Positions 1 through 64,000 of a DNA stretch of 64,000 nt are shown here, piece after piece. The first letter of the stretch is position 1. Every line of letters starts with the position of its first letter. Under the pieces are notes generated by a model. The model made no database searches, was not told where the DNA came from, and was given only the letters and a program-made list of their open reading frames with translations. The position numbers and the translations under genes are program-made. The DNA is taken from the NCBI RefSeq assembly GCF_003957295.1, contig NZ_RQPJ01000002.1, positions 186,001-250,000 on the forward strand, in the 5' to 3' direction. The stretch comes from Arenibacter aquaticus (lineage in GTDB: Bacteria > Bacteroidota > Bacteroidia > Flavobacteriales > Flavobacteriaceae).

Positions 1-269
1 TTTTTAAGGTCTATATCTGGAGCAATCTTAATGAGATCATGTCTATATACAAACTTATAATCCGTTTGTTTATTGATTAGCCGAAAGACCTGTTTAACGT
101 TCAAGGTGACATCTGAATCGACAATAATCTCTGCATTTTGGCCTACCCCACTGATGGGGGTGAGTGCAAATGAAATCGAGCAAAAGAGAAAAATAATGGA
201 TTTCATAAAAAAGCGTAAAAGGACTTTACCCAACGGGCAAGGTGGTCGGTTGGTTAATTTAATTTTCAT
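1..269 (-). CDS. SusC/FecA-like TonB-dependent receptor with STN domain (N-terminal part)
   Basis: The gene runs off the left edge. The minus-strand frame opens with an ATG at 269 and stays open to base 1. It gives a basic N-terminus, a hydrophobic signal segment (SIIFLFCSISFAL) and a Gly-Gln cleavage region, followed by VTLNVKQVFRLINKQTDYKF. That last stretch is typical of the STN (secretin/TonB short N-terminal) domain. A second in-frame ATG at 206 would give a shorter signal peptide; the long form is common in STN-bearing SusC proteins. STN receptors signal across the periplasm to a FecR-type anti-sigma factor, and the gene lies just downstream of one, in the same orientation and 89 bases away. 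Only about 89 residues are visible, so the ligand is unknown. It is probably an outer-membrane glycan importer. Confidence 0.8.
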   Translation of the reverse strand, partial: MKIKLTNRPPCPLGKVLLRFFMKSIIFLFCSISFALTPISGVGQNAEIIVDSDVTLNVKQVFRLINKQTDYKFVYRHDLIKIAPDIDLK

Positions 270-358
270 AAATTTGTAATGGTTTAGTTAAACATTGTTT
301 TAATTGATCTACTGGGAAAAAGGCTATTGCTGTGGAAGGTGCTGGCCTTTTCCTTTTC

Positions 359-1522
359 TTATTTAATACTAATTGTTTTATTGTTTATTTCAAATTTTAT
401 CTGACCCTCGCTGGTGGCCTCAATAAGCTTGAGTATATCCTCTACGGTTTCGGTTCTTTCCAATATTCCAGTAAAGACAAAACTCTTGTGCTTGGCATTT
501 TCATAAACAACTTCGGTATCATACCATCTGGACAAATCCGTCATTATTTCTCCTAAAGGTTTTTCATTAAAACTAAACAATCCGTTTACCCATGCAATTT
601 CTTGGGAAACATCAATTTCTTGAATATCCATGTTATCACTACCACGACTAATCCTGGCCTGTTGATTTGGCCGCAAGGTTTTACTTTGCTCTCCCTTTTT
701 TATATTAATTTTCCCTTCTACCAAGGTGGTGGAAATTAGCTCCTCATTATTATAGGCCCTCACATTAAATTCGGTACCCAATACATTTATTTCCTGGGAT
801 TTGGTCAACACATGAAAGGCAGCTCCCTTGTGCTCCTCACTGGGTGAAACCTTAAAATAAGCTTCCCCGTAGATTAGTTCCACGTTACGCGTAAGACCGT
901 CCTTAAATGCTACCGGATATTTTAATTTGGATTCTGAATTTAACCAAACCTCGGTCCCATCCGATAATTTAACGAAAAACTGCCCTCCCCTAGGAATAGT
1001 GAGGTAATTGTACATCTGCTCTTTTACATCGGTTTCATTTTGTTCTTTATCAACATATATTAATTCTTCACCATTACTGCTAGCCTTAGCAGTTTGAATT
1101 TTTTTCCCTTTTTCCAAAGCTACCTCATTACCATTTTCAAGGGTCAGAATGGCCTTATCAGTACCCGCTACAATTAAATTAGATTGTTTTTCAGGTTCAG
1201 ACACTTTCACTGGCCTATTATCATACAAAAGGTAAAAAGCCATGCCAAGCAACAGCATAATGGAAGCCGCTACCGCTATTTTCTTAGATAGGTACACCCT
1301 TCTTGTCTGTTCGCCCTTTTTCAACCTAGTTTTAATAGTCTCCTTGGCCTTATTAACATCATATTCTGTCATGGAAAGTGTACTTAGGTATTGTGTTTTA
1401 ACAAAATTATTAAAGACTTGAATTCTTTGTTCATTCTTAATAAAAGTTTCCAATTTTTCCAACTCGGAATAATTTGATTCTTGATTTAAAAACTTAACGA
1501 TTATTTTTTCTATTTCGGCCAT
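359..1522 (-). CDS. FecR-family anti-sigma factor
   Basis: This 387-residue protein has the usual layout of Bacteroidetes FecR-like anti-sigma factors. A cytoplasmic N-terminal region of about 80 residues would bind the sigma factor. One membrane segment follows at about 84-101 (VAASIMLLLGMAFYLLY). A periplasmic FecR domain spans about 175-275 (for example LTIPRGGQFFVKLSDGTEVW). A C-terminal DUF4974 domain covers about 315-387 and would contact the STN domain of the receptor. It lies between the divergent ECF sigma gene and the STN-type receptor, which are its expected partners. Inference: it holds the sigma factor at the membrane until the receptor binds its glycan, then releases it. Confidence 0.93.
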   Translation of the reverse strand: MAEIEKIIVKFLNQESNYSELEKLETFIKNEQRIQVFNNFVKTQYLSTLSMTEYDVNKAKETIKTRLKKGEQTRRVYLSKKIAVAASIMLLLGMAFYLLYDNRPVKVSEPEKQSNLIVAGTDKAILTLENGNEVALEKGKKIQTAKASSNGEELIYVDKEQNETDVKEQMYNYLTIPRGGQFFVKLSDGTEVWLNSESKLKYPVAFKDGLTRNVELIYGEAYFKVSPSEEHKGAAFHVLTKSQEINVLGTEFNVRAYNNEELISTTLVEGKINIKKGEQSKTLRPNQQARISRGSDNMDIQEIDVSQEIAWVNGLFSFNEKPLGEIMTDLSRWYDTEVVYENAKHKSFVFTGILERTETVEDILKLIEATSEGQIKFEINNKTISIK

Positions 1523-1642
1523 TTAATTTTTTACACTTATGTACCTAATACGTTCAAATTTTTAATACCCCTCTATTTTTTTATGATTATTTTGAATTTT
1601 TTACTAATATTATCTTCTAATAATGATAATAACGCATTTAAA

Positions 1643-2242
1643 ATGAACAGCAAAAGAAGCTTATTCCTGGCCAAAAGGTTAATTTTAGGTGATGAAAAAG
1701 CCTATGACCTGCTAATGGATTCTTATTACCAGAATTTGTGTACCTATGCCCAATCCTTGTGCCACGACCATAGTATGGCCGAAGATATTGTTCAAAATGT
1801 ATTCGTCACTATTTGGACCAATAGAAAAAATATAAATCCTAAATTATCCGTAAAAAGTTATTTATACAAATCGGTCTATAACGAGTTTATTAACCAATAT
1901 CGTAAAAATAAACCTGTAATATACTTGGAGAAAAAATATTTTGAAGCCATAGATCTGGTGGCAGATATAGAACCTGAAGAATTGGATGGTCTAATTAACT
2001 TAATGAATGCCGAAATTGAAAATTTACCTTCCAAATGCAGGGAGATATTTTTAATGAATAAAAAAGAAGGGCTTACCCATACCGAAATCTCCGAATACTT
2101 GAATATTTCCATAAAAACCGTGGAGGGCCATATTACACGAGCCTTCAAGATCCTTACCGAAAAGCTCGGTTCCAAGGTGGAAGCCGTACTTTTTATTCTT
2201 TTTAGTTTCAAGAAAGAAAAACAACGGCCTTATTTAGGCTGA
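1643..2242 (+). CDS. ECF sigma-70 factor, Bacteroidetes expansion type
   Basis: The protein has 199 residues when started at the ATG at 1643. The open frame reaches back to 1583, but the added leader is low-complexity and the family normally begins near MNSKRSL. Sigma region 2 is visible (QSLCHDHSMAEDIVQNVFV and the following IW). Region 4 has a helix-turn-helix (GLTHTEISEYLNISIKTVEG). It would direct RNA polymerase to the promoter of the adjacent receptor operon. It is transcribed away from its FecR-like anti-sigma gene, which is less usual than a co-directional operon. Its 3' end overlaps the end of the convergent sulfatase gene by 13 bases. Confidence 0.92.
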   Translation: MNSKRSLFLAKRLILGDEKAYDLLMDSYYQNLCTYAQSLCHDHSMAEDIVQNVFVTIWTNRKNINPKLSVKSYLYKSVYNEFINQYRKNKPVIYLEKKYFEAIDLVADIEPEELDGLINLMNAEIENLPSKCREIFLMNKKEGLTHTEISEYLNISIKTVEGHITRAFKILTEKLGSKVEAVLFILFSFKKEKQRPYLG

Positions 2243-4344
2243 AAAAATGCCTCCGCAGGAATAGTCCCTTTCTCTATACCAGGACCGTGCCATTCCAATT
2301 TTAGGGATGGTTTTCCTTTTGGTCCTGGGGTATAATATAATCGATATGGATGCAGGCCAGCCTTAAGTTTAATATCTCCGCTTTTGGGTGCGTTTCTAAA
2401 GTATTCATAGTCGGCATCAACAACTGCAACATCATGGATCCTAAGAAATGCTGCCGAATTGGCCGAGACGTAAAAGGTATAGTCCCCATCAACTGGAACA
2501 CTTATGTAGCCCTCCAGAAGCATAGCCCCCGATTTGAGACTGTGCTGTATCACCGCGCTCAACTCCTTTTCCTCTCCAGAATTGGATTCCTTGAGGTTGC
2601 TTACTTGTGGCACCCATGAAAAATTGCCTTGATATGTCCTCCATTTTATACCCCTTTCCATTTCCCGCTCAGTAACTGCAGGAATAAGGGCGTCATCGTA
2701 GGGTCGTAAAGCCGTATTGTTTGGCGTACGCGAACGTAGAACCTTATCCTTCATCTGCTGCTGTAAGGGAGCCAATTTTGGGTCCTTGGCCAGATTCTGC
2801 GTCTGTTGGGGATCTTTTACCACATCATAAATTTCAAAATCATCGTCCTGGGACCTAATATCGTAACGCAAGCCAACATAATCTTCTAAACGTACCATCT
2901 GCATTTGGTTGCGACGGCGCCCTTGGTGCCCCGGAATAAAATCAGCGTATTCCGGTGTTTTGCCTGGCTGATAGTATTCAATATAGATATTACTATTGGG
3001 CTGTTTGCCTTTTCCCAGTAAGGAAGGCAATAGGGATACCCCGTCCGATACTGCCGGTGCGGGAAGTCCGGCCATCTGAGCAAAGGTCGGCATCCAGTCA
3101 TAGGAAATACTAGGGGTTTCAATCTGGCTCCCTGCCGGGATTTTCCCTGGCCATATTGCCAATGTTGGCATACGCACTCCACCTTCCAAACAATCGCGCT
3201 TTATGCCATCAAAAGGCCCAAAACTCTTAAAAAAGCTAGGTGATATAGGTTCATTGGTTATATACGATTCCTTGGACGGACCGTTGTCCGAAGTAAATAC
3301 CACCATGGTATTTTCATCAATTTCCAAATCTTTGAGCAGTTGCAGTATATCGCCCACGGCATCGTCTATCCGCCTGGTATCAGTTGCATAACGTTTGTAG
3401 ACCTCAGGCCATGCCAATTGGGCAGTTGCTAGATCCCCATCATGGTTATAAGTTGCATTGGCATAATCTGGATGCATCCAAGAATCCACCTTTCCAGAAG
3501 CGGTATTGATCATATGCCCTGGCTCTCCCAACCATTGTAGTCCGCCATGCAATCCACCTCCCTCAGGGTAGGCCTGGGTAGGCAATTCTAGAACGGCATG
3601 GGGGGTATCATAGGCCAGATACATAAAAAAGGGCTTATCGCCATCGTCTCCTTTCTTAAAATCGACAATCCATTTCTTCGCAGCCGCCGTAAACAAGTCG
3701 GTAGTATAACATTTATCAAGGTCTTCGGCAATATTGGTCCTGTTTTCATACACTTCTTTCTTACCTCTATAAACCCCTTCTTTAGGATAGTGCTCATGAC
3801 CATCACCATGACGTATATAACCCAAATAGTAATCAAAACCTCGATTAAGTGGGTGGGCAGTCCAATTGGGTGCCTTACCTCCTTTTCCCTGTAAGCCCCA
3901 TTTTCCAATGGCCGCTGTGGTATAGCCTGCAGTTTGCAATACAGACCCTAAGGTGTGGTTATTATCCAAGGCCTTGTCGAACTGATTGTCCCTGATATTG
4001 GCATGACCCTGACTACGCCCCAACAACAGTGAGGCCCGGGATGGGGCACAGACTGGTGCGGCAGAATAATGCTGTGACATCAGGGCACCTTCCGCTGCCA
4101 TTTGATCCAGATTGGGAGTATACGCTCGCGGGTGGACAGAACCTTTTTCCATAGCCCTCATATTTTGAAACAATACACCAAGGTCCCCATACCCCAGATC
4201 ATCTGTAAGGATAAAAATGATATTGGGCTTTTTGTTAACATCATCACCCATCGGTTTATTATTAGTTTGGGCAATTAATGAATTAAAGGCACCTACCAAT
4301 ATAAGGGCAAGCATACTTTTTGTGATCATTATTTTATAAATCAT
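2230..4344 (-). CDS. S1-family sulfatase with C-terminal PA14-like domain
   Basis: This 704-residue exported sulfatase has a signal peptide at about 1-26 (LALILVGAFNSLIAQ). Metal-binding Asp residues lie in ILTDDLGYGDLG (48-49). The catalytic Cys99 in VCAPSRASLLLG is the formylglycine precursor of the S1 C-x-P-S-R signature. FTSDNGPSKE supplies further metal ligands. After the sulfatase core, at about residue 570, an extra beta-sandwich-like tail carries GYISVPVDGDYTFYVSANSA, which resembles a PA14 or PA14-like glycan-binding module. S1 members are normally 450-550 residues, so this is a true extension. It is the last gene of a minus-strand run with GH30 and another sulfatase. It probably removes sulfate esters from a glycan in the periplasm; the position attacked is unknown. 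Confidence 0.92.
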   Translation of the reverse strand: MIYKIMITKSMLALILVGAFNSLIAQTNNKPMGDDVNKKPNIIFILTDDLGYGDLGVLFQNMRAMEKGSVHPRAYTPNLDQMAAEGALMSQHYSAAPVCAPSRASLLLGRSQGHANIRDNQFDKALDNNHTLGSVLQTAGYTTAAIGKWGLQGKGGKAPNWTAHPLNRGFDYYLGYIRHGDGHEHYPKEGVYRGKKEVYENRTNIAEDLDKCYTTDLFTAAAKKWIVDFKKGDDGDKPFFMYLAYDTPHAVLELPTQAYPEGGGLHGGLQWLGEPGHMINTASGKVDSWMHPDYANATYNHDGDLATAQLAWPEVYKRYATDTRRIDDAVGDILQLLKDLEIDENTMVVFTSDNGPSKESYITNEPISPSFFKSFGPFDGIKRDCLEGGVRMPTLAIWPGKIPAGSQIETPSISYDWMPTFAQMAGLPAPAVSDGVSLLPSLLGKGKQPNSNIYIEYYQPGKTPEYADFIPGHQGRRRNQMQMVRLEDYVGLRYDIRSQDDDFEIYDVVKDPQQTQNLAKDPKLAPLQQQMKDKVLRSRTPNNTALRPYDDALIPAVTEREMERGIKWRTYQGNFSWVPQVSNLKESNSGEEKELSAVIQHSLKSGAMLLEGYISVPVDGDYTFYVSANSAAFLRIHDVAVVDADYEYFRNAPKSGDIKLKAGLHPYRLYYTPGPKGKPSLKLEWHGPGIEKGTIPAEAFFQPK

Positions 4345-4392
4345 AAAGTGTTATTTTCTTATCTGATTAAAAATGGGTAGGTCAAATTAAGA

Positions 4393-5988
4393 TTAATCCT
4401 TTGAATGGAAAACAAATGTAGTTACCGATTTACCCAAGACCTGTATCTTACCATTAGGTATTTGACCGTCGGACATTTTATGAAGATTATGGGATTCATT
4501 GGTAACATAAGTCCGGACTTCATTAATAAATGGCTTATCTATATTTAATTTTAAATCCTTAGCCTTTTCCCCTTGGTTTACTGCAACCAACACCAAACTT
4601 TTGTCCGTATTTATATAGGCCGATAACAATACTCCATCTTTCAGGTTTTCCACCGTATTAAAATTGTCATAGGTGACCAAGACCCTTTTGGCTCCTGGCC
4701 TTATAAACCTGGAATAATTTCCCAATGCCCAAAGTAATTTGGTGCCATAGAAGTTTCCGTCCTCACTATCCTTATCCACATAAATTAGTCCGTCTTTAAA
4801 ATCGTACGGGCTCATTGCCAACCACCAATGCCAAGCACTGGCATTGGCAATAGTAAGGTCGGCATGAATGAGACGGGCCACGTAAAGTGCCGTGGACATA
4901 CCTAGATCCCTACCTTTTCCCCTGATCTCCTCATTGTTCTCCAAAATACAGTATTCGCTCATCCAATATTCCAAGGAAGGATATTCAGCTAGTTTTTGTG
5001 CAATCCGCTGCCTTTTATTTTTGAGTTTTGAAATATCCCAGGTAGTAAAGTAACTGTGTGCTGCTATTTTTGGGGCCAAGGATTTTAAATCCCCTAAATA
5101 ATTAGGGCTTTCAGGACTAAAGAATGTAGTAATCTGGTTGCTCCTATTCCGATACTTTTCTTTTTCCCCAGTTATATAGTCTATTTGGCCCGCTTCAGTT
5201 ATTTCTATTTTTGAATCTATTTTTTGCTTAAGAAACACAGAATCGATCACCCTAGTAGCATTGGCCAATTCATCATTGTTCCAGGGAGACCCCTCCTGTC
5301 CGCCTTTCCATTCCCACTGGGGTTCGTTAAACGGACTTATATACTTAAATTGGATTGCTAAACTGTCTTTAAAATGTTTTAGCACCGTAGCTAGAAATTT
5401 GGCATAATCCACATAGTTGTCCTTGGATAAATTTGCGGCCAAGCCATCAGTAGAATGTGCCTTATGGTTTGTTGTCAACTGTATGGGCGGACTATTGACA
5501 AATGCAATGAATTGATTCACCCCTTGTTTCTTTGCCGCTTGTAGGAACCATTGTTGCCCAGCCTGCTTTTGCCAATCATAACTTCCGTCATTCTGTAAAA
5601 AGCCTTCGGCCCGCCTCCACGGATCTTTTATACCACTTTCTTCTCCTTGAGACGTACTCCCTGCCCCTATATTAAAACGCCAAGCCGACAATCCAATTCC
5701 CTTGGGAGAACCGTTGGCATCGCGTTCCATACTAAATAACCACCTGGCCATTTGGCTCTTTTTTTCATTGGACCATAAGCCCGTATATTCGGCCGCCCAT
5801 GCATCCGAGGCTGCAAAATTATGAATGGTCTGAAACTCCTTATCCGTAAAAATATCGACCTCTACCAGCCCCTTTTCCTGCGAAAGCGCAAAGCAAGAAG
5901 TTAGTAAAGTACAGGCCAACATGAAACCGAAATGCAAATTCCTATTTTTTGGAAGTATCGTAAGCTTTAAAAATTTACCTATTTTCAT
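4393..5988 (-). CDS. GH30-family glycoside hydrolase
   Basis: This 531-residue exported enzyme is probably a lipoprotein, with a hydrophobic segment ending in LLTSC around residue 32. The (beta/alpha)8 fold of clan GH-A is supported by two motifs: ISPFNEPQWEW, with acid/base Glu222 in the Asn-Glu-Pro triplet, and YWMSEYCILE, with nucleophile Glu345. A short C-terminal beta domain follows. The early stretch with HNFAASDAWAAEYTG is typical of Bacteroidetes GH30 proteins. Family activities include beta-1,6-galactanase, glucosylceramidase, xylanase and fucosidase-like activity. The sulfatase and SusCD context makes a galactan- or fucose-containing sulfated glycan plausible, but this is inference. 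It lies 17 bases downstream of the sulfatase at 6006-7403 and 48 bases upstream of the PA14 sulfatase, probably in one operon. Confidence 0.85.
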   Translation of the reverse strand: MKIGKFLKLTILPKNRNLHFGFMLACTLLTSCFALSQEKGLVEVDIFTDKEFQTIHNFAASDAWAAEYTGLWSNEKKSQMARWLFSMERDANGSPKGIGLSAWRFNIGAGSTSQGEESGIKDPWRRAEGFLQNDGSYDWQKQAGQQWFLQAAKKQGVNQFIAFVNSPPIQLTTNHKAHSTDGLAANLSKDNYVDYAKFLATVLKHFKDSLAIQFKYISPFNEPQWEWKGGQEGSPWNNDELANATRVIDSVFLKQKIDSKIEITEAGQIDYITGEKEKYRNRSNQITTFFSPESPNYLGDLKSLAPKIAAHSYFTTWDISKLKNKRQRIAQKLAEYPSLEYWMSEYCILENNEEIRGKGRDLGMSTALYVARLIHADLTIANASAWHWWLAMSPYDFKDGLIYVDKDSEDGNFYGTKLLWALGNYSRFIRPGAKRVLVTYDNFNTVENLKDGVLLSAYINTDKSLVLVAVNQGEKAKDLKLNIDKPFINEVRTYVTNESHNLHKMSDGQIPNGKIQVLGKSVTTFVFHSKD

Positions 5989-6005
5989 TATGCTTCTATC
6001 GCCAA

Positions 6006-7403
6006 TTATTTAAACTGAAATTCCTCTGAGTATGTTCTACTATTATTTAATTGCTTTATAAGCGCCTTGGCCTTTTTGGGCTGGTCATCTATAATATTCC
6101 TAGTTTCACTAGGTTCTTCCTCTATATTATACAGCTCATAGTTCCCCGCTTTATTAACATTATATCTAATTAATTTCCATTTCCCTGACCGCAGCGCCTG
6201 TCTACCTCCCCGTTCATGAAATTCCCAATACAAATAGTCATGTTTAGGTTGCTTCTTTTTACCCAGAAGCGTGGGTAAAAAAGATATCCCGTCCAAATCA
6301 CTATTCAGTTCAACACCTAATAAGTCGGCCATAGTAGGCAAAACATCCCAAAAAGCCGAAATATGGTCGGTTTTAGTATCTTTTTCAATTACACCAGGCC
6401 AACTGGCAATCATGGGTACTCTGATTCCCCCTTCGTACAAATCGCGTTTATAGCCCCTGTATATACCATTACTATCAAAATAGTCAGGGTCTGCACCCCC
6501 TTCTTTATGAGGGCCGTTATCTGATGTAAATATGATTATGGTATTATCTGTTAATCCCAGTTGCTCTACCTTTTGCATAATTTCTCCTACTTGATCGTCC
6601 AAAAGGTTTACCATGGCAACAAAGGCAGCATGCGGAAATTCTTGGGACCCATAAGGGCCTTTTCTGTATTTGGGCCCATCATCAACTCCCTTGTACGGAC
6701 TTTCCGGATCAAAGGCTCCTATATATTTTTCCATATATTCCCTAGGGGCAAACAGTTCGGCATGGGGCACGATAGACGGATAATAAAGAAAAAAGGGATT
6801 GTCTTTATTTTTATCTATAAACTGTAGCGCCTTCCTATGGATAAGGTCAGGGGCATATTCCCCGGTTCCTCTTCCCGTGTTTCCTTCTAAAATCACTTTC
6901 TGGTCATCCTCCCATAAAAAGTAAGGATAGTAATTATGGGCCAAAGATTGATTGTTATACCCATAAAAATGGTCAAAACCTTGCTTTAAAGGATCTCCTT
7001 CAGATCCAACCTTCCCCATTCCCCATTTTCCGAAGGCAGCTGTAGCATATCCATTTTCCTTTAACACCTCTGCCAAGGTAACACTCTGGGCAGGCAGTGG
7101 CACCTTCTTATTACCCCTTATTGGGGTATGCCCTGTGTGCTGTCCTGTCATCAATGCAGAACGGGAAGGGGCACAGACGGTAGACCCGGAATAATGTTGG
7201 GTAAATACCTTACCCTGTTTGGCCAATTTATCTATGTTTGGTGTTGAAAATTTCTTTTGGCCATAACAACTTAAATCACCGTAGCCCAAATCGTCGGCAA
7301 GGATATAGATAATATTGGGCTTTTGCTTGCCTACTGCCAGGCCATCCAAATCCTGTGCATGTCCCCCCGAGGTAAAAAGAAGAATAACCAACAGGAATCG
7401 CAT
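6006..7403 (-). CDS. S1-family arylsulfatase
   Basis: The protein has 465 residues from the ATG at 7403; the open frame extends to 7457 but the signal peptide begins at MRFLLVILLFTSGGHAQ. Metal-binding DD lies in YILADDLGYGDLS. The formylglycine Cys is about residue 77 in STVCAPSRSALMTG, and TSDNGPHKEGG completes the site. It is closely similar along its whole length to the sulfatase at 7697-9184, for example HYSGSTVCAPSRSAL and DLYEGGIRVP, so the two are local paralogues. The gene heads a run with GH30 and the PA14 sulfatase and lies beyond a terminator that ends the SusCD transcript. It is probably periplasmic. Substrate position is unknown. Confidence 0.93.
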   Translation of the reverse strand: MRFLLVILLFTSGGHAQDLDGLAVGKQKPNIIYILADDLGYGDLSCYGQKKFSTPNIDKLAKQGKVFTQHYSGSTVCAPSRSALMTGQHTGHTPIRGNKKVPLPAQSVTLAEVLKENGYATAAFGKWGMGKVGSEGDPLKQGFDHFYGYNNQSLAHNYYPYFLWEDDQKVILEGNTGRGTGEYAPDLIHRKALQFIDKNKDNPFFLYYPSIVPHAELFAPREYMEKYIGAFDPESPYKGVDDGPKYRKGPYGSQEFPHAAFVAMVNLLDDQVGEIMQKVEQLGLTDNTIIIFTSDNGPHKEGGADPDYFDSNGIYRGYKRDLYEGGIRVPMIASWPGVIEKDTKTDHISAFWDVLPTMADLLGVELNSDLDGISFLPTLLGKKKQPKHDYLYWEFHERGGRQALRSGKWKLIRYNVNKAGNYELYNIEEEPSETRNIIDDQPKKAKALIKQLNNSRTYSEEFQFK

Positions 7404-7622
7404 ATTTTTAACAAGGATTTTGCACAACCTAATACTGTTTTGGTTTGTTTTTATCATGTAACTTATCTTTTAAACAACTAATATATTCAATATTACCTCT
7501 TATTTTTTATAGATACCGTAAATTCTAAGTGAGCGTATTTTGTACTGGTAATCAATACTTCGGCCCCATTTTATATCCCCGTTTTTAAATACCTCTATCC
7601 AAATTGATAGTTCATATAAAAT

Positions 7623-7654
7623 AAAAGGGGCTACCAAAAAATGGCGCCCCTTTT
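7623..7654 (-). terminator. Rho-independent terminator after the SusCD-sulfatase operon
   Basis: Arms AAAAGGGGC (7623-7631) and GCCCCTTTT (7646-7654) form a 9-bp stem, with an inner CCA/TGG pairing in the loop. On the minus strand the stem is followed by a T-rich run. It lies 42 bases after the stop of the sulfatase at 7697-9184 and before the next sulfatase, so it probably ends the SusC-SusD-sulfatase transcript. Confidence 0.7.
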
Positions 7655-7696
7655 AGCAACTAAAAAAACTAACTTACTAACACTATATCCAACTTA

Positions 7697-9184
7697 CTAT
7701 TTTACGTTTAGGTAGGTACCCTGATCAAAAGTAAATACCTCTGAGGGGGTCCTAGCTTCTTCAAGTATATTTTTCATCTCCTCTACTACTTTGGGGTAAT
7801 CTTTGGCAAGGTTGTTCTCTTCTCCTAGATCGGTATCCAGATCATAGAGTTCTATTGGTGAATCTGAAGAACCAAATACATTGTATTTTACTGCCTTCCA
7901 ATTCCCTTTTCGGATGGCCTGTCTACCCCCTTTCTCATGAAACTCCCAATACAAATATTCATGTTCTTCTTGATCTTTTTCCTTGCCCAAGAGGGTAGGC
8001 AAAAAGGAAACACCATCCAAAGACTGGGGCACTTCCAAATTGGCAATATTGGAAATAGTTGGAAAAACATCCCAAAATGCCGAAACATGATCTGTTCTGG
8101 TATTTGGCTTTATTTGTCCTGGCCATTTCACAATTAAAGGAACGCGTATACCTCCTTCATAAAGGTCGCGTTTGGTGCCTTTGAAAGGACCATTGCTGTT
8201 AAAATACTCCGGATCGGCTCCACCTTCCATATGTGGGCCATTGTCCGAGGTAAACATCACAATGGTGTTATCTGCTATTCCCAGTTTTTCCAATTTAGCC
8301 ATAATCTCACCCACTTGGTTGTCCAGGATGTGGATCATAGAAACAAAGGCGGCATGGGTTTCTTTCTGGGATTCATAGGGCCCTTTTCTATATTCCGGAC
8401 CGTCATCTACACCCTTATAAGCTTTTTCTGGAGGGAATTTGCCCCTGTATTTTTTTAATATTTCCTCCGGGGCTGCCAGTTCCGCATGTGGGATAATGGA
8501 AGCAACGTAAAGGAAAAATGGATTATCCTTGTTAAACTCTATAAAGTCCAAGGTCTTTTCATGAATTAGTTGGGGCGCATATACGCCTTTATTCTTTCCT
8601 GAATTTTCCTCCAACACCAAGGAGTCCTTATTGGCCCATAGGTGTCGCGGATAGTAATTATGCCCTAACCGTTGGCAATTGTATCCAAAAAAGGTATCAA
8701 AGCCTTGGTTAATTGGGTCTCCTTCGGAACCGGGGTAACCCAAACCCCATTTACCAAAAGCACCAGTAACATAACCCGCCTTTTTCATGGCCTCTGCCAT
8801 GGTAAAGGTATTGTCCGGAATAGGATACTGCCCTTCCGGTTGAATTTCTTTATTGCCACGGACAAAAGTATGTCCAGTGTGCATTCCGGTCAATAGTGCG
8901 GACCTGGACGGAGCACATACTGTACTGCCGGAATAATGTTGGGTAAAAAGCATGCCTTCCCTTGCCAACTTATCTATGTTGGGTGTGGTAAATTTTTGCT
9001 GACCATAGGCACTTAGGTCACCATAGCCCAAATCATCGGCTAGAATATAAATGATATTAGGTTTATCTACCTTATTGAAGGTGGGTTCCTCCCCTGATGT
9101 AGTAGGAATTTCCCCCTTGTTTTTACAGGAGGACAATACACTGATCATGAATAAAAAGGAAACTAAATAAGAGAATTGTCTCAT
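7697..9184 (-). CDS. S1-family arylsulfatase, lipoprotein
   Basis: The protein has 495 residues from the ATG at 9184. A longer frame to 9232 exists, but the lipoprotein signal starts at MRQFSYLVSFLFMISVLSSC, with lipobox Cys at residue 20. The metal site is in ILADDLGYGDLS, the formylglycine Cys is about residue 90 in STVCAPSRSALLTG, and MFTSDNGPHMEGG supplies further ligands. It follows SusD by 68 bases in the SusC-SusD operon and is followed by a terminator, so it is probably co-induced with the importer. It is a paralogue of the neighbouring sulfatase at 6006-7403. The predicted lipid anchor suggests it acts at a membrane surface, possibly outside the cell, while its paralogue appears to be soluble periplasmic. 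Confidence 0.93.
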   Translation of the reverse strand: MRQFSYLVSFLFMISVLSSCKNKGEIPTTSGEEPTFNKVDKPNIIYILADDLGYGDLSAYGQQKFTTPNIDKLAREGMLFTQHYSGSTVCAPSRSALLTGMHTGHTFVRGNKEIQPEGQYPIPDNTFTMAEAMKKAGYVTGAFGKWGLGYPGSEGDPINQGFDTFFGYNCQRLGHNYYPRHLWANKDSLVLEENSGKNKGVYAPQLIHEKTLDFIEFNKDNPFFLYVASIIPHAELAAPEEILKKYRGKFPPEKAYKGVDDGPEYRKGPYESQKETHAAFVSMIHILDNQVGEIMAKLEKLGIADNTIVMFTSDNGPHMEGGADPEYFNSNGPFKGTKRDLYEGGIRVPLIVKWPGQIKPNTRTDHVSAFWDVFPTISNIANLEVPQSLDGVSFLPTLLGKEKDQEEHEYLYWEFHEKGGRQAIRKGNWKAVKYNVFGSSDSPIELYDLDTDLGEENNLAKDYPKVVEEMKNILEEARTPSEVFTFDQGTYLNVK

Positions 9185-9252
9185 AATTGGTAGGTATAAA
9201 AAATACCATGGGACAAGAAAATCATGTCCCATGGTGGTTACTTTATGTTGTA

Positions 9253-10812
9253 TTATCTGTACCCGTTATTGGTAGGGTCGGACTCCAATAAATTTGGATT
9301 TAATTCCAACTGATTCTGTGGAATGGGCAACAATACGTGATATGGCTGAATGTTGGCAGCCGGATTGTTCCATGCCCTGTGTTCAACAGTTTTCACCCTA
9401 TCCAACAATATACCCCATCTAATTAGATCCATTCGTCGGTGTCCCTCGGCACTTAGCTCAAACTTTCTCTCCTCGTACATAGCCTCTCTAAACTCTCCTT
9501 GAGACATTCCGCTCCAAGGCTGATCTGGCTCAAAAGCTCGTTCCCTTACCTTATTCACATAAAAATAAGCATTATCTGGTCCGTTCAATTCATTTTCGGC
9601 CTCAGCAGCCATCAAATAAACATCTGCCAAACGGAAAACGATATAGTTTTCGGGGTGATTTCCTCGCAAAGAGTTTTCCTGATCCAGATTCCAATTCTTC
9701 CTAAAGTATGGAAAAGATAATTTCCAGCCTAAATATTCGGTAACAATGGTAGCATCATAGCGCAAATCGCCATCTTGCCAATTCTCCCTTAAGGCAAATT
9801 CTGGCAAAGGAACTGACCAACCATAACCGGTCATATCTTCATTTCTGTCACGCAAAAGGCCTTGAAATATATTAACCTTGGAACCAGAAACCCCGTTTAC
9901 CACGGTATCCTTATTACGATCTGCAGGTTCGTCCCTGATACGGGGGTTGTAATCATCTGTTCTTGTTGTAGATAATTCACCTACTAAATCTGCCTCAAAA
10001 TCGATTACAAAAATATGCTCATTGTTGTACTGTGCACCTGGATCGGACTGATCAAATACATCGGCATAATTATCCAAAAGTGAATGAGGACTTTGATCGA
10101 TAACAATATCACATTCAGCCTTGGCCAATGCCCACTCTTTATCAAAAAGGTGGTATTTAGCCTTAAGGGTCGCAGCAGCCCATTTGGTAGCCCTACCCAA
10201 GTTGTTACCCGAATATGAAGTAGGCAATAGATCAAAGGCGCGCGCCAGATCCGTCTTCATAGCGCTTCTAATTTCCGCTTTAGGCGTTCTCCCAAGTGTG
10301 GACCTTTCTGGCACTGGTAATTGCTCGGTATAAAATGGAACGTCGCCCCAAAGATTGGTTAAATGATAATAGGCCAAAGCCCTTAAAAACAAAAGCTCTC
10401 CCACTCTTTGATCCCTAGCATCTTGCGATAAGCTTTCATTACCTTCAATATTGGTAATAAACTCGGTGGTATTGTTTACCACGCGATATAGGTAAATCCA
10501 GGTACCATTGCCATCTGCCGTACCTTCTTGAATAAGATAATTGTGTATAGATCCATTTACGTTTCTATTGGCCGCCTGTATATCGGCTCCGCTTGTGTAA
10601 TAATTGTCCAGACCGCGTTGTGCGTAAAGGTTGTTGTTATGAAATAACCTGTAGACACCGTTAACGGCCAGCTCGGCTTCCTTATCATTGGTAAAAAAGG
10701 CCTCCGGTGTTATCTCATCCCTTAGATCTTCTTCCAGAAACTTGTCACAAGAGCTCAAAACAAGTAAGCCCATGAGTAGCATTAAAAATTTGCTCGTTAT
10801 ATTAGTTTTCAT
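9253..10812 (-). CDS. SusD/RagB-family outer-membrane glycan-binding lipoprotein
   Basis: This 519-residue protein has a lipoprotein signal (MLLMGLLVLSSCDKFLEED, lipobox Cys at about residue 22). The CDKFLEE start and the helical TPR-like body, with FFTNDKEAELAVNGVYRLF, are characteristic of SusD. The C-terminal RagB/SusD region contains YEERKFELSAEGHRRMDLIR, a near-invariant feature of the family. SusD proteins form a lid over the SusC barrel at the cell surface and capture oligosaccharide. It follows SusC by 11 bases, which is the standard arrangement. The ligand cannot be told from sequence; the sulfatase-rich surroundings suggest a sulfated glycan. Confidence 0.96.
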   Translation of the reverse strand: MKTNITSKFLMLLMGLLVLSSCDKFLEEDLRDEITPEAFFTNDKEAELAVNGVYRLFHNNNLYAQRGLDNYYTSGADIQAANRNVNGSIHNYLIQEGTADGNGTWIYLYRVVNNTTEFITNIEGNESLSQDARDQRVGELLFLRALAYYHLTNLWGDVPFYTEQLPVPERSTLGRTPKAEIRSAMKTDLARAFDLLPTSYSGNNLGRATKWAAATLKAKYHLFDKEWALAKAECDIVIDQSPHSLLDNYADVFDQSDPGAQYNNEHIFVIDFEADLVGELSTTRTDDYNPRIRDEPADRNKDTVVNGVSGSKVNIFQGLLRDRNEDMTGYGWSVPLPEFALRENWQDGDLRYDATIVTEYLGWKLSFPYFRKNWNLDQENSLRGNHPENYIVFRLADVYLMAAEAENELNGPDNAYFYVNKVRERAFEPDQPWSGMSQGEFREAMYEERKFELSAEGHRRMDLIRWGILLDRVKTVEHRAWNNPAANIQPYHVLLPIPQNQLELNPNLLESDPTNNGYR

Positions 10813-10823
10813 ATCTATTTTTT

Positions 10824-13800
10824 TTAAAATTCTACTTTTACACCTAGGGTTATGGTTTTAGCATATGGATATTGACCAGATGCAAAACCTTGGGAAACAG
10901 AACCAAGTCCGCTACCTGCAGTAAAAGCATTTACTTCCGGATCTCCCAAAGTAAAATCTGACCATAGGAAAAGATTTGTTCCGGTAACATAAACATTCAT
11001 TGCACTAAACACATTCCCCAGCCCTTTGGCTTCCATAGGTATGTTGTAGTTAAAAGTCATTGTTTTTAATCTTAAATAGGAGCCGTCTTCAATATTTAAG
11101 CTACTATTAGGGTTAAACAGACTATTGGATGGACCAGCCCTTGGTATATCAGAGGTTTCATTTACCCCGGCTATCCAACGTTCCATTACTATAGGATCCA
11201 CATTTTGTTCTCCCCTACCGTAATAGGCCGTCTGGGTTCTAGTATTAAAAATTTCAGCTCCATAGCTACCATGGAAAAATACATCCAAGGAAAGGTTTTT
11301 ATAGGTAAAGGTATTTCTAAATCCTCCATAAAAATCCGGTATTGGACTACCAAGTACCTGAAAGTCTTCGTCATTGATATTAGAATCGCCATTTACATCC
11401 TCAAATCTAGGACCACCAATAAAGGACACTCCTTCTCTACCGTCGGCGATAATCTCTTCGGCAGTCTTATAGGTCCCCAAATATTTCGCCCCAACAAAAG
11501 TTGGCATCGCCTCCCCAACAATTAACCTAGCAGAATTACCCCCTTGATTTCCCGTTGATTGTAGTGAAATATATTCCTGATCATCCAGTTCCAATATCTC
11601 ACTTTTGTTAGAGGATATACTAAGATTGGACTCCCAAGTAAAGTTATCATTCTGTATGTTGATGGTATTAAGACCAAATTCAAAGCCTCTGTTCTCTACA
11701 GAACCTAAATTCTGCAATTGGGTGGTTGAATTGGCTCCTACCTGACCAGATAAAGCCACTGCCAAAAGAAGATCCTCGGTTGTCTTTTTGTAATAATCGG
11801 CCTCAAAAGATATTCTATTGTTCCAAAATCCGAGTTCCAGACCAAGGTCCATTTGCTTGGTGGTTTCCCAAGTTAATCCACTACTGGGCACTTGTCCAAC
11901 CAATACTCCATTCACCGAAGTACCATTGAATACGGTGGTTGTGTTGGCATATGTGGCAATGGAATTGTAAGCTGCAACACCTTGTTCCCCAACAATACCA
12001 TAACTACCTCTAATTTTAAACCTATTTATTACATTGGAATCTATCATAAAATCCTCCTCATCAACATTCCAAGCTGCACCTACAGAAGGGAAAAAAGCAT
12101 ACTTATTGCCTTCCTCAAATACTGAGGAACCATCATATCTTCCTACCAAGGTAAGCAAGTATTTACTTTTATAGCCGTAATTTACCCTACCAAGAAAAGA
12201 GGTCAAGGTTCGCTGACCGTAACCCGAGCCAACCTTTGCAGTTTCCGAATCCCCAAGAGCCAAATTATTAAACTGCACTACATCGTTAGGGAAATTATCT
12301 GCTTCTGCAAACGTACTTTCATTATTATCCTTTTGCCAGGTAAATCCACCCAACAATTTTAGAGAGTGATCACCCAAATCTACGTTATAGTTCAGGGTGT
12401 TCTCGTTTAGGATACTTTTGGAAAAATTGGTGTTGATCCTACCATAACCTCCATTCACACGTTCGGGTAATATACCCGGCAAATAGTTGTTTTGCTTAAC
12501 ATAATTTAGCTGGGCACCAAATGTAGATTTAAAGGATAGGTTTTTAGCTATTTCATACTCTGCATACGCATTGGTTATGATTTGGGTCACCAAGTCATGA
12601 TCTACTCGTAATTGTATGTCAGCTTCCGGGTTTCGCTCTAGGCCGGCACTAATAGGGTTTTCAAAAGAAAAACTTCCATCTTCCAAATAAACTGGTCTAA
12701 TAGGTAAAACACTGGAAACAATATTCCCGTAATTTACCTTATTGTTTTCTACTTTATAATGCGTTAGGTTTGTTCTGATTCCTGTCTTAAACCTATCGGA
12801 AATTTTTACATCCACATTGGTCCTAAAGTTTACCCTTTCCAGACCAGACCCCCTTAACAACCCTTTCTGATTGTAATAGTTACCTGAAATAAAATAATTA
12901 GCATTTTCAGAATTTCCGGTAATGGACAAATCCGTATTGGAGATCGTTCCTGGCTGCTCTACTAAATCCAACCAATCTGTTGTAGTGGTATTTTCGGGAT
13001 CCAACACCAACGGCAATGTAGTATCTGTAAATCCAAAACCATCAGGTCCAGGTACAAACTGATAGGATTCATTTTTATAATCGATAAAATCCTGTCCCCC
13101 CAGAATATTGATCCGGTTGGCCGTTTCCTGCATACTTTGGTAATGATTGATGGCAATTACCGGCTTTCCTGCCGCCATTCCCTTACCATTTTTTGTTGTA
13201 ATCAAGATAACACCGGAGGCCCCCCTAGTTCCGTAAATAGATAGGGCGGTAGCATCCTTCAGAATTTCAACCGATTCAATATCGTTGACATTAATGGTAT
13301 TAAGGTTAAAACCAGTACCGGCAATAAAGCCATCTACAACATATAAGGGGTCATTGTTTCCATTAATGGAACTGTTACCCCTAATACGAATAGTAGCACC
13401 CGTACCCGGTGTTCCGTTATTGGAAGTAACCTCTACCCCGGTAGCACGACCTTGTAAGGCCTGATCTACCCTGGCTACTGGTTGGTTTTCCAAAACATCC
13501 GATTTAACAGAGGATACAGAAGAAACCAAATCCTTTTTAGTAGAAGTACCGTAGCCTATAACTACAACCTCATCTAAAAGTGATACATCTTCCTGTAGCA
13601 CCACATCTATAGTAGTGGAAGCGCCTACCGTAACATTTTGAGCAATAAAGCCCAAATAACTAAATTCCAAAACTGCCCCCTGAGCAGCCTTTATGGAATA
13701 ATTCCCGTCAAAATCAGCCACAGTTCCTGTAGCGGTTCCCTGTACCAAAACGTTCACCCCTGGAAGAGGCTGGCCAGTTTCATCCGTCACAGTTCCGCTA

Positions 13801-13871
13801 ACAACTTGCTGCGCTTGTAGCGACACCATACTGAAAAACAGCAGTAGCAATAAAATTCTCTTTAATTTCAT
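10824..13871 (-). CDS. SusC/RagA-family TonB-dependent transporter
   Basis: This 1015-residue outer-membrane importer has a signal peptide at about 1-20, ending LQAQ. A carboxypeptidase-D-regulatory-like domain follows at about 22-108 (GTVTDETGQPLPGVNVLVQG). The TonB-box region is DEVVVIGYG at about 101-109. The plug domain contains NPLYV-type signature DPLYVVDGF and SVEILKDATALSIYGTRGAS. A long C-terminal beta-barrel ends in KTITLGVKVEF. It has no STN domain, unlike the receptor at the left edge, which fits control by the divergent hybrid two-component regulator and not by a FecR/sigma pair. It is first in the SusC-SusD-sulfatase operon. Confidence 0.97.
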   Translation of the reverse strand: MKLKRILLLLLFFSMVSLQAQQVVSGTVTDETGQPLPGVNVLVQGTATGTVADFDGNYSIKAAQGAVLEFSYLGFIAQNVTVGASTTIDVVLQEDVSLLDEVVVIGYGTSTKKDLVSSVSSVKSDVLENQPVARVDQALQGRATGVEVTSNNGTPGTGATIRIRGNSSINGNNDPLYVVDGFIAGTGFNLNTINVNDIESVEILKDATALSIYGTRGASGVILITTKNGKGMAAGKPVIAINHYQSMQETANRINILGGQDFIDYKNESYQFVPGPDGFGFTDTTLPLVLDPENTTTTDWLDLVEQPGTISNTDLSITGNSENANYFISGNYYNQKGLLRGSGLERVNFRTNVDVKISDRFKTGIRTNLTHYKVENNKVNYGNIVSSVLPIRPVYLEDGSFSFENPISAGLERNPEADIQLRVDHDLVTQIITNAYAEYEIAKNLSFKSTFGAQLNYVKQNNYLPGILPERVNGGYGRINTNFSKSILNENTLNYNVDLGDHSLKLLGGFTWQKDNNESTFAEADNFPNDVVQFNNLALGDSETAKVGSGYGQRTLTSFLGRVNYGYKSKYLLTLVGRYDGSSVFEEGNKYAFFPSVGAAWNVDEEDFMIDSNVINRFKIRGSYGIVGEQGVAAYNSIATYANTTTVFNGTSVNGVLVGQVPSSGLTWETTKQMDLGLELGFWNNRISFEADYYKKTTEDLLLAVALSGQVGANSTTQLQNLGSVENRGFEFGLNTINIQNDNFTWESNLSISSNKSEILELDDQEYISLQSTGNQGGNSARLIVGEAMPTFVGAKYLGTYKTAEEIIADGREGVSFIGGPRFEDVNGDSNINDEDFQVLGSPIPDFYGGFRNTFTYKNLSLDVFFHGSYGAEIFNTRTQTAYYGRGEQNVDPIVMERWIAGVNETSDIPRAGPSNSLFNPNSSLNIEDGSYLRLKTMTFNYNIPMEAKGLGNVFSAMNVYVTGTNLFLWSDFTLGDPEVNAFTAGSGLGSVSQGFASGQYPYAKTITLGVKVEF

Positions 13872-13945
13872 ATTGGTTTTTATTGGTTAACATTAAACCC
13901 GATTTTTCTTTAACAATCGGCATTGTGTAAATGTATAATGGAGTC

Positions 13946-13976
13946 GAAAATTATAAATCTCGATTAGGTGTCAAAA
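13946..13976 (-). promoter_or_regulatory. Candidate Bacteroidetes-type promoter of the SusC operon
   Basis: On the minus strand TTTTG (13972-13976) is followed after 18 bases by TAATTTTC (13946-13953), close to the Bacteroidetes TTTG / TAnnTTTG consensus with one mismatch in the -7 box. It lies about 75 bases before the SusC start codon. The -33 element overlaps the SusC-proximal arm of the inverted repeat described at 13974-14026. Confidence 0.4.
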
Positions 13977-14026
13977 TGTTGCATTCCCTTGTATTACAGG
14001 CGTAAATAAACTATTTTGCAACATTT
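13974..14026. promoter_or_regulatory. Inverted repeat, candidate hybrid-regulator operator
   Basis: AAATGTTGCA (13974-13983) and its exact reverse complement TGCAACATTT (14017-14026) are separated by 33 bases, so arm centres are about four DNA turns apart. The pair sits between the divergent SusC and hybrid two-component genes, and one arm overlaps the candidate SusC -33 box. Inference: the two arms are binding sites for the AraC-type output domain of the regulator. Confidence 0.5.
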
Positions 14027-14198
14027 AAACCCCTAATAATAGACATAAGCACCCCTCAATTAGAGCTTTCGCCGCTTATTTTTAACACTTATTAACAATA
14101 TTACTGGCATTATGCATACCCAAAGACACTTAATTGCTCCTTTTAATTGCAATTTTTTCCCAGGTAGTGGCAATTATGCTCAGAACAAGCCATACTCT

Positions 14199-17100
14199 AT
14201 GAAGCAGATACCTTTATTCTTCCTAGCCCTACTACTATCTTTAGGGTGCATGGCCCAAGAGAAAAGTGCATATCTTCAAAAACTGAACATAGAAGGCATC
14301 CCTTTCAACAAAAAGACCAATGTTATATTTGAAGACCACCTAGGCTTTCTATGGTTGGGAACAGATAGTGGGCTATACCGATATGACGGTCATACACTAA
14401 TTGAAAACCAATACGATGTTTTTGACGAGCATTCCATTCCCAACAACAGTATAAACTCCCTTGTGGAAGACAATCTTGGAAATCTATGGATAGGCAGTGA
14501 AAGTTATTTAATATGGTACAATAGAAAAACAAACCAATTTAAGGGCTTCTACAAAAACAATACCTCCAAATTATTGGGAAAATCATCGGATGGTACAATA
14601 TGGGCCAATTTAAGGAACACCGGGATTGTAAAAATAATTCCCAACCAAAAGGCAGAGAACCTTACATTTATTACGGAATTCAATTATAAGCAAGAAAATA
14701 AAATTTGGACCAATGATAAACAGGTAAATCATTTAGAGGAAGATCTATTTGGTAGATTATGGTTTGCCACACCCAATGGCATACTCGTTTTAGGTCCCGA
14801 TAATAAATTAATTGAAAGCGGATTCCCAAAAGCTACAGAAGCGCTTATCAAAACCAATAACAACAGTTTTATTGCAAGAACTGATCAAGGTATATATGTT
14901 CTTGGCTATGGGCAGGACAACTATGAATTGGAAGTCTTGGAAAGCTATACCACTTTTCCAATTAACAAAACCAAAAACACTGCGTTAACGGCATTGGCAA
15001 AAGAAAAGGAATCCCCTATCTTATGGATTGGAACACAGTCTGGAGTAATTAAGGGAAGTCGCAAAAACAACCAATACTCCTTTCAACACATAAACAACTC
15101 CAACAACCCTTATGGGTCTCTAGGGGTTCGCATCAACTCCTTGACCATTGATAAATTCAATAATCTTTGGTTGGCCACCAACAAGGGGGTAAAAAAGTAT
15201 ACCGGTAGAACTTCAATATTCCAATTTACTCCGTTGGACAAGGAGTTGACCAATTTCTTTCCCCAATCGCTACTAAAAGAAAACAGCCACAAGTTCTTAT
15301 TGTCTATTAATGGGAAAGGGCTTTATCGCTTTAACAAATCCCTGAACACCAACAAACTACTACTGCCTACCCAAGAACTTTCAACCGTTGTCAGGAAAGA
15401 CTATGAAAAAAAAGAACTCTTAGTGGGCCTTGGCCCATACCTTTTAAAAACCACAAATTATCTGCCTAACAGGAGTTCCTTTAAAACGGATACCCTTGAA
15501 CAATACTCAAAGGACATAAAAGATATTATTCCCATTAACAAAAATGAAACTTGGGTAGGACTTTGGGGCGGGGGCATCGACATTGTAAATACCGAGGCAG
15601 CCCTGTCTAATTTTAAACAAAAGATAATCTCGCTACTATTAGGTAAAAACGTATCGGTAATGCTATTGGACCGTATGCAAAACATTTGGGTAGGAACCAG
15701 AGGAGACGGACTATATAAAATAGACCTGATCAATGAAGAGATAAAAACATTTATCCCTTCTATAGATCACGGCCTTTCTTCCAATGCCATATTAAGTTTG
15801 TTGGAAACGGGACAAGGTAACATATGGATTGGGACAAGAGGTGGAGGTTTAAATTTTTATAATGCCCAAGACCAGTCCATAACATCCTATGGCAAAAATG
15901 AGGGCTTACAATCTACCACTATTGCAGGTATAGAGCAGGACAAGGACGGGTATTTATGGTTAAGTACACGTGCGGGCATTTCACGCTTCAATATAGACGA
16001 TAAAAAGTTCGTGAATTTTGGAATGGAAGACGGTCTTGCCGAAAGTCATTTCATATTCAATTCCCACACCAAAGATGATAAAGGCGTCTTATATTTCGGT
16101 TGCCCAGGTGGATTTTATAGCCTTAACGCAAATAACTACCAGAAATCCAAGCTTTTACCCAACACCATCATCACTAAATTCCATGTTCTTAGCAATGGAT
16201 CAAAAAATTCAAATTTAAAAGACATATCAACCTCCCTGGCACTACAAGAAGACACCAAAGAGTTGGAATTACCTTATAACAACAATAATATTGCCATAGA
16301 ATTCTCCTCATTGGATTTTACGGCCCCCAATAAAAACAAATACGCTTATAAGTTGGAAGGAATCAATGACTTTTGGAACCGCACCACTGCCTCCAACAGA
16401 AATGCCAATTATAATGACCTTCCTCCGGGAAAATACACTTTTAAGGTAAGAAGCAGTAACAGTGATGGCGTATGGAATACCACCCCAGCCTCATTTAGCT
16501 TTATAATTACCCCTCCTTATTGGAAAAGCAATTTGGCTTATCTAATTTACTTTATACTATTGACTATTTGTATATACATTACCTATCTACTGGTACAAAG
16601 GTGGTATAAACTGAAAAAGAATTTAGTTACCGAAACAATCAGCCGAGAAAAAGACAATGAAATAAACCGAATGAAAATGGTCTTTTTTACGGACATTTCC
16701 CATGAATTACGTACTCCTTTGGCCTTAATTCTAGGAACCATTGAAAAAGTAGTAAAAGAAAAAAAATTCACTCTAAGTCCGTTAACCTCCCAACGTATCT
16801 ACAATAACACCTTAAGGATGCACAGGCTGATCAACCAAATAATGGACATTAGAAAATTTGACGAGGGCAAGCTCAAATTAAATATTTCAAAAAATGATAT
16901 CGTAAAGGACATCAATACAATAAAGAGTGCCTTTAACGACTTTGCACGGATTTACGAAATAAAATATGATTTCAAATGCGAAAAACAAGAAATAAAAGGT
17001 TGGTACGATGTAGATATTTTAGAAAAAATACTATTTAACCTTTTATCCAACGCCTTTAAATACACTCCTAAAAAAGGGGAAATCAACGTTACGCTACAAT

Positions 17101-18299
17101 TGGCCAACACCCATGATCTTTACTCTATTGTAAAGCTAAGAGGAAAAGGGAAATACATTAAATGTAGCGTACGCGACAATGGTATTGGAATACCTAAAAG
17201 TGATTTGCCCAACATTTTTGATCGATATTATCAGGCGACCAAAGCATATAGCAATCAAATACCAGGTACCGGAATTGGCATGGAACTAGTTCAAAAACTT
17301 GTAGAAAGACATCATGGTGCTATAAGGGTTGAAAGTGAAGAAGGTGTATTCACCGAGTTTACGTTTTTTCTTCCTGTCAATAAAAATGCCTTTGATAAAA
17401 ATGAAAGGATTGATACTGGAAAACCACTGACCAGAAATTTCATTCACAATTCCGAATACCAGGTCATTGAGGAAGTCTCTTCAGAATTTGAAGCAAAGAC
17501 AAACTCAAATAACGACGGTAAACCCAAGGTGTTATTGGTTGAGGACAACAATGACCTCAGGTTAATGCTAAAGCAGGAGTTAATCAATGATTTCTACGTT
17601 ATAGAAGCCTCCAATGGCCAAGAGGGCTACAATTCAATTATAGAAGAAAGACCTCAATTGGTTATTTGTGATATTCTTATGCCTGTTGAAGACGGTATTT
17701 CAATGCTAAAACGGGTCAAAGAAAATAATGACATAAACACCATCCCCATTTTTATGTTGACCGCTAAAAATTCGGAGGACACAAAAATTGAATGTTTAAG
17801 TCTAGGGGCGGCAGATTACATAGAGAAGCCTTTTAGTATAGAATTTGTAAAATGGAAGGTTAAAAACACCCTTCTAACCAGAAAAGAACTCAAAGCAAAA
17901 TATAGCAAAATCATTACCTCGGCACCTTCTAATATTGAGGTGGAGTCCAATGATGAAAAGTTTATAAAAAAACTGATCCAAATTATTGAGGATTCCATGG
18001 ATGATAATTTACTGAGTGTAGAGTACCTGGCTTCGGAGGTGGGTATGAGCAGGGCCAACCTGTATAGAAAAGTACAGGCCATTGTAAGTGATACTCCCGT
18101 TAACTTTATTAAACAAATACGGCTTAAAAGGGCTGCCCAATTACTACAGAAAAACAATATGTATATTTCGGAAGTAGCCTATATGTGTGGTTTCAACAAT
18201 CAGAAATACTTTAGTAAATGCTTTAGTAAGGAATATGGTAAAAGTCCCACGGAATACGCTAAACAATTTTCTGCCGAGAAAGTGGAACATCCGTCTTAA
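14199..18299 (+). CDS. Hybrid two-component system regulator (HTCS)
   Basis: A single 1366-residue chain combines sensor, kinase and regulator. The start at 14199 was chosen because a signal peptide begins there (MKQIPLFFLALLLSLGCMAQ); the frame is open back to 14112. The periplasmic part is a run of regulator-propeller repeats (for example FLWLGTDSGLYRYDG, NLWIGS, DGYLWLSTRAG). A Y_Y_Y domain follows (FKVRSSNSDGVWNTTPASFS). One membrane helix is at about 778-800. The kinase H-box DISHELRTPLALIL has His at about 834, followed by a HATPase region (DNGIGIP, GTGIGM). The receiver domain starts at about 1109 (VLLVEDNND) with phospho-Asp at about 1157 (ICDILMP). A C-terminal AraC-type helix-turn-helix completes it. 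HTCS proteins bind an oligosaccharide and activate the adjacent PUL, here the divergent SusCD operon. Confidence 0.96.
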   Translation: MKQIPLFFLALLLSLGCMAQEKSAYLQKLNIEGIPFNKKTNVIFEDHLGFLWLGTDSGLYRYDGHTLIENQYDVFDEHSIPNNSINSLVEDNLGNLWIGSESYLIWYNRKTNQFKGFYKNNTSKLLGKSSDGTIWANLRNTGIVKIIPNQKAENLTFITEFNYKQENKIWTNDKQVNHLEEDLFGRLWFATPNGILVLGPDNKLIESGFPKATEALIKTNNNSFIARTDQGIYVLGYGQDNYELEVLESYTTFPINKTKNTALTALAKEKESPILWIGTQSGVIKGSRKNNQYSFQHINNSNNPYGSLGVRINSLTIDKFNNLWLATNKGVKKYTGRTSIFQFTPLDKELTNFFPQSLLKENSHKFLLSINGKGLYRFNKSLNTNKLLLPTQELSTVVRKDYEKKELLVGLGPYLLKTTNYLPNRSSFKTDTLEQYSKDIKDIIPINKNETWVGLWGGGIDIVNTEAALSNFKQKIISLLLGKNVSVMLLDRMQNIWVGTRGDGLYKIDLINEEIKTFIPSIDHGLSSNAILSLLETGQGNIWIGTRGGGLNFYNAQDQSITSYGKNEGLQSTTIAGIEQDKDGYLWLSTRAGISRFNIDDKKFVNFGMEDGLAESHFIFNSHTKDDKGVLYFGCPGGFYSLNANNYQKSKLLPNTIITKFHVLSNGSKNSNLKDISTSLALQEDTKELELPYNNNNIAIEFSSLDFTAPNKNKYAYKLEGINDFWNRTTASNRNANYNDLPPGKYTFKVRSSNSDGVWNTTPASFSFIITPPYWKSNLAYLIYFILLTICIYITYLLVQRWYKLKKNLVTETISREKDNEINRMKMVFFTDISHELRTPLALILGTIEKVVKEKKFTLSPLTSQRIYNNTLRMHRLINQIMDIRKFDEGKLKLNISKNDIVKDINTIKSAFNDFARIYEIKYDFKCEKQEIKGWYDVDILEKILFNLLSNAFKYTPKKGEINVTLQLANTHDLYSIVKLRGKGKYIKCSVRDNGIGIPKSDLPNIFDRYYQATKAYSNQIPGTGIGMELVQKLVERHHGAIRVESEEGVFTEFTFFLPVNKNAFDKNERIDTGKPLTRNFIHNSEYQVIEEVSSEFEAKTNSNNDGKPKVLLVEDNNDLRLMLKQELINDFYVIEASNGQEGYNSIIEERPQLVICDILMPVEDGISMLKRVKENNDINTIPIFMLTAKNSEDTKIECLSLGAADYIEKPFSIEFVKWKVKNTLLTRKELKAKYSKIITSAPSNIEVESNDEKFIKKLIQIIEDSMDDNLLSVEYLASEVGMSRANLYRKVQAIVSDTPVNFIKQIRLKRAAQLLQKNNMYISEVAYMCGFNNQKYFSKCFSKEYGKSPTEYAKQFSAEKVEHPS

Positions 18300-18400
18300 A
18301 ACAAATTTTAAACTCAAAAGAAAAATGGAAATATATTGTCCCATATAACTATGCTGCCCTATTTTTGACACATAACCCATTTGGAGATTCCATTAATCTT

Positions 18401-19867
18401 ATGAAACATACAAAACACTTCCTCTTTATTATTATTGCAACCATATTGGTGACAATCTTTCAATCTTGTAAAGCTCCCAAGGACAAACAAGCAGACAAGC
18501 CGCTCCCCAATATTGTACTGATAAATGTTGACGATCTAGGATGGAAAGATCTGGGCTTTATGGGAAGTGAATATTATGAAACACCCAATCTGGATATTTT
18601 GGCCAAAGAAGGGATGATATTTTACAATGCCTACGCGGGGGCAGCCAATTGTGCCCCTAGCAGGGCCTGCCTCCTTTCCGGGCTCAACACCCCGAGGCAT
18701 GGTGTATATACTGTTAGTCCATCGGACAGGGGCAACCCCAAAACCAGAAAACTGGTACCCATAAAAAACACCAAGCATCTTAATGACAGCCTCTACACAC
18801 TTCCACAAATGTTAAAGTCGGCCGGATATGTTACCGGAAGTTTTGGGAAATGGCATGTTGGAAATGACCCCAAAAAACAAGGCATAGATATAAATGTAGG
18901 TGGGAGTGACAGAGGTAATCCCGGATCGGGGGGGTACTTTTCCCCTTATAAAATAGATAATATTACCAATGGTCCCAAAGGAGAGTATTTAACAGACCGA
19001 CTTACCCAGGAGGCCATTTCATTTATAGAAAAACAAAAGGATACCACCTTTTTCCTATATCTACCTTTCTACACCGTACATACTCCGATTATGGGAAAGG
19101 AGGAACTAATTGCCAAATACAAGGACAAAAAGGGGTCCAACGGGCAAAACAGACCGGACTATGCTGCTATGGTAGCTTCCATGGATGAAAATGTGGGCAA
19201 ACTGCTAACTGCCATTAAAGAAACCGGACTGGAAAAAAACACCATGGTGATTTTTACCTCCGACAATGGTGGCATTAGGGCCATTTCCGAACAGAACCCT
19301 CTGCGTGCTGGAAAAGGTTCTTACTATGAAGGCGGAATCCGCGTACCCATGCTTGTTAAGTGGCCTGGAAAGATACAGCCCAATTCACGCTCCATGGACC
19401 GTGTGGTTAATTTGGATATTTACCCCACCCTCCAACAAATTGTAAATCCCCCAAAAAAAGCCCCACTATTGGATGGAAAAGACCTTACTCCGATTTTCAA
19501 CAAGCAAGCTGCCGCTCAAAGGGATCTGTTTTTTCACTTCCCCGTATACCTTCAGAAATATAGCGGCATAGAAGACGGGGGCAGGGACCCCCTGTTCCGG
19601 ACCCGTCCAGGCTCTGTTATCATTTCGGGCGATTGGAAACTTCACGAGTATTTTGAGGATGGGGCATTGGAATTATACAACTTAAAATCTGACCCAGGTG
19701 AAGCTAATAATATTACCGAACAAAATCCGGATAAGACCAAGGAACTACATGACAAACTAATAGCATGGCGAAATAAAATGAATGCTCCGGTGCCAACCGT
19801 AAAAAACCGTGAATACGATGCCACCTTTGAACAAACTAGGATCATGCAGCAAGGTAAGGAGGAATAA
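18401..19867 (+). CDS. S1-family sulfatase, lipoprotein
   Basis: The protein has 488 residues from the ATG at 18401; an upstream in-frame start at 18365 would spoil the lipoprotein signal MKHTKHFLFIIIATILVT, whose lipobox Cys is residue 23. Metal-binding DD is in NVDDLGWKDLG. The formylglycine Cys is about residue 84 in NCAPSRACLLSG, and KWHVG and TSDNGG supply other active-site residues. The NCAPSRAC form and the short motif NVDDLGWKDLGFMGS place it in a different subfamily from the pair at 6006-9184. It lies 101 bases after the hybrid regulator on the same strand and could be co-transcribed with it. The gene is convergent with the Mur ligase, with 45 bases between the stop codons. Confidence 0.92.
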   Translation: MKHTKHFLFIIIATILVTIFQSCKAPKDKQADKPLPNIVLINVDDLGWKDLGFMGSEYYETPNLDILAKEGMIFYNAYAGAANCAPSRACLLSGLNTPRHGVYTVSPSDRGNPKTRKLVPIKNTKHLNDSLYTLPQMLKSAGYVTGSFGKWHVGNDPKKQGIDINVGGSDRGNPGSGGYFSPYKIDNITNGPKGEYLTDRLTQEAISFIEKQKDTTFFLYLPFYTVHTPIMGKEELIAKYKDKKGSNGQNRPDYAAMVASMDENVGKLLTAIKETGLEKNTMVIFTSDNGGIRAISEQNPLRAGKGSYYEGGIRVPMLVKWPGKIQPNSRSMDRVVNLDIYPTLQQIVNPPKKAPLLDGKDLTPIFNKQAAAQRDLFFHFPVYLQKYSGIEDGGRDPLFRTRPGSVIISGDWKLHEYFEDGALELYNLKSDPGEANNITEQNPDKTKELHDKLIAWRNKMNAPVPTVKNREYDATFEQTRIMQQGKEE

Positions 19868-19912
19868 CAAACGGCAGCTAAGCCTTAAACCACTATTACA
19901 GCACTCCTAAAT

Positions 19913-21214
19913 TCATTGGGCCGTAATTTTATGTTGGGAGAAAGAATCGCGAAATATGGGCATGTATTTATAGGCACTGGCTACGAGAATAACTACCAAG
20001 CCATTTTTGCCTACTACTTGTGAGAGCCTATCAGTGGCCTGCGCATAACCAGTTGCCGTATCTATGTCCTGAGAGTTTACACCAGCCTTTTCCAATCCTT
20101 CTTTAAGCAGTTTGGCTAATTCACCAGGGGCACGACCCCGGGCATAGTGCTCCAACTCATAACAAATAAAATGGTCAAAATGGGAGCAAAGAATTTCACC
20201 AAGCTCTGTATAGTGCCATGCAGGACGGTTGCCCGGTGTAGTGTACATACAAACCCTTGACCCTGAAAACTGTATTTGCATTAAATCAAGACTTTGTACC
20301 AAAGCCTTACAGGAAGGTACGGAAGCTATTGTATCTAAAAGTATGGTTTGTGCATACCCCTCTATAAAGTTTAAGTGCCCAGGAGAATCTTTCATCGAAT
20401 TTTTAAAGGTCTGTAGGGCTCTACCGATTGTTTTAAAAGAGATGCCCATCCCTTCTGCCATGGCCGCTGCCGCCAAGGCATTGGCTATATTTTGAAAAAA
20501 CACACCATTTCCGGCAGCGGGCAAATCACTCAAATAAATAATAGTTAGCTTTTTATCCTTCTCCCAGCGTTCCAGACGCTTAGCATTACCTGGTCCATTC
20601 AGGACATAGGCTATACCTCCCCTTTCTATGTGATTCTTAACAAATAAATTATCGGCTTTCAAAGAAAATAAAATAAGGCGGTGAACGGGATAGCTATTTA
20701 TCATTCCGGTGCAGAGAACATCATCTGCATTGAGTACCACAGCATCGCGAGCAGCATTGATAACCCGTTGCTTTAGGCTTGCCATCTGTTCCAGGGTCTC
20801 AATACCATCTATCCCAATTTGCTCACGGCCTACGTTCAAAAGTGCCGCTACATTGCATTGGTCCCTATACAGCCCTAGCTTCAACAATCCTCCACGTGCC
20901 GTCTCCAACACAGCTGCTGTTATGGAAGGATGGGACAATAAAATACGCGCCCCGTTATAATCGGCATAGTCATATCTGTTAAGGTACTCCCCATTGACCA
21001 CTACCCCATCCGTTGACGTATACCCCACAATGTGGCCAGCCTGGGAAAGTATATGTGCCAGCATTCTGGTAGTTGTAGTTTTTCCCTTAGTTCCAGTTAC
21101 CATGGCAATAGGTATCCTTCGCCCAAATACCCGCCTTAAAGGAACTAAAGCATATTTACGCAGTACAAACCTTATTAACCGTAAATACGGGACAAGTTTG
21201 CGCCACATTGCCAT
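19913..21214 (-). CDS. Mur ligase-family protein resembling the C-terminal half of cyanophycin synthetase
   Basis: This 433-residue protein starts at the ATG at 21214; a TTG at 21238 would add eight residues. It has no signal peptide and is cytoplasmic, with a basic amphipathic N-terminus. The ATP-binding P-loop is VTGTKGKTTTTR (about 39-50). The motifs STDGVVVNG, VAVLETARGG-like AAVLETARGGLLKLGL and VVLNADDVL match the Mur ligase domain of CphA better than MurC-F or FPGS. Known family chemistry is ATP-driven amide-bond formation via an acyl phosphate. The Lys of TLEQMASLKQRV could be the carbamylated Lys. Oddity: the usual NxxxDH motif reads NVGREQIG, with Gln in place of His. The CphA ATP-grasp half is absent, but an ATP-grasp gene lies immediately upstream. 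The product is unknown. Confidence 0.8.
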   Translation of the reverse strand: MAMWRKLVPYLRLIRFVLRKYALVPLRRVFGRRIPIAMVTGTKGKTTTTRMLAHILSQAGHIVGYTSTDGVVVNGEYLNRYDYADYNGARILLSHPSITAAVLETARGGLLKLGLYRDQCNVAALLNVGREQIGIDGIETLEQMASLKQRVINAARDAVVLNADDVLCTGMINSYPVHRLILFSLKADNLFVKNHIERGGIAYVLNGPGNAKRLERWEKDKKLTIIYLSDLPAAGNGVFFQNIANALAAAAMAEGMGISFKTIGRALQTFKNSMKDSPGHLNFIEGYAQTILLDTIASVPSCKALVQSLDLMQIQFSGSRVCMYTTPGNRPAWHYTELGEILCSHFDHFICYELEHYARGRAPGELAKLLKEGLEKAGVNSQDIDTATGYAQATDRLSQVVGKNGLVVILVASAYKYMPIFRDSFSQHKITAQ

Positions 21215-21319
21215 CTTAACACTCTTTATATGCTTCAATACTGCTGTGATAGTCTATTTAGGTATTATTGTCAAGATAAATAAAATAGGTCTATTAAAAT
21301 ATGCCAAACTAATACCTCT

Positions 21320-22363
21320 CTACAGAGTGGCCCTTAGCATTTCTTTGACCAATGGATGCTTTCTGTATCCCCCATATCCTACCTCGGACATGGTAAGGTT
21401 GGTATTGTGATTGCCTTCAAGAACTATTGGTCCATATGGAGTTATAGCGATGTCCCATCCCATAAGCTTGTTGGGATACATTAGACTCATATCCAGTGCC
21501 AATTGCCTGGACTCTGCATAAAATGGTATGCTAAAACCATTAAAAACATAGTTGGAATCAGGGTGACTTTGATACTCTTTTCCTCCGAAAGTCATTTGAG
21601 AAAATCCCTTTCCAATAAGACATTCATTCCTATCATCTATTGAAACACAAAACCCACCTTTACTCCTATTGTCCACAACATTGCCTCCTTGTCCAAAACG
21701 CATTACAGCTCCCAGCAAATGTGGTATGTTATCTTCGCCCATATATACATCAAACCTCAAAGTGTTAATGCTATTTTCATAAATTTTGTTAATATCATGG
21801 TGTTGCACCAAACACTCTTGGTATATGAAGGAGCCATCAAGGATTATTGCCCCTATTTCTTCTATTTGCCTGTATAGATGCTGTTTCTCCAACATATATA
21901 TTCCTTTCCCTCCCTTATCCCGTATACTCTTAGCAAATAATTTTGTAACCTGAAAATGCTGAAACAATCCCTGAAAGAACTCCAATAAATCCGAAGTCGT
22001 GGTAATGAGCTGTTTTTGTTTATTCTTATAAAAATTTGAAGCAGAATTGTAACCGTATAAGCGCGGTGCCGGTAGTCCATTGGATTCACATAAAAGTGCA
22101 AACAGCAATTTATTCTCTACCACATCCACATAGAATGGGTTTTGAATTTTATCGGAACAATAAAGTTTTGTCAATTCTGCGGTACTAATATAATCCCTGT
22201 AATTTTTAAACTTGGTCCGATAGAGGAATCTGCTAAAATAATGCACTGGCAGTTTTCTTTGTTCTATCCACAACAGTAGGAATTCCTTGGCTATTTGCGT
22301 TGATTTTTTCTTCTGGGTGTCCGCTATAACAGACTTTATCCCCGACACAACCCTTTTTATCAT
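21320..22363 (-). CDS. ATP-grasp protein of the sugar-transfer-associated type (ATPgrasp_ST)
   Basis: This 347-residue cytoplasmic protein has an all-helical N-terminal part followed by an ATP-grasp fold. Visible features are the nucleotide-binding Lys region LFAKSIRDKGGKGIYML (about 142-158), the hinge EC at about 183-184, the NSINTLRFDVYMG stretch (about 197-209), the segment AVMRFGQGGNVVDNRSKGG and the metal-binding end VLEGNHNTNLTM. This pattern matches the ATPgrasp_ST (PF14397) group. Such proteins are thought to ligate an amino or hydroxyl acceptor to an acyl phosphate; few have known substrates. It is 105 bases upstream of the CphA-like Mur ligase in the same orientation. The pair may therefore do, as two chains, what cyanophycin synthetase does in one. 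Confidence 0.8.
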   Translation of the reverse strand: MIKRVVSGIKSVIADTQKKKSTQIAKEFLLLWIEQRKLPVHYFSRFLYRTKFKNYRDYISTAELTKLYCSDKIQNPFYVDVVENKLLFALLCESNGLPAPRLYGYNSASNFYKNKQKQLITTTSDLLEFFQGLFQHFQVTKLFAKSIRDKGGKGIYMLEKQHLYRQIEEIGAIILDGSFIYQECLVQHHDINKIYENSINTLRFDVYMGEDNIPHLLGAVMRFGQGGNVVDNRSKGGFCVSIDDRNECLIGKGFSQMTFGGKEYQSHPDSNYVFNGFSIPFYAESRQLALDMSLMYPNKLMGWDIAITPYGPIVLEGNHNTNLTMSEVGYGGYRKHPLVKEMLRATL

Positions 22364-22398
22364 AGTTTACATTCATTATCAGCCTTTTAAAGCTCTTC

Positions 22399-22406
22399 CT
22401 AAGATA
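22399..22406 (-). promoter_or_regulatory. Candidate -7 box for the ATP-grasp/Mur ligase unit
   Basis: On the minus strand this reads TATCTTAG, identical to the -7 boxes at 40372-40379 and 41026-41033, and lies 35 bases before the ATP-grasp start. A clear -33 TTTG at the right distance is lacking; TTTC is 22 bases upstream. Confidence 0.35.
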
Positions 22407-22566
22407 ACAAATGTCTTTTTATTTTAAGGAAACTATACTCTTTTTACCCATTTCACCTCCCATAACCTACCCAAAACCCTTCAGATTGACAGCTTATGAC
22501 CTGGCCTTTTTTATTTTCCTTTCAGAGAATGTTTCCACTAGGTCCAATGTATGATATAAGAAAATA

Positions 22567-22584
22567 GCAGGTTATAAAACCTGC
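22567..22584 (-). terminator. Candidate terminator after the sulfatase at 22625
   Basis: GCAGGTT (22567-22573) and AACCTGC (22578-22584) form a 7-bp stem with a 4-base loop, 40 bases after the sulfatase stop codon. On the minus strand it is followed by TATTTTCTTATA. It would separate the sulfatase transcript from the ATP-grasp/Mur ligase pair. Confidence 0.5.
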
Positions 22585-22624
22585 CCATTTTACAAAACAT
22601 GTGGTATTCCGTACTTTCTATCCA

Positions 22625-24232
22625 TTACTTTTTGGATTGTTCAATGTATTTATCATCAAGTTCCTTAGAGTCTTTGTATTTAACCCTTAGTGCGGCCAGT
22701 TCTTTCTTAAGCTTTGCTACAACATCTGCATAATCTGGATCATCATACACATTGTTCATCTCCTTGGGATCTTTTATACGGTCATACAATTCCCATTCGT
22801 CCACGTCATAATAAAAGTGGGCCAGTTTGTATTCCTTGGTCACAATACCGTAATGGCGTTTAACCATATGTACACTGGGATATTCGTAATAGTGATAATA
22901 AACGGCATCCCTGTTCCATTCATCAGCCTGCCCCTTCAATAAGGGCATAAGGCTTTCTCCCTGCATATCATCTGGAGCCTTGATCTGGGCGGCTTCCAAA
23001 AAGGTCTGGGCAAAGTCTAGGTTTTGCACCATCTCCTCCTCGGTTGTACCCGGTTTTATTTCATTGGGCCAACGGATCAACAATGGCGTTTTAAAGGATT
23101 CGTCATAGATAAAACGCTTGTCGAACCAACCGTGCTCCCCTAAATAGAATCCCTGATCTGAGGTATAGACCACTATGGTATTCTCTGCCAAGCCGTTGTT
23201 GTCCAAATAATCCAGCACCCGTCCCACATTATCGTCAACAGAGGAAATACTTCCCAAATAGTCCTGCATATAGCGCTGGTATTTCCAAATCATTTTTTCC
23301 TTGTCGGTCATAGTAGGCCATTTTTCTCTAAAATCTTGGTTTATGGCATCAATTATAGGTTTGTACTGACTCTTTTGTTCTTCGTTTCCTCGATTGAATT
23401 CGTTATTCACATCGGCTTGGGAACCTTCAACAACAGGCTGCACGTCTCCCATAGCTTCCAAGGTTGCGGGCCATATCTTGCTGTCATGGCTATATTGCAT
23501 ATGGTGCAAAAGGTTCATTTCGGCCGTTTTGGCCGCAGTACCCCTGTTGGAATAATCGTCAAATAAAGTTTCTGGTAGCGGAAAAGTTTTTTGGGTATAC
23601 TCCTTAAACTTGTCGGCTCTTGGCCACCACGGTCTGTGTGGGGCTTTGTGCAGATACATCAGGAGGAATGGCTTACTGGGGTCTCTTTTCTTATCCAACC
23701 ATTCAAGACTCATATCGGTAATAATATCGGTAACGTATCCGGTGATGGTGGTATCTCCTTTTTGGGTGATAAAATCCGGATTTATATAATGTCCCTGCCC
23801 TGGCAGAATCATAAAGTCGTCCACTCCCTTGGGGTTGTTCCCAAAGTGCAATTTCCCGAACATGGCCGTTTGGTAGCCAGCTTTCTGAAAAAGTTGCGGA
23901 AAGGTAACCTGGGTAGTGTCGAACGGATTGTGATTGTCTATTTTCCCATTAATGTGGGTGTGTTTCCCCGTAAGAATAGTAGCTCTGGATGGGGCACAAA
24001 TGGAGTTGGTGACGCTAGCGTTAGTGAATACTATCCCCTCCTTGGCCAGGCGATCTATATTTGGAGTATTAATTAAATGATCACTATAGGCACTAATAGC
24101 CTGATAGGCATGATCATCGGACATAATAAACAGTATGTTCGGTTTCTTGGGTTTTTGTTCCTTCTTTTCTGAACAGCTTTGGAACAAAAAAAGACCCAAG
24201 GCAACAAGGGAAAATAATGGTAGTGATTTCAT
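22625..24232 (-). CDS. S1-family sulfatase, lipoprotein
   Basis: The protein has 535 residues from the ATG at 24232, where a lipoprotein signal begins (MKSLPLFSLVALGLFLFQSC, lipobox Cys 20). The metal site is MSDDHAYQAISAY and the formylglycine Cys is about residue 79 in SICAPSRATILTGKHTH. GKLHFG and YTSDQGFYLGEHGWFDKRF complete the active site. The DDH and DQGFYLGEHGW signatures place it among the sulfatases related to N-acetylglucosamine-6-sulfatases and to many algal-glycan PUL sulfatases, clearly apart from the other four here. It is the last gene of a minus-strand block with the GH29 fusion and the GH42-like enzyme and is followed by a candidate terminator. Confidence 0.92.
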   Translation of the reverse strand: MKSLPLFSLVALGLFLFQSCSEKKEQKPKKPNILFIMSDDHAYQAISAYSDHLINTPNIDRLAKEGIVFTNASVTNSICAPSRATILTGKHTHINGKIDNHNPFDTTQVTFPQLFQKAGYQTAMFGKLHFGNNPKGVDDFMILPGQGHYINPDFITQKGDTTITGYVTDIITDMSLEWLDKKRDPSKPFLLMYLHKAPHRPWWPRADKFKEYTQKTFPLPETLFDDYSNRGTAAKTAEMNLLHHMQYSHDSKIWPATLEAMGDVQPVVEGSQADVNNEFNRGNEEQKSQYKPIIDAINQDFREKWPTMTDKEKMIWKYQRYMQDYLGSISSVDDNVGRVLDYLDNNGLAENTIVVYTSDQGFYLGEHGWFDKRFIYDESFKTPLLIRWPNEIKPGTTEEEMVQNLDFAQTFLEAAQIKAPDDMQGESLMPLLKGQADEWNRDAVYYHYYEYPSVHMVKRHYGIVTKEYKLAHFYYDVDEWELYDRIKDPKEMNNVYDDPDYADVVAKLKKELAALRVKYKDSKELDDKYIEQSKK

Positions 24233-24416
24233 AAGTTTGGTTAAATTAATAATACTCTTATTAAAGAGAATCAATAAATATAAAGGGTTTAGGGATAAAC
24301 ATCAAAAAATTATGCTACATAGGAAGAGGTACCTTCCTGGATAAGTTTAACTTTTCTACATGCTAAACAGAAATCCACAGGTTTAGGCCGCTTCCAATTT
24401 AAACATTGCTTTAATC

Positions 24417-26363
24417 CTACAAAGGGTTCACGCGCAAAAGTATGGTTGATTTTGGATCCATAACCAATTCCAATTGGCTTGAAGAATCGGTCAATATTTC
24501 ATTTTTTATTGGGTCTATAATCTGTGCCTTAAACGGAAAAGTGATATTTTTTTTCCCTCCTTTTATGGTATGTATGCCCATCCAGTTTCTGCCTATATAG
24601 AATACATCCTGAGTCTCAATATACCGGTGCACTCCTGCTCCTTCCCATAGTTCCCCTAATTCCGAAGCAGTCCATTTTAGTTTTCCTTCTAGAAACAATT
24701 GATCTCTATTTGGGCGGAATATATTGGTTCCTTTTCCGTTCGTCCACAGCACCGTAACCCCTTGTTTGGTCAACCTTTGTATCCTCGTTTCCTCTTCTGA
24801 ATGAAGTTCCAATAATCCCAGCAGCCACACTAGCTTGTATTGGGAAGTCGACATACGTTCCAAATCTGTCCTGAGAAAGAGATCGTAAGAATTTCCGGTT
24901 TTTGCCAACGGATAACGATTGGAGATGAGATTCTCTGTAAGATGGCCGTAGGTTGGGTCCCAAAAGGAGAGTTCTTCATCTACTATTACCCCCACTTGAG
25001 ATTTCATTTTTTCACCCGATGAGGGTGGAAACCTAGTGTACAATTGCTGTGTTTTATCTAAAACGTTCAATAACTCAGGATCACTGAACCACCCACCCCA
25101 CATATCAAACCACCAACCTCCATATCCATAAGCCAACATTCTTGCCGTATTTTTCCATAAAAAGGATACTGAGGTTTTCAGGTCCTCCGGCCCCAACCAC
25201 ACTCCGTTCTCATACTGTCCGGGAGGCGCTATACCATTTGAACGATCTTTTAACAAGGTGGTAATAGAAGTTCGGGTATCGTTTTCAGTAAGCCATAATT
25301 TGCCGTGCAACTGTACTGAATTGACGGCCGCCATCGGCGGCCAGTCTTCCCCTATCACACGATTATAGGAATTGGGACTAGACAAATAATCCAAATCTGG
25401 GCAATCTAACAATTTGGCCAAGGCCCCGTGTCCACGCCTTGGGTCTCCCACAAAATAATGGTACCCATAAAAGGCACCTGTTAAAAGATTGCCATGACTC
25501 TTTTGTTTCACAATTTTACTGAAATAGGCAATATTGTCTACCATGACCTCTGCCTGGAAGCGATAGGTGTCAATATAGTGCTGTTCTTGGTCAAGATTAC
25601 GCCATTCCTTACTTTTTGCATGCTCATCGATATTTGCTAGCAGCGCATTTTCAAAAGAGACCGATATGTTATTCCATGCCTTTTGCAGGGCCTCTTTATT
25701 CCCATATCTACCTTTTAACCACTGCCTAAACGCCTTTAATCTGTCCGGATTTTGGTCCTGATATTGTTTGGGGTGATAAAACCATTCCTCTGTAAAGCCA
25801 CTGGCCACATGGATTCCCGCCAAATACTCAGCATATCGTGAACCTAAAAGCCAGTCCAAACAATCACCCAATACTTCCCCAGTCTTATTCCGCCATATTT
25901 CCGATGCAAAGCATTGACGAAAAGTACTGCCATTTGGCAGATGGGCGGAAGCTTCCGGATACAATGAGGTCCACCATTGTGGTGGGTCCAAATAAAACCG
26001 GATAATTACTTTGGCCTTGGGGTCCGATTGTATGATTTTTTCAAAATCCTTAATAAGGTCAGTAAAATCATATTTACCTTCCCCCAACCAAATGGGAGTT
26101 CTAAAAGGACCTATACCTGAAATGGTATTGATTCCACCCTCTCCTAGATAAGCCGGGATGTTATAAATATGGATACCGGTCGCCGCTATTTCCTTATAAT
26201 ATTCTTCCTCCCCCAAATAAGACATATAGGCATAAGGAGGATAAATTTCGCCGTCAATAACAAGGGTAGGACTTCCAGTATCCAATCGTATTTCGGCCTT
26301 GGACTGTGCTTCTCCCGACTCAAGCCCTATTAACAGCAACACAACTATGGAAATGAAGTTCAT
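24417..26363 (-). CDS. GH42-like (clan GH-A) glycoside hydrolase, probable beta-galactosidase
   Basis: The protein has 648 residues from the ATG at 26363, where a signal peptide starts (MNFISIVVLLLIGLESGEAQ). The longer frame to 26486 would overlap the next gene by 56 bases. The (beta/alpha)8 region resembles beta-galactosidases: YAYMSYLGEEEYYKEIAATG at strand 1, FYLDPPQWW, the candidate acid/base Glu in SGFTEEWFYH, and the candidate nucleophile Glu in LWLTENDTRT. A trimerisation-like domain follows (VGVIVDEELSFW) and then a small C-terminal beta domain. It is similar in layout to GH42 but does not carry the familiar GH42 motifs exactly, so it may belong to a newer related family. It sits between the GH29 fusion and a sulfatase, 67 bases from the former. 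Confidence 0.65.
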   Translation of the reverse strand: MNFISIVVLLLIGLESGEAQSKAEIRLDTGSPTLVIDGEIYPPYAYMSYLGEEEYYKEIAATGIHIYNIPAYLGEGGINTISGIGPFRTPIWLGEGKYDFTDLIKDFEKIIQSDPKAKVIIRFYLDPPQWWTSLYPEASAHLPNGSTFRQCFASEIWRNKTGEVLGDCLDWLLGSRYAEYLAGIHVASGFTEEWFYHPKQYQDQNPDRLKAFRQWLKGRYGNKEALQKAWNNISVSFENALLANIDEHAKSKEWRNLDQEQHYIDTYRFQAEVMVDNIAYFSKIVKQKSHGNLLTGAFYGYHYFVGDPRRGHGALAKLLDCPDLDYLSSPNSYNRVIGEDWPPMAAVNSVQLHGKLWLTENDTRTSITTLLKDRSNGIAPPGQYENGVWLGPEDLKTSVSFLWKNTARMLAYGYGGWWFDMWGGWFSDPELLNVLDKTQQLYTRFPPSSGEKMKSQVGVIVDEELSFWDPTYGHLTENLISNRYPLAKTGNSYDLFLRTDLERMSTSQYKLVWLLGLLELHSEEETRIQRLTKQGVTVLWTNGKGTNIFRPNRDQLFLEGKLKWTASELGELWEGAGVHRYIETQDVFYIGRNWMGIHTIKGGKKNITFPFKAQIIDPIKNEILTDSSSQLELVMDPKSTILLRVNPL

Positions 26364-26430
26364 AAAATAACTGCCCTTTATACTTTCATAAAAACAATAT
26401 GATGAGTATGTATCCAACATTAATAAAACT

Positions 26431-28785
26431 TTAAAAATCAGTATCATAAACCGTAAAGCTCCGAATAGCACCCTTGTTGGCAACACTGGTATATGACAAT
26501 CGTAGTTTAGTTGTCCTTATGCTATCAAAAATCTGTATTCGCTTTCTCCCTATACTTTGACCATTGGCAATGCCCAACCATTCCCCATTAATATAGGCTT
26601 CCACATTGTAGTCCTTAATGAATTGTCCCTGCCGTAGGTCCTCCTCCAGTACCAATAGCCTTATAGATTTTTTCTTGGGAAGATGCATATAAATTTCTCC
26701 TTCCTGATGGTCATTCGTAAATTCGGCCGTGCCAATGGGATCCGCATAAACCTTATCTATAGTCATTCCCAATTCCTTAAGCATATCTACTTCCTTTTGC
26801 GGAATTAATCCTGTTGTATCCGGTGTCATATTAATTAAGATATTGGCACCTCTACCAATGGTTTGGAGATAGACCTTTTTTAAATAATCCATATCCCGTA
26901 AAGTACCGTCGGAATTAGAGGTCCAAAACCATTTCTCCCTAGGATGTATATTGGCTTCGGCAGGTATATAGCCAGCAGTTTGTGGTCCCACCCAATGAGA
27001 AAATCCCTCACCCTGCTCCAATATATTCCACAGTGGATATGCTGCCCAACCCTGCTCGCTCCCTGACCAGCGCACATCTGGTTTTGTGCCTCCCATCACC
27101 ACGGCATTGGGCTGCAAATGTTCCACCATAGTTCTAATGGCATCACCATAAGCGGTACCTAAGGGCTTCATGGTTTTGGGATCCATTACATCCCATCCAA
27201 ACGGATCATAGGCTCCATCAAACCAAACATAGGAGATATCGCCATAACCCGTCAATAATTCCCGTAGTTGCTCCAGAAATACGGGGTAGTATTGGTGTAT
27301 GTCACCTACCAGTTTTCTTTCCCCTTGGGGATCAGGTGTACTGCTAACCCCAAAATGCTTATCCCCTCCTGAAATATATAATCCAACTTTGATATCATAT
27401 TTTCGGCAGGCCTTTACAAATTCGGAAACCACATCCCCTTTGCCTTCCTTCCATGGCGATTGTTTAACAGAGTATTCTGTGGTCTTTGTAGGCCACAAAC
27501 AGTAACCATTATGATGTTTGGCCGTAAGAACAATATGCTTGGCTCCAAAGGATTTGGCAGTTTTTACCCATTGTTCTGCATTTAATTGAGACGGATTAAA
27601 TACATCTGCAGCAGGTACACTCATAAAATCCGATTCAATGTAAGTAGCCGGACCAAAGTGGATAAAAGCCCCCATTTGTCTTTCCTGAAAGGCCAATTGC
27701 TGGGGAGTTGGTGTTCTGCTAATCGCCGATAATGAAACCGCACCATACTCAGCAGTATCTTGAGGGGCCGTTAGTACCGGAGCCCAATCTCCTTGGTGCT
27801 CAGGAGGCTTCACTTTTACTCCATTGGTGTTTTTAAAAAAATGTTCAAACAATTGTTGGGGCGTCCCATCATAGGTTGCCCATTGTAAATCTCCGGCAGT
27901 CGTTTGGTCGCTTCCCGTAAAATAAAGTATAGTCCGTCCGTTATAGTAACACAGTTCCACATCGGAAGCGTTACTCTCACTTATTGAAAGATCAATTAAC
28001 GGAATGTTCTTATGGGCTGTATCAAATGTTATAAAGGGTCTGTCCACATCTGCGTCTTCCCAATGCAGTAAATCCTTGGAACGCGTAATCCGGGTTTCAT
28101 AACCTGGGTTTAAAGCCTCCAAATAAAGGGTATAATACCATCCTCCTTCATAATATAATGCAGGTCCGCCCACATATTTATCTGTACCATAGATAGCGTT
28201 GGGAATGGCTTCCCAATTAATCAGGTCGGTCGATTTCATATATCTAAACGTAAACGGCTTCCAATGTTTATCGTTAGTCTCATAGAGTAGGATAAATTCA
28301 CTTTTGCCCCGACAAACAGCCGTATTAAAGAAAAACTCATTTTTGCCCGCTCTGAGTATCACTTGGGGTTTGGTCCAAGTCTTTAGGTCAGAGGTGCTGG
28401 TCATGCTGATCTCTGTAATCTGCCGCCAAGGTTTCCCCTCACCATAGTCGCCCGCAAAAACATACACCCGATCGTTCCAAACCAGAGCGGTTCCGAATCC
28501 GTGGTTTTTTAGTGGTACGGAAATTATTTTATCGGATTTAACATCCCTTATACGCACCTCATCCTCATGAAAATAATCTCCTGGCTTGGCTCTTTTTACA
28601 TCCCAAAACCGTTGATTGTTTTCCAATAAATACAGTTTATCCTCAAAAACAAATGGGGAGGTTTCCACCAATGGCGAACCCAGTCGACCCTTCTTTTCAA
28701 TTGGATTTTCAAAGGCAGTTTGAGCGCTTAAAGCTTCCCCAATTAAGACCATTAAAACACCCAAAAAAAGATTCTTAGACCACAC
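26431..28785 (-). CDS. Fusion of N-terminal five-bladed propeller (GH43/GH32-like) and GH29 alpha-L-fucosidase-like domain
   Basis: This 784-residue exported protein starts at a GTG (28785), with a signal peptide at about 1-22 (LFLGVLMVLIGEALSAQ). Residues about 30-330 look like a beta-propeller of clan GH-F/J type, with repeated blade motifs such as SDLKTWTKPQVI, STDLINWEAIP and SKDLLHWEDADV. Residues about 355-690 are a GH29-like barrel: FIHFGPATY, VLTAKHHNGYCLWPT, GLYISGGD, and WFDGAYDPFGWD with candidate nucleophile Asp523. The last 90 residues are a beta-sandwich resembling the F5/8 type found behind GH29. Family knowledge predicts alpha-L-fucosidase or alpha-galactosidase activity. The gene heads a block with a GH42-like enzyme and a sulfatase. 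Confidence 0.82.
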   Translation of the reverse strand: MWSKNLFLGVLMVLIGEALSAQTAFENPIEKKGRLGSPLVETSPFVFEDKLYLLENNQRFWDVKRAKPGDYFHEDEVRIRDVKSDKIISVPLKNHGFGTALVWNDRVYVFAGDYGEGKPWRQITEISMTSTSDLKTWTKPQVILRAGKNEFFFNTAVCRGKSEFILLYETNDKHWKPFTFRYMKSTDLINWEAIPNAIYGTDKYVGGPALYYEGGWYYTLYLEALNPGYETRITRSKDLLHWEDADVDRPFITFDTAHKNIPLIDLSISESNASDVELCYYNGRTILYFTGSDQTTAGDLQWATYDGTPQQLFEHFFKNTNGVKVKPPEHQGDWAPVLTAPQDTAEYGAVSLSAISRTPTPQQLAFQERQMGAFIHFGPATYIESDFMSVPAADVFNPSQLNAEQWVKTAKSFGAKHIVLTAKHHNGYCLWPTKTTEYSVKQSPWKEGKGDVVSEFVKACRKYDIKVGLYISGGDKHFGVSSTPDPQGERKLVGDIHQYYPVFLEQLRELLTGYGDISYVWFDGAYDPFGWDVMDPKTMKPLGTAYGDAIRTMVEHLQPNAVVMGGTKPDVRWSGSEQGWAAYPLWNILEQGEGFSHWVGPQTAGYIPAEANIHPREKWFWTSNSDGTLRDMDYLKKVYLQTIGRGANILINMTPDTTGLIPQKEVDMLKELGMTIDKVYADPIGTAEFTNDHQEGEIYMHLPKKKSIRLLVLEEDLRQGQFIKDYNVEAYINGEWLGIANGQSIGRKRIQIFDSIRTTKLRLSYTSVANKGAIRSFTVYDTDF

Positions 28786-28944
28786 AATACCACCGCAATT
28801 TTAGAGAAAAAATAAAACTAAGGATAAAACCAGCCTAAGTCTACATAGAATTAACCTTATACCTATATATTTTTACCCATAGACTGCTAATCTGCTGTCC
28901 TCTAAAGCTAAACAAATAGCACTTAAATTACTTCTCAAAATAGA

Positions 28945-28978
28945 AAAAGCCGTTTTACATTCCTGTAAAACGGCTTTT
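28945..28978 (-). terminator. Strong rho-independent terminator of the RND efflux operon
   Basis: A perfect 15-bp stem pairs AAAAGCCGTTTTACA (28945-28959) with TGTAAAACGGCTTTT (28964-28978) over a TTCC loop. On the minus strand it is followed by a T run. It lies 30 bases after the outer-membrane factor stop codon. Confidence 0.88.
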
Positions 28979-29007
28979 CAATGGTAATAAAGTAATCCTC
29001 GTCGGAA

Positions 29008-30465
29008 CTATTGTTTATCCCATCCCCCTCCTAAGGCCTTGTACATTGCTACTTTCGCCAACATTTGGTCCTTTTTGGTTTCAATAAGTTCCACACTGGA
29101 TTCCAGTGCTTCCCGTTGTGTCAGTAACACTTCCAAATAATCTGCCCTGGCCGATTGAAAAAGGCGTAAGGAAATATCAATGGACTCATTAAGTGCTTCA
29201 ACCTGTGCAGTTTCCAAATCATAACTCTTGTTAAGATTATCAATATTGGACAACTGATTGGCCACCTCTATATAAGCATTTAACACAGCCATTTCATACT
29301 CGTACACCGCTTGTATTTGTCTAGCATTTGCATTATTGTATTGTGCCTTAATAGCGCTCCTATTGATTAAAGGGGCCACTACGTCACCTACAACATTATA
29401 CAACACAGATTCTGGGGTTGAAGTCAGGAATCTAGGCTTAAAGGCCTCTAATCCCACACCGGCCTTAATACCCAAGGAAGGATAGAAATTGGCCTTGGCA
29501 ACCTTAACATTCAACTTCGCCGCTGCCAACTCGTATTCGGCTTGCCTTATATCTGGGCGGTTTTGGAGTAATTGGGAGGGTATTCCAGCATTAATTGAAT
29601 CCATCGTTTTCTCAACAAAACCTTCAGAATCCCTTAGGATATGCTGTGGTGATCTCCCAATCAAGAAATTGATCTTGTTTTCGGTCTCCAGAATCTCTTG
29701 CTGTAATTCATACTTCTGACTTTGATTCTTAAGTACCTCAGCCTGAAACCTACGTACGGCCAGCTCTGTTGCCTTTGCGGCTTTTTTCTGGAGCTTTACC
29801 ATGGCTAGGGCGTTTTGTTGAAGGGAAAGATTTTGTTCTATAATGGCCAATTGATTGTCCAAGGCAACCAACTCATAGTATGAATTGGCCACCTCCGAGA
29901 CCAAATTGGTCACCATAAAATTCTTACCTTCTACAGTAGAAAGATATTCAAAAACCGCTGCCTTTTTAGCATTTCGCAGCTTTTTCCAAACATCCACCTC
30001 CCACGAAGCGAAAGCTCCTACCATATAATTAGGCAAAGGCTCAGGGAATTCCTCTCCTTCCCTAACGTCCAAATGCTCTTCCACAGCTCCGTTTCTGGTA
30101 TACTCCCCAACTTTTTCAAGCTCGGCTCCTGTCTGTATGTTAACAGAAGGCAGATATTCCCCTTTTCTGGCCCCTATTTCATTCTTGGCCATATCTACCC
30201 GCTGCATGATAATATTCAGTTCTTGATTATTGATCAAGGCGGCGTCTATAAGTGCCGCGAGATTAGGTTCAGAGAAATAGTCCTTCCACTGGATCGTTCC
30301 AGTATTTAAGGTGTCTGAAGAGCCATTTTTATATTGATCCGGTAAATTGGCGTTCTCCTCCTGTATTGCTCTTGTTGGCACGCATGAATATAAGACCACG
30401 ATTGAGACTAAGCCAACCAAAATTGATTTCTTATTCCTAAATATATTTGCTGTTTCCTTATTCAT
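29008..30465 (-). CDS. RND efflux outer-membrane factor (NodT/TolC-type lipoprotein)
   Basis: This 485-residue protein has a lipoprotein signal (LVGLVSIVVLYSC). Two repeats of the outer-membrane efflux protein family are visible: the first with YFSEPNLAALIDAALINNQELNI, the second with RPDIRQAEYELAAAKLNVKV and LAKANFYPSLG-like VAKANFYPSLGIKAG. Long coiled-coil helices form the periplasmic tunnel. It is last in the operon adaptor-pump-outer-membrane factor. Its start overlaps the end of the pump gene by 8 bases, so the two are translationally coupled. It would provide the exit duct for the tripartite exporter. Confidence 0.95.
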   Translation of the reverse strand: MNKETANIFRNKKSILVGLVSIVVLYSCVPTRAIQEENANLPDQYKNGSSDTLNTGTIQWKDYFSEPNLAALIDAALINNQELNIIMQRVDMAKNEIGARKGEYLPSVNIQTGAELEKVGEYTRNGAVEEHLDVREGEEFPEPLPNYMVGAFASWEVDVWKKLRNAKKAAVFEYLSTVEGKNFMVTNLVSEVANSYYELVALDNQLAIIEQNLSLQQNALAMVKLQKKAAKATELAVRRFQAEVLKNQSQKYELQQEILETENKINFLIGRSPQHILRDSEGFVEKTMDSINAGIPSQLLQNRPDIRQAEYELAAAKLNVKVAKANFYPSLGIKAGVGLEAFKPRFLTSTPESVLYNVVGDVVAPLINRSAIKAQYNNANARQIQAVYEYEMAVLNAYIEVANQLSNIDNLNKSYDLETAQVEALNESIDISLRLFQSARADYLEVLLTQREALESSVELIETKKDQMLAKVAMYKALGGGWDKQ

Positions 30466-33400
30466 TTCCTTGTCTTTTGGTTAGTTTTTTCAGCAGTTTC
30501 GTTATCTCACGTAGTTTTGCCTTGGTTTTACTTTCCCCTTCACTCGTTCTCATTAATTCTTCCGAGAAAGGTTCGGTAAACTCATCCTTGATAAGGCTTC
30601 TGCCCTCAGCCATTTTACCAAAAAAGTAATACAAACCCGGAATAACCAAGACCCCAAAAATGGTTCCTATCAACATACCTCCCAATGCTGATCCACCTAT
30701 GGTCCTGTTTCCAATAGCCCCAGCTCCTGTAGCTACAACCAAGGGAATTAACCCGGCGATAAAAGCAAAAGATGTCATAAGTATTGGTCTGAACCTTGCT
30801 TTAGAACCTTCAATGGCCGCTTCCAAAACGGTTGCACCCTGTCTATGTTTTTGTACCGCAAATTCAACGATAAGCACGGCATTTTTACCCAGCAGTCCTA
30901 CCAACATAATGACCCCTATCTGGGCATAAACATCATTTGCCAGCCCCATCATCTTCAACAATGCGAAGGAACCAAAAACCCCAACGGGCAAGGAAAGTAT
31001 AACTGCAAATGGCAGTAAAAAACTCTCATACTGTGCAGCAAGTACGAAGTAGACGAAAATCAATACAACAATAAAAATGTAGAGCGATTCACTACCTCTA
31101 TTGGCCTCATCATACGACAGCCCTTCCCAAGCAATGTCATAGCCTCTAGGGAGCGACTCTTCGGCTACTTCCTTTATGGCATTAATGGCATCGCCACTGG
31201 TGAACCCTGCAGCTGGAAGCCCCCTGATGGCAGCTGAATTATATAAATTATAACGGGTTACCTCATTGGGACCCAATTGTTTTTCAAGGCTCATAAAGGC
31301 TGAGTAGGGAACCATATCTCCTTCCTCATTTTTCACAAAAAGCTTGTCCAGATCGGTAGGCAAGGCCCTATACTCTGGAGCTGCCTGGGTATACACTTTG
31401 AAAAATCTACCAAAACGAATAAACCCTTGCTCATAGGTACTCCCTATTAAAATATTCAGGTTTTCCATAGCCTTTCCAATGGTAACCCCTTTTTGCATGG
31501 CAATTTTGTTGTTGATCTTCAATTTATATTGTGGATAATTCGCAGAAAAGAAGGTAAACAGCCCGGTTAATTCCTTGCGTTTGGACAGGGCTTCCATAAA
31601 TTCATTATTAATACGTTCAAATTCATGATAATCCGTACCATTGGTCTTATCCAACAAACGCATAGCAAAACCACCCGAGGAACCAAATCCAGGTACTGCT
31701 GGCGGTTCAAAGTATTCTATTACTGCCCCCAGATCCTTGGTTTTCTCTTCCAACTCTTCCATGATTTCATGAACAGCATGATGCCTTTCGGACCAAGGTT
31801 TTAAATTGATTAAACAGGTACCTGCATTGGAACCACGACCTTCAGTCATAATTTCATAACCGGCCAAAGACGAAACGGATTCCACTCCCTCTGTTTCCTC
31901 ACAGATTTTTTGCAATTTTCTGGCCACTTCGTTGGTACGCTCCAGGGTGGCACCCGGAGGGGTCTGAATAATGGCATATATCATCCCCTGATCTTCGTTG
32001 GGAATAAATCCTGCCGGTAGCACTTGATTAGTTAAGAATATTCCGGCACAAAAAGCTATTAATATTCCAAAAGTAACAATCCTTCTAGCCACAATTTTGT
32101 TTAAGAGCCCTACATAGCTTCCCGTTAGTTTTTCAAAACCTTTGTTAAACCAATCAATAAACCTATCTATTGGTGACCTTCTTTTAGGTTTACCGTGATT
32201 GCTTTTCAACATCATGGCACAGAGTACAGGTGTAAGGGTCAAGGCCACAACGGCTGAAATCACAATAGATCCGGCCATGGTAATTGAGAATTGTCTATAG
32301 AATACCCCTACTGGCCCTGTCATAAAAGAAATAGGGATAAATACGGACACCATGACCAGTGTAATGGCTATAATAGCTCCCCCAATTTCCTGCAGTACTG
32401 CTGCAGATGCCTTATAGGGTGTTAGCTTCTCCTCTTCCATTTTTACATGGACGGCCTCTACCACTACAATGGCATTATCTACCACAATACCAATCGCCAA
32501 TACCAGAGCAAATAGGGTTATGAGGTTGATGGAGAGTCCAAAAATCTGCATTACAAAAAAAGCACCTATCAGGGACACTGGTACTGCTATGATAGGGATT
32601 AATGTTGAACGCCAATCACCTAAAAACAGGAAGACCACTATGGCCACCAAAATAAAAGCATCCCTCAACGTATGTAATACCTGCTCTATAGAGGCATCCA
32701 AGAAGTTGGAGACATCATAACTGATCTGAAACTCTATTCCTGGAGGCAGTTCGGCTTCAAGCTCTTTCAGCTTATCTTTTACGGACAAAATCACATCACT
32801 ACCATTACTTCCAAAGGTTTGCTTTAAAACAATAGAGGCAGAAGGCTGTCCATCCAAGTTGGAATAGATATCGAAGAATTCACTACCCAATTCCACATCG
32901 GCTATATCTCCCAGCTTTAAAATTTCCCCTTCCTCATTGGCCTTAATAATAATATCCTTATACTCCTGGGGCTCGTCATATCTGTCTTGATAAGTAAGCA
33001 CATACTCTAAGGCTTGTGACGTTTTTCCAGAACTCCTCCCCAACCTTCCTGGTCTGGCAAGGATACTCTGGTCTTCCATAGCTTCCAAAACTTCTTCTGC
33101 CGATACATTATAGGCACGCATACGGTCTGGCTTTAACCATACCCTCATGGCATACTTACGGCTCCCTAAAATCTGGGCACTGGCAATACCTTTGATCCTT
33201 TGAATTTCCGGAACCACCTTGGTGTAGGCATAGTTGTACAGGAACTTCTCATCATTGTTCTTCTCCTTACTAAAAAGGTTTACGTACATCAACATACTGG
33301 GCTGTACAGGGGTTATCACCACCCCTTCACGTTGCACCAATTCTGGAAGTAAGGGCATTACTTGGTCTACCCTTGTCTTAACCCGGACTACCGCCTGGTT

Positions 33401-33700
33401 GGGGTCTGTACCGGGTTCAAAAATAACCCTAAGGGTACCCTCTCCCGCACTAGTAGCGTCAGAAGCTATATACCGCATTCCTTGAACCCCATTGATAGCT
33501 GTTTCCAATGGTATAAGGGTGGATTTTACCAAAACATCGGCACTGGACCCTGGGTAGGCAATAAAAATATTAACGGTAGTTGGGGCAATCTGTGGAAACT
33601 GGGAAATGGGCAATTGCTTAATAGCCAGCAAACCAGTAAATACGATAATTACCGAAATGACAATAGCCAATACCGGTCTATGTATAAATTTTTTAAACAT
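30458..33700 (-). CDS. RND-family (HAE1) multidrug efflux pump
   Basis: This 1080-residue inner-membrane pump has the HAE1 layout: an N-terminal helix (HRPVLAIVISVIIVFTGLLA), a first large periplasmic loop, six helices with LALVLAIGIVVDNAIVVVEA carrying proton-relay Asp residues, a second loop, and a final helix set with GVIMLVGLLGKNAVLIVEFA. The motif GFIPNEDQG matches the family. Length is at the upper normal value (about 1030-1080). It is driven by the proton gradient and exports drugs, bile-salt-like compounds or metabolites from the periplasm. Substrate cannot be assigned and no local regulator gene lies beside the operon. Confidence 0.96.
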   Translation of the reverse strand: MFKKFIHRPVLAIVISVIIVFTGLLAIKQLPISQFPQIAPTTVNIFIAYPGSSADVLVKSTLIPLETAINGVQGMRYIASDATSAGEGTLRVIFEPGTDPNQAVVRVKTRVDQVMPLLPELVQREGVVITPVQPSMLMYVNLFSKEKNNDEKFLYNYAYTKVVPEIQRIKGIASAQILGSRKYAMRVWLKPDRMRAYNVSAEEVLEAMEDQSILARPGRLGRSSGKTSQALEYVLTYQDRYDEPQEYKDIIIKANEEGEILKLGDIADVELGSEFFDIYSNLDGQPSASIVLKQTFGSNGSDVILSVKDKLKELEAELPPGIEFQISYDVSNFLDASIEQVLHTLRDAFILVAIVVFLFLGDWRSTLIPIIAVPVSLIGAFFVMQIFGLSINLITLFALVLAIGIVVDNAIVVVEAVHVKMEEEKLTPYKASAAVLQEIGGAIIAITLVMVSVFIPISFMTGPVGVFYRQFSITMAGSIVISAVVALTLTPVLCAMMLKSNHGKPKRRSPIDRFIDWFNKGFEKLTGSYVGLLNKIVARRIVTFGILIAFCAGIFLTNQVLPAGFIPNEDQGMIYAIIQTPPGATLERTNEVARKLQKICEETEGVESVSSLAGYEIMTEGRGSNAGTCLINLKPWSERHHAVHEIMEELEEKTKDLGAVIEYFEPPAVPGFGSSGGFAMRLLDKTNGTDYHEFERINNEFMEALSKRKELTGLFTFFSANYPQYKLKINNKIAMQKGVTIGKAMENLNILIGSTYEQGFIRFGRFFKVYTQAAPEYRALPTDLDKLFVKNEEGDMVPYSAFMSLEKQLGPNEVTRYNLYNSAAIRGLPAAGFTSGDAINAIKEVAEESLPRGYDIAWEGLSYDEANRGSESLYIFIVVLIFVYFVLAAQYESFLLPFAVILSLPVGVFGSFALLKMMGLANDVYAQIGVIMLVGLLGKNAVLIVEFAVQKHRQGATVLEAAIEGSKARFRPILMTSFAFIAGLIPLVVATGAGAIGNRTIGGSALGGMLIGTIFGVLVIPGLYYFFGKMAEGRSLIKDEFTEPFSEELMRTSEGESKTKAKLREITKLLKKLTKRQGNE

Positions 33701-33722
33701 GTTTGTCTAGATTAAGTATTAA

Positions 33723-34805
33723 TTATTCCGCATAAAGCGCCAAATGTGACAAGACAGCATCAGGCTCCTGAAACTCGGTGTGAATCTTGTCCTGGTCCTT
33801 TACCTTTCTAATTCCTTCCAACAATATTTTATCACTTTCGGACAAACCATTTTCCACAATAAAAAGATTGGGCAATTCAGCACCTACGGTAATCTCTTGC
33901 TGTTGTACTACATTGTTATTATCTACTACAAAAACATATTTTTTATCCAAAATCTGAAAGGTGGCTTTTTGGGGAATGACCAAAACATCCTCAAAGGGAA
34001 TCCTCATAAGAATACTTCCCGTTTCGCCATGTCTCAGAATACCATCAGGATTAGGAAAGGTAGCACGGAAAGGAATATTTCCAGTTTCACTGTTAAATTC
34101 CCCTTCAATGGTCTCTACAATACCTGTTTGACCGAAGCGCTTGTTATTGGCCATTAAAAGGCCGACCTCTTTTTTTGTGCTGTTGTCTACGTTGGTAATA
34201 TAATCCAAGTATTCTGCCTCTGGCACATTAAAATATACCCACATCTGGCTGTTGTCGGACAAAGTGGTCAACAATTCCCCTTCATCCAATAGACTACCTT
34301 CCCTTACGTGTAGGTGATCCATGATGCCATTAAATGGTGCCTTGATATTAGTAAAGCCCAGATGGGTCTTGGCAAGCAATACTTCTGCCTTGGCCTTTTC
34401 ATAACCGGCCTTTGCCATGGCCAGCTCATTTTCGGACACCACATTGCCATCGGCTAGGAGCTTTGTATTCTGGAATTCGATTTTGGCAACTTGAGCCTCG
34501 GCCTCGGCCTTTTGAAGTTCAGCCTCGTATATATTGGGCATAATTTGGAACATTTTCTGACCTTTTTTAACGGTTTGCCCCTCATCTACCGAAATATGTT
34601 GTAAATACCCCTTTTCCAGTGCCCGGACCTCTATATTCCGAATGGAGTGTATTTGGCAGACATAGTCTTTGATTATAGCCGTATCCTTTTTAACCGGACT
34701 GGTTATTAGGTACTTGGTTTCCTCATGTTTTTCATGTTTTTTGTTGTTGCAGCTTAATTGGCTCAATAGTATAAACGCGCCAATAATCATGGGAGTTTTC
34801 CTCAT
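33723..34805 (-). CDS. RND efflux periplasmic adaptor (membrane fusion protein)
   Basis: This 360-residue lipoprotein has the signal IGAFILLSQLSC. A lipoyl-like half motif (VRALEKGYLQHISVDEGQTV) is followed by an alpha-helical hairpin at about 100-145 rich in Ala/Glu/Lys (AELQKAEAEAQVAKIEFQ). The second lipoyl half is FTNIKAPFNGIMDHLHVREG, followed by a beta-barrel and membrane-proximal domain. It bridges the pump and the outer-membrane factor encoded just downstream; it is the first gene of the three-gene operon, 22 bases before the pump. Confidence 0.95.
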   Translation of the reverse strand: MRKTPMIIGAFILLSQLSCNNKKHEKHEETKYLITSPVKKDTAIIKDYVCQIHSIRNIEVRALEKGYLQHISVDEGQTVKKGQKMFQIMPNIYEAELQKAEAEAQVAKIEFQNTKLLADGNVVSENELAMAKAGYEKAKAEVLLAKTHLGFTNIKAPFNGIMDHLHVREGSLLDEGELLTTLSDNSQMWVYFNVPEAEYLDYITNVDNSTKKEVGLLMANNKRFGQTGIVETIEGEFNSETGNIPFRATFPNPDGILRHGETGSILMRIPFEDVLVIPQKATFQILDKKYVFVVDNNNVVQQQEITVGAELPNLFIVENGLSESDKILLEGIRKVKDQDKIHTEFQEPDAVLSHLALYAE

Positions 34806-34963
34806 AATGATGTTATTTAAGAAAATTTAATTGGTTTTTTAACAAATGAATCTGCTTGCAAGTCCAATTGAAAGATTCAAGGGCTTACATGATTCGAAAT
34901 AAAAATTAAAATGTAATAAGAGTGTTCATTGGCCCTTGAGGTTAAAGACCAATCCATGGAATT

Positions 34964-35401
34964 CTATATTCTAAAAACCTGGAATTTAATATGCCGCTTA
35001 CAAGGGTAAGCAAAAGCATGGGGTTTAAAATAAATGGAACTGTTTTCTATTCCACTTAAAAAATATCCTGACATTTGGGCATAAAAAACGGCGGTTAGCA
35101 AACCCCCGTAAATTTTATTTTGAGTTAAGGAAAAAAGCACTTTATTACTAACTTTTTCCTCCTCTTCCGCCTCAGCAACTTCTGCTATTATCGGTTGTTG
35201 AACTTCAAACAGATGGGTATTGTCGAATACTTTGATGGGCAACCCTTCAGCCATCTCACAATCGGAATTCCCTGAAGCTGTGAAATTTGATATGGGGCTG
35301 TATGGGTCTAATATCGGGAGTGTGTCCGCATAAACACTATTGAATCCATTTACTAAAAGGATACAAAGAAGAAATAAATATTTTTTAAATGCCCGATTCA
35401 T
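34964..35401 (-). CDS. Exported protein of unknown function
   Basis: The protein has 145 residues from the ATG at 35401. The frame is open to 35590 but a signal peptide begins at MNRAFKKYLFLLCILLVNGF, ending SVYA. The mature part has an acidic patch (EVAEAEEEEKV), then KVLFSLTQNKIYGGLLTAVFYAQMSG, and ends in a basic stretch (YPCKRHIKFQVFRI). I recognise no family. It follows the PAS histidine kinase by 205 bases on the same strand and precedes the efflux adaptor by 158 bases. Codon use looks ordinary. Confidence 0.5.
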   Translation of the reverse strand: MNRAFKKYLFLLCILLVNGFNSVYADTLPILDPYSPISNFTASGNSDCEMAEGLPIKVFDNTHLFEVQQPIIAEVAEAEEEEKVSNKVLFSLTQNKIYGGLLTAVFYAQMSGYFLSGIENSSIYFKPHAFAYPCKRHIKFQVFRI

Positions 35402-35606
35402 ACGGGCATCAAAACTAGACCTTGGCCTCGACACGCACAAGTAGTAGTTGTTAAAATTAATTAAAATACCTGTTGTAACCCTTACTTTTATCAAACCCTT
35501 TCTACGAGTACCTCCAAATATTGTTTTATCTAAAATTGTTGTCCATCTATTGCTAAATGCGCATTGCAATACCCTTATGACCAGCACCATAGGCTGGATA
35601 ATTCAT

Positions 35607-36839
35607 TTAATCCAAGGTATCCAACTTATTAAGAGGCAATAAAATAGTGAATTGCGACCCGCCATTAGGAATGGACTTCATGGAAATATGACCATGATGA
35701 AATTCCACTATCTTTTTGCAATAGGCAAGACCAATTCCTTTACCACTATCCGGGTGGAACTTCTGCAACAACCCAAAAACTCTTCCTTCTGCATTGGGTG
35801 GGAATCCACTAGAATTGTCTTTTATCCGTATTTGGATAAAATGGGTAAACTTGTACGCATCCTCAACAACCTGGTAAAAATTATCCTTAATAATGTCTGC
35901 AGTTATGTTGATGGATAGAGGCTCTTCTTGGCTACGGAACTTATAGGAGTTAAACATCAACTCCCCTAATACCCATGTAAGCCTAGGAATGTCCCCATAG
36001 ACCTCCACAGCCCTCAGGCCACTTAAATCAGGTGCAATCCCGGGATTATTGAGCTTAATTAAAGCCGAGTGGATCATGGCCGACAAATTACCTGTAGTAC
36101 TTTCATTTATCCTATCCTCTAGGGAATGATAACGCTGCAATCTGGCCATTAATTCCTGGGCGTATTCAGATAGATCCAGTAGTTTGTGCAAATATGACCT
36201 TAGCTTTGGATCAAAACCTTCATTTTCCGTTCTTCCCTCAAGTAGTCCGGCAAAAAGATGGATCTTCCGCAGTGGTTCCTGCAAATCATGGGATAGGATT
36301 TTACCAAACTCCTCCTGCTCTTGGTTAACACGCCTAAGATCCCTTAATTGTTGTTCATTCACTTCCTGCTGTTTTTCCAGCTTTAATTTCATTTTGAGAA
36401 GTAACTCGTTATCCAACAAAGCTTTTTCTGCAGTACGTTTGGCTTCTATAATTCCCTTTTCGTATTTATTCCTTTTGGCCATATGAAGACCAACCGCTTG
36501 TATGGTCTGCCTACCATCACTGTTCACCAGCACCATATTCATAAGTACCGGATATTCCTTACCCCCTTTGGAAGATACGGACAGGAACATTTCATCTACC
36601 TTATTTTGCATCATCAACATGGGGAGAAAATGGGTTTTATAAAAGATTTTGCTCCCTGGCGTCAACAGGTCTTCAAAACGCAACTTGCCTATAAGCTCGG
36701 AAGATTCGTATCCCAAATAATCCAGCATCCTTTGATTTACCTGGGTAAGCAGCCCATCAACTGGAAAAGAAAAAAGAAAACAGGGGAGATTTTGGTTCAA
36801 AATATCTGAGGGTGTTAGGTATTGGTTTATTTTAGGCAA
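35607..36839 (-). CDS. PAS-domain sensor histidine kinase, partner of RsbQ-like hydrolase
   Basis: This 410-residue soluble kinase starts at a TTG (36839) inside the 3' end of the RsbQ-like gene, overlapping it by 13 bases. Residues about 15-125 form a PAS domain (FPVDGLLTQVNQRMLDYLGY). A coiled coil (about 130-175) leads to the H-box KILSHDLQEPLRKIHLF with His184. The ATPase domain has N-box ELMFNSYKFR, the G1-like DNSSGFP and G2 GKGIGLAYCKKI. There is no receiver or DNA-binding domain and no membrane helix, so its response regulator is elsewhere. In Bacillus subtilis RsbQ works with RsbP, a PAS-PP2C phosphatase. Here a PAS kinase takes that place, with the same partner hydrolase. Confidence 0.9.
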   Translation of the reverse strand: MPKINQYLTPSDILNQNLPCFLFSFPVDGLLTQVNQRMLDYLGYESSELIGKLRFEDLLTPGSKIFYKTHFLPMLMMQNKVDEMFLSVSSKGGKEYPVLMNMVLVNSDGRQTIQAVGLHMAKRNKYEKGIIEAKRTAEKALLDNELLLKMKLKLEKQQEVNEQQLRDLRRVNQEQEEFGKILSHDLQEPLRKIHLFAGLLEGRTENEGFDPKLRSYLHKLLDLSEYAQELMARLQRYHSLEDRINESTTGNLSAMIHSALIKLNNPGIAPDLSGLRAVEVYGDIPRLTWVLGELMFNSYKFRSQEEPLSINITADIIKDNFYQVVEDAYKFTHFIQIRIKDNSSGFPPNAEGRVFGLLQKFHPDSGKGIGLAYCKKIVEFHHGHISMKSIPNGGSQFTILLPLNKLDTLD

Positions 36840-37636
36840 TCTTGGGTTTCAAGATATTCCTGAATACATTTAATGGTTTCATCCGGATGGCTCATATGGG
36901 GACAGTGACCAGTGGCCTCCATATAACTTATTTCACTTTCCTTAAGTTCACGGTGCACATATTGACCAACTTCCTTGGAAGCAATATCGTCTTCAGCACA
37001 TTGAAGGATTAGGCTTGGCACCAACACCTTTTTCAGGTCTGCCCGATTATCCGAGAAAAAAGTGACACGGGCAAAATTCGCTGTAATTTCCTTATCCATA
37101 GAACAAAAACTAGTTTCCAATTCCTTGGTAAGCTCTGGTTTGTCTGAATTTTTCATAACTACCGGAGCCAAAAAACTGGCCCAGCCCACATAATTATTGT
37201 CCATCACATCCATTAGATCTTCCAAATCCTTTTCCTCAAAGCCTCCATAATATCCAGGTTTGTTAATATAACATGGAGAGGGACAAACTAAAACAAGGGA
37301 TTTAAAAAGATGGGGCTCCCTTATGGAGGCCAACATTCCAATCATAGAACTTACCGAATGGGCAACAAGTATTACATCCTTTAGCTTTAGTTCTTGGCAT
37401 ATTTCAATAATATCCAAAGCATACCCCTCTAGCGAACCGTAGCGTGCCTCGGCATATTTGCCAATGTCCGATTTTCCGCAGCCCACATAATCAAAAAGTA
37501 CAATTTGGTACTCTTTCTCAAATGCCGGAGTTATATACCTCCACATACCCTGGTCACAGCCAAAACCGTGCGCAAACATAATTACTTCAGGTCCATTTCC
37601 GAAAATTTGAACGTTATTTCGCTTTAGTACATCCAT
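36827..37636 (-). CDS. RsbQ-like alpha/beta hydrolase
   Basis: The protein has 269 residues from the ATG at 37636, exactly the length of B. subtilis RsbQ; the frame is open to 37735. It keeps many RsbQ landmarks: FAHGFGCDQGMW, FDYVGCGKSDI, nucleophile Ser94 in VAHSVSSMIGMLASIR, CPSPCYINKPGYYGGFEEKD, acidic residue Asp216/217 in LQCAEDDIAS, and His244 in TGHCPHMSHPDETI. RsbQ-type hydrolases (relatives of the plant D14/KAI2 receptors) bind or hydrolyse an unknown small hydrophobic ligand and pass the signal to a PAS-containing partner. The overlapping PAS kinase fits that role. It is probably cytoplasmic. Confidence 0.92.
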   Translation of the reverse strand: MDVLKRNNVQIFGNGPEVIMFAHGFGCDQGMWRYITPAFEKEYQIVLFDYVGCGKSDIGKYAEARYGSLEGYALDIIEICQELKLKDVILVAHSVSSMIGMLASIREPHLFKSLVLVCPSPCYINKPGYYGGFEEKDLEDLMDVMDNNYVGWASFLAPVVMKNSDKPELTKELETSFCSMDKEITANFARVTFFSDNRADLKKVLVPSLILQCAEDDIASKEVGQYVHRELKESEISYMEATGHCPHMSHPDETIKCIQEYLETQDCLK

Positions 37637-37905
37637 AGTTTTGAGTTTGCCTAAAGATATATGAAAAGGACCAAGAATCAATTCAAAGATTATAAAAGTG
37701 TAAGGAGAAACTACACAACCTTGTACCCTAATCATATCCCGTGCAAAAAAATTATTCCCAACTAGTACAAAGGCAATATCCTCTCCTTCTTAAGCCTATA
37801 TCCCAATTCCCCTACTTACCAAAAAATTAATAGCTACATTTTCACTATATTCAAAAACTATAATTTAAATGTGTTAAAGGAAAATTTAACCAAAAAGCAG
37901 GGGGT

Positions 37906-38325
37906 ATGGAGGTAATAAGCGACCCAAAAGTTAAGACAGTATTTAATAACTATCCCACAGTTGTGCGCAAACAACTAAACAATTTAAGGAAGTTGGTCCT
38001 GGAAACGGCAGCCGAGATAGAGGAAGTTAAAAAGTTGGAAGAAACGCTTAAATGGGGAGAACCCAGTTACCTCACCAAATATGGGAGCACAATAAGAATG
38101 GATTGGAAAGAAAAAAATCCAGATCAGTTTGCCATCTATTTTAAATGCACTTCAAAATTGGTCCCAACATTTAAAACTATTTATGGGGACAAATTTAATT
38201 TTGAAGGCAATAGAGCCATTGTTTTTAAACTTCAGGATAAGATACCCGAAGCTGAATTAAAACATTGTATTTCCCTAGCCTTGACCTATCATAAGGTAAA
38301 ACATATGCCGCTATTGGGGGCGTAA
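37906..38325 (+). CDS. DUF1801 (YdhG-like) domain protein
   Basis: This 139-residue soluble protein matches the DUF1801 family: LKWGEPSYL, DQFAIYFKC, and GNRAIVFKLQDKIPEAEL near the end. The fold is known from structural genomics but the function is not established; members are often small stand-alone proteins. It is divergent from the RsbQ-like gene with 269 bases between start codons, and is followed by a candidate terminator. It has no obvious functional tie to its neighbours. Confidence 0.85.
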   Translation: MEVISDPKVKTVFNNYPTVVRKQLNNLRKLVLETAAEIEEVKKLEETLKWGEPSYLTKYGSTIRMDWKEKNPDQFAIYFKCTSKLVPTFKTIYGDKFNFEGNRAIVFKLQDKIPEAELKHCISLALTYHKVKHMPLLGA

Positions 38326-38374
38326 AAAGGAATTAATCTCTATAAGTGTGTGTACATGTGCGTAGATTGTATAA

Positions 38375-38405
38375 ACAGCACCAACTATCCCACAGCTGGT
38401 GCTGT
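38375..38405 (+). terminator. Candidate terminator after the DUF1801 gene
   Basis: ACAGCACCA (38375-38383) and TGGTGCTGT (38397-38405) form a 9-bp stem with a 13-base loop, followed by CTTCAATTTTT. It lies 50 bases after the DUF1801 stop codon. Confidence 0.5.
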
Positions 38406-38593
38406 CTTCAATTTTTGCTAAACCCAAATATGGTGCATTCATAAAGTTTAATGCACATAAATTTAAACTTTAATAATTTTCACTAATACCATTTTAAATT
38501 TTCCACAAAAAAACACTGACCAGGTAGATACACCCAGTCAATGTTCATATACAATTCATTTATGTTTCTAATTTAGAGACCTATAGATCTTTT

Positions 38594-39931
38594 TTAAACA
38601 TTTTCAGGAACTTCAAATCCTTCCCTATAGTTACGGGTAAGCATTTTGTCGGCTTCCTGATCATTTACAAAGGTTTCGGACTTTGGATTAAATGTTAAAA
38701 CACGATCCAATCTATAGGCAATGTTTCCAAGGTGTGCCAATCCAGAAGATAGGTGAGCGGTTTCAACCGGCCCGTTCAATATACTTTTGTCATGTTTACG
38801 TACAGCCTCTATAAAATTGGCAAAGTGCCCATCTGTACCTCCTGCTCCCCTGTCCATACCGGATGCCGCTTTTCCTCCATCGTCACCAGACTTACCAGGT
38901 GTTCTATCCTTACCTAGATAGGTTTTATACTTGTCGTAACCATCTACGACTAGAATACCTTTATCGCCATAGAAAATATTTCCAACGGTAGCGCCATCTT
39001 CGGTGTTGGTACACCAAGGACGGACTTCGAACTGAATAATTTTGCCCTCATCCGGGTACTTATATACAGAGGTAAGAACTTCTGGTACCTCCTTACAATC
39101 GTCCCAAAGGAACTTACCTCCCATGGAAGTTATTTTAGAAGGAAGCCCAACATCCAATCCCCACATACAAAGATCGGTTTCATGGATACCCTGATTCCCC
39201 ACATCGCCATTACCGTAATCCCAATGCCAATGCCAATTATAATGCACAAGGTTTCTAGTAAACGGACGTTTTGGTGCTGGGCCTGTCCATAAATCGTAAT
39301 CTATACCTTTGGGAACGGGAGAAAACCCTTGATCACCTATATCCCCTCTCCAACGAAAGACTAGTCCGCGTGCCATATATACACGACCTATATAGCCATC
39401 GCGCATTAATTCTATGGCCTCGTTAATGGCCGGGGAACTTCTTAGCTGTACCCCATGCTGTACAATTCGATCATATTTATGTGCTGCCTCCACCATCTTA
39501 CGACCTTCCCAAATATTGTGGGATCCCGGTTTTTCCACATATACATCCTTACCGGCCTGGCAAGCCCATATTACTGATAATGCGTGCCAGTGATTGGGCG
39601 AGGCTATACTTACCACATCTATATCTTTGTTATCCATGACCCTTCTTAGGTCTTGTTCCAGCGCCACGTCCTTGTTATAGGTTTCCTTAAAAGATTTTTG
39701 CCGCTCTTTTAAGAGGTTCATATCAGGGTCACAGAGTGTGGCCACCCTAACATTATTTTGGACCATTAAACTCTTAATGTGGCTTTTACCACGTCCGTTT
39801 ACACCTAAAACTGCAGCGTTGATACGGTCGTTAGCACCAAACACTTGTGATGAGACTATTGTTGGCGCCGCAATTATACCGGAACTGGCCACAGCCGTTT
39901 TCTTTAAAAAAGATCTTCGGGTTGATTTCAT
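38594..39931 (-). CDS. Gfo/Idh/MocA-family oxidoreductase with Tat signal
   Basis: This 445-residue protein has a twin-arginine signal (STRRSFLKKTAVASSGIIAA). A Rossmann domain follows (NAAVLGVNGRGKSHIKSL) with the family's Glu-Lys-Pro in DVYVEKPGSHNIWEG and a C-terminal alpha/beta domain (about 165-445; GDVGNQGIHETDLCMWGL). Family members use NAD(P) for sugar or inositol oxidoreduction; some exported members (GH109) are glycosidases using a bound NAD. Export with a folded cofactor fits the Tat signal. The exact substrate is unknown. It stands alone, about 530 bases from the next gene upstream. Confidence 0.9.
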   Translation of the reverse strand: MKSTRRSFLKKTAVASSGIIAAPTIVSSQVFGANDRINAAVLGVNGRGKSHIKSLMVQNNVRVATLCDPDMNLLKERQKSFKETYNKDVALEQDLRRVMDNKDIDVVSIASPNHWHALSVIWACQAGKDVYVEKPGSHNIWEGRKMVEAAHKYDRIVQHGVQLRSSPAINEAIELMRDGYIGRVYMARGLVFRWRGDIGDQGFSPVPKGIDYDLWTGPAPKRPFTRNLVHYNWHWHWDYGNGDVGNQGIHETDLCMWGLDVGLPSKITSMGGKFLWDDCKEVPEVLTSVYKYPDEGKIIQFEVRPWCTNTEDGATVGNIFYGDKGILVVDGYDKYKTYLGKDRTPGKSGDDGGKAASGMDRGAGGTDGHFANFIEAVRKHDKSILNGPVETAHLSSGLAHLGNIAYRLDRVLTFNPKSETFVNDQEADKMLTRNYREGFEVPENV

Positions 39932-40171
39932 TTGCTTATATATTTAAAATGACTTAAAATTCTGCAGACAAATACGAACTATTTGGCATCTCCAACTTAA
40001 AATAAATCACTCATCATTGTTTAAAATACAGCCATACCATACAGATTTAAAAGGTGCTGCCTAGTCCAATATAAAGCGTTTGTTAACAGCAAGGAGCAGA
40101 TTAAAACACCCCACAGATAACAACCGCCATATTTTTTACCTAGGAAAGTTAACAATTTTTTATCAAGTTCG

Positions 40172-40187
40172 TTAACGTTAACGTTAA
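40172..40187. promoter_or_regulatory. Perfect 16-base palindrome
   Basis: TTAACGTTAACGTTAA is its own reverse complement and contains two overlapping TTAACGTTAA sites of the type bound by LacI-like regulators. It lies 241 bases upstream of the oxidoreductase start and 185 bases before the candidate SRPBCC promoter. No LacI gene is in the window. Confidence 0.35.
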
Positions 40188-40349
40188 ATATTTTGGTTTT
40201 CCTTAAAATGCAGGCCAATAAAACACCAACTATCATAATTACCTACATACAGATTATAATTAATACCATAGGCCTAAAATGGTAATAAGATTCCAATTAA
40301 AAGGGTTCTATAATTCCGGTTCAGGACAATTGAACAAACGACATAACCA

Positions 40350-40379
40350 TTTCCGATTACTTAAAAATTGTTATCTTAG
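40350..40379 (+). promoter_or_regulatory. Candidate promoter of the SRPBCC gene
   Basis: TTTC (40350-40353), an 18-base spacer and TATCTTAG (40372-40379) resemble the Bacteroidetes -33/-7 consensus. The same -7 sequence and the same spacer occur at 41004-41033. Confidence 0.45.
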
Positions 40380-40464
40380 TCTACAACACCTATTACCAAA
40401 GCTTGGACAAGATTAATCACCCCATTTTACGGACTTGGCCATCCTTTGATTTACCCTATAAGCC

Positions 40465-40926
40465 ATGGAAGAGGAAAAAACACCAATGGTAGAAACCCAG
40501 ATGATGATAAGAAAACCTGTATCCACAGTTTTCAATGCCTTCATTGACCCCACTATTACCACAAAATTCTGGTTCAGCAAGTCTGACGGAAAACTAACAC
40601 AAGGCAAAACCGTTACCTGGGAATGGGAGATGTACAATATTTCAACCAAGGTCTTTATCAAAGCGATTATTCCCAACCAACTAATTTCAATGGAATGGGG
40701 CAATCCAACCACAACAGTGGACTACGAGTTTACCAAATTGGGAGCGAACACCACCTATGTTATCATTAAGAATTATGGCTTTCAACAAAAGGGGGCCGAC
40801 CTTATAGAGGCTATCAAGGATAACACAGGTGGATTTACAACAGTTCTAGACGGATTAAAGGCTTATCTGGAACATAATATAGTTCTAAACTTAATAGCCG
40901 ACAAATATCCAGCTAAGGGGAATTAA
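40465..40926 (+). CDS. SRPBCC/AHSA1-like domain protein
   Basis: This 153-residue soluble protein has the Bet v1-like fold of the AHSA1 group: MIRKPVSTVFNAFIDPTITT at the start, KFWFSKSDGKL, and the terminal helix GGFTTVLDGLKAYLEH. These proteins bind hydrophobic ligands in an internal pocket, and some are stress-related; the ligand here is unknown. It has its own promoter-like element and is followed by a PAS kinase gene with a similar one. Confidence 0.88.
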   Translation: MEEEKTPMVETQMMIRKPVSTVFNAFIDPTITTKFWFSKSDGKLTQGKTVTWEWEMYNISTKVFIKAIIPNQLISMEWGNPTTTVDYEFTKLGANTTYVIIKNYGFQQKGADLIEAIKDNTGGFTTVLDGLKAYLEHNIVLNLIADKYPAKGN

Positions 40927-41003
40927 TTTGAAAATCTTAGAAATGATCTATATGGCAACCTAGTAGCAAGAAAAGGAATTAACAAAAGACCAACAACAAA
41001 CTA

Positions 41004-41033
41004 TTTGGGAAATTAAAAGATTCGTTATCTTAG
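41004..41033 (+). promoter_or_regulatory. Candidate promoter of the PAS kinase gene
   Basis: TTTG (41004-41007), 18-base spacer, TATCTTAG (41026-41033), 62 bases before the ATG at 41096. This matches the Bacteroidetes TTTG / TAnnTTTG form well. Confidence 0.55.
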
Positions 41034-41095
41034 TACCATATGGACGTAGCACGCTAACCACAATGCTAATTAACCTTTGCCATCCTTGTTTATAG

Positions 41096-42322
41096 ATGAA
41101 CGAACCGACACGACAGGAATTAGAGAATGAAATTGCCAAGCTGAAGGAACAAAACGAAAAACTGCGCGCGCATATAGCAACACAAAACCAAGAAGAAATA
41201 AAAGACTTGGCTTATCCGGAAAGTGAAGAATTAGAGCATTATACCCACACCGTTCTCAACAACATGGGCGACGCTGTATTTCTAAAGGATGACCAAAGTA
41301 GGTTATTGTTCGTCAACGATGCTTTTTGTGAAATGTTCAATCTGCCCAAAACTGAAGTTCTTGGTAAAACCTTAGCAGAAAAAGTTCCAATTGAAGAACG
41401 TGAAAGTTTTTTAAGTATAGACAAAAAGGTATTGGAAGATGGTATTGAAAATACCAATGAAGAAACCTTAACGTTAAACGGAGAAAATTCGCGAAATATA
41501 TCTACTCGAAAATCACGCTATATAGACCAAAAAGGCAATAAGTTCCTTGTTGGCGTAATCCGTGATATTACCGACCAGAAAAGATCGGAATTGATACTAA
41601 AGGAAAATGAATCCCGATTAAGAGAGCTCAACGCTACAAAAGATAAACTATTCTCTATTATTGCCCACGACCTAAGGAGTCCGTTCAACAATATAATTTT
41701 GTTAAGCGAACTATTGACCAAAGAGGCAAAAATACGGGAAATCCCTAAATCCGAGCAATTCCTAAACCTTATACATACAACTGCCCAAAACACTATTGTT
41801 TTATTGGACAATTTATTTAACTGGGCAAAATCCCAAAATGGAGAGTTAAAATTTAAATCCGAGAAAACTAATATAGCCACTGTTATAAGCGAGGTATTGG
41901 AACTATCAAGCGCCATAGCAAAAACCAAAAATATAACCCTTAAGCCAACCAACCTTGAAGAGGTGGAAATTTATTCGGACGAGAAAATAATTAAAACTGT
42001 CCTACGCAATCTCATTTCCAACGCCATAAAATATTCAAATCCTGGCGACGATATTACCGTTTTCGCCGTTTCAAATAAAGACCATGTAAAAATTACCGTT
42101 TCCGACAATGGGGTTGGGATAGACGAGACAACACGGAAAAAACTTTTCCGAATATCTACCAATGTATCATCCCCTGGGACGGCAAAAGAAAAAGGCTCTG
42201 GATTTGGCTTAATTCTTTGCAAGGAATTTGTAGAAAAACTAGGTGGTAACATATGGGTAGAAAGCGAAAAAGGCAAGGGCAGTGATTTCATATTCACCTT
42301 GCCTTTCGAAAACAAATCCTAA
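41096..42322 (+). CDS. PAS-domain sensor histidine kinase
   Basis: This 408-residue cytoplasmic kinase begins with a coiled coil (residues 1-45, charged, LENEIAKLKEQNEKLRAHI). A PAS/PAC sensor follows at about 55-165 (MGDAVFLKDDQSRLLFVNDA and GVIRDITDQKRSEL). The kinase core has H-box SIIAHDLRSPFNNIILL, N-box LRNLISNAIKYSNP, G1 DNGVGID and G2 GSGFGLILCKEFVEKLGG. There is no membrane segment and no receiver, so the sensed signal is probably internal. No response regulator gene lies alongside, making it an orphan kinase. Confidence 0.93.
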   Translation: MNEPTRQELENEIAKLKEQNEKLRAHIATQNQEEIKDLAYPESEELEHYTHTVLNNMGDAVFLKDDQSRLLFVNDAFCEMFNLPKTEVLGKTLAEKVPIEERESFLSIDKKVLEDGIENTNEETLTLNGENSRNISTRKSRYIDQKGNKFLVGVIRDITDQKRSELILKENESRLRELNATKDKLFSIIAHDLRSPFNNIILLSELLTKEAKIREIPKSEQFLNLIHTTAQNTIVLLDNLFNWAKSQNGELKFKSEKTNIATVISEVLELSSAIAKTKNITLKPTNLEEVEIYSDEKIIKTVLRNLISNAIKYSNPGDDITVFAVSNKDHVKITVSDNGVGIDETTRKKLFRISTNVSSPGTAKEKGSGFGLILCKEFVEKLGGNIWVESEKGKGSDFIFTLPFENKS

Positions 42323-42645
42323 GCATTTTCTAACCCATTCCAAGCACTATATTGGCTCTCTTAGAGCAACAACCAAACTATTGTTGTCAGGGCGCAGCAA
42401 CTTATTTGAAGGTTTTACGATGACCATAAATTGCTTTAACAGCACCTTTCCCTTCCCCCGCTTACATGGTAATAAGGCCTATATATTTACTCGCTATGGA
42501 CTGCGGATTTACTAGTATCCAATTTCCAAGCCCTAAAAAACCCCTAAGCGCTTTGGTTCCTCCTAAATTAAAACCTTAAGTAATTACAAAACACCTAAGA
42601 ACGCTACTTACAGTAGAGATAATAGTCAAGAAAAAAATTACTCCA
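42323..42645. other. Intergenic region, nothing recognised
   Basis: The 323 bases between the convergent PAS kinase and ppnP contain only short, unlikely open frames on both strands. I see no clear terminator or repeat. Confidence 0.4.
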
Positions 42646-42927
42646 TTAATCGTACTGACACAAATAAGCGGTTTGGCCCACAGATTTCACCTTAAATGAA
42701 GTATTGGCCCCCACTTTAAAAAACGCACCCGTTTTATAAGATTTCCATTCCGTTTCACCTGGTAATAATGCTATGAGTTCACCCTCAACCACGTTCATGG
42801 TCTCTTTGGCAGAGGTATTAAATTCATATTCCCCAGGCTCCATTACCCCAATGGTAGATTTTCCGGTTGCTGAGATGTAACCTAGCGATTTTACCGTTCC
42901 ATCAAAATATTCGTTACTAGAAATCAT
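42646..42927 (-). CDS. ppnP: Pyrimidine/purine nucleoside phosphorylase PpnP
   Basis: This 93-residue single-domain cupin matches PpnP (formerly YaiE, DUF1255): YFDGTVKSLGY, KSTIGVMEPGEYEFNT, MNVVEGELIALLPG and FKVGANTSFKVKS. The length equals that of the family. PpnP splits purine and pyrimidine nucleosides with phosphate to free base and ribose-1-phosphate in the cytoplasm. It stands alone in a gene-poor stretch. An exported nucleoside hydrolase lies 1.4 kb away; any link between the two is speculative. Confidence 0.93.
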   Translation of the reverse strand: MISSNEYFDGTVKSLGYISATGKSTIGVMEPGEYEFNTSAKETMNVVEGELIALLPGETEWKSYKTGAFFKVGANTSFKVKSVGQTAYLCQYD

Positions 42928-43377
42928 AGTGTAGTCTTTTTTAGATAGGCCGCAAATATATAGAAAGGATGTCTTGTCTGGTCATGGGCCCCATATTTTA
43001 TATCCAAAAAATATTTCAATATTCCATACCCTTATGATCCAAACAGCTTTTAATAAAATACCACCTTTAACTTCTTATAAGCTATTATACCCATAAACCT
43101 TATGCACTAATATTTATTCTTTTAAAAAATAATGAAAAGACATTTTCTCTTTTTAAGCTCCAATTTTTATGGTAAAGCATATGTCATTAACACTCTCTAC
43201 ATTCTGGTTTAAACATTTGCTTTTCACTATATACATTCGTACTTTGTTAAATTAAATACTCCCTCCTACCTGTTAAAAGATCCCCCTAAGAATAGGTTTG
43301 ATTATAGCTTGGCGTGCCATTTTTTTCCTGAAATGCCTGCTAAATCTTAACAGTATGTACATAAAAAAAACAAAACT
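42928..43377. other. Intergenic region, nothing recognised
   Basis: 450 AT-rich bases between the divergent ppnP and lipoprotein genes. It should hold both promoters, but I could not identify a convincing -33/-7 pair, RNA gene or repeat. Confidence 0.4.
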
Positions 43378-44343
43378 ATGAAAGCACTTCAACCCATCTT
43401 TAAAAGCCACGGAAATGAGTTTAAGATATTCATTATCACAGCCTTCATACTGCACAGTTGCGGACCGGACAAAAAACCCAAATCGGAAGAGAAATTAGTT
43501 GTCAAAAAGGACAACATTGTCCAAATCACAACAACTGCAATGGACTTTATAAGCCCCGATACCATTCCCTATGGTTGGAATACATTTAATTATCAAAATA
43601 AATCTTCTGAAACACATTTCTTTTTACTGGACAAATACCCCGAAGGCAAGACGATCCAAGACACAAAAAATGAGGTCTTTCCTCCCTTTGACAAGGGAAT
43701 GAATTTAATTAATGAAGGAAAAACGGAAGCGGGTTATGCAGAATTCAACAATCTTCCTGCCTGGTTTTTTGAAGTAGTCTTTTCAGGGGGATCTGGCCTG
43801 GTCTCCCCAAAGAAGAACAGTACTACCACTGTTAAATTGGAACCTGGATACTACATTATGGAATGTTACGTAAAAATGCCCAATGGAAAATTTCATTCCT
43901 CGATGGGCATGGCCAAACCAATCATAGTATCCAACCAAAAAAGTAGCACTTCACCTCCTAACGCCACTACAAAAATTACCATTTCCAGTAGTGAAGGTAT
44001 TAACTATAATGGCCCAATTAACAAAGGCCAACAAGTATTTTCCGTAGAATTTAAAGACCAAATTACACATGAAAATTTTGTAGGGCATGATGTAAATTTG
44101 GTTAAATTAGCGGACACCACCAACCTTGAGGCTCTTGAACAATGGATGAATTGGGCAGATCCAAAAGGACTTATCACCCCAGCGCCGGAAGGAGTTACTT
44201 TTTTGGGAGGCGTTAATGACTGTCCAACTGGCAGCACTGGCTATTTTACAGTGAATCTGGAACCGGGCAATTACGCCTTTATCTCGGAAGTCCCCAATAC
44301 AGTGCAAAAAGGCATGTTAAAAACATTTTCGGTTCAAGAATAA
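43378..44343 (+). CDS. Predicted lipoprotein with two related beta-rich halves
   Basis: This 321-residue exported protein has a signal ending IFIITAFILHSCGPD (lipobox Cys at about 28). The mature part looks duplicated. The first half contains TVKLEPGYYIMECYV and the second TVNLEPGNYAFISEV, each preceded by a GWNTFNYQN- or GQQVFSVEF-like strand and followed by a Met-containing strand. The layout resembles a cupredoxin/Ig-like beta-sandwich, but conserved copper ligands are not obvious. Function is unknown. The gene is 18 bases upstream of the exported nucleoside hydrolase and probably shares its transcript. Confidence 0.72.
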   Translation: MKALQPIFKSHGNEFKIFIITAFILHSCGPDKKPKSEEKLVVKKDNIVQITTTAMDFISPDTIPYGWNTFNYQNKSSETHFFLLDKYPEGKTIQDTKNEVFPPFDKGMNLINEGKTEAGYAEFNNLPAWFFEVVFSGGSGLVSPKKNSTTTVKLEPGYYIMECYVKMPNGKFHSSMGMAKPIIVSNQKSSTSPPNATTKITISSSEGINYNGPINKGQQVFSVEFKDQITHENFVGHDVNLVKLADTTNLEALEQWMNWADPKGLITPAPEGVTFLGGVNDCPTGSTGYFTVNLEPGNYAFISEVPNTVQKGMLKTFSVQE

Positions 44344-44361
44344 AACTACCTATTTGTTTTT

Positions 44362-45336
44362 ATGAAAACATTACTATGGCTTCCCCTGCTTTTATTAAGC
44401 ATACAATCTGTTGCACAAACCAAGGTTATACTTGATACGGATATTGACTCGGATGTAGATGATGTACAGGCCTTGACCATGCTACATGCCTACGCAAAAC
44501 AAGGCATTATAGACCTAATTGGGGTAATTGTTACCAGTTCGGATAGTTTCTCTTATAAATGTGCCAATGCCATTAACACCTTTTACGACTCAGCGGAAAT
44601 ACCTATCGGTTTTTTGAAACAACAAAAGAATCTTAGTAATTTTTCCAAATACACTAGGCAGATCAGTGCCGAATTTCCACATGCGATCAAGACCATTGAT
44701 GAAACTACCGAGGCTGCTGTGCTATATCGAAAACTCCTATCCCAGAGTGAAGATAATAGTGTTATCATAGTAACAATTGGACATTTAAGCAGTCTTCAAA
44801 ATTTGTTGAAATCTGAAGCGGACAGTATATCGCCCCTCAGCGGAAAGCAACTGGTGAACAAAAAAGTAAAAAAATGGCTCTGTATGGGAGGTACCTATCC
44901 AAAAGGTCTGGAAGCCAACTTTTATCGTCCAGATCCAGTCTCCACAGTATATTGCCTTGATAATTGGGAAAAGGAAGTTATTTTTTGCGGTTGGGAATTG
45001 GGAAATAAAATTATTACCGGGGGAGATTACTTAAAGTCAGCATTACAATCCAACAACCCGGTTTACCGCAGTTATGAGCTATACAATAATTTTAAGGGAA
45101 GACCGGCATGGGATCAGGCTGCCGTACTGCTTTTGGACCCCAATACTACTTCTAAATTTTTCAATATCAATACCAATGGCTATGTTTCTGTACAACAAGA
45201 TGGCAGTAATAAATGGCATTGGAAAAAGAGCAAAAAAGGTAAAAAACACGCCTTTATATCCATTAAGGAAAATGTTGATCCGGAGACCGTTGCCAAAACT
45301 ATGGACGATCTTATTCTGCAACTAGAGTCCAATTAA
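44362..45336 (+). CDS. Exported inosine-uridine-type nucleoside hydrolase
   Basis: This 324-residue protein has a signal peptide (LLWLPLLLLSIQSVAQ). The calcium-binding start VILDTDIDSDVDDVQAL is the DTDxDxDDxxA motif of the IUNH family. Later features are TIGHLSSLQNLLKS, the MGGTYP strand and the C-terminal Asp in RPAWDQAAVL. Known activity is hydrolysis of the N-glycosidic bond of nucleosides. Export to the periplasm suggests salvage of external nucleosides, though related proteins act on other ribosides. It follows the duplicated-domain lipoprotein by 18 bases. Confidence 0.9.
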   Translation: MKTLLWLPLLLLSIQSVAQTKVILDTDIDSDVDDVQALTMLHAYAKQGIIDLIGVIVTSSDSFSYKCANAINTFYDSAEIPIGFLKQQKNLSNFSKYTRQISAEFPHAIKTIDETTEAAVLYRKLLSQSEDNSVIIVTIGHLSSLQNLLKSEADSISPLSGKQLVNKKVKKWLCMGGTYPKGLEANFYRPDPVSTVYCLDNWEKEVIFCGWELGNKIITGGDYLKSALQSNNPVYRSYELYNNFKGRPAWDQAAVLLLDPNTTSKFFNINTNGYVSVQQDGSNKWHWKKSKKGKKHAFISIKENVDPETVAKTMDDLILQLESN

Positions 45337-45359
45337 AAAAAACCTCTTCAATAAAAGCT

Positions 45360-45689
45360 AATGACAAGCATATCAATTAGGTGGAATTTAAGACAAAGAT
45401 CCTTTAAAACATTAAACAGTTTTACACCAATTGTTTTGATTGGGACTTTACAGGTTACGGTCCTACTTATACCGCTATTTCCAATAGTGAATTGGGCGGA
45501 GGTTTTTAAAAGACCGAAGACACCATTATAAATGGCACCTTGATAATTTTACATCACAGTCAGCTGGATGCAATAAAAAACAAAATTATGGAAGCGGAAG
45601 GAAAAATCACCAAAGATATTTTTTCCTTCCCAAGGGGGCCTAGGTTCCATTTTACAGATCCTTCCGGGAACGAGCTTGCTGTTTGGTAA
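45360..45689 (+). pseudogene. Decayed VOC/glyoxalase-family gene with three in-frame stops
   Basis: One reading frame gives the near-complete signature of a small VOC-family protein: NVEF-like VEFKTKIL at the start, then KQFYTNCFDWDFTGYGPTYT, GTLIILHHSQLDAIKNKI, and RFHFTDPSGNELAVW at the end. It is interrupted by TAG at 45378, TAA at 45405 and TAA at 45507, each one base from a codon expected in the family (Trp, Glu, Glu). The original start codon is not clear. The usual length of such proteins is about 110-125 residues, so little else is missing. It fills the otherwise empty stretch between the nucleoside hydrolase and the AraC-type gene. Confidence 0.85.
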
Positions 45690-45872
45690 GACCAGTAGTA
45701 ATCTATCATCATAATTCTTACTCTATCCCATTCCAATCTAGGGATTCTTTACAGATATCGCTTACCAATCTTGCTAATCCCCCAAAGTTTTCGCATATTT
45801 AAGTATGGGATTCTTCATTGGAAAACCATACCATTCATTATTATACCAAATAAAACCCGCTCAGCAGTAAAT

Positions 45873-46676
45873 ATGGATGCAGGAGGCATTAAAATATCGC
45901 GTATAACCAACAAAACCACTTCTAATGCAAGGGATGGTTATTATGCCGTTTTTTGGATCCATAACGGAGTAAAATCACTTGAAATTGACAAAGTTCCCTA
46001 CAAAAACGTGTCAAATTCAATTTTTTTTCTGCATCCAAGTATCGATTGGAAATTAATAAAGGACAATACAACCTCATCCTCGGGGTATATTTTGTATTTG
46101 TCCCAGGACATCTTGGACAATCCATTGTTGAGCAAACTTCACATTAATGAAATTAGGCTTTTTGCGTCGGATGCCATCCCCAAAATAAACCTTTCCCCTG
46201 GGATTGAAAAAAGGATTCAGTCTATTTTGGAAATGTTGGACGAGCTGATAGGGTCTGAACTTAACCATAAGGACGATGCCATTATCTCCTTATTGAACAC
46301 CATTTTTGTCTACTGTGATGGACAGTGCAATATCAAATCGGTCATATCGGAAAATAACGCAAAAAAGACACTCGTCTATAAATTTAAAAAACTGGTAGAC
46401 CAGCGCTTTGCCGTAAACCACAAGGTTAGCGACTATGCAGAAATGCTTAATGTCTCGGACAATTATTTAAATGAATGCATAAAAGAAACCATTGGTGTTA
46501 ACGCAAAGGCCGTTATTACCGAAAAGCGCATAATGAGCTCCCGTCACGAATTAAAATTTACGGACAAAACCATAAAGGAAATTTGTTATGAGCTTGGCTT
46601 TTCCTCCCCGGATTACTTCAGCTATTTTTTTAAAAAGCACACCGGAATTACCCCATCCATGCTCAGAGAAAACTAA
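45873..46676 (+). CDS. AraC-family transcriptional regulator
   Basis: The protein has 267 residues from the ATG at 45873; the frame is open upstream to 45771 but with an unlikely leader. The N-terminal domain (about 1-150) resembles a cupin-like AraC ligand-binding region (YYAVFWIHNGVKSLEID, IFFLHPSIDWKLI). Residues about 165-267 are the AraC helix-turn-helix pair: KVSDYAEMLNVSDNYLNE and IKEICYELGFSSPDYFSYFF, ending HTGITPSMLREN. It may control the cupin gene downstream or the VOC gene before it decayed. The ligand is unknown. Confidence 0.9.
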   Translation: MDAGGIKISRITNKTTSNARDGYYAVFWIHNGVKSLEIDKVPYKNVSNSIFFLHPSIDWKLIKDNTTSSSGYILYLSQDILDNPLLSKLHINEIRLFASDAIPKINLSPGIEKRIQSILEMLDELIGSELNHKDDAIISLLNTIFVYCDGQCNIKSVISENNAKKTLVYKFKKLVDQRFAVNHKVSDYAEMLNVSDNYLNECIKETIGVNAKAVITEKRIMSSRHELKFTDKTIKEICYELGFSSPDYFSYFFKKHTGITPSMLREN

Positions 46677-46763
46677 AAGCTGTAAAATCTAAGGATATAC
46701 CCAGTTTTTCACATTCCCATTCTTTAGGTATTAGCCTAATTTGCTAATTCTAAAAACAATATT

Positions 46764-47306
46764 ATGGACAGGAAAAAATTTATAAGAGCTTCTGGAATAG
46801 GTTTGGGCATAATGATGATGCCTGGCATGGTACAATGTCAGTCGGCCGCCGCCAATGATTATTCCTTAAAAACAGAACCCAAGATTATCAAGGACGAGGA
46901 AGGAAATGTTTTAAATGTAATTGGGGATATACAAACCCATAAACTAGTGGGTAGCGAAACGGGAAACCAAATAGTGGAATGGGTAGATAATGTAGAGCCT
47001 GGAGTGGGCATACCTCCACATATTCACACCCGTGAAGATGAAATATTTAGGGTCATTAAGGGACAAGTAGAAATAATGATAGATGGAGAAACCACGGTCT
47101 TAAATGAGGGCGATGTGGCATTTGCTCCCAAAAACATCCCACATTCTTGGAAGGTAGTTGGAACCGAAAAGGCCAAAATGATCACCTCCGCTTTCCCCGC
47201 TGGGATAGAATTTATGTTTCAAGAACTGGCCGAACTGCCAGAGGGCCCTCCAGATTTTGAAAAAGTAGCAGCAATATGTGCAAAGCAAGGTATTAGCTTT
47301 GTGTAG
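46764..47306 (+). CDS. Cupin-domain protein with N-terminal signal
   Basis: This 180-residue protein has an N-terminal RKKFIRASGIGLGIMMMPG, which resembles a short or degenerate export signal, followed by Cys/Gln residues (QCQSAAA). The cupin core at about 65-140 has PHIHTREDEIFRVIKGQVEI, with His/His/Glu metal ligands, and AFAPKNIPHSWKVVG, with the third His. Function of such single cupins cannot be read from sequence; several act as dioxygenases or isomerases. It has its own terminator and sits 87 bases after the AraC regulator. Confidence 0.88.
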   Translation: MDRKKFIRASGIGLGIMMMPGMVQCQSAAANDYSLKTEPKIIKDEEGNVLNVIGDIQTHKLVGSETGNQIVEWVDNVEPGVGIPPHIHTREDEIFRVIKGQVEIMIDGETTVLNEGDVAFAPKNIPHSWKVVGTEKAKMITSAFPAGIEFMFQELAELPEGPPDFEKVAAICAKQGISFV

Positions 47307-47328
47307 ATTTCATCAATACATTTAATAT

Positions 47329-47360
47329 AAAGCCTTCCCATTTTCAGGGAAGGCTTTTTT
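47329..47360 (+). terminator. Rho-independent terminator after the cupin gene
   Basis: An 11-bp stem pairs AAAGCCTTCCC (47329-47339) with GGGAAGGCTTT (47347-47357) over a 7-base loop, followed by a T run. It lies 22 bases after the cupin stop codon. Confidence 0.85.
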
Positions 47361-47489
47361 GTTCAGTATTTTAATGTCCTATAGCTAAAACTATATTTGG
47401 GAAATGAATTAGGATGGCCTTATCTTTATAATTATTGGAACAGATAAAGCGGTCATTAACAACACCCTTTGTTATACAAAAAATATTGC

Positions 47490-47945
47490 ATGGGATTTTA
47501 TCAATTTAAAAGAAAACAGGAAATCAATGCCACTTTGGAACAGGTATGGGAGTTTATTGCCAACCCCGCCAATCTAAAAAAAATAACCCCAGATTATATG
47601 GGTTTTGATATTACCTCCAAAGACATACCCTCCAAAATGTATCCTGGCATGATCATTAGCTACAAGGTCTCTCCCTTGCTGGGCATTAAAACCACCTGGG
47701 TAACAGAAATTACACACCTAAAGGAAAATAGCTATTTTGTGGATGAGCAAAGGGTTGGTCCCTATAAAATTTGGCACCATCAGCATATAATAGAATCCAC
47801 CCCAAACGGAACCTTAATGACAGACATAGTTAGCTACCAGCCTCCACTGGGCGTTTTGGGAAGTATAGCCAATAACCTGATTATAAAAGGAAAACTCAAC
47901 GAGATATTTAATTATAGAACCAAAGCTTTAAAGAAAATATTCTGA
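47490..47945 (+). CDS. SRPBCC-family ligand-binding protein (START/Bet v1-like)
   Basis: The protein has 151 residues from the ATG at 47490; a TTG at 47469 is a less likely start. It shows FKRKQEINATLEQVWEFIANPANLKKITPDYM, in which the helix after strand 1 is typical of polyketide-cyclase/SRPBCC proteins, then TTWVTEITHLKENSYFVDEQ and GTLMTDIVSYQPP. Proteins with this start (cell-division inhibitor-like, YfcH-type) are small cytoplasmic lipid or ligand binders. Function here is unknown. It may be transcribed with the GGCT-like gene 81 bases downstream. Confidence 0.85.
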   Translation: MGFYQFKRKQEINATLEQVWEFIANPANLKKITPDYMGFDITSKDIPSKMYPGMIISYKVSPLLGIKTTWVTEITHLKENSYFVDEQRVGPYKIWHHQHIIESTPNGTLMTDIVSYQPPLGVLGSIANNLIIKGKLNEIFNYRTKALKKIF

Positions 47946-48026
47946 TGCCAACAAATAAATACACGCAAAAAGCCTTTATGATAAATAGCTCTTCTTTTTA
48001 GTTTTACATTAGTTTAACGCTACTAT

Positions 48027-48650
48027 ATGAACAAAAAGTCTATCATAAAAATTAAAGGAGGGAAAGTAGGAATGATCGGCTATGGAATGCTAACCTCTTT
48101 GGAGAGTATTCAAGATATTCTTAATAGTCCATACCATGGTGCCATATATCAGGTACATTTGGAAGGCTTCCAAAGAGCCTGGAATTTCGCATGTCCCAAC
48201 AACGACCCTATACTACAAGATGACTACTTGGAGTATGAGTCGTTCTTTATTAAAAACAACCAACACATACCCTTTGAGAAAACTATCTTTTTAAACATTA
48301 TAGAAAATAAGGCGGTACAACTAAACTGCAGCCTATTTTTTGTAAGTCCTCAGGAATTGGCAGTATTTGATGATTTTGAGCTAGGGTATAAAAGGATAGA
48401 TGTCACCCATCAAATTTCAGAATACCAATTTGAAAATGGAAAGGTTTATGCCTATAAGGCTTTACCGACGTATGAGCTTAACGCCTTAGCGGATATCGAT
48501 AAATGCATCATCGATCAAAATTATTTGGATTTAGTACATTCCTCCTATGATGCACTTGGGATTGAATCCCGAAAAGAATTTGACCATACCACCGTACCTC
48601 CAAATCCTAAATTAGTGGCTCCTGTTGTTCATAGGAAGATCAGGAGATAA
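48027..48650 (+). CDS. Gamma-glutamylcyclotransferase-like (AIG2-like) protein
   Basis: This 207-residue cytoplasmic protein has the GGCT-like start MIGYGMLTSLESIQDIL in place of the usual YGSNL motif. Strands AIYQVHLEGFQRAWNF and LNCSLFFVSPQELAVFDDFE follow, the latter with the family's acidic residue Glu/Asp pattern, and then YKRIDVT and KVYAYKALP. GGCT folds act on gamma-glutamyl amines or peptides, but many members are unassigned. The identity rests on fold-like motifs, not on a strong motif match. Confidence 0.65.
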   Translation: MNKKSIIKIKGGKVGMIGYGMLTSLESIQDILNSPYHGAIYQVHLEGFQRAWNFACPNNDPILQDDYLEYESFFIKNNQHIPFEKTIFLNIIENKAVQLNCSLFFVSPQELAVFDDFELGYKRIDVTHQISEYQFENGKVYAYKALPTYELNALADIDKCIIDQNYLDLVHSSYDALGIESRKEFDHTTVPPNPKLVAPVVHRKIRR

Positions 48651-48856
48651 ATAAATTTTTTGTTTTGAAAAATGAATATGCAGGGCAGGAAAACTTGACC
48701 CCATGCATCTGATTGTAACTATAACAAACTCCTATTACTTGAGTACATCTTTCCCAAGCCATAATGTCACTGTTTTCCTTAAATGCAACATATATACGGT
48801 GTAGCTACATTGCTATAAGAATGAAATACAGCTCCTTTACGCTACTTGTTTTTTAT

Positions 48857-49519
48857 CTATAATTTTCTACCATCCAAAAGATTGATGATTCGCGAACCAA
48901 AGGTTGCATTTTTTTCTGAATGGGTTACCTGAATTATGGTAACACCATCTTCATTTAATTGCTTAAAAAGTTCCATGATCTCTTCCCCTTGTTTAGAGTT
49001 TAAATTCCCTGTTGGTTCATCGGCCAAAATAAGTTTTGGAGAAGAAATTAATGCCCTTGCAACACCTACCAATTGTTGTTGTCCGCCGCTTAACTGTGTA
49101 GGAAACAAATCTTTCTTTCCTACTAAATTAAATCGGTCCAAGGTATCGGCCACTAAGGATTTCCGTTCCGAGTTGCGCACTTTTTTATAAAGCAGGGGCA
49201 TTTCCAGATTTTCCTGAACGGTAAGATCGTCCAGCAAGTGGTAGGATTGAAAAACAAAGCCTATATATTGTTTGTACAAATTGGCACGGTGTTTTTCTTT
49301 TAGGGTATGAACAGGCTCATCCATAAAACAGTATTTCCCCTCATCAAAATTGTCCAACATGCCAATGACATTGAGCAAGGTAGATTTCCCCGAACCGGAG
49401 GGTCCCATAACCGAAATAAACTCTCCTTCCTCCACGGTAAGATTTATATCCTTTAACAGGAAGACACGTTGCCCACCTGAGTTTACCCATTTAAAAATGT
49501 TGTTTAATTGTAGCAGCAT
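48857..49519 (-). CDS. ABC transporter ATP-binding protein (MacB/LolD-type)
   Basis: This 220-residue ATPase has Walker A GPSGSGKSTLL, signature LSGGQQQLVGVARAL, Walker B LILADEPTGNL and a switch His in QVTHS. It belongs to the MacB/LolD group that pairs with FtsX-type permeases. The signature's LVGVAR differs from the near-invariant RVAIAR of the sister ATPase at 54829-55524. It is the last gene of the export operon, 52 bases after the second permease. Why the operon has two ATPases is unclear; it may carry two similar permease systems. Confidence 0.95.
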   Translation of the reverse strand: MLLQLNNIFKWVNSGGQRVFLLKDINLTVEEGEFISVMGPSGSGKSTLLNVIGMLDNFDEGKYCFMDEPVHTLKEKHRANLYKQYIGFVFQSYHLLDDLTVQENLEMPLLYKKVRNSERKSLVADTLDRFNLVGKKDLFPTQLSGGQQQLVGVARALISSPKLILADEPTGNLNSKQGEEIMELFKQLNEDGVTIIQVTHSEKNATFGSRIINLLDGRKL

Positions 49520-49571
49520 ATTGTAATTTATTTAGTTGATGTCACCCCCCCTTACTCCTGATCTGTAATAT

Positions 49572-51971
49572 TCACTCTGTACGCAAACTTTTAACAGGGT
49601 TCGAATTCGCCGCTTTAATGGCTTGAAAACTTACGGTAATAACAGTTACCATCATGGCACCGAAAACGGCCAAGGCGAAAATCCACCATTCAAGAAGCAT
49701 GTGATAAGGGTAATCCTGCAACCAACCGTTCATTACATAATAGGCAATAGGTATTGCTATAAAACAAGAGATGATGACCAGTTTAAGGAAATCCTTTGAC
49801 AGCATACCCCAAACGTTGAACACGGTTGCCCCCAACACTTTCCGTACCCCAATTTCTTTGGTGCGCTGCTCTGCAACAAAGGAGGTTAGCCCAAATAAAC
49901 CTAGACAACTGATTAATATGGCCAGAGCAGTAAAAATTCCGGATAGTGTGCCAATCCGTTCCTCTGAGGCAAATTTTGCCCCGTATTCGCTATCCACGAA
50001 ATCATACTCAAAAGGAAGATCTGGAAAGTGTTCTTTGAATACCCCTTCTATGATGGCAATATTCTGACTGGCACTTTGATTAGGATTCAATCGTAAATTA
50101 TAGAAACTGGAATTACCATGTTTGTCAAAAACATAAATCCCTTGTTTAACTGGTTCATAAGGTGATTGTGTGATCATATCTTCCACTACCCCAATAATTT
50201 TCAGTGGAGGTTCTCCCCCATCATCATTGTCATCCCTTAAAAACTTACCAACAGGATCCTTGATACCCATATATTTTACGGCAGTCCGATTTAACAAAAC
50301 GGCGTTGGAATCGGAAGCGAACTCTCTGGAAAAATCACGGCCTTCTACAATTTTCATCCCCAAAGACTTGGCGTATTCCGGAGTTACATCGGTCCATGCC
50401 AAATCTTCCTGAAAACCTTCGGGCTTGCCTTCCCAATCAAATCCACTACGATTGGACCAGATCTCAGTGGTTGGGCTACTGGAAGCCGACATTTCAATTA
50501 CAGCGTTCGTGCTTAGAAACTCACTGCGCATTAAATCATATTTACCTTCAAAATCTTGACTGAAAGTAGGTATTTGAATCAATCCCTCCTTATTATACCC
50601 AATAGGACGGTTTTTAGCATGATTGATCTGTTGCATAACGATTATGGTACCTATTATGAAAGCCACTGAAACCGTAAATTGTAGTACCACCAATATTTTT
50701 CTTGGCAATCCGGCATACTTCCCAGCTTTAAATGTTCCCTTTAAAACATCAACAGGTTTGAAAGAGGATAAATACAATGCAGGATAACTACCCGATACCA
50801 AGGCAGTAAACACTATAAAGACCAGCGAGCTCAACCAAAAAATGCCATTTTCCCATGGAAAGGAAATCTCCTTTTTGGAAAGGTCATTAAATCCGTTTAA
50901 GCACAGCAGTACAATTACTATGGCCACTACAAAAGCAAATAGGACCACTATAAAAGATTCACTCAAAAATTGATTGATCAATTGATTTCTTCGTGAACCT
51001 ATGGATTTTCTTATCCCAACTTCTTTCGCCCTTTTTTCCGATCTTGCCGTGCTCAGGTTCATAAAATTAATACAGGCCAAAAGCAATACGAACACCCCAA
51101 TTATTCCGAAGAGCCATACATATTTTATTCTCCCTCCAGACTGCTTTCCGTTTTCGAAATTACCACGTAGGTACCAATCTTTCATAGGGAAGAGAAATAT
51201 TTGTGGGTTGTACTCAGCCGTATCTTCATTCAGGTTTTTCTTCACATTTAATATGGCCTTGGTAACCCTATCCATGGTGGTATTGTTGGTAATCTCAACG
51301 AACATCTGAAATGAGTTGTTTCCCCATTGATCCTCAGCATTTTTCATCCATTCTTGGGTCGCGATCATTTTGTCCCAAGACATTAGGAACTCTGCATCGT
51401 GAAAAGAGTTATTAAATGGAATATCCTCATATACCGCAGTCACCATTACATCATATTGATTGTTAACCTGTAAGGTCTTGCCAATGGGTTCCTCGGCTCC
51501 AAAAAGTGCATGGGCGACCGATTCGGACAGCATTACTGAGTTTAGCTCCCGCAAGCCGTCTTTCTCCCCTTTCAGTATCTTTAAATTCAACATTTCCGGA
51601 GCCTCCCGCTGCATGAAGTTACCTGTTTGGGAAATGCTTTTGCCCTTGTACTTTAAGTATCTAGATATGTTCCATGATGACATGACCAGATGTTTGAAGT
51701 TATCTGCATAACCATCTCTTAAAGCCTTTTCTAAGGGTCTAGGGATAGCTGGACCTGTACTCGTATTTCCATTAAAAGTCTGTGATTGAAAAACCTGGGC
51801 AATCTTCTCCTTTTTGGAAAAATAATTGTTGTGAGACAGCTCGTCCTGGATCCATAGACCTATGATAAGGGTTACGGCCATACCCATGGCCAGTCCACCT
51901 ACATTTATGGCAGTATATCCCTTATTGTTCCACAGGTTCCTCCAGGCGATTTTTAGATAATTCTTAAACAT
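49572..51971 (-). CDS. FtsX/MacB-type ABC permease
   Basis: The protein has 799 residues from the ATG at 51971, matching the MFKNYLKIAWRNLW start of its neighbour; a TTG at 51980 is also open. It has an N-terminal membrane helix, a large periplasmic domain, and two sets of helices with FMNLSTARSEKRAKEVGIRKSIGS and the C-terminal EQRTKEIGVRKVLGATVF. These are the MacB_PCD and FtsX layouts doubled in this Bacteroidetes class. It would work with the ATPases in the same operon to expel peptides, lipids or drugs. Confidence 0.93.
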   Translation of the reverse strand: MFKNYLKIAWRNLWNNKGYTAINVGGLAMGMAVTLIIGLWIQDELSHNNYFSKKEKIAQVFQSQTFNGNTSTGPAIPRPLEKALRDGYADNFKHLVMSSWNISRYLKYKGKSISQTGNFMQREAPEMLNLKILKGEKDGLRELNSVMLSESVAHALFGAEEPIGKTLQVNNQYDVMVTAVYEDIPFNNSFHDAEFLMSWDKMIATQEWMKNAEDQWGNNSFQMFVEITNNTTMDRVTKAILNVKKNLNEDTAEYNPQIFLFPMKDWYLRGNFENGKQSGGRIKYVWLFGIIGVFVLLLACINFMNLSTARSEKRAKEVGIRKSIGSRRNQLINQFLSESFIVVLFAFVVAIVIVLLCLNGFNDLSKKEISFPWENGIFWLSSLVFIVFTALVSGSYPALYLSSFKPVDVLKGTFKAGKYAGLPRKILVVLQFTVSVAFIIGTIIVMQQINHAKNRPIGYNKEGLIQIPTFSQDFEGKYDLMRSEFLSTNAVIEMSASSSPTTEIWSNRSGFDWEGKPEGFQEDLAWTDVTPEYAKSLGMKIVEGRDFSREFASDSNAVLLNRTAVKYMGIKDPVGKFLRDDNDDGGEPPLKIIGVVEDMITQSPYEPVKQGIYVFDKHGNSSFYNLRLNPNQSASQNIAIIEGVFKEHFPDLPFEYDFVDSEYGAKFASEERIGTLSGIFTALAILISCLGLFGLTSFVAEQRTKEIGVRKVLGATVFNVWGMLSKDFLKLVIISCFIAIPIAYYVMNGWLQDYPYHMLLEWWIFALAVFGAMMVTVITVSFQAIKAANSNPVKSLRTE

Positions 51972-52037
51972 GTTGTTCAATATTTGATTTGATTGATGAT
52001 ATGCGTTTCATTTCCTATCTATTCACAGTTCCCAAAA

Positions 52038-52148
52038 ACTGCCAATTGTTCCGTGTTTATTACTAGTTGATATATTGCTATATGCTTACTTTTTAATTCC
52101 CACTGCCCTCAACTCATTGTTAATGGCTAATTGTTTACTGCCAATTGT
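52038..52148. repeat. Degenerate ACTG-type short repeats between permease genes
   Basis: ACTGCCAATTGT occurs at 52038-52049 and again at 52137-52148, among ACTGTTTACTG-like and AACTCATTG-like stretches. This kind of spacer is a recurrent intergenic pattern in flavobacteria; no function is evident. Confidence 0.4.
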
Positions 52149-52163
52149 ACACTGTTTACTGTC

Positions 52164-54596
52164 TCACTCTGTTCGCAAACTTTTCACTGGGTTCACTATC
52201 GCAGCTTTTATACTCTGATAGCTAACCGTAAGTATTGCTATGGTTAGTGCAATTAATGCTGCCGTGGCCAACACCCACCAACTAATTTCCATCCGATATG
52301 TAAAATCCTCTAGCCACCTGTTCATTAGGTACCATCCTATGGGTAGGGCAACAGCAATGGCGATACCTACCATTTTTAAAAAGTCGGTAGTTAGACGATA
52401 GGTTATTTGGCCAACACTTGCCCCCAATACTTTTCGAATGCCAATCTCCTTGGTACGCTTTTGGGCATTAAAGGCTGCTAGGCCAAACAGCCCCAGGCAT
52501 GCTATTAAAATAGACAGTAAAGTAAATGTCATAAAAATGCTCCCTAATTGCTGTTCAGCCTTATAGGTAGTGTTAAAGGAGTCTTCCATAAATCGATAGC
52601 TAAATGGTTGCCCCGGAGCCACTTTGCTCCAAATCCCTTCAATACTTGTAATAGCGTTCATAAAATCACCTGCTTCAAGTTTCACCGCTAAAGCACCCGT
52701 AGACCTACCCAAGGTCATGCTCAAGGCGCCAATATTTTCCCGAAGCGATTCATAATTAAAATTTTTGACGACACCGATAATCGTGAAATAATTAGAAGTA
52801 CCATTTTCGAAATTGCGGATAATTCGCATCCCCAAAGCCTCTTCGGGCTGCACGCCCAAAATGGCAGCGGCCGATTCGTTGATCAACATAGCGGTGGAGT
52901 CTGTAGCAAACTGTGAGTCAAAATTCCTTCCCTCTATGATCTCCATGTTTAAAGTGGGGATGTAATTATGATCAATATTCCATATCTGCATGTTGATGGA
53001 GTTTTCTGCCGTTGCACCACCTTCTTTAAAAAAGGAAGTGTTACTTCGGCTAGATGGAGTAGGTAAAAAACTGCTCAATGTGGCATTTTCTACTTGGCCC
53101 AGTTTTGCAACTTCTTCCTTAAAAGCAGTAGTTTTTTCTCCCAAAGTATATACATCTTCAACTATCAAAACCTGATCTTTTGTAAAACCCAAATCCTTAC
53201 TTTGAATAAACTTCAATTGCATAAAGACCACCAAAGTACTTACAATTAAGAACACTGAAATAGCAAATTGGAATACAACTAGGAAACTTCTAATATTACC
53301 GCCACCAGTACTAGTTGAGCCAGCCCCCTTAAGCACTTTAACGGGTACAAAACGGGACATGAAAAAAGCAGGATACATCCCTGATAAAAAAGCCAAAACT
53401 GCAGCTCCAAATAATAAAGCCGTCCAAAAAAATGGATCGGTAAATGGAATTGAAATTGACTTGCCGGATAGCGCATTAAAGTAAGGTGTTGCCAATGCTG
53501 CTAAACCCAAGGCAAACAATAGGGAGATAAAGGAAATTAAACCTGATTCCGTTAAAAATTGTCTTATCAAGGCAGATTTGTCCGACCCCAAAGTCTTACG
53601 AATACCCACTTCTTTTGCCCTTTTAAGGGATTGTGCCGTTGATAGGTTCATAAAATTAACGCTGGCCAATATGATTAGGAACAAGCCTATAAAAGATAAA
53701 ATGTAGACATTTTGAATACTGCTATTTTGACTGAGTTCGTAATCCCTGTCAGAATAGAGGTGTATATCTTTCAGGGGCGTGGTGCTAAAATTCAGATAAT
53801 TACCAGAGGCTACCAATTGCTCTTCTGTAGCACCGGGCAAGAAAGTCTGTACATAAGGCATTATATATGTACCAAGCATAGACTGTAATGGCTCCTGAAA
53901 ATCTGCAATGTCGGATTCGGGGTTCAGTTTAATAAAAGTAAAGAAATTATGACTTGTCCATTCTTGATTTTTTGCCTCTTCACTCCCGGCCATCGACATA
54001 AAAACATTGTGATTTCTAAGGAATGACCGTTTTGACATATCCTCTATTACTCCTGTTACGGTATAGGTATCGGTATTGTTCAACAATAACTTTTGACCTA
54101 ACGCGTCTTTTAATCCAAAATGTTTTAGTGCGGCTGTTCTGGTCAGTACTAAGGTATTGGGTTCTTTTAGGGCAGTTCTTACATCCCCTTCCAAAAGATC
54201 CAGCCCGAACATCTCAAAGAAGGTAGCATCCACAAAGGTGGAACCTTGTTCTTTTACGTTTGCTTCCGCATTACTCTTTCTAAGAAGCATACTGCCTAAA
54301 TCCCTAAATCTTGTGGTTAGTTCCACCTGTGAAAAATCGCGTTCCATGGCGGCAGCCATAGGTGCTGAAACTTCTGCGGATTTACTCTCGGTACCTCCAA
54401 ATTTAATATCGGCATCAATTCTATAAATACGTTCTGCATCCTTAAACATCGTATCAAAATTCACCTCATCATAGATGTACAACGAAATAAGCAAACCACC
54501 GGCCATACCAATGGCCAGACCGATAGTATTCAGGAAGGTAAAAAAAGGTTGCCTTTTGAGACTTCTCCAAGCTATTTTGACGTGATTTTTAAACAT
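52164..54596 (-). CDS. FtsX/MacB-type ABC permease
   Basis: This 810-residue protein is a close paralogue of the permease at 49572-51971: MFKNHVKIAWRSLKRQPFF, FMNLSTAQSLKRAKEVGIRK, and AQKRTKEIGIRKVLGASVGQ. It has the same large-periplasmic-domain plus eight-helix layout and ends in the shared NPVKSLRTE. The two permeases are separated by 192 bases containing degenerate short repeats. It lies 232 bases after the upstream ATPase, with a repeat-rich intergenic stretch between. Confidence 0.93.
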   Translation of the reverse strand: MFKNHVKIAWRSLKRQPFFTFLNTIGLAIGMAGGLLISLYIYDEVNFDTMFKDAERIYRIDADIKFGGTESKSAEVSAPMAAAMERDFSQVELTTRFRDLGSMLLRKSNAEANVKEQGSTFVDATFFEMFGLDLLEGDVRTALKEPNTLVLTRTAALKHFGLKDALGQKLLLNNTDTYTVTGVIEDMSKRSFLRNHNVFMSMAGSEEAKNQEWTSHNFFTFIKLNPESDIADFQEPLQSMLGTYIMPYVQTFLPGATEEQLVASGNYLNFSTTPLKDIHLYSDRDYELSQNSSIQNVYILSFIGLFLIILASVNFMNLSTAQSLKRAKEVGIRKTLGSDKSALIRQFLTESGLISFISLLFALGLAALATPYFNALSGKSISIPFTDPFFWTALLFGAAVLAFLSGMYPAFFMSRFVPVKVLKGAGSTSTGGGNIRSFLVVFQFAISVFLIVSTLVVFMQLKFIQSKDLGFTKDQVLIVEDVYTLGEKTTAFKEEVAKLGQVENATLSSFLPTPSSRSNTSFFKEGGATAENSINMQIWNIDHNYIPTLNMEIIEGRNFDSQFATDSTAMLINESAAAILGVQPEEALGMRIIRNFENGTSNYFTIIGVVKNFNYESLRENIGALSMTLGRSTGALAVKLEAGDFMNAITSIEGIWSKVAPGQPFSYRFMEDSFNTTYKAEQQLGSIFMTFTLLSILIACLGLFGLAAFNAQKRTKEIGIRKVLGASVGQITYRLTTDFLKMVGIAIAVALPIGWYLMNRWLEDFTYRMEISWWVLATAALIALTIAILTVSYQSIKAAIVNPVKSLRTE

Positions 54597-54669
54597 GATT
54601 AGTGTTTTTTTGGCACTGAAAATTATTCAGTACTTATTTATATTGATGAATAAACTCCTTCCGCCAATT

Positions 54670-54830
54670 AACCTGCAAGGTTTCCTAAACTTGGTGCGCC
54701 TGACCCCCGCCCTAACCGGCAAGGTTTCCAAAACCTTATAGGTTTTCATCAACAGGCAACATTCCTTCCCGTCCAGACCCAAGACCTACAAGGAGGTCCA
54801 CCGAAATGGCGGACAACACCTTGCAGGTCT
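54670..54830. repeat. Palindromic ACCTGCAAGGT repeat cluster
   Basis: AACCTGCAAGGTTT (54670-54683) and AACCGGCAAGGTTT (54714-54727) are near-identical. AAAACCTTATAGGTTTT (54730-54746) is an imperfect inverted partner of the second. AGACCTACAAGG (54782-54793) and CCTTGCAGGTCT (54819-54830) form a further near-palindrome, whose last two bases enter the stop codon of the ABC ATPase. Five copies of one core in 160 bases mark a dispersed repeat. It could fold as hairpins in the mRNA between the ATPase and permease genes. Confidence 0.6.
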
Positions 54831-55524
54831 ATCTCATGCCCCCCACTGCCCTATTATGGCTTTCGGTGGCAATTTGTCCATCAAAAAGGTTTACCACACG
54901 GTGTGCATAGTGCGAATCCCTGTCCGAGTGCGTGACCATTACAATGGTAGTTCCCTCTTGGTTCAACTCTGTCAACAGTTTCATTACCTCTATCCCATTT
55001 TTGGAATCCAGATTTCCGGTGGGCTCATCTGCTAAAATCAATTTTGGATTGGTAACAACGGCCCTCGAAATAGCGACTCGCTGTTGCTGCCCCCCTGAAA
55101 GTTGCTGGGGAAAATGTTTCTCCCGGTGCGCTATCTTCATCCGTTCCAATACGGCCATTACCTTTTGCTTGCGCTCACTCTTGTTCATTTTAAGATAGAT
55201 CAACGGTAATTCTACATTTTCATAGACCGTGAGTTCGTCTATCAGATTAAAACTTTGAAAGACAAAGCCCAAATTGCCCTTGCGCAATTGGGTACGCTGA
55301 TTCTCCTTTAAATGTCCCACCTCATGGCCTGCAAATTGGTAACTCCCCGAGCTTGGGTTGTCCAGCATACCTATTATGTTCAACAAGGTAGATTTCCCGC
55401 AGCCAGAAGGTCCCATAATGGCAACAAATTCCCCATCTTGAACTTTGAGGCTAACATTGTTCAGTGCCAAAGTTTCTACCTCTTCGGTCCTAAAGCTTTT
55501 TTTAAGATTCTGTATTTGTATCAT
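54829..55524 (-). CDS. ABC transporter ATP-binding protein (MacB/LolD-type)
   Basis: This 231-residue ATPase has Walker A GPSGCGKSTLL, signature LSGGQQQRVAISRAV, Walker B LILADEPTGNL and switch His in MVTHS. It is the canonical member of the operon's two ATPases. It lies between the HlyD-type adaptor and the first permease; its stop codon touches a palindromic repeat (54670-54830). It would energise export by the FtsX-type permeases. Confidence 0.96.
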   Translation of the reverse strand: MIQIQNLKKSFRTEEVETLALNNVSLKVQDGEFVAIMGPSGCGKSTLLNIIGMLDNPSSGSYQFAGHEVGHLKENQRTQLRKGNLGFVFQSFNLIDELTVYENVELPLIYLKMNKSERKQKVMAVLERMKIAHREKHFPQQLSGGQQQRVAISRAVVTNPKLILADEPTGNLDSKNGIEVMKLLTELNQEGTTIVMVTHSDRDSHYAHRVVNLFDGQIATESHNRAVGGMR

Positions 55525-55602
55525 TCTAAAAGGATTATGCGTTATATAGTTGACGTCCTTAACGGCCCATTTGTGACAGTTTCGGCTAAGTATTTTTTAA
55601 AT

Positions 55603-56853
55603 TTATTTTAAAATTATACGATCGGCCTCACCAAAATGGTCATAATTGGAGGTAATAATTTTTTCCCCATTTTCCAGTCCCTCCAATACTTCGTAGTATC
55701 TGGAGTTTTGTTTTCCAATCCTTATATTTCGTTTTAAGGCCTGATTGCTGTCCGGATCCACAACAAAAATCCATTGTCCCCCGGTGCTTTGAAAAAAGCT
55801 CCCCTTGGGCAATAGTAAGGCATCACTGGATTCACCCAATTGTAGTTTTATATTATAGCTTTGACCCGCACGAATATTTTTGGGCTTATTCCCTGTAAAA
55901 ACCAAATCTACCTTAAACTTGCCATTTCGCACTTCGGGATATACCTTTCGTAACCTCAGGGTATACTCTGTTCCATTCCGTTCAAAAGTGGCATTTAAGT
56001 CGCGCTTCACTCGATCTATATAATGCTCATCTATATCCGCCTCTACCTTATAGTCTGTAAGCACATTGACCTGCCCAATACGTTCACCTTGGCCTATATT
56101 CTGCCCTATTTCGGCATCCAAAAAACCCAATTGTCCATTTGCAGGCGCCCTTACGTTTAAATGGTCCAGACGTTCGTATACCATGGTCAATGTCTTGCGC
56201 ATACGCTCCAAATCGGTATCCAAACCTGCCAATGAGGTACTGCGCATTTCATCGTCATGTTCGGTCTGCAGTTTAACTATGTCATATTGCTTTTTGGAAA
56301 GCTCATAGTTTTCTTTTGAAATTAGATACGCTTCCCTCGATATTAATTCGTCATCGAACAATTCTTGGTTTTGTTCAAAATTTCGCTTCAGTTTGGTGAG
56401 TTCGTACTGCGCATTGGCCAATGACTTTCTGCCTTCCACCTGTCTGGAGTCGAAAGTTAGTTTCGTAGACCTAAGATCGTTCTGTTTTAAGGCCAAATTA
56501 CTTTCACTATTCAAAATTTGTTCGTAAAGGCCTATGTTCTCCAATTTTAGAATGATATCCCCTTGTTTTACCATGGCCCCTTCTTCAATCAATTTTTCAG
56601 TAACCCTCCCGCCTTCGTAGGCATCCATATAAATAGTAGCAATAGGCGCCACCGTCCCATTAATGGTGATGTAATCATCGAATTTGCCCTGGATTACCTC
56701 CGAAATTGACAATTTGTCTTTTTCAGTCCTAAAGGTACTTCCCCCACTTCCGGTTATCATTTTCCAACCTACAAAGAGCAGTAATATACCAAGAGCTATG
56801 TACCCATAGTGTTTTGGTCGAAGTCCTTTCTTTTTTTCTAATTGTATATCCAT
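55603..56853 (-). CDS. HlyD-type periplasmic adaptor of ABC exporter
   Basis: This 416-residue protein has one N-terminal membrane helix at about 16-29 (GYIALGILLLFVGW). It has lipoyl halves (MDAYEGGRVTEKLIEEGAMV; LNVRAPANGQLGFLDAEIG), a long coiled-coil hairpin at about 115-215 and C-terminal beta domains. It would link the inner-membrane permease to TolC. The gene starts 1 base after the TolC stop, so they are tightly coupled. It is typical of MacA-like adaptors paired with MacB-like permeases. Confidence 0.95.
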   Translation of the reverse strand: MDIQLEKKKGLRPKHYGYIALGILLLFVGWKMITGSGGSTFRTEKDKLSISEVIQGKFDDYITINGTVAPIATIYMDAYEGGRVTEKLIEEGAMVKQGDIILKLENIGLYEQILNSESNLALKQNDLRSTKLTFDSRQVEGRKSLANAQYELTKLKRNFEQNQELFDDELISREAYLISKENYELSKKQYDIVKLQTEHDDEMRSTSLAGLDTDLERMRKTLTMVYERLDHLNVRAPANGQLGFLDAEIGQNIGQGERIGQVNVLTDYKVEADIDEHYIDRVKRDLNATFERNGTEYTLRLRKVYPEVRNGKFKVDLVFTGNKPKNIRAGQSYNIKLQLGESSDALLLPKGSFFQSTGGQWIFVVDPDSNQALKRNIRIGKQNSRYYEVLEGLENGEKIITSNYDHFGEADRIILK

Positions 56854-56854
56854 T

Positions 56855-58201
56855 TTAATTGATGCTTTTTATGTTAAAAATAGGCAGGCCTTGGTAAAAT
56901 GACAGCGTATTCTGGTTGATTTGAAGTAGTTGTTTTACCTGTAAATTTTTGTTTTGTGAGGTAGCGAACATGGATTTGGCAAGGTTTAGTTCCATTATAG
57001 TTAACAAGCCTTTTTCATATTTCTTTTGTGCCACTCCAAAAGCCTGTTCTTGCGCCAGAATTTGTTTTTCACTTTGAATGAGTTCTACCTGTAGCGCCTT
57101 CTCTTCCTGTACCAATTGTTGTATGGCCTTAAATATTTCCTGCTCTTGTATTTCCAAGTTATTCTGCTCCCTTTTCAAAGCAATCTTTTGTTGTTTTATG
57201 TTAGATCGGGTAGACCAGGCATTGAAAATTGGAACACTAAGTGAAAAACCAACAAATCTGGAGGCGTTATCCCTTATCTGAGTTTTGAATGGAATAGTAA
57301 CACCTAGGGTATCCCTGGTAGTTTCATAGTATCCGGTGCCGTAGCCCGTAGTAAAAGAGAGTGAGGGGTAAAGCTTTCCCTTTGCAATGCCTACTTCTTT
57401 TTGGGCTGCCTCAATTCTATATTTTTGTGCTTTGAGCAGGGGGACAAAATCCTTTGCCTTTTGGTAGATACTATCAGTGTCATTTTTAGTTTCTATAATG
57501 GTATTGGTAGCTACTGGATTTAATTGAATGGTATTGGTGTTTACCAAATTCATTTCCTGTATCAGGCTAAGCTTGGCCGCCTGTAATTGGTTTTCGCTCT
57601 GAGTAACACCCAATTGATCCGAAAATAATATGGATTCTGCCTCATATAGATCGGCGCCGGCTTTCAGCCCCAGTTCAATTTGTTTCTTGGCCAATTTAAA
57701 GTTCGCTTCCGAGATGGACAATTGCTCCTTGGAGATTGCCAAGAGACCTTCGTAATACTGAATATCATGATAAGCAGTCATGACTCTAAGTGCCAATAAA
57801 AAACGCTGTTGTTGTGCCGTTTCTTGGGTTGCCTTAAACACAAGCTTTCTTGCTTTGATCGTATTGATCTTTTGGAATCCTTGAAAAAGATCAATAGAGG
57901 CATTAAGGGCATAACCATTGGAGAAAAAATCGGTATCTACTATATCATTGGTATATGGGTCCGTAGATCTACCATATCTAATATTATAATCGGCGAAACC
58001 GTTTACCCTTGGAAGCATATCCCTTATGGCCTGATTATAAATCTCCTTCCCAGAATTTTCTTGATATTGATAATCACGCAGTGTAAGATTATGCTCCAAA
58101 GCATAAGAGATGCAATTATCCAAGGTCCAGTTCTCTTGTGCTTGGAGATACATGCTGATTAACATCAATAGAAAAAATAATTTTCCTTTCTTAAAACCCA
58201 T
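56855..58201 (-). CDS. TolC-family outer-membrane efflux protein
   Basis: This 448-residue protein has a signal peptide (LFFLLMLISMYLQAQ). Two TolC-type repeats carry long coiled coils: NCISYALEHNLTLRDYQYQ at the start and IGEIAKGKLYPSL-like KEVGIAKGKLYPSLSFTTGY in the second half, with QKKYEKGLLTIMELNLAKS near the end. It is the first gene of the export operon and lies divergently from the NtrC-type response regulator. The duct would span the outer membrane for the ABC exporter. Confidence 0.95.
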   Translation of the reverse strand: MGFKKGKLFFLLMLISMYLQAQENWTLDNCISYALEHNLTLRDYQYQENSGKEIYNQAIRDMLPRVNGFADYNIRYGRSTDPYTNDIVDTDFFSNGYALNASIDLFQGFQKINTIKARKLVFKATQETAQQQRFLLALRVMTAYHDIQYYEGLLAISKEQLSISEANFKLAKKQIELGLKAGADLYEAESILFSDQLGVTQSENQLQAAKLSLIQEMNLVNTNTIQLNPVATNTIIETKNDTDSIYQKAKDFVPLLKAQKYRIEAAQKEVGIAKGKLYPSLSFTTGYGTGYYETTRDTLGVTIPFKTQIRDNASRFVGFSLSVPIFNAWSTRSNIKQQKIALKREQNNLEIQEQEIFKAIQQLVQEEKALQVELIQSEKQILAQEQAFGVAQKKYEKGLLTIMELNLAKSMFATSQNKNLQVKQLLQINQNTLSFYQGLPIFNIKSIN

Positions 58202-58265
58202 AATACACTTACATTTAAAAAAGTCAATGACAGGATACCTAAAACCCTTATGACTCTTAGTTGTA

Positions 58266-58281
58266 GTCTAAGTTCGTGCCA
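58266..58281 (-). promoter_or_regulatory. Weak sigma-54-like promoter for the ABC export operon
   Basis: On the minus strand TGGCAC (58281-58276) is followed by TAGAC at the -12 position, where TTGCA is expected; GG and the central G are in register but GC is GA. It would start transcription about 55 bases before the TolC gene. The divergent sigma-54 activator gene makes the site plausible. Confidence 0.3.
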
Positions 58282-58362
58282 CTATTGTATCTTATTGGTT
58301 TTCAGTTATATAAGAATTACATACTATATTTGAGGTATTTAAACGTAAAATATTTGTACAAT

Positions 58363-58385
58363 AAGTGTCCAATATTTTGACACTT
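58363..58385. promoter_or_regulatory. Inverted repeat, candidate enhancer site for the NtrC-type regulator
   Basis: AAGTGTC (58363-58369) and GACACTT (58379-58385) are exact reverse complements with a 9-base spacer. The repeat is about 80-100 bases upstream of the weak sigma-54-like site and 55 bases before the regulator's own start. This geometry fits a bacterial enhancer-binding protein site. Confidence 0.5.
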
Positions 58386-58440
58386 TGCATGTTTTAAAAA
58401 GTCTGTTTTGTAGTTTTAAATTTCCAATAATGACAGAATT

Positions 58441-59814
58441 ATGGTAGATGCCAAGATCCTTGTAGTAGACGACAATAAAAGTGTCCTGAGCGCTTTGGAA
58501 ATACTATTGCAATTTGAGTATTCCAACATTAACACCATTTCCAATCCAAATAGGATATCGTCCTTTCCTGATTTGGATAAAATTGATGTGGTGCTCCTGG
58601 ATATGAATTTTTCGGCCGGTGTAAATTCGGGTAACGAGGGTTTGTTCTGGCTAAAAGAAATCAAAAAAAAAGCTCCAATGACCGTGGTTATAATGATGAC
58701 TGCCTATGGCGCCGTTGAATTGGCAGTCCAGGCTTTAAAGGAAGGAGCATCGGACTTCATTTTAAAACCTTGGAACAACGACAAGTTTTTGGCTACTGTA
58801 AAGGCCGCCTACATGCTTCGAAATTCTCAAAAGGAAATAAATCAACTTAAACAAAAGGAAAGTAAACTAAAACAGGTCATTAATCAGGACAAGAATTATA
58901 TTATTGGTAATTCAAAGGCCTTGAGCACCGTTTTAACCCTAACCAATAAGGTTGCCAAAACCGATGTAAATGTTCTGATTACGGGTGAAAATGGCACTGG
59001 AAAGGAACTCATTGCCCGTCAGTTGCACAAAATGTCCCCTAGACAAAATGAGGTTTTTATTGCTGTGGATATGGGCTCAATTTCAGAAAATTTGTTTGAA
59101 AGCGAGTTGTTCGGCCACCTAAGAGGATCTTTTACCGATGCCAAGGAGGATAGAATTGGTAAATTTGAAGCAGCCAATGGAGGCACACTGTTTCTGGATG
59201 AAATAGGAAACCTTTCCTTGCAAATGCAATCTAAATTGCTTTCGGCCATTCAGAATAAGGTTATAGTGCGAGTGGGCTCCAATGTGTCCATTCCGGTAGA
59301 TATTCGCTTGGTTTGCGCTACCAATTGTAATTTGGAACAAATGGTATCAGATGGGCTGTTTAGGGAAGATCTATTATATCGAATTAACACCATACATATA
59401 GAGGTACCTCCCTTACGGGACAGAGGGAATGATATTTTGATACTGGCAGATTTCTATTTAAAGAAATTTAGCTCTAAATATGCCAAGCACGGACTTCGAA
59501 TAAACGATATTGCAGAGGAAAAATTAAAGCAATATTCTTGGCCGGGCAATGTACGGGAATTGCAACATACCATGGAAAGGGCAGTGATCTTGTGTGAAGG
59601 AAATATTCTGAAACCTACTGATTTTATATTGAATACTAAGTCGTCCACGACCTTAGAACTAGGGCCAAAGACCTTGGAGGAAATGGAAGAGATTATGATC
59701 CAAAACGCTCTGCACAATAATGATGGAAATTACAGTGCCGCTGCCGCACAATTGGGAATATCCAGGCAAACCCTTTATAACAAAATTAAAAAGCAGGATA
59801 ATAATGCTGAGTAA
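58441..59814 (+). CDS. Sigma-54-dependent response regulator (NtrC family)
   Basis: This 457-residue protein has a receiver domain at 1-125 with phospho-Asp54 (VVLLDMNFSAG). The AAA+ domain at about 155-385 has Walker A GENGTGKE, Walker B GTLFLDEIGNL and the arginine-finger region GLFREDLLYRIN. The Fis-type DNA-binding end is NYSAAAAQLGISRQTLYNKI. The loop that contacts sigma-54, normally GAFTGA, reads GSFTDA (229-234); the Asp form is common in Bacteroidetes, while Ser at the second position is rarer. It overlaps the histidine kinase by 11 bases. It probably activates the divergent TolC-HlyD-ABC operon. Confidence 0.95.
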   Translation: MVDAKILVVDDNKSVLSALEILLQFEYSNINTISNPNRISSFPDLDKIDVVLLDMNFSAGVNSGNEGLFWLKEIKKKAPMTVVIMMTAYGAVELAVQALKEGASDFILKPWNNDKFLATVKAAYMLRNSQKEINQLKQKESKLKQVINQDKNYIIGNSKALSTVLTLTNKVAKTDVNVLITGENGTGKELIARQLHKMSPRQNEVFIAVDMGSISENLFESELFGHLRGSFTDAKEDRIGKFEAANGGTLFLDEIGNLSLQMQSKLLSAIQNKVIVRVGSNVSIPVDIRLVCATNCNLEQMVSDGLFREDLLYRINTIHIEVPPLRDRGNDILILADFYLKKFSSKYAKHGLRINDIAEEKLKQYSWPGNVRELQHTMERAVILCEGNILKPTDFILNTKSSTTLELGPKTLEEMEEIMIQNALHNNDGNYSAAAAQLGISRQTLYNKIKKQDNNAE

Positions 59815-61153
59815 GAATTTTTATTTCCAGACCATAGGCAGGGTAATCTTTATTGCCGTTACAGCCTTATTGTTTGCTTTTCTAATGGTTTGGAATAATT
59901 ATGTTTATTCGTTTTTAATGCTAATTGTCCTTGTATTCCAAGCGTACTATTTAATTAGATATGTAAATGAGACCAATAGAAAAATAGCCTATTTCTTTGA
60001 TGCCATTAAAAACGAGGATTTCACCCTTAGGTTTCCTGAAAAATTGAGTATCAAGTCCCTAGAAGAGCTTAATCACAGCCTCAATATGCTCAATGAAATG
60101 ATTCAGAGGATACACTTGAAAAATCAGACCCAAGAAAGGTTTTATCAAGAAATTTTAAAACAGGCGGACATAGGCATTCTGGCGATCAATGACAAAGGAC
60201 ATATTCTATTTGCCAATCCCAGACTGGAGCTTATGTTGAATTATACTCCTCTTAATCACATAAAGCAATTAGCCCAAATTGATGAAGACCTATATCATCT
60301 ATTTAGTAAATTAAGGCCGTTTGAACGCCGAGTGTTCCCATTGACCAATGAACGCGAAAAAATTGACTTGGCAATTAAATCCTCTTCTTTTAATTTGGAT
60401 GGACAAGAATTGTTATTGGTAGTTATACAAGATATACATCAAGAATTGGACGAAAAAGAAACGGAATCATGGACCCGACTTATCAGGGTGTTGACACACG
60501 AGATTATGAATTCTATTACACCCATAACTTCTATTTCCGATTCCATTTTAAAATATCACGAAAAGGGAGGAACATTGGCCAAAAGCGACTTTGAATATAA
60601 AAAAAAGATGGAAACAACCATCAAAGGTTTGGAGGTAATAAAAGATCAAGGTGCTAATTTAATGGGTTTTGTACAATCTTATAGAAGCTTTTTAAACGTT
60701 CCGGTTCCGGACAAGAAAATTATTCGGGCAATTAACATTTTGGAAAAGGTTAAATTACTCGTTGGACAAAATCAGGAGTTTTCAAATACTTCCATTGAAC
60801 TGGATTTGGAAATCCAAGACTTAGAGCTATTTATTGATGAAAAACAAATAACCCAGGTTCTGATCAATTTGTGCAAAAATGCATTACAATCACTCTCCAA
60901 TCGCAAGAATAGTTACATTAAATTGATAGCAGGAATTAATACCGAAGGGCAAAAATATATTGAAGTAAAAGACAATGGCCCCGGGATACCCCCTGAATTG
61001 ATCAATGAGATATTTGTTCCTTTTTTTACTACTAAAAATTCAGGTACAGGTGTGGGGCTTAGTCTTTCCAAACAGATTTTACGTATGCATGGAGGTGGTT
61101 TAAAGGTGAACTCGGTGCCCAATGAGAATACGACCTTTACCTTGCTATTTTAA
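59804..61153 (+). CDS. Membrane sensor histidine kinase partnered with the NtrC-type regulator
   Basis: The protein has 449 residues from the ATG at 59804, overlapping the regulator stop; a longer frame from 59720 is not needed. Two membrane helices lie at the N-terminus (VIFIAVTALLFAFLMVW; FLMLIVLVFQAYYL). A HAMP-like linker is followed by a PAS-like domain (GILAINDKGHILFANPRLEL). The H-box is VLTHEIMNSITPI. The ATPase domain has N-box LINLCKNALQSLS, DNGPGIP and GTGVGLSLSKQIL. It lacks a large periplasmic domain, so the signal may be in the membrane. Order regulator-kinase with overlap implies one operon. Confidence 0.95.
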   Translation: MLSKNFYFQTIGRVIFIAVTALLFAFLMVWNNYVYSFLMLIVLVFQAYYLIRYVNETNRKIAYFFDAIKNEDFTLRFPEKLSIKSLEELNHSLNMLNEMIQRIHLKNQTQERFYQEILKQADIGILAINDKGHILFANPRLELMLNYTPLNHIKQLAQIDEDLYHLFSKLRPFERRVFPLTNEREKIDLAIKSSSFNLDGQELLLVVIQDIHQELDEKETESWTRLIRVLTHEIMNSITPITSISDSILKYHEKGGTLAKSDFEYKKKMETTIKGLEVIKDQGANLMGFVQSYRSFLNVPVPDKKIIRAINILEKVKLLVGQNQEFSNTSIELDLEIQDLELFIDEKQITQVLINLCKNALQSLSNRKNSYIKLIAGINTEGQKYIEVKDNGPGIPPELINEIFVPFFTTKNSGTGVGLSLSKQILRMHGGGLKVNSVPNENTTFTLLF

Positions 61154-61260
61154 GTTGGCACCATCCGTACATACCATATTTTTAATTACACAGTATACTA
61201 TTGATACTTACAAAGACAAATATATTAGCTCTTAACGGTTAAACATTATGTCATAAGAAC

Positions 61261-62445
61261 CTACGCCAAAAACTCTAGAGCCAACCAGGCCATTAATCCT
61301 CCTCCTGTCTCCAACGCAGATTCATCTATGTCAAAGGTTGGGGTATGTAATCCGGAAGTAATTCCCTTTTCCAAATTCCCTACGCCCAATAAGTAAAAAC
61401 AGGCCGGGTTATTTTGGGAATAGTAGGCAAAATCCTCTGCTGCCATCCATAAATCCAGGTCAACTACATTATCCTCTCCTAAAAATAATATAGCATCCTG
61501 TTTCACAGAATTGGTGAGGGCCACGTCATTCTTTAGGTGTGGATATCCTCTTGGAATATCAACTATGCATTCTGCTCCCATGCCTTCCGCGATGGATTTG
61601 ACCAATTTTGTAAGTTTTTCTATGGCTTCTGTTCTCCAAACTTCATCATAAGTCCTAAAAGTACCTTCAATAGTTACCTTGTCCGGAATAACGTTATTGG
61701 CACCATCCCCAATAATACGGCCAAAAGATAATACACTAGGTGTTTTAGGCGATGCCATTCTACTAACCAACTGTTGTGCGGCAATGATAATATGGGAAGC
61801 AATTAGAATGGGATCTATACATTCTTCCGGAACTGCGGCGTGCCCACCCTTTCCGATTACGGTAATATGAATTTCATCCATACTGGCCATAAACAATCCA
61901 GGTTTAAAACCTACTTTCCCTGCGGGAAGGTTTGGCATTACATGCTGACCCAAATGGGGAATAGGGCCCAAGGCCTTATAAGAGTCCTCCTTCATTACCA
62001 TAGTAGCTCCTCCTGGCATGACTTCCTCCCCTGGTTGAAATAGTAATTCTACCGTACCCGAGAACTCATTTTTAAGCTCATATAGTATTTTAGCGGCCAA
62101 CAATAAAGAAGTCATATGTACATCATGTCCGCAGGCATGCATAACCCCATTGTTTTTGGAAATGTAATCTACCGTATTTTCCTCTTGAATAGGAAGGGCG
62201 TCCATATCTGCCCTTAAAAGGATGGTTTTATCTTTTTCGGTTCCATGAATAGTAGCCAACAAACCAGTTTCTGCCACTGTTTGTATATGCTCTATGCCAA
62301 TTTTCCTAAGCTGCTGCCGTATATATTTACTGGTCTGGTGTTCGTTAAAAGATAGTTCTGGATGCTGGTGTAGATGTCTTCTAACTTGAACAAAATCCGT
62401 GGAAAAGGCTTTTGCCAGCTGTTTTATTTTCTCCTTGATTTCCAT
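61261..62445 (-). CDS. M20-family amidohydrolase (N-acyl-amino-acid/peptidase type)
   Basis: This 394-residue cytoplasmic metal hydrolase shows RRHLHQHPELSFNEHQTSKY at the start, the metal-binding LLRADMDALPIQEENT and NGVMHACGHDVHMTSLLLAA, and LFQPGEEVMPGGATMV, with general base Glu. A lid domain is about 180-290 (HITVIGKGGHAAVP). The C-terminal His is in TSGLHTPTFDID. The pattern is that of the hippurate hydrolase/N-acyl-L-amino acid amidohydrolase subfamily (M20D). It removes acyl or other groups from amino acids. It stands alone, next to palindromic repeats. Confidence 0.95.
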   Translation of the reverse strand: MEIKEKIKQLAKAFSTDFVQVRRHLHQHPELSFNEHQTSKYIRQQLRKIGIEHIQTVAETGLLATIHGTEKDKTILLRADMDALPIQEENTVDYISKNNGVMHACGHDVHMTSLLLAAKILYELKNEFSGTVELLFQPGEEVMPGGATMVMKEDSYKALGPIPHLGQHVMPNLPAGKVGFKPGLFMASMDEIHITVIGKGGHAAVPEECIDPILIASHIIIAAQQLVSRMASPKTPSVLSFGRIIGDGANNVIPDKVTIEGTFRTYDEVWRTEAIEKLTKLVKSIAEGMGAECIVDIPRGYPHLKNDVALTNSVKQDAILFLGEDNVVDLDLWMAAEDFAYYSQNNPACFYLLGVGNLEKGITSGLHTPTFDIDESALETGGGLMAWLALEFLA

Positions 62446-62492
62446 TTTACTTCTATATGTTCACAATATTACAACTTAAATGCCTGCCCTGT

Positions 62493-62558
62493 AAATCACC
62501 CCTTCCGTCCCAATCCACTCAGCCGTGGATTGGTCCACCTTCCCCTGCTAGGGGAAGG
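62493..62558. repeat. Palindromic repeat, left copy beside the DUF559 gene
   Basis: The unit starts AAATCACCCC (62493-62502) and contains two hairpins: CCAATCCAC/GTGGATTGG (62510-62518 and 62525-62533) and CCTTCCCC/GGGGAAGG (62538-62545 and 62551-62558). A direct-orientation relative begins at 63058. It ends 7 bases before the stop codon of the extended DUF559 frame. Confidence 0.7.
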
Positions 62559-62564
62559 AACTTT

Positions 62565-62940
62565 TTATTCTTTTTTATCATTAAAATTATCCCTTATTTC
62601 TTGTAAAACGCTGGGCAGATTTTCACAAAACCATTTTATTCATAAAACGGATCACCGTGTATCCCTTGTCATTCAGAAATGTTGTTCTTTTATCGTCATT
62701 TTCAGTTGAGATTGCATTATTGTGCATCTCTCCGTCCAATTCAATTATCAAGTTCTCTTGTGCACAATAAAAATCCGTAATATAGTTTCCAATACTGTGT
62801 TGTCTCCTAAATTTTCTTCCATCCAATTTTTTGCCTTTCAATTCATTCCAAAGAAACGCTTCGGCAGAAGTCAGACTGTTGCGGAACTGTATTCTTATAC
62901 TTTTAGTCTCTGGTTTATTACGTATTCTCTTCTGTTTCAT
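62565..62940 (-). pseudogene. DUF559 (Vsr-like) endonuclease gene, probably frameshifted at the 3' end
   Basis: The frame from the ATG at 62940 encodes 105 residues and stops at 62623. It shows the DUF559 pattern: SLTSAEAFLWNELKGKKLDG, KFRRQHSIGNYITDFYC, LIIELDGEMHNN with catalytic acidic residues, and GYTVIRFMN. Family proteins go on for about 15-20 further residues. These (ENLPSVLQEIRDNFNDKKE) are found in another frame directly after a one-base insertion next to the stop, and run to a stop at 62565. So the last part is lost by a +1 shift. The nuclease core is otherwise intact and a shortened protein may still be made. Repeats flank it on both sides. Confidence 0.8.
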
Positions 62941-62947
62941 GTTATTT

Positions 62948-62999
62948 AAAAACCAACTACATTGCTCCTTCCATTGATAAGGGAAGGTGGGTTTTGAAC
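62948..62999. repeat. Repeat-like segment at the DUF559 start
   Basis: AAAACC (about 62948-62954) and GGTTTT (near 62990-62995) bracket CCTTCC/GGAAGG (62967-62972 and 62982-62987), a 6-bp stem. It is smaller than the neighbours but shares their CCTTCC/GGAAGG core. Confidence 0.4.
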
Positions 63000-63057
63000 C
63001 TTTTTCAGGGACAAAAGTCGGAAGGAATCAGACTCTGAACTCCAATTAACCTTACAA

Positions 63058-63123
63058 AAATCACCCCTTTCGTTCCACTTCACTTGAGGTGAAGTGGAAC
63101 ATCTTCCTTGCTAGGTGAAGGGC
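63058..63123. repeat. Palindromic repeat, right copy
   Basis: It opens with AAATCACCCC (63058-63067), as in the copy at 62493. A perfect 12-bp stem joins GTTCCACTTCAC (63072-63083) to GTGAAGTGGAAC (63089-63100). A second, imperfect CTTCC/GGTGAAG hairpin follows. It lies about 30 bases after the ApbE stop. Confidence 0.65.
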
Positions 63124-63152
63124 CCTATTCTTTTCTTAATTATTATTTTATG

Positions 63153-64000
63153 TCAATCTTCAATCACATAATTTAAAAATCCGGAACTATTCCACTGCCG
63201 GTAGCCGTCAGGAATATCCTCTACCATAAAGACCTCCAACCCATCAGCCTTACTTACCACTCTTTTTCCGTCTTCTACTCCCAAGACACTTAATGCAGAG
63301 GCATATGCATCTGCCATGGTTCCATTAGGGGCAATGGTGGTCACCTGTATATTATTGCTTAAAGCCCTGCCGTTTCGTGGGTCTATTATATGGGAGTACC
63401 TTATATTGTCTATCACAACATATTGATATAAATCCCCTGAGGTGGCCACAGCCCTATTTTTCAACTTTATTTTTTGGAAGACCTCCTTGCCATTTTCATC
63501 ATAATAACTAAATCCCAAAACCCAATAGTCCTTATCCGGTGGTGCATCGCTAACGGTAATATCACCGCCCATGTCCACCAAAGCCGCAATTACCCCATTG
63601 TTTTTTAAGATTTTAATGGCCTCATCGGCTGCAAAGCCCTTACCAATACCCCCTACATCCAATTGCATACCGTTCTTAGTTAGTTTCACCACATTTTTTG
63701 AAGGCAATTGCAGGTTTTCACTGCCAGTTTTTACCATAGCAGTGCGTATTTCATTAAGGGCAGGAAGCTCTCTGTTATCCCTTGCCGTTCGCCATAGTCC
63801 AATTAAGGGTCCCAATGTAACATCAAAGGCCCCTTTGGTCTCTTTTGAAAAGTTGGCAGACTGCTTCAATATATAAAAGAGATCATTGCTAACGGCTACA
63901 TTCGTAAACGGAGTATTACTTAAAATGTTGATTTCACTATCGGGAATATAATTACTTAGCCTGCTATTTAGCTCATCAATTCTATTGAAAACCAATTGCG
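63153..64000 (-). CDS. apbE: ApbE, FAD:protein FMN transferase (C-terminal part)
   Basis: The gene runs off the right edge; about 282 residues are visible. It has the ApbE core: IDELNSRLSNYIPDSEIN, GAFDVTLGPLIGLW, QLDVGGIGKGFAADEAIK, ALVDMGGDITVSD, SHIIDPRNGRALSNN and TMADAYASALSVLG, with the metal-binding Asp in the last motif. A TTG near 63995 is inside the gene and not its start. ApbE attaches FMN to threonine of periplasmic flavoproteins such as RnfG/NqrC. The N-terminus with any lipoprotein signal is outside the window. Confidence 0.95.
   Translation of the reverse strand, partial: QLVFNRIDELNSRLSNYIPDSEINILSNTPFTNVAVSNDLFYILKQSANFSKETKGAFDVTLGPLIGLWRTARDNRELPALNEIRTAMVKTGSENLQLPSKNVVKLTKNGMQLDVGGIGKGFAADEAIKILKNNGVIAALVDMGGDITVSDAPPDKDYWVLGFSYYDENGKEVFQKIKLKNRAVATSGDLYQYVVIDNIRYSHIIDPRNGRALSNNIQVTTIAPNGTMADAYASALSVLGVEDGKRVVSKADGLEVFMVEDIPDGYRQWNSSGFLNYVIED

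Follow-up and report, generated by a model that had tools for sequence, protein, structure and literature searches.

Cyanophycin synthetase (CphA) unites an ATP-grasp and a Mur domain, as described in the available part of PMC9427784; CphA1 has an N domain, an ATP-grasp G domain and a Mur M domain in one chain. In TeCphA1 the residues Lys499, Thr500, Thr522 and Glu558 bind ATP and Mg (same source), and the SuCphA1 double mutant D585A H586A is its authors' M-inactive mutant (PMC9262961, in the portion available). Separate ATP-grasp and Mur ligase genes lie together in archaeal pseudomurein clusters (PMC11915815, available portion), so that separate pairing as such is not new; the archaeal proteins are cell-wall ligases. 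A further ATP-grasp ligase is the TupA-like C-terminal domain of Campylobacter Cj1438, which amidates capsule glucuronic acid (PMC11800379, available portion), although this is a different and distant ATP-grasp family from ATPgrasp_ST and serves as an analogy only.

The window analysed here is a 64,000-nucleotide stretch of the Arenibacter aquaticus genome, in which the following features define the locus:

21320 to 22363, minus strand: ATPgrasp_ST (sugar-transfer associated ATP-grasp) protein, 347 aa, intact (PF14397 profile match)
19913 to 21214, minus strand: CphA-type Mur ligase encoded on its own, 433 aa; TTG at 21238 opens the longest frame (profile match)
18365 to 19867, plus strand: sulfatase A, left border of the slot (profile match, congener comparison)
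22625 to 24274, minus strand: sulfatase B, right border of the slot (profile match, congener comparison)
22566 to 22585, minus strand: terminator-like hairpin between sulfatase B and the ATP-grasp gene, weak evidence (hairpin scan)

A preliminary description of this DNA had proposed that the two proteins share, as two chains, the alternating amide bond formation of CphA. The one-chain architecture of CphA1 is not that of the pair, and the evidence below led us away from this proposal.

The gene pair as accessory cargo at a variable site flanked by sulfatase genes

The ATP-grasp and Mur genes are on the same strand with 105 bases between them, and neither has an internal stop. The order of the genes and the families assigned to them in the preliminary description were confirmed, the ATPgrasp_ST protein matching PF14397 with E 1.9e-39 and 136 bits (curated cut-off 31.4). 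The candidate promoter that had been given to the pair was not borne out, since promoter hits in the region round the pair were not above chance (9 found, 7.9 expected) and no full Bacteroidetes-type promoter was found upstream of the ATP-grasp gene. The terminator said to separate the pair from the sulfatase block stood in part: the hairpin at 22585-22566 does follow sulfatase B, but the region yields hairpins of this kind at nearly the chance rate (4 found against 2.6 expected). The same scan, with hits not clearly above chance, gave no minus-strand terminator-like site between the ATP-grasp and Mur genes, which allows their co-transcription.

The surroundings have the content of a polysaccharide utilisation locus (PUL), with a SusC/SusD pair, several sulfatases and GH30, GH29 and GH42-type enzymes, and a profile search of the window ORFs placed an efflux pump beyond it. 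Read by eye, the 1395-aa gene at 14112-18299 resembles a hybrid sensor regulator. The profile scan took in 26 of the 41 window ORFs of at least 150 aa, including only a minority of those from position 46764 onward. None of the 26 matched a glycan-assembly gene or a cyanophycinase, nor did any match the sugar-transfer or polysaccharide assembly genes that the name ATPgrasp_ST suggests as neighbours, without strictly requiring them.

To compare the slot, positions 17000-26500 of the window were searched in all 18 genomes of the genus, and the slot was read in nine stretches from eight other species (8 of the 17 congeners). Sulfatase A and the regulator were present in all eight, and sulfatase B faced sulfatase A in five (G920, G926, G930, G931 and G935). 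In G920 the sulfatases are about 0.75 kb apart, and apart from them no frame exceeds 91 aa. In the other four the slot is taken up by a 2Fe-2S protein of 154 aa and a molybdopterin oxidoreductase of 740 aa, families assigned by profile on the G926 copies. G934 has two frames of matching lengths that begin at a similar point after sulfatase A, in a stretch that has no sulfatase B, and G212 and G924 carry other genes at the slot. Nothing in the five loci with facing sulfatases aligned to 19868-22625. The pair is thus accessory cargo, and the slot that holds it, with sulfatase genes converging on it from both sides, is variable; this agrees with the earlier view of the pair as a unit of its own inserted in the PUL. 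Because the content of the slot varies among congeners, the place of the pair in a PUL says little about its function.

This variation also favours a reading in which the two genes are unrelated passengers that share the slot by chance, the ATP-grasp gene displaced from a glycan locus of the type found on contig C9 (see below) and the Mur gene a decaying, functionless CphA fragment. Their common strand and close spacing speak against it. We regard this as a real possibility, at less than an even chance but nearly as likely as the explanation that we prefer.

A CphA-type Mur protein with altered residues

The only Pfam domain over its cut-off in the Mur protein was the Mur middle domain PF08245 (E 7.1e-17). 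Against the NCBIfam cyanophycin synthetase model TIGR02068 the protein gave E 3.2e-90, with its best stretch at profile positions 477-854 of 862; its score of 303 bits is far below the full-length cut-off of 850. Homology to the CphA1 M domain extends over about 380 aa. Other models matched far less well: the best MurE model gave 1.4e-11, pMurE 3.5e-11, which sets the protein apart from the archaeal pseudomurein ligases, and FolC 1.4e-5. The closest solved relatives were CphA structures (3.3e-64). PgsB/CapB and FolC are Mur-type enzymes like this protein, and grouping with folate or PgsB ligases had been named in the preliminary description as evidence against its reading. It was not seen: the profile scores favour CphA over FolC by a wide range of E values, and PgsB was not among the best 25 of 29 matches. 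The protein is therefore CphA-type, not FolC or MurE.

It begins with about 30 residues that are basic and amphipathic (hydrophobic moment up to 0.48, charge +6 over 18 residues), followed by the Mur middle and C-terminal regions, without a CphA N or G domain. PgsB also has a short N-terminus ahead of its P-loop. A structure model of the Mur protein had a mean pLDDT of 36 and was discarded. A split gene or frameshift was rejected, as both frames are open and neither protein matches the CphA G domain.

Residues were compared with 38 full-length CphA-type proteins (leaving out the duplicate L057 and proteins of 700 aa or less) and with 78 M domains of CphA or CphA'-like proteins. Three short hits were dropped from the 78-domain set, six fragments from the invariant-column count and the trees, and L196 for want of a usable frame. 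The Mur protein keeps Lys45, Glu104, Asn127 and Lys148, each invariant in 78/78 M domains, as well as Thr46 and Thr68. Lys45, Thr46, Thr68 and Glu104 align with TeCphA1 Lys499, Thr500, Thr522 and Glu558, so that the P-loop and Mg ligands are common to both, and the protein probably still binds ATP and Mg.

The catalytic and lid motifs are another matter. At the position that aligns with SuCphA1 D585/H586 the protein has Glu131-Gln132 (D131E, H132Q), where Asp and His are each found in 78/78 of the compared domains. It is also changed at N43K (column conserved in 78/78), G81Y (77/78) and G85D (78/78) and, counting the rows with a letter, at R280H (Arg in 76/76), H297A and N298S (74/74 each); the column of D329N is conserved in 71/72. 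DYAHNP has become DTIASV, with only the Asp left, and GDRR has become GNRP, with the Gly and first Arg left; the changed positions of both motifs are conserved in 37 or 38 of the 38 CphA. The resemblance of the Mur motifs to the CphA C-terminal domain, as first described, holds for the P-loop core but does not extend to the Asp-His pair or to the greater part of the DYAHNP and GDRR motifs.

Among 47 columns that are at least 95% invariant, the Mur protein keeps 37 and changes 10, largely in substrate and lid motifs. In a leave-one-out comparison the next most divergent proteins were L049 (11 of 51 columns lost) and L052 (4 of 48), so the Mur protein is not the sole divergent member. The concentration of losses in substrate and lid motifs looks to us more like altered use than random decay, which is a judgement and not a test. 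On these residues, the protein should no longer perform the arginine ligation of CphA, and it may be dead, because the position that it has lost is the one whose mutation inactivates the SuCphA1 M domain. The changed catalytic residues are what the passenger reading would expect. The 37 columns kept argue against it, as does the frame, which is open over 433 codons with a codon-position composition inside the range of 15 other window genes.

The same residues bear on a third reading, in which the Mur protein would be an ATP-binding pseudo-ligase, a subunit that regulates or docks the ATP-grasp protein and perhaps sits at the membrane through its basic N-terminal helix. Retention of the P-loop, Mg ligands and Lys148 beside a changed Asp-His pair and largely changed lid motifs would fit such a role, and so would the basic, amphipathic N-terminus. 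No Mur relative was found near any of 39 related ATP-grasp loci, and we consider the reading improbable.

Of the 18 genomes searched in the genus, only its own has the Mur protein (E <=1e-10), a rarity that the passenger reading accommodates. In 299 family genomes there were 58 hits at E <=1e-40 including its own, and the open frames that hold the other 57 span 794-938 aa, as long as a complete CphA; among 366 family genomes of at least 99% completeness, it was the only match at E <=1e-49. Hits were present in 50 of 395 phylum genomes (E <=1e-30, own included) and in 21 of 114 genomes of the order of G869 (E <=1e-40). Frames in these last two sets were of CphA size, were second frames of CphA-like type with 553-640 aa or, in two cases, fell below 500 aa (427 and 456 aa), and the matches in these two start close to contig ends. 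In the family of G735, 4 of 86 genomes had a hit, the frames being 732-906 aa long. None of these genus, family, phylum, order and G735-family sets, which overlap, so that their sizes are not additive, yielded a stand-alone relative. Among the titles and opening lines of abstracts of open-licence papers, we came across no description of a CphA-type Mur ligase that stands free, which weakly suggests that none has been published.

In the trees, the Mur protein groups with L049 (from G735), L194 and L195 (SH-aLRT 97.7, ultrafast bootstrap 99), on a branch of 1.17 in FastTree, where the median tip is 0.09, and 1.34 in IQ-TREE. Such a branch is in line with the passenger reading, and long-branch attraction to these three is possible, but the changes D329N and D334H that they have in common with the Mur protein support the grouping despite it. 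The divergent CphA-like proteins of G735, G775 and G824, which are from another family of the same phylum and belong to this group, are, unlike the Mur protein, full-length at 837-888 aa (the full CphA profile match was run on L049 alone) and keep Asp-His and D(Y/F)AHNP.

A plasmid origin was rejected. Of 23 plasmid records that match the Mur protein, the 12 opened held cphA or longer proteins of the Mur family, or fragments in the case of Paracoccus; the remaining 11 are annotated cyanophycin synthetase, and a plasmid search at the DNA level was empty. Phage records gave one unannotated contig with a 31.5% match, and viral contigs gave no match to the pair.

The ATP-grasp protein and a partner locus on contig C9

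ATP-grasp ligases form amides via acyl phosphates. The window protein keeps all 32 columns conserved in its flavobacterial clade, a count that left out one weak second ATP-grasp in L150. Sequence searches at E <=1 retrieved no solved relative, and a profile built from four sequences yielded two structure hits, both implausible. The model (mean pLDDT 56) matched biotin carboxylase, RimK and D-Ala ligases weakly, with TM scores of about 0.2-0.3, and is consistent with an ATP-grasp fold and no more.

A single-sequence search of 296 genomes of the order found matches at E <=1e-15 in nine, own included, and strong ones besides its own in G080 (two copies) and G125 only. With an alignment, the subfamily was found in 32 of 397 family genomes, own included (E <=1e-50); one copy at a contig edge (G066:C114) was left unread. 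A scan of genome contigs with the alignment gave two ATP-grasp loci, both PaaK-linked, where the sequence alone gave no match. Seven plasmid records matched the protein, and the one opened had no Mur neighbour annotated.

Gene neighbourhoods were read at 39 other distinct loci (42 places, including the L150 copy; L127 is on the same contig as L062) in stretches of 5.5-18 kb. A PaaK-like ligase lies within 1.5 kb of the ATP-grasp relative in 21 of these, a PylC-like ATP-grasp is present in 5, and 13 have a sugar transferase anywhere in the stretch. The other 18 loci have no PaaK-like gene within 1.5 kb, so a glycan link is not general among these relatives. The PaaK-like assignment comes from one neighbour, in L058, that matches solved PaaK ligases (2.6e-11), and from two genes on contig C9 that match NCBIfam PaaK-type models with scores below the cut-offs. 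In the tree the window protein pairs with L131 (52% identity, the closest found; support 1.0) and groups with L058 and L132 (0.91) and L147 (0.86), and these four are all PaaK-linked. Flavobacterial ATPgrasp_ST proteins that adjoin PaaK-like ligases within polysaccharide loci are thus of the same clade as the window protein and up to 52% identical to it; their loci differ from the window in having these PaaK-like, and sometimes PylC-like and sugar-transferase, genes nearby and, in all 39, no Mur relative. Full CphA occurs in one locus, 5 kb away.

These results weigh against the proposal that the two chains divide the work of CphA, alternating amide bonds on a peptide polymer. In its favour are the CphA fusion of the two domain types and the kinship of the Mur protein, nearest to CphA M domains. 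However, the Mur protein aligns to one part of the CphA profile, none of the matches of the ATP-grasp protein at E <=1 is to CphA, the N domain is missing, the Asp-His pair and most of DYAHNP are altered, and no cyanophycinase was matched among the scanned window ORFs. Nor do the genes keep company elsewhere as far as was searched, an outcome that the preliminary description had named as refuting its reading: among the genomes searched no second one holds both, while 21 of 39 loci place relatives of the ATP-grasp close to PaaK-like ligases. Residues, domain content and gene context all being against it, we rejected the proposal as very improbable. The want of a second pair fits the passenger reading as well.

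The L131 stretch (in G229) comprises 11 ORFs, and its PaaK-like, ATPgrasp_ST and PylC-like genes adjoin one another. Contig C9 of the A. aquaticus genome carries counterparts of 10 of the 11 with 34-81% identity (58% for the PaaK-like gene, 59% for the PylC-like gene and as much as 81% for the others). The C9 region is partly rearranged and contains additional genes, including a FemAB-like one. Only the ATP-grasp gene has no counterpart there, being absent from C9 100000-137000 (tblastn, E <=1). The window copy is the only full-length ATPgrasp_ST of the genome, with one further partial match on C4, and at E <=1e-50 a copy is lacking in G212 and G922, the two congeners checked. Since C9 has all the genes of the stretch but this one, the simplest account is that the window ATP-grasp belongs to the C9-type pathway and is now located elsewhere, though it is conceivable that the C9 locus lost its ATP-grasp gene and that one was regained at the window position.

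Possible roles of the pair

With its clade signature intact and a locus with PaaK-like, PylC-like and FemAB-like genes elsewhere in the genome, the ATP-grasp protein most likely forms an amide in surface-glycan assembly. It would be an active ligase acting through an acyl phosphate, of a kind that often goes with a PaaK-like adenylating enzyme and sometimes with a PylC-like ATP-grasp, and the partner genes on C9 would probably work with it in trans. The Mur protein appears to be a CphA-type M domain freed from CphA, and it would most likely have taken on a new task, attaching a different amine or acid to the glycan intermediate on which the ATP-grasp works. Cargo made up of a glycan amide ligase and a repurposed Mur ligase that act on one intermediate is the explanation that we tentatively prefer, at less than an even chance. 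What ties the two proteins together functionally is only their adjacency in one genome. We speculate that the basic amphipathic N-terminus of the Mur protein would suit contact with the membrane, as would work of the two proteins on a lipid-linked glycan.

A more specific version, which we think unlikely, is that a free CphA-type Mur ligase, stripped of the N and G domains and of residues that arginine ligation requires, was recruited beside a glycan ATP-grasp where a PaaK-like neighbour would be usual, so that the two ligases form a unit for an undescribed amino-acid or peptide decoration. Searches of open-licence papers gave no match for ATPgrasp_ST, PF14397 or "sugar-transfer associated ATP-grasp", and none on PaaK with ATP-grasp and exopolysaccharide. 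These narrow searches returned no product for the PaaK-like/ATPgrasp_ST set, which is weak evidence that the product is undescribed.

The pair is a real, rare and oddly assembled piece of cargo, and it is unusual to see an orphan CphA-type Mur protein whose catalytic residues have changed next to a displaced ligase of glycan type. Many flavobacterial ATPgrasp_ST proteins fall in a recurrent set of a PaaK-like ligase, an ATPgrasp_ST protein and, in some cases, a PylC-like ATP-grasp. Should the Mur protein prove active, half of a polymer synthetase would have been freed and re-aimed at other chemistry, and the residues to probe are those named here.

CphA-like proteins in other genomes and on plasmids

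Divergent relatives of cyanophycin synthetase (CphA), of the type encoded at L049, L194 and L195 (stretches from other genomes), are sporadic, occurring in 4 of the 86 genomes of the family of genome G735. In these three, which are those of the four that were read, some CphA invariants are changed and the M-domain motifs Asp-His and D(Y/F)AHNP are retained. Their product may be other than cyanophycin.

A full CphA gene followed directly by a second one encoding a shorter CphA-like protein (about 550-640 aa) was observed at L162, L168, L170-L176, L186, L187 and L188. The genomes with this tandem belong to one order of the phylum, and proteobacterial plasmids carry it too; in the three plasmids examined, a cyanophycinase gene was always found upstream. 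At L052:5326-8970, a Legionella plasmid encodes a 622-aa CphA-like protein, with cyanophycinase and isoaspartyl peptidase genes directly downstream.

ATPgrasp_ST relatives in other settings

Several Flavobacteriaceae-level relatives (L143, L146, L148 and L149) have apparent biotin synthase and ketosynthase-like genes, identified by eye from the sequence, in the vicinity of ATPgrasp_ST. This setting lacks PaaK and is distinct from the PaaK-linked loci. The ATPgrasp_ST copies L117 (genome G019) and L126 (G240) each carry one TAG stop within the match.

The sulfatase slot

One further open frame overlaps the sulfatase B gene and is probably spurious:

23591-24076, + strand, open frame of 161 aa, antisense to sulfatase B

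In congeners, the slot between the sulfatase genes is occupied by a 2Fe-2S and molybdopterin oxidoreductase gene pair (L089:3808-6507, with equivalents in L090, L091, L092 and L094), marking it as a variable cargo site within a conserved surrounding sulfatase PUL.
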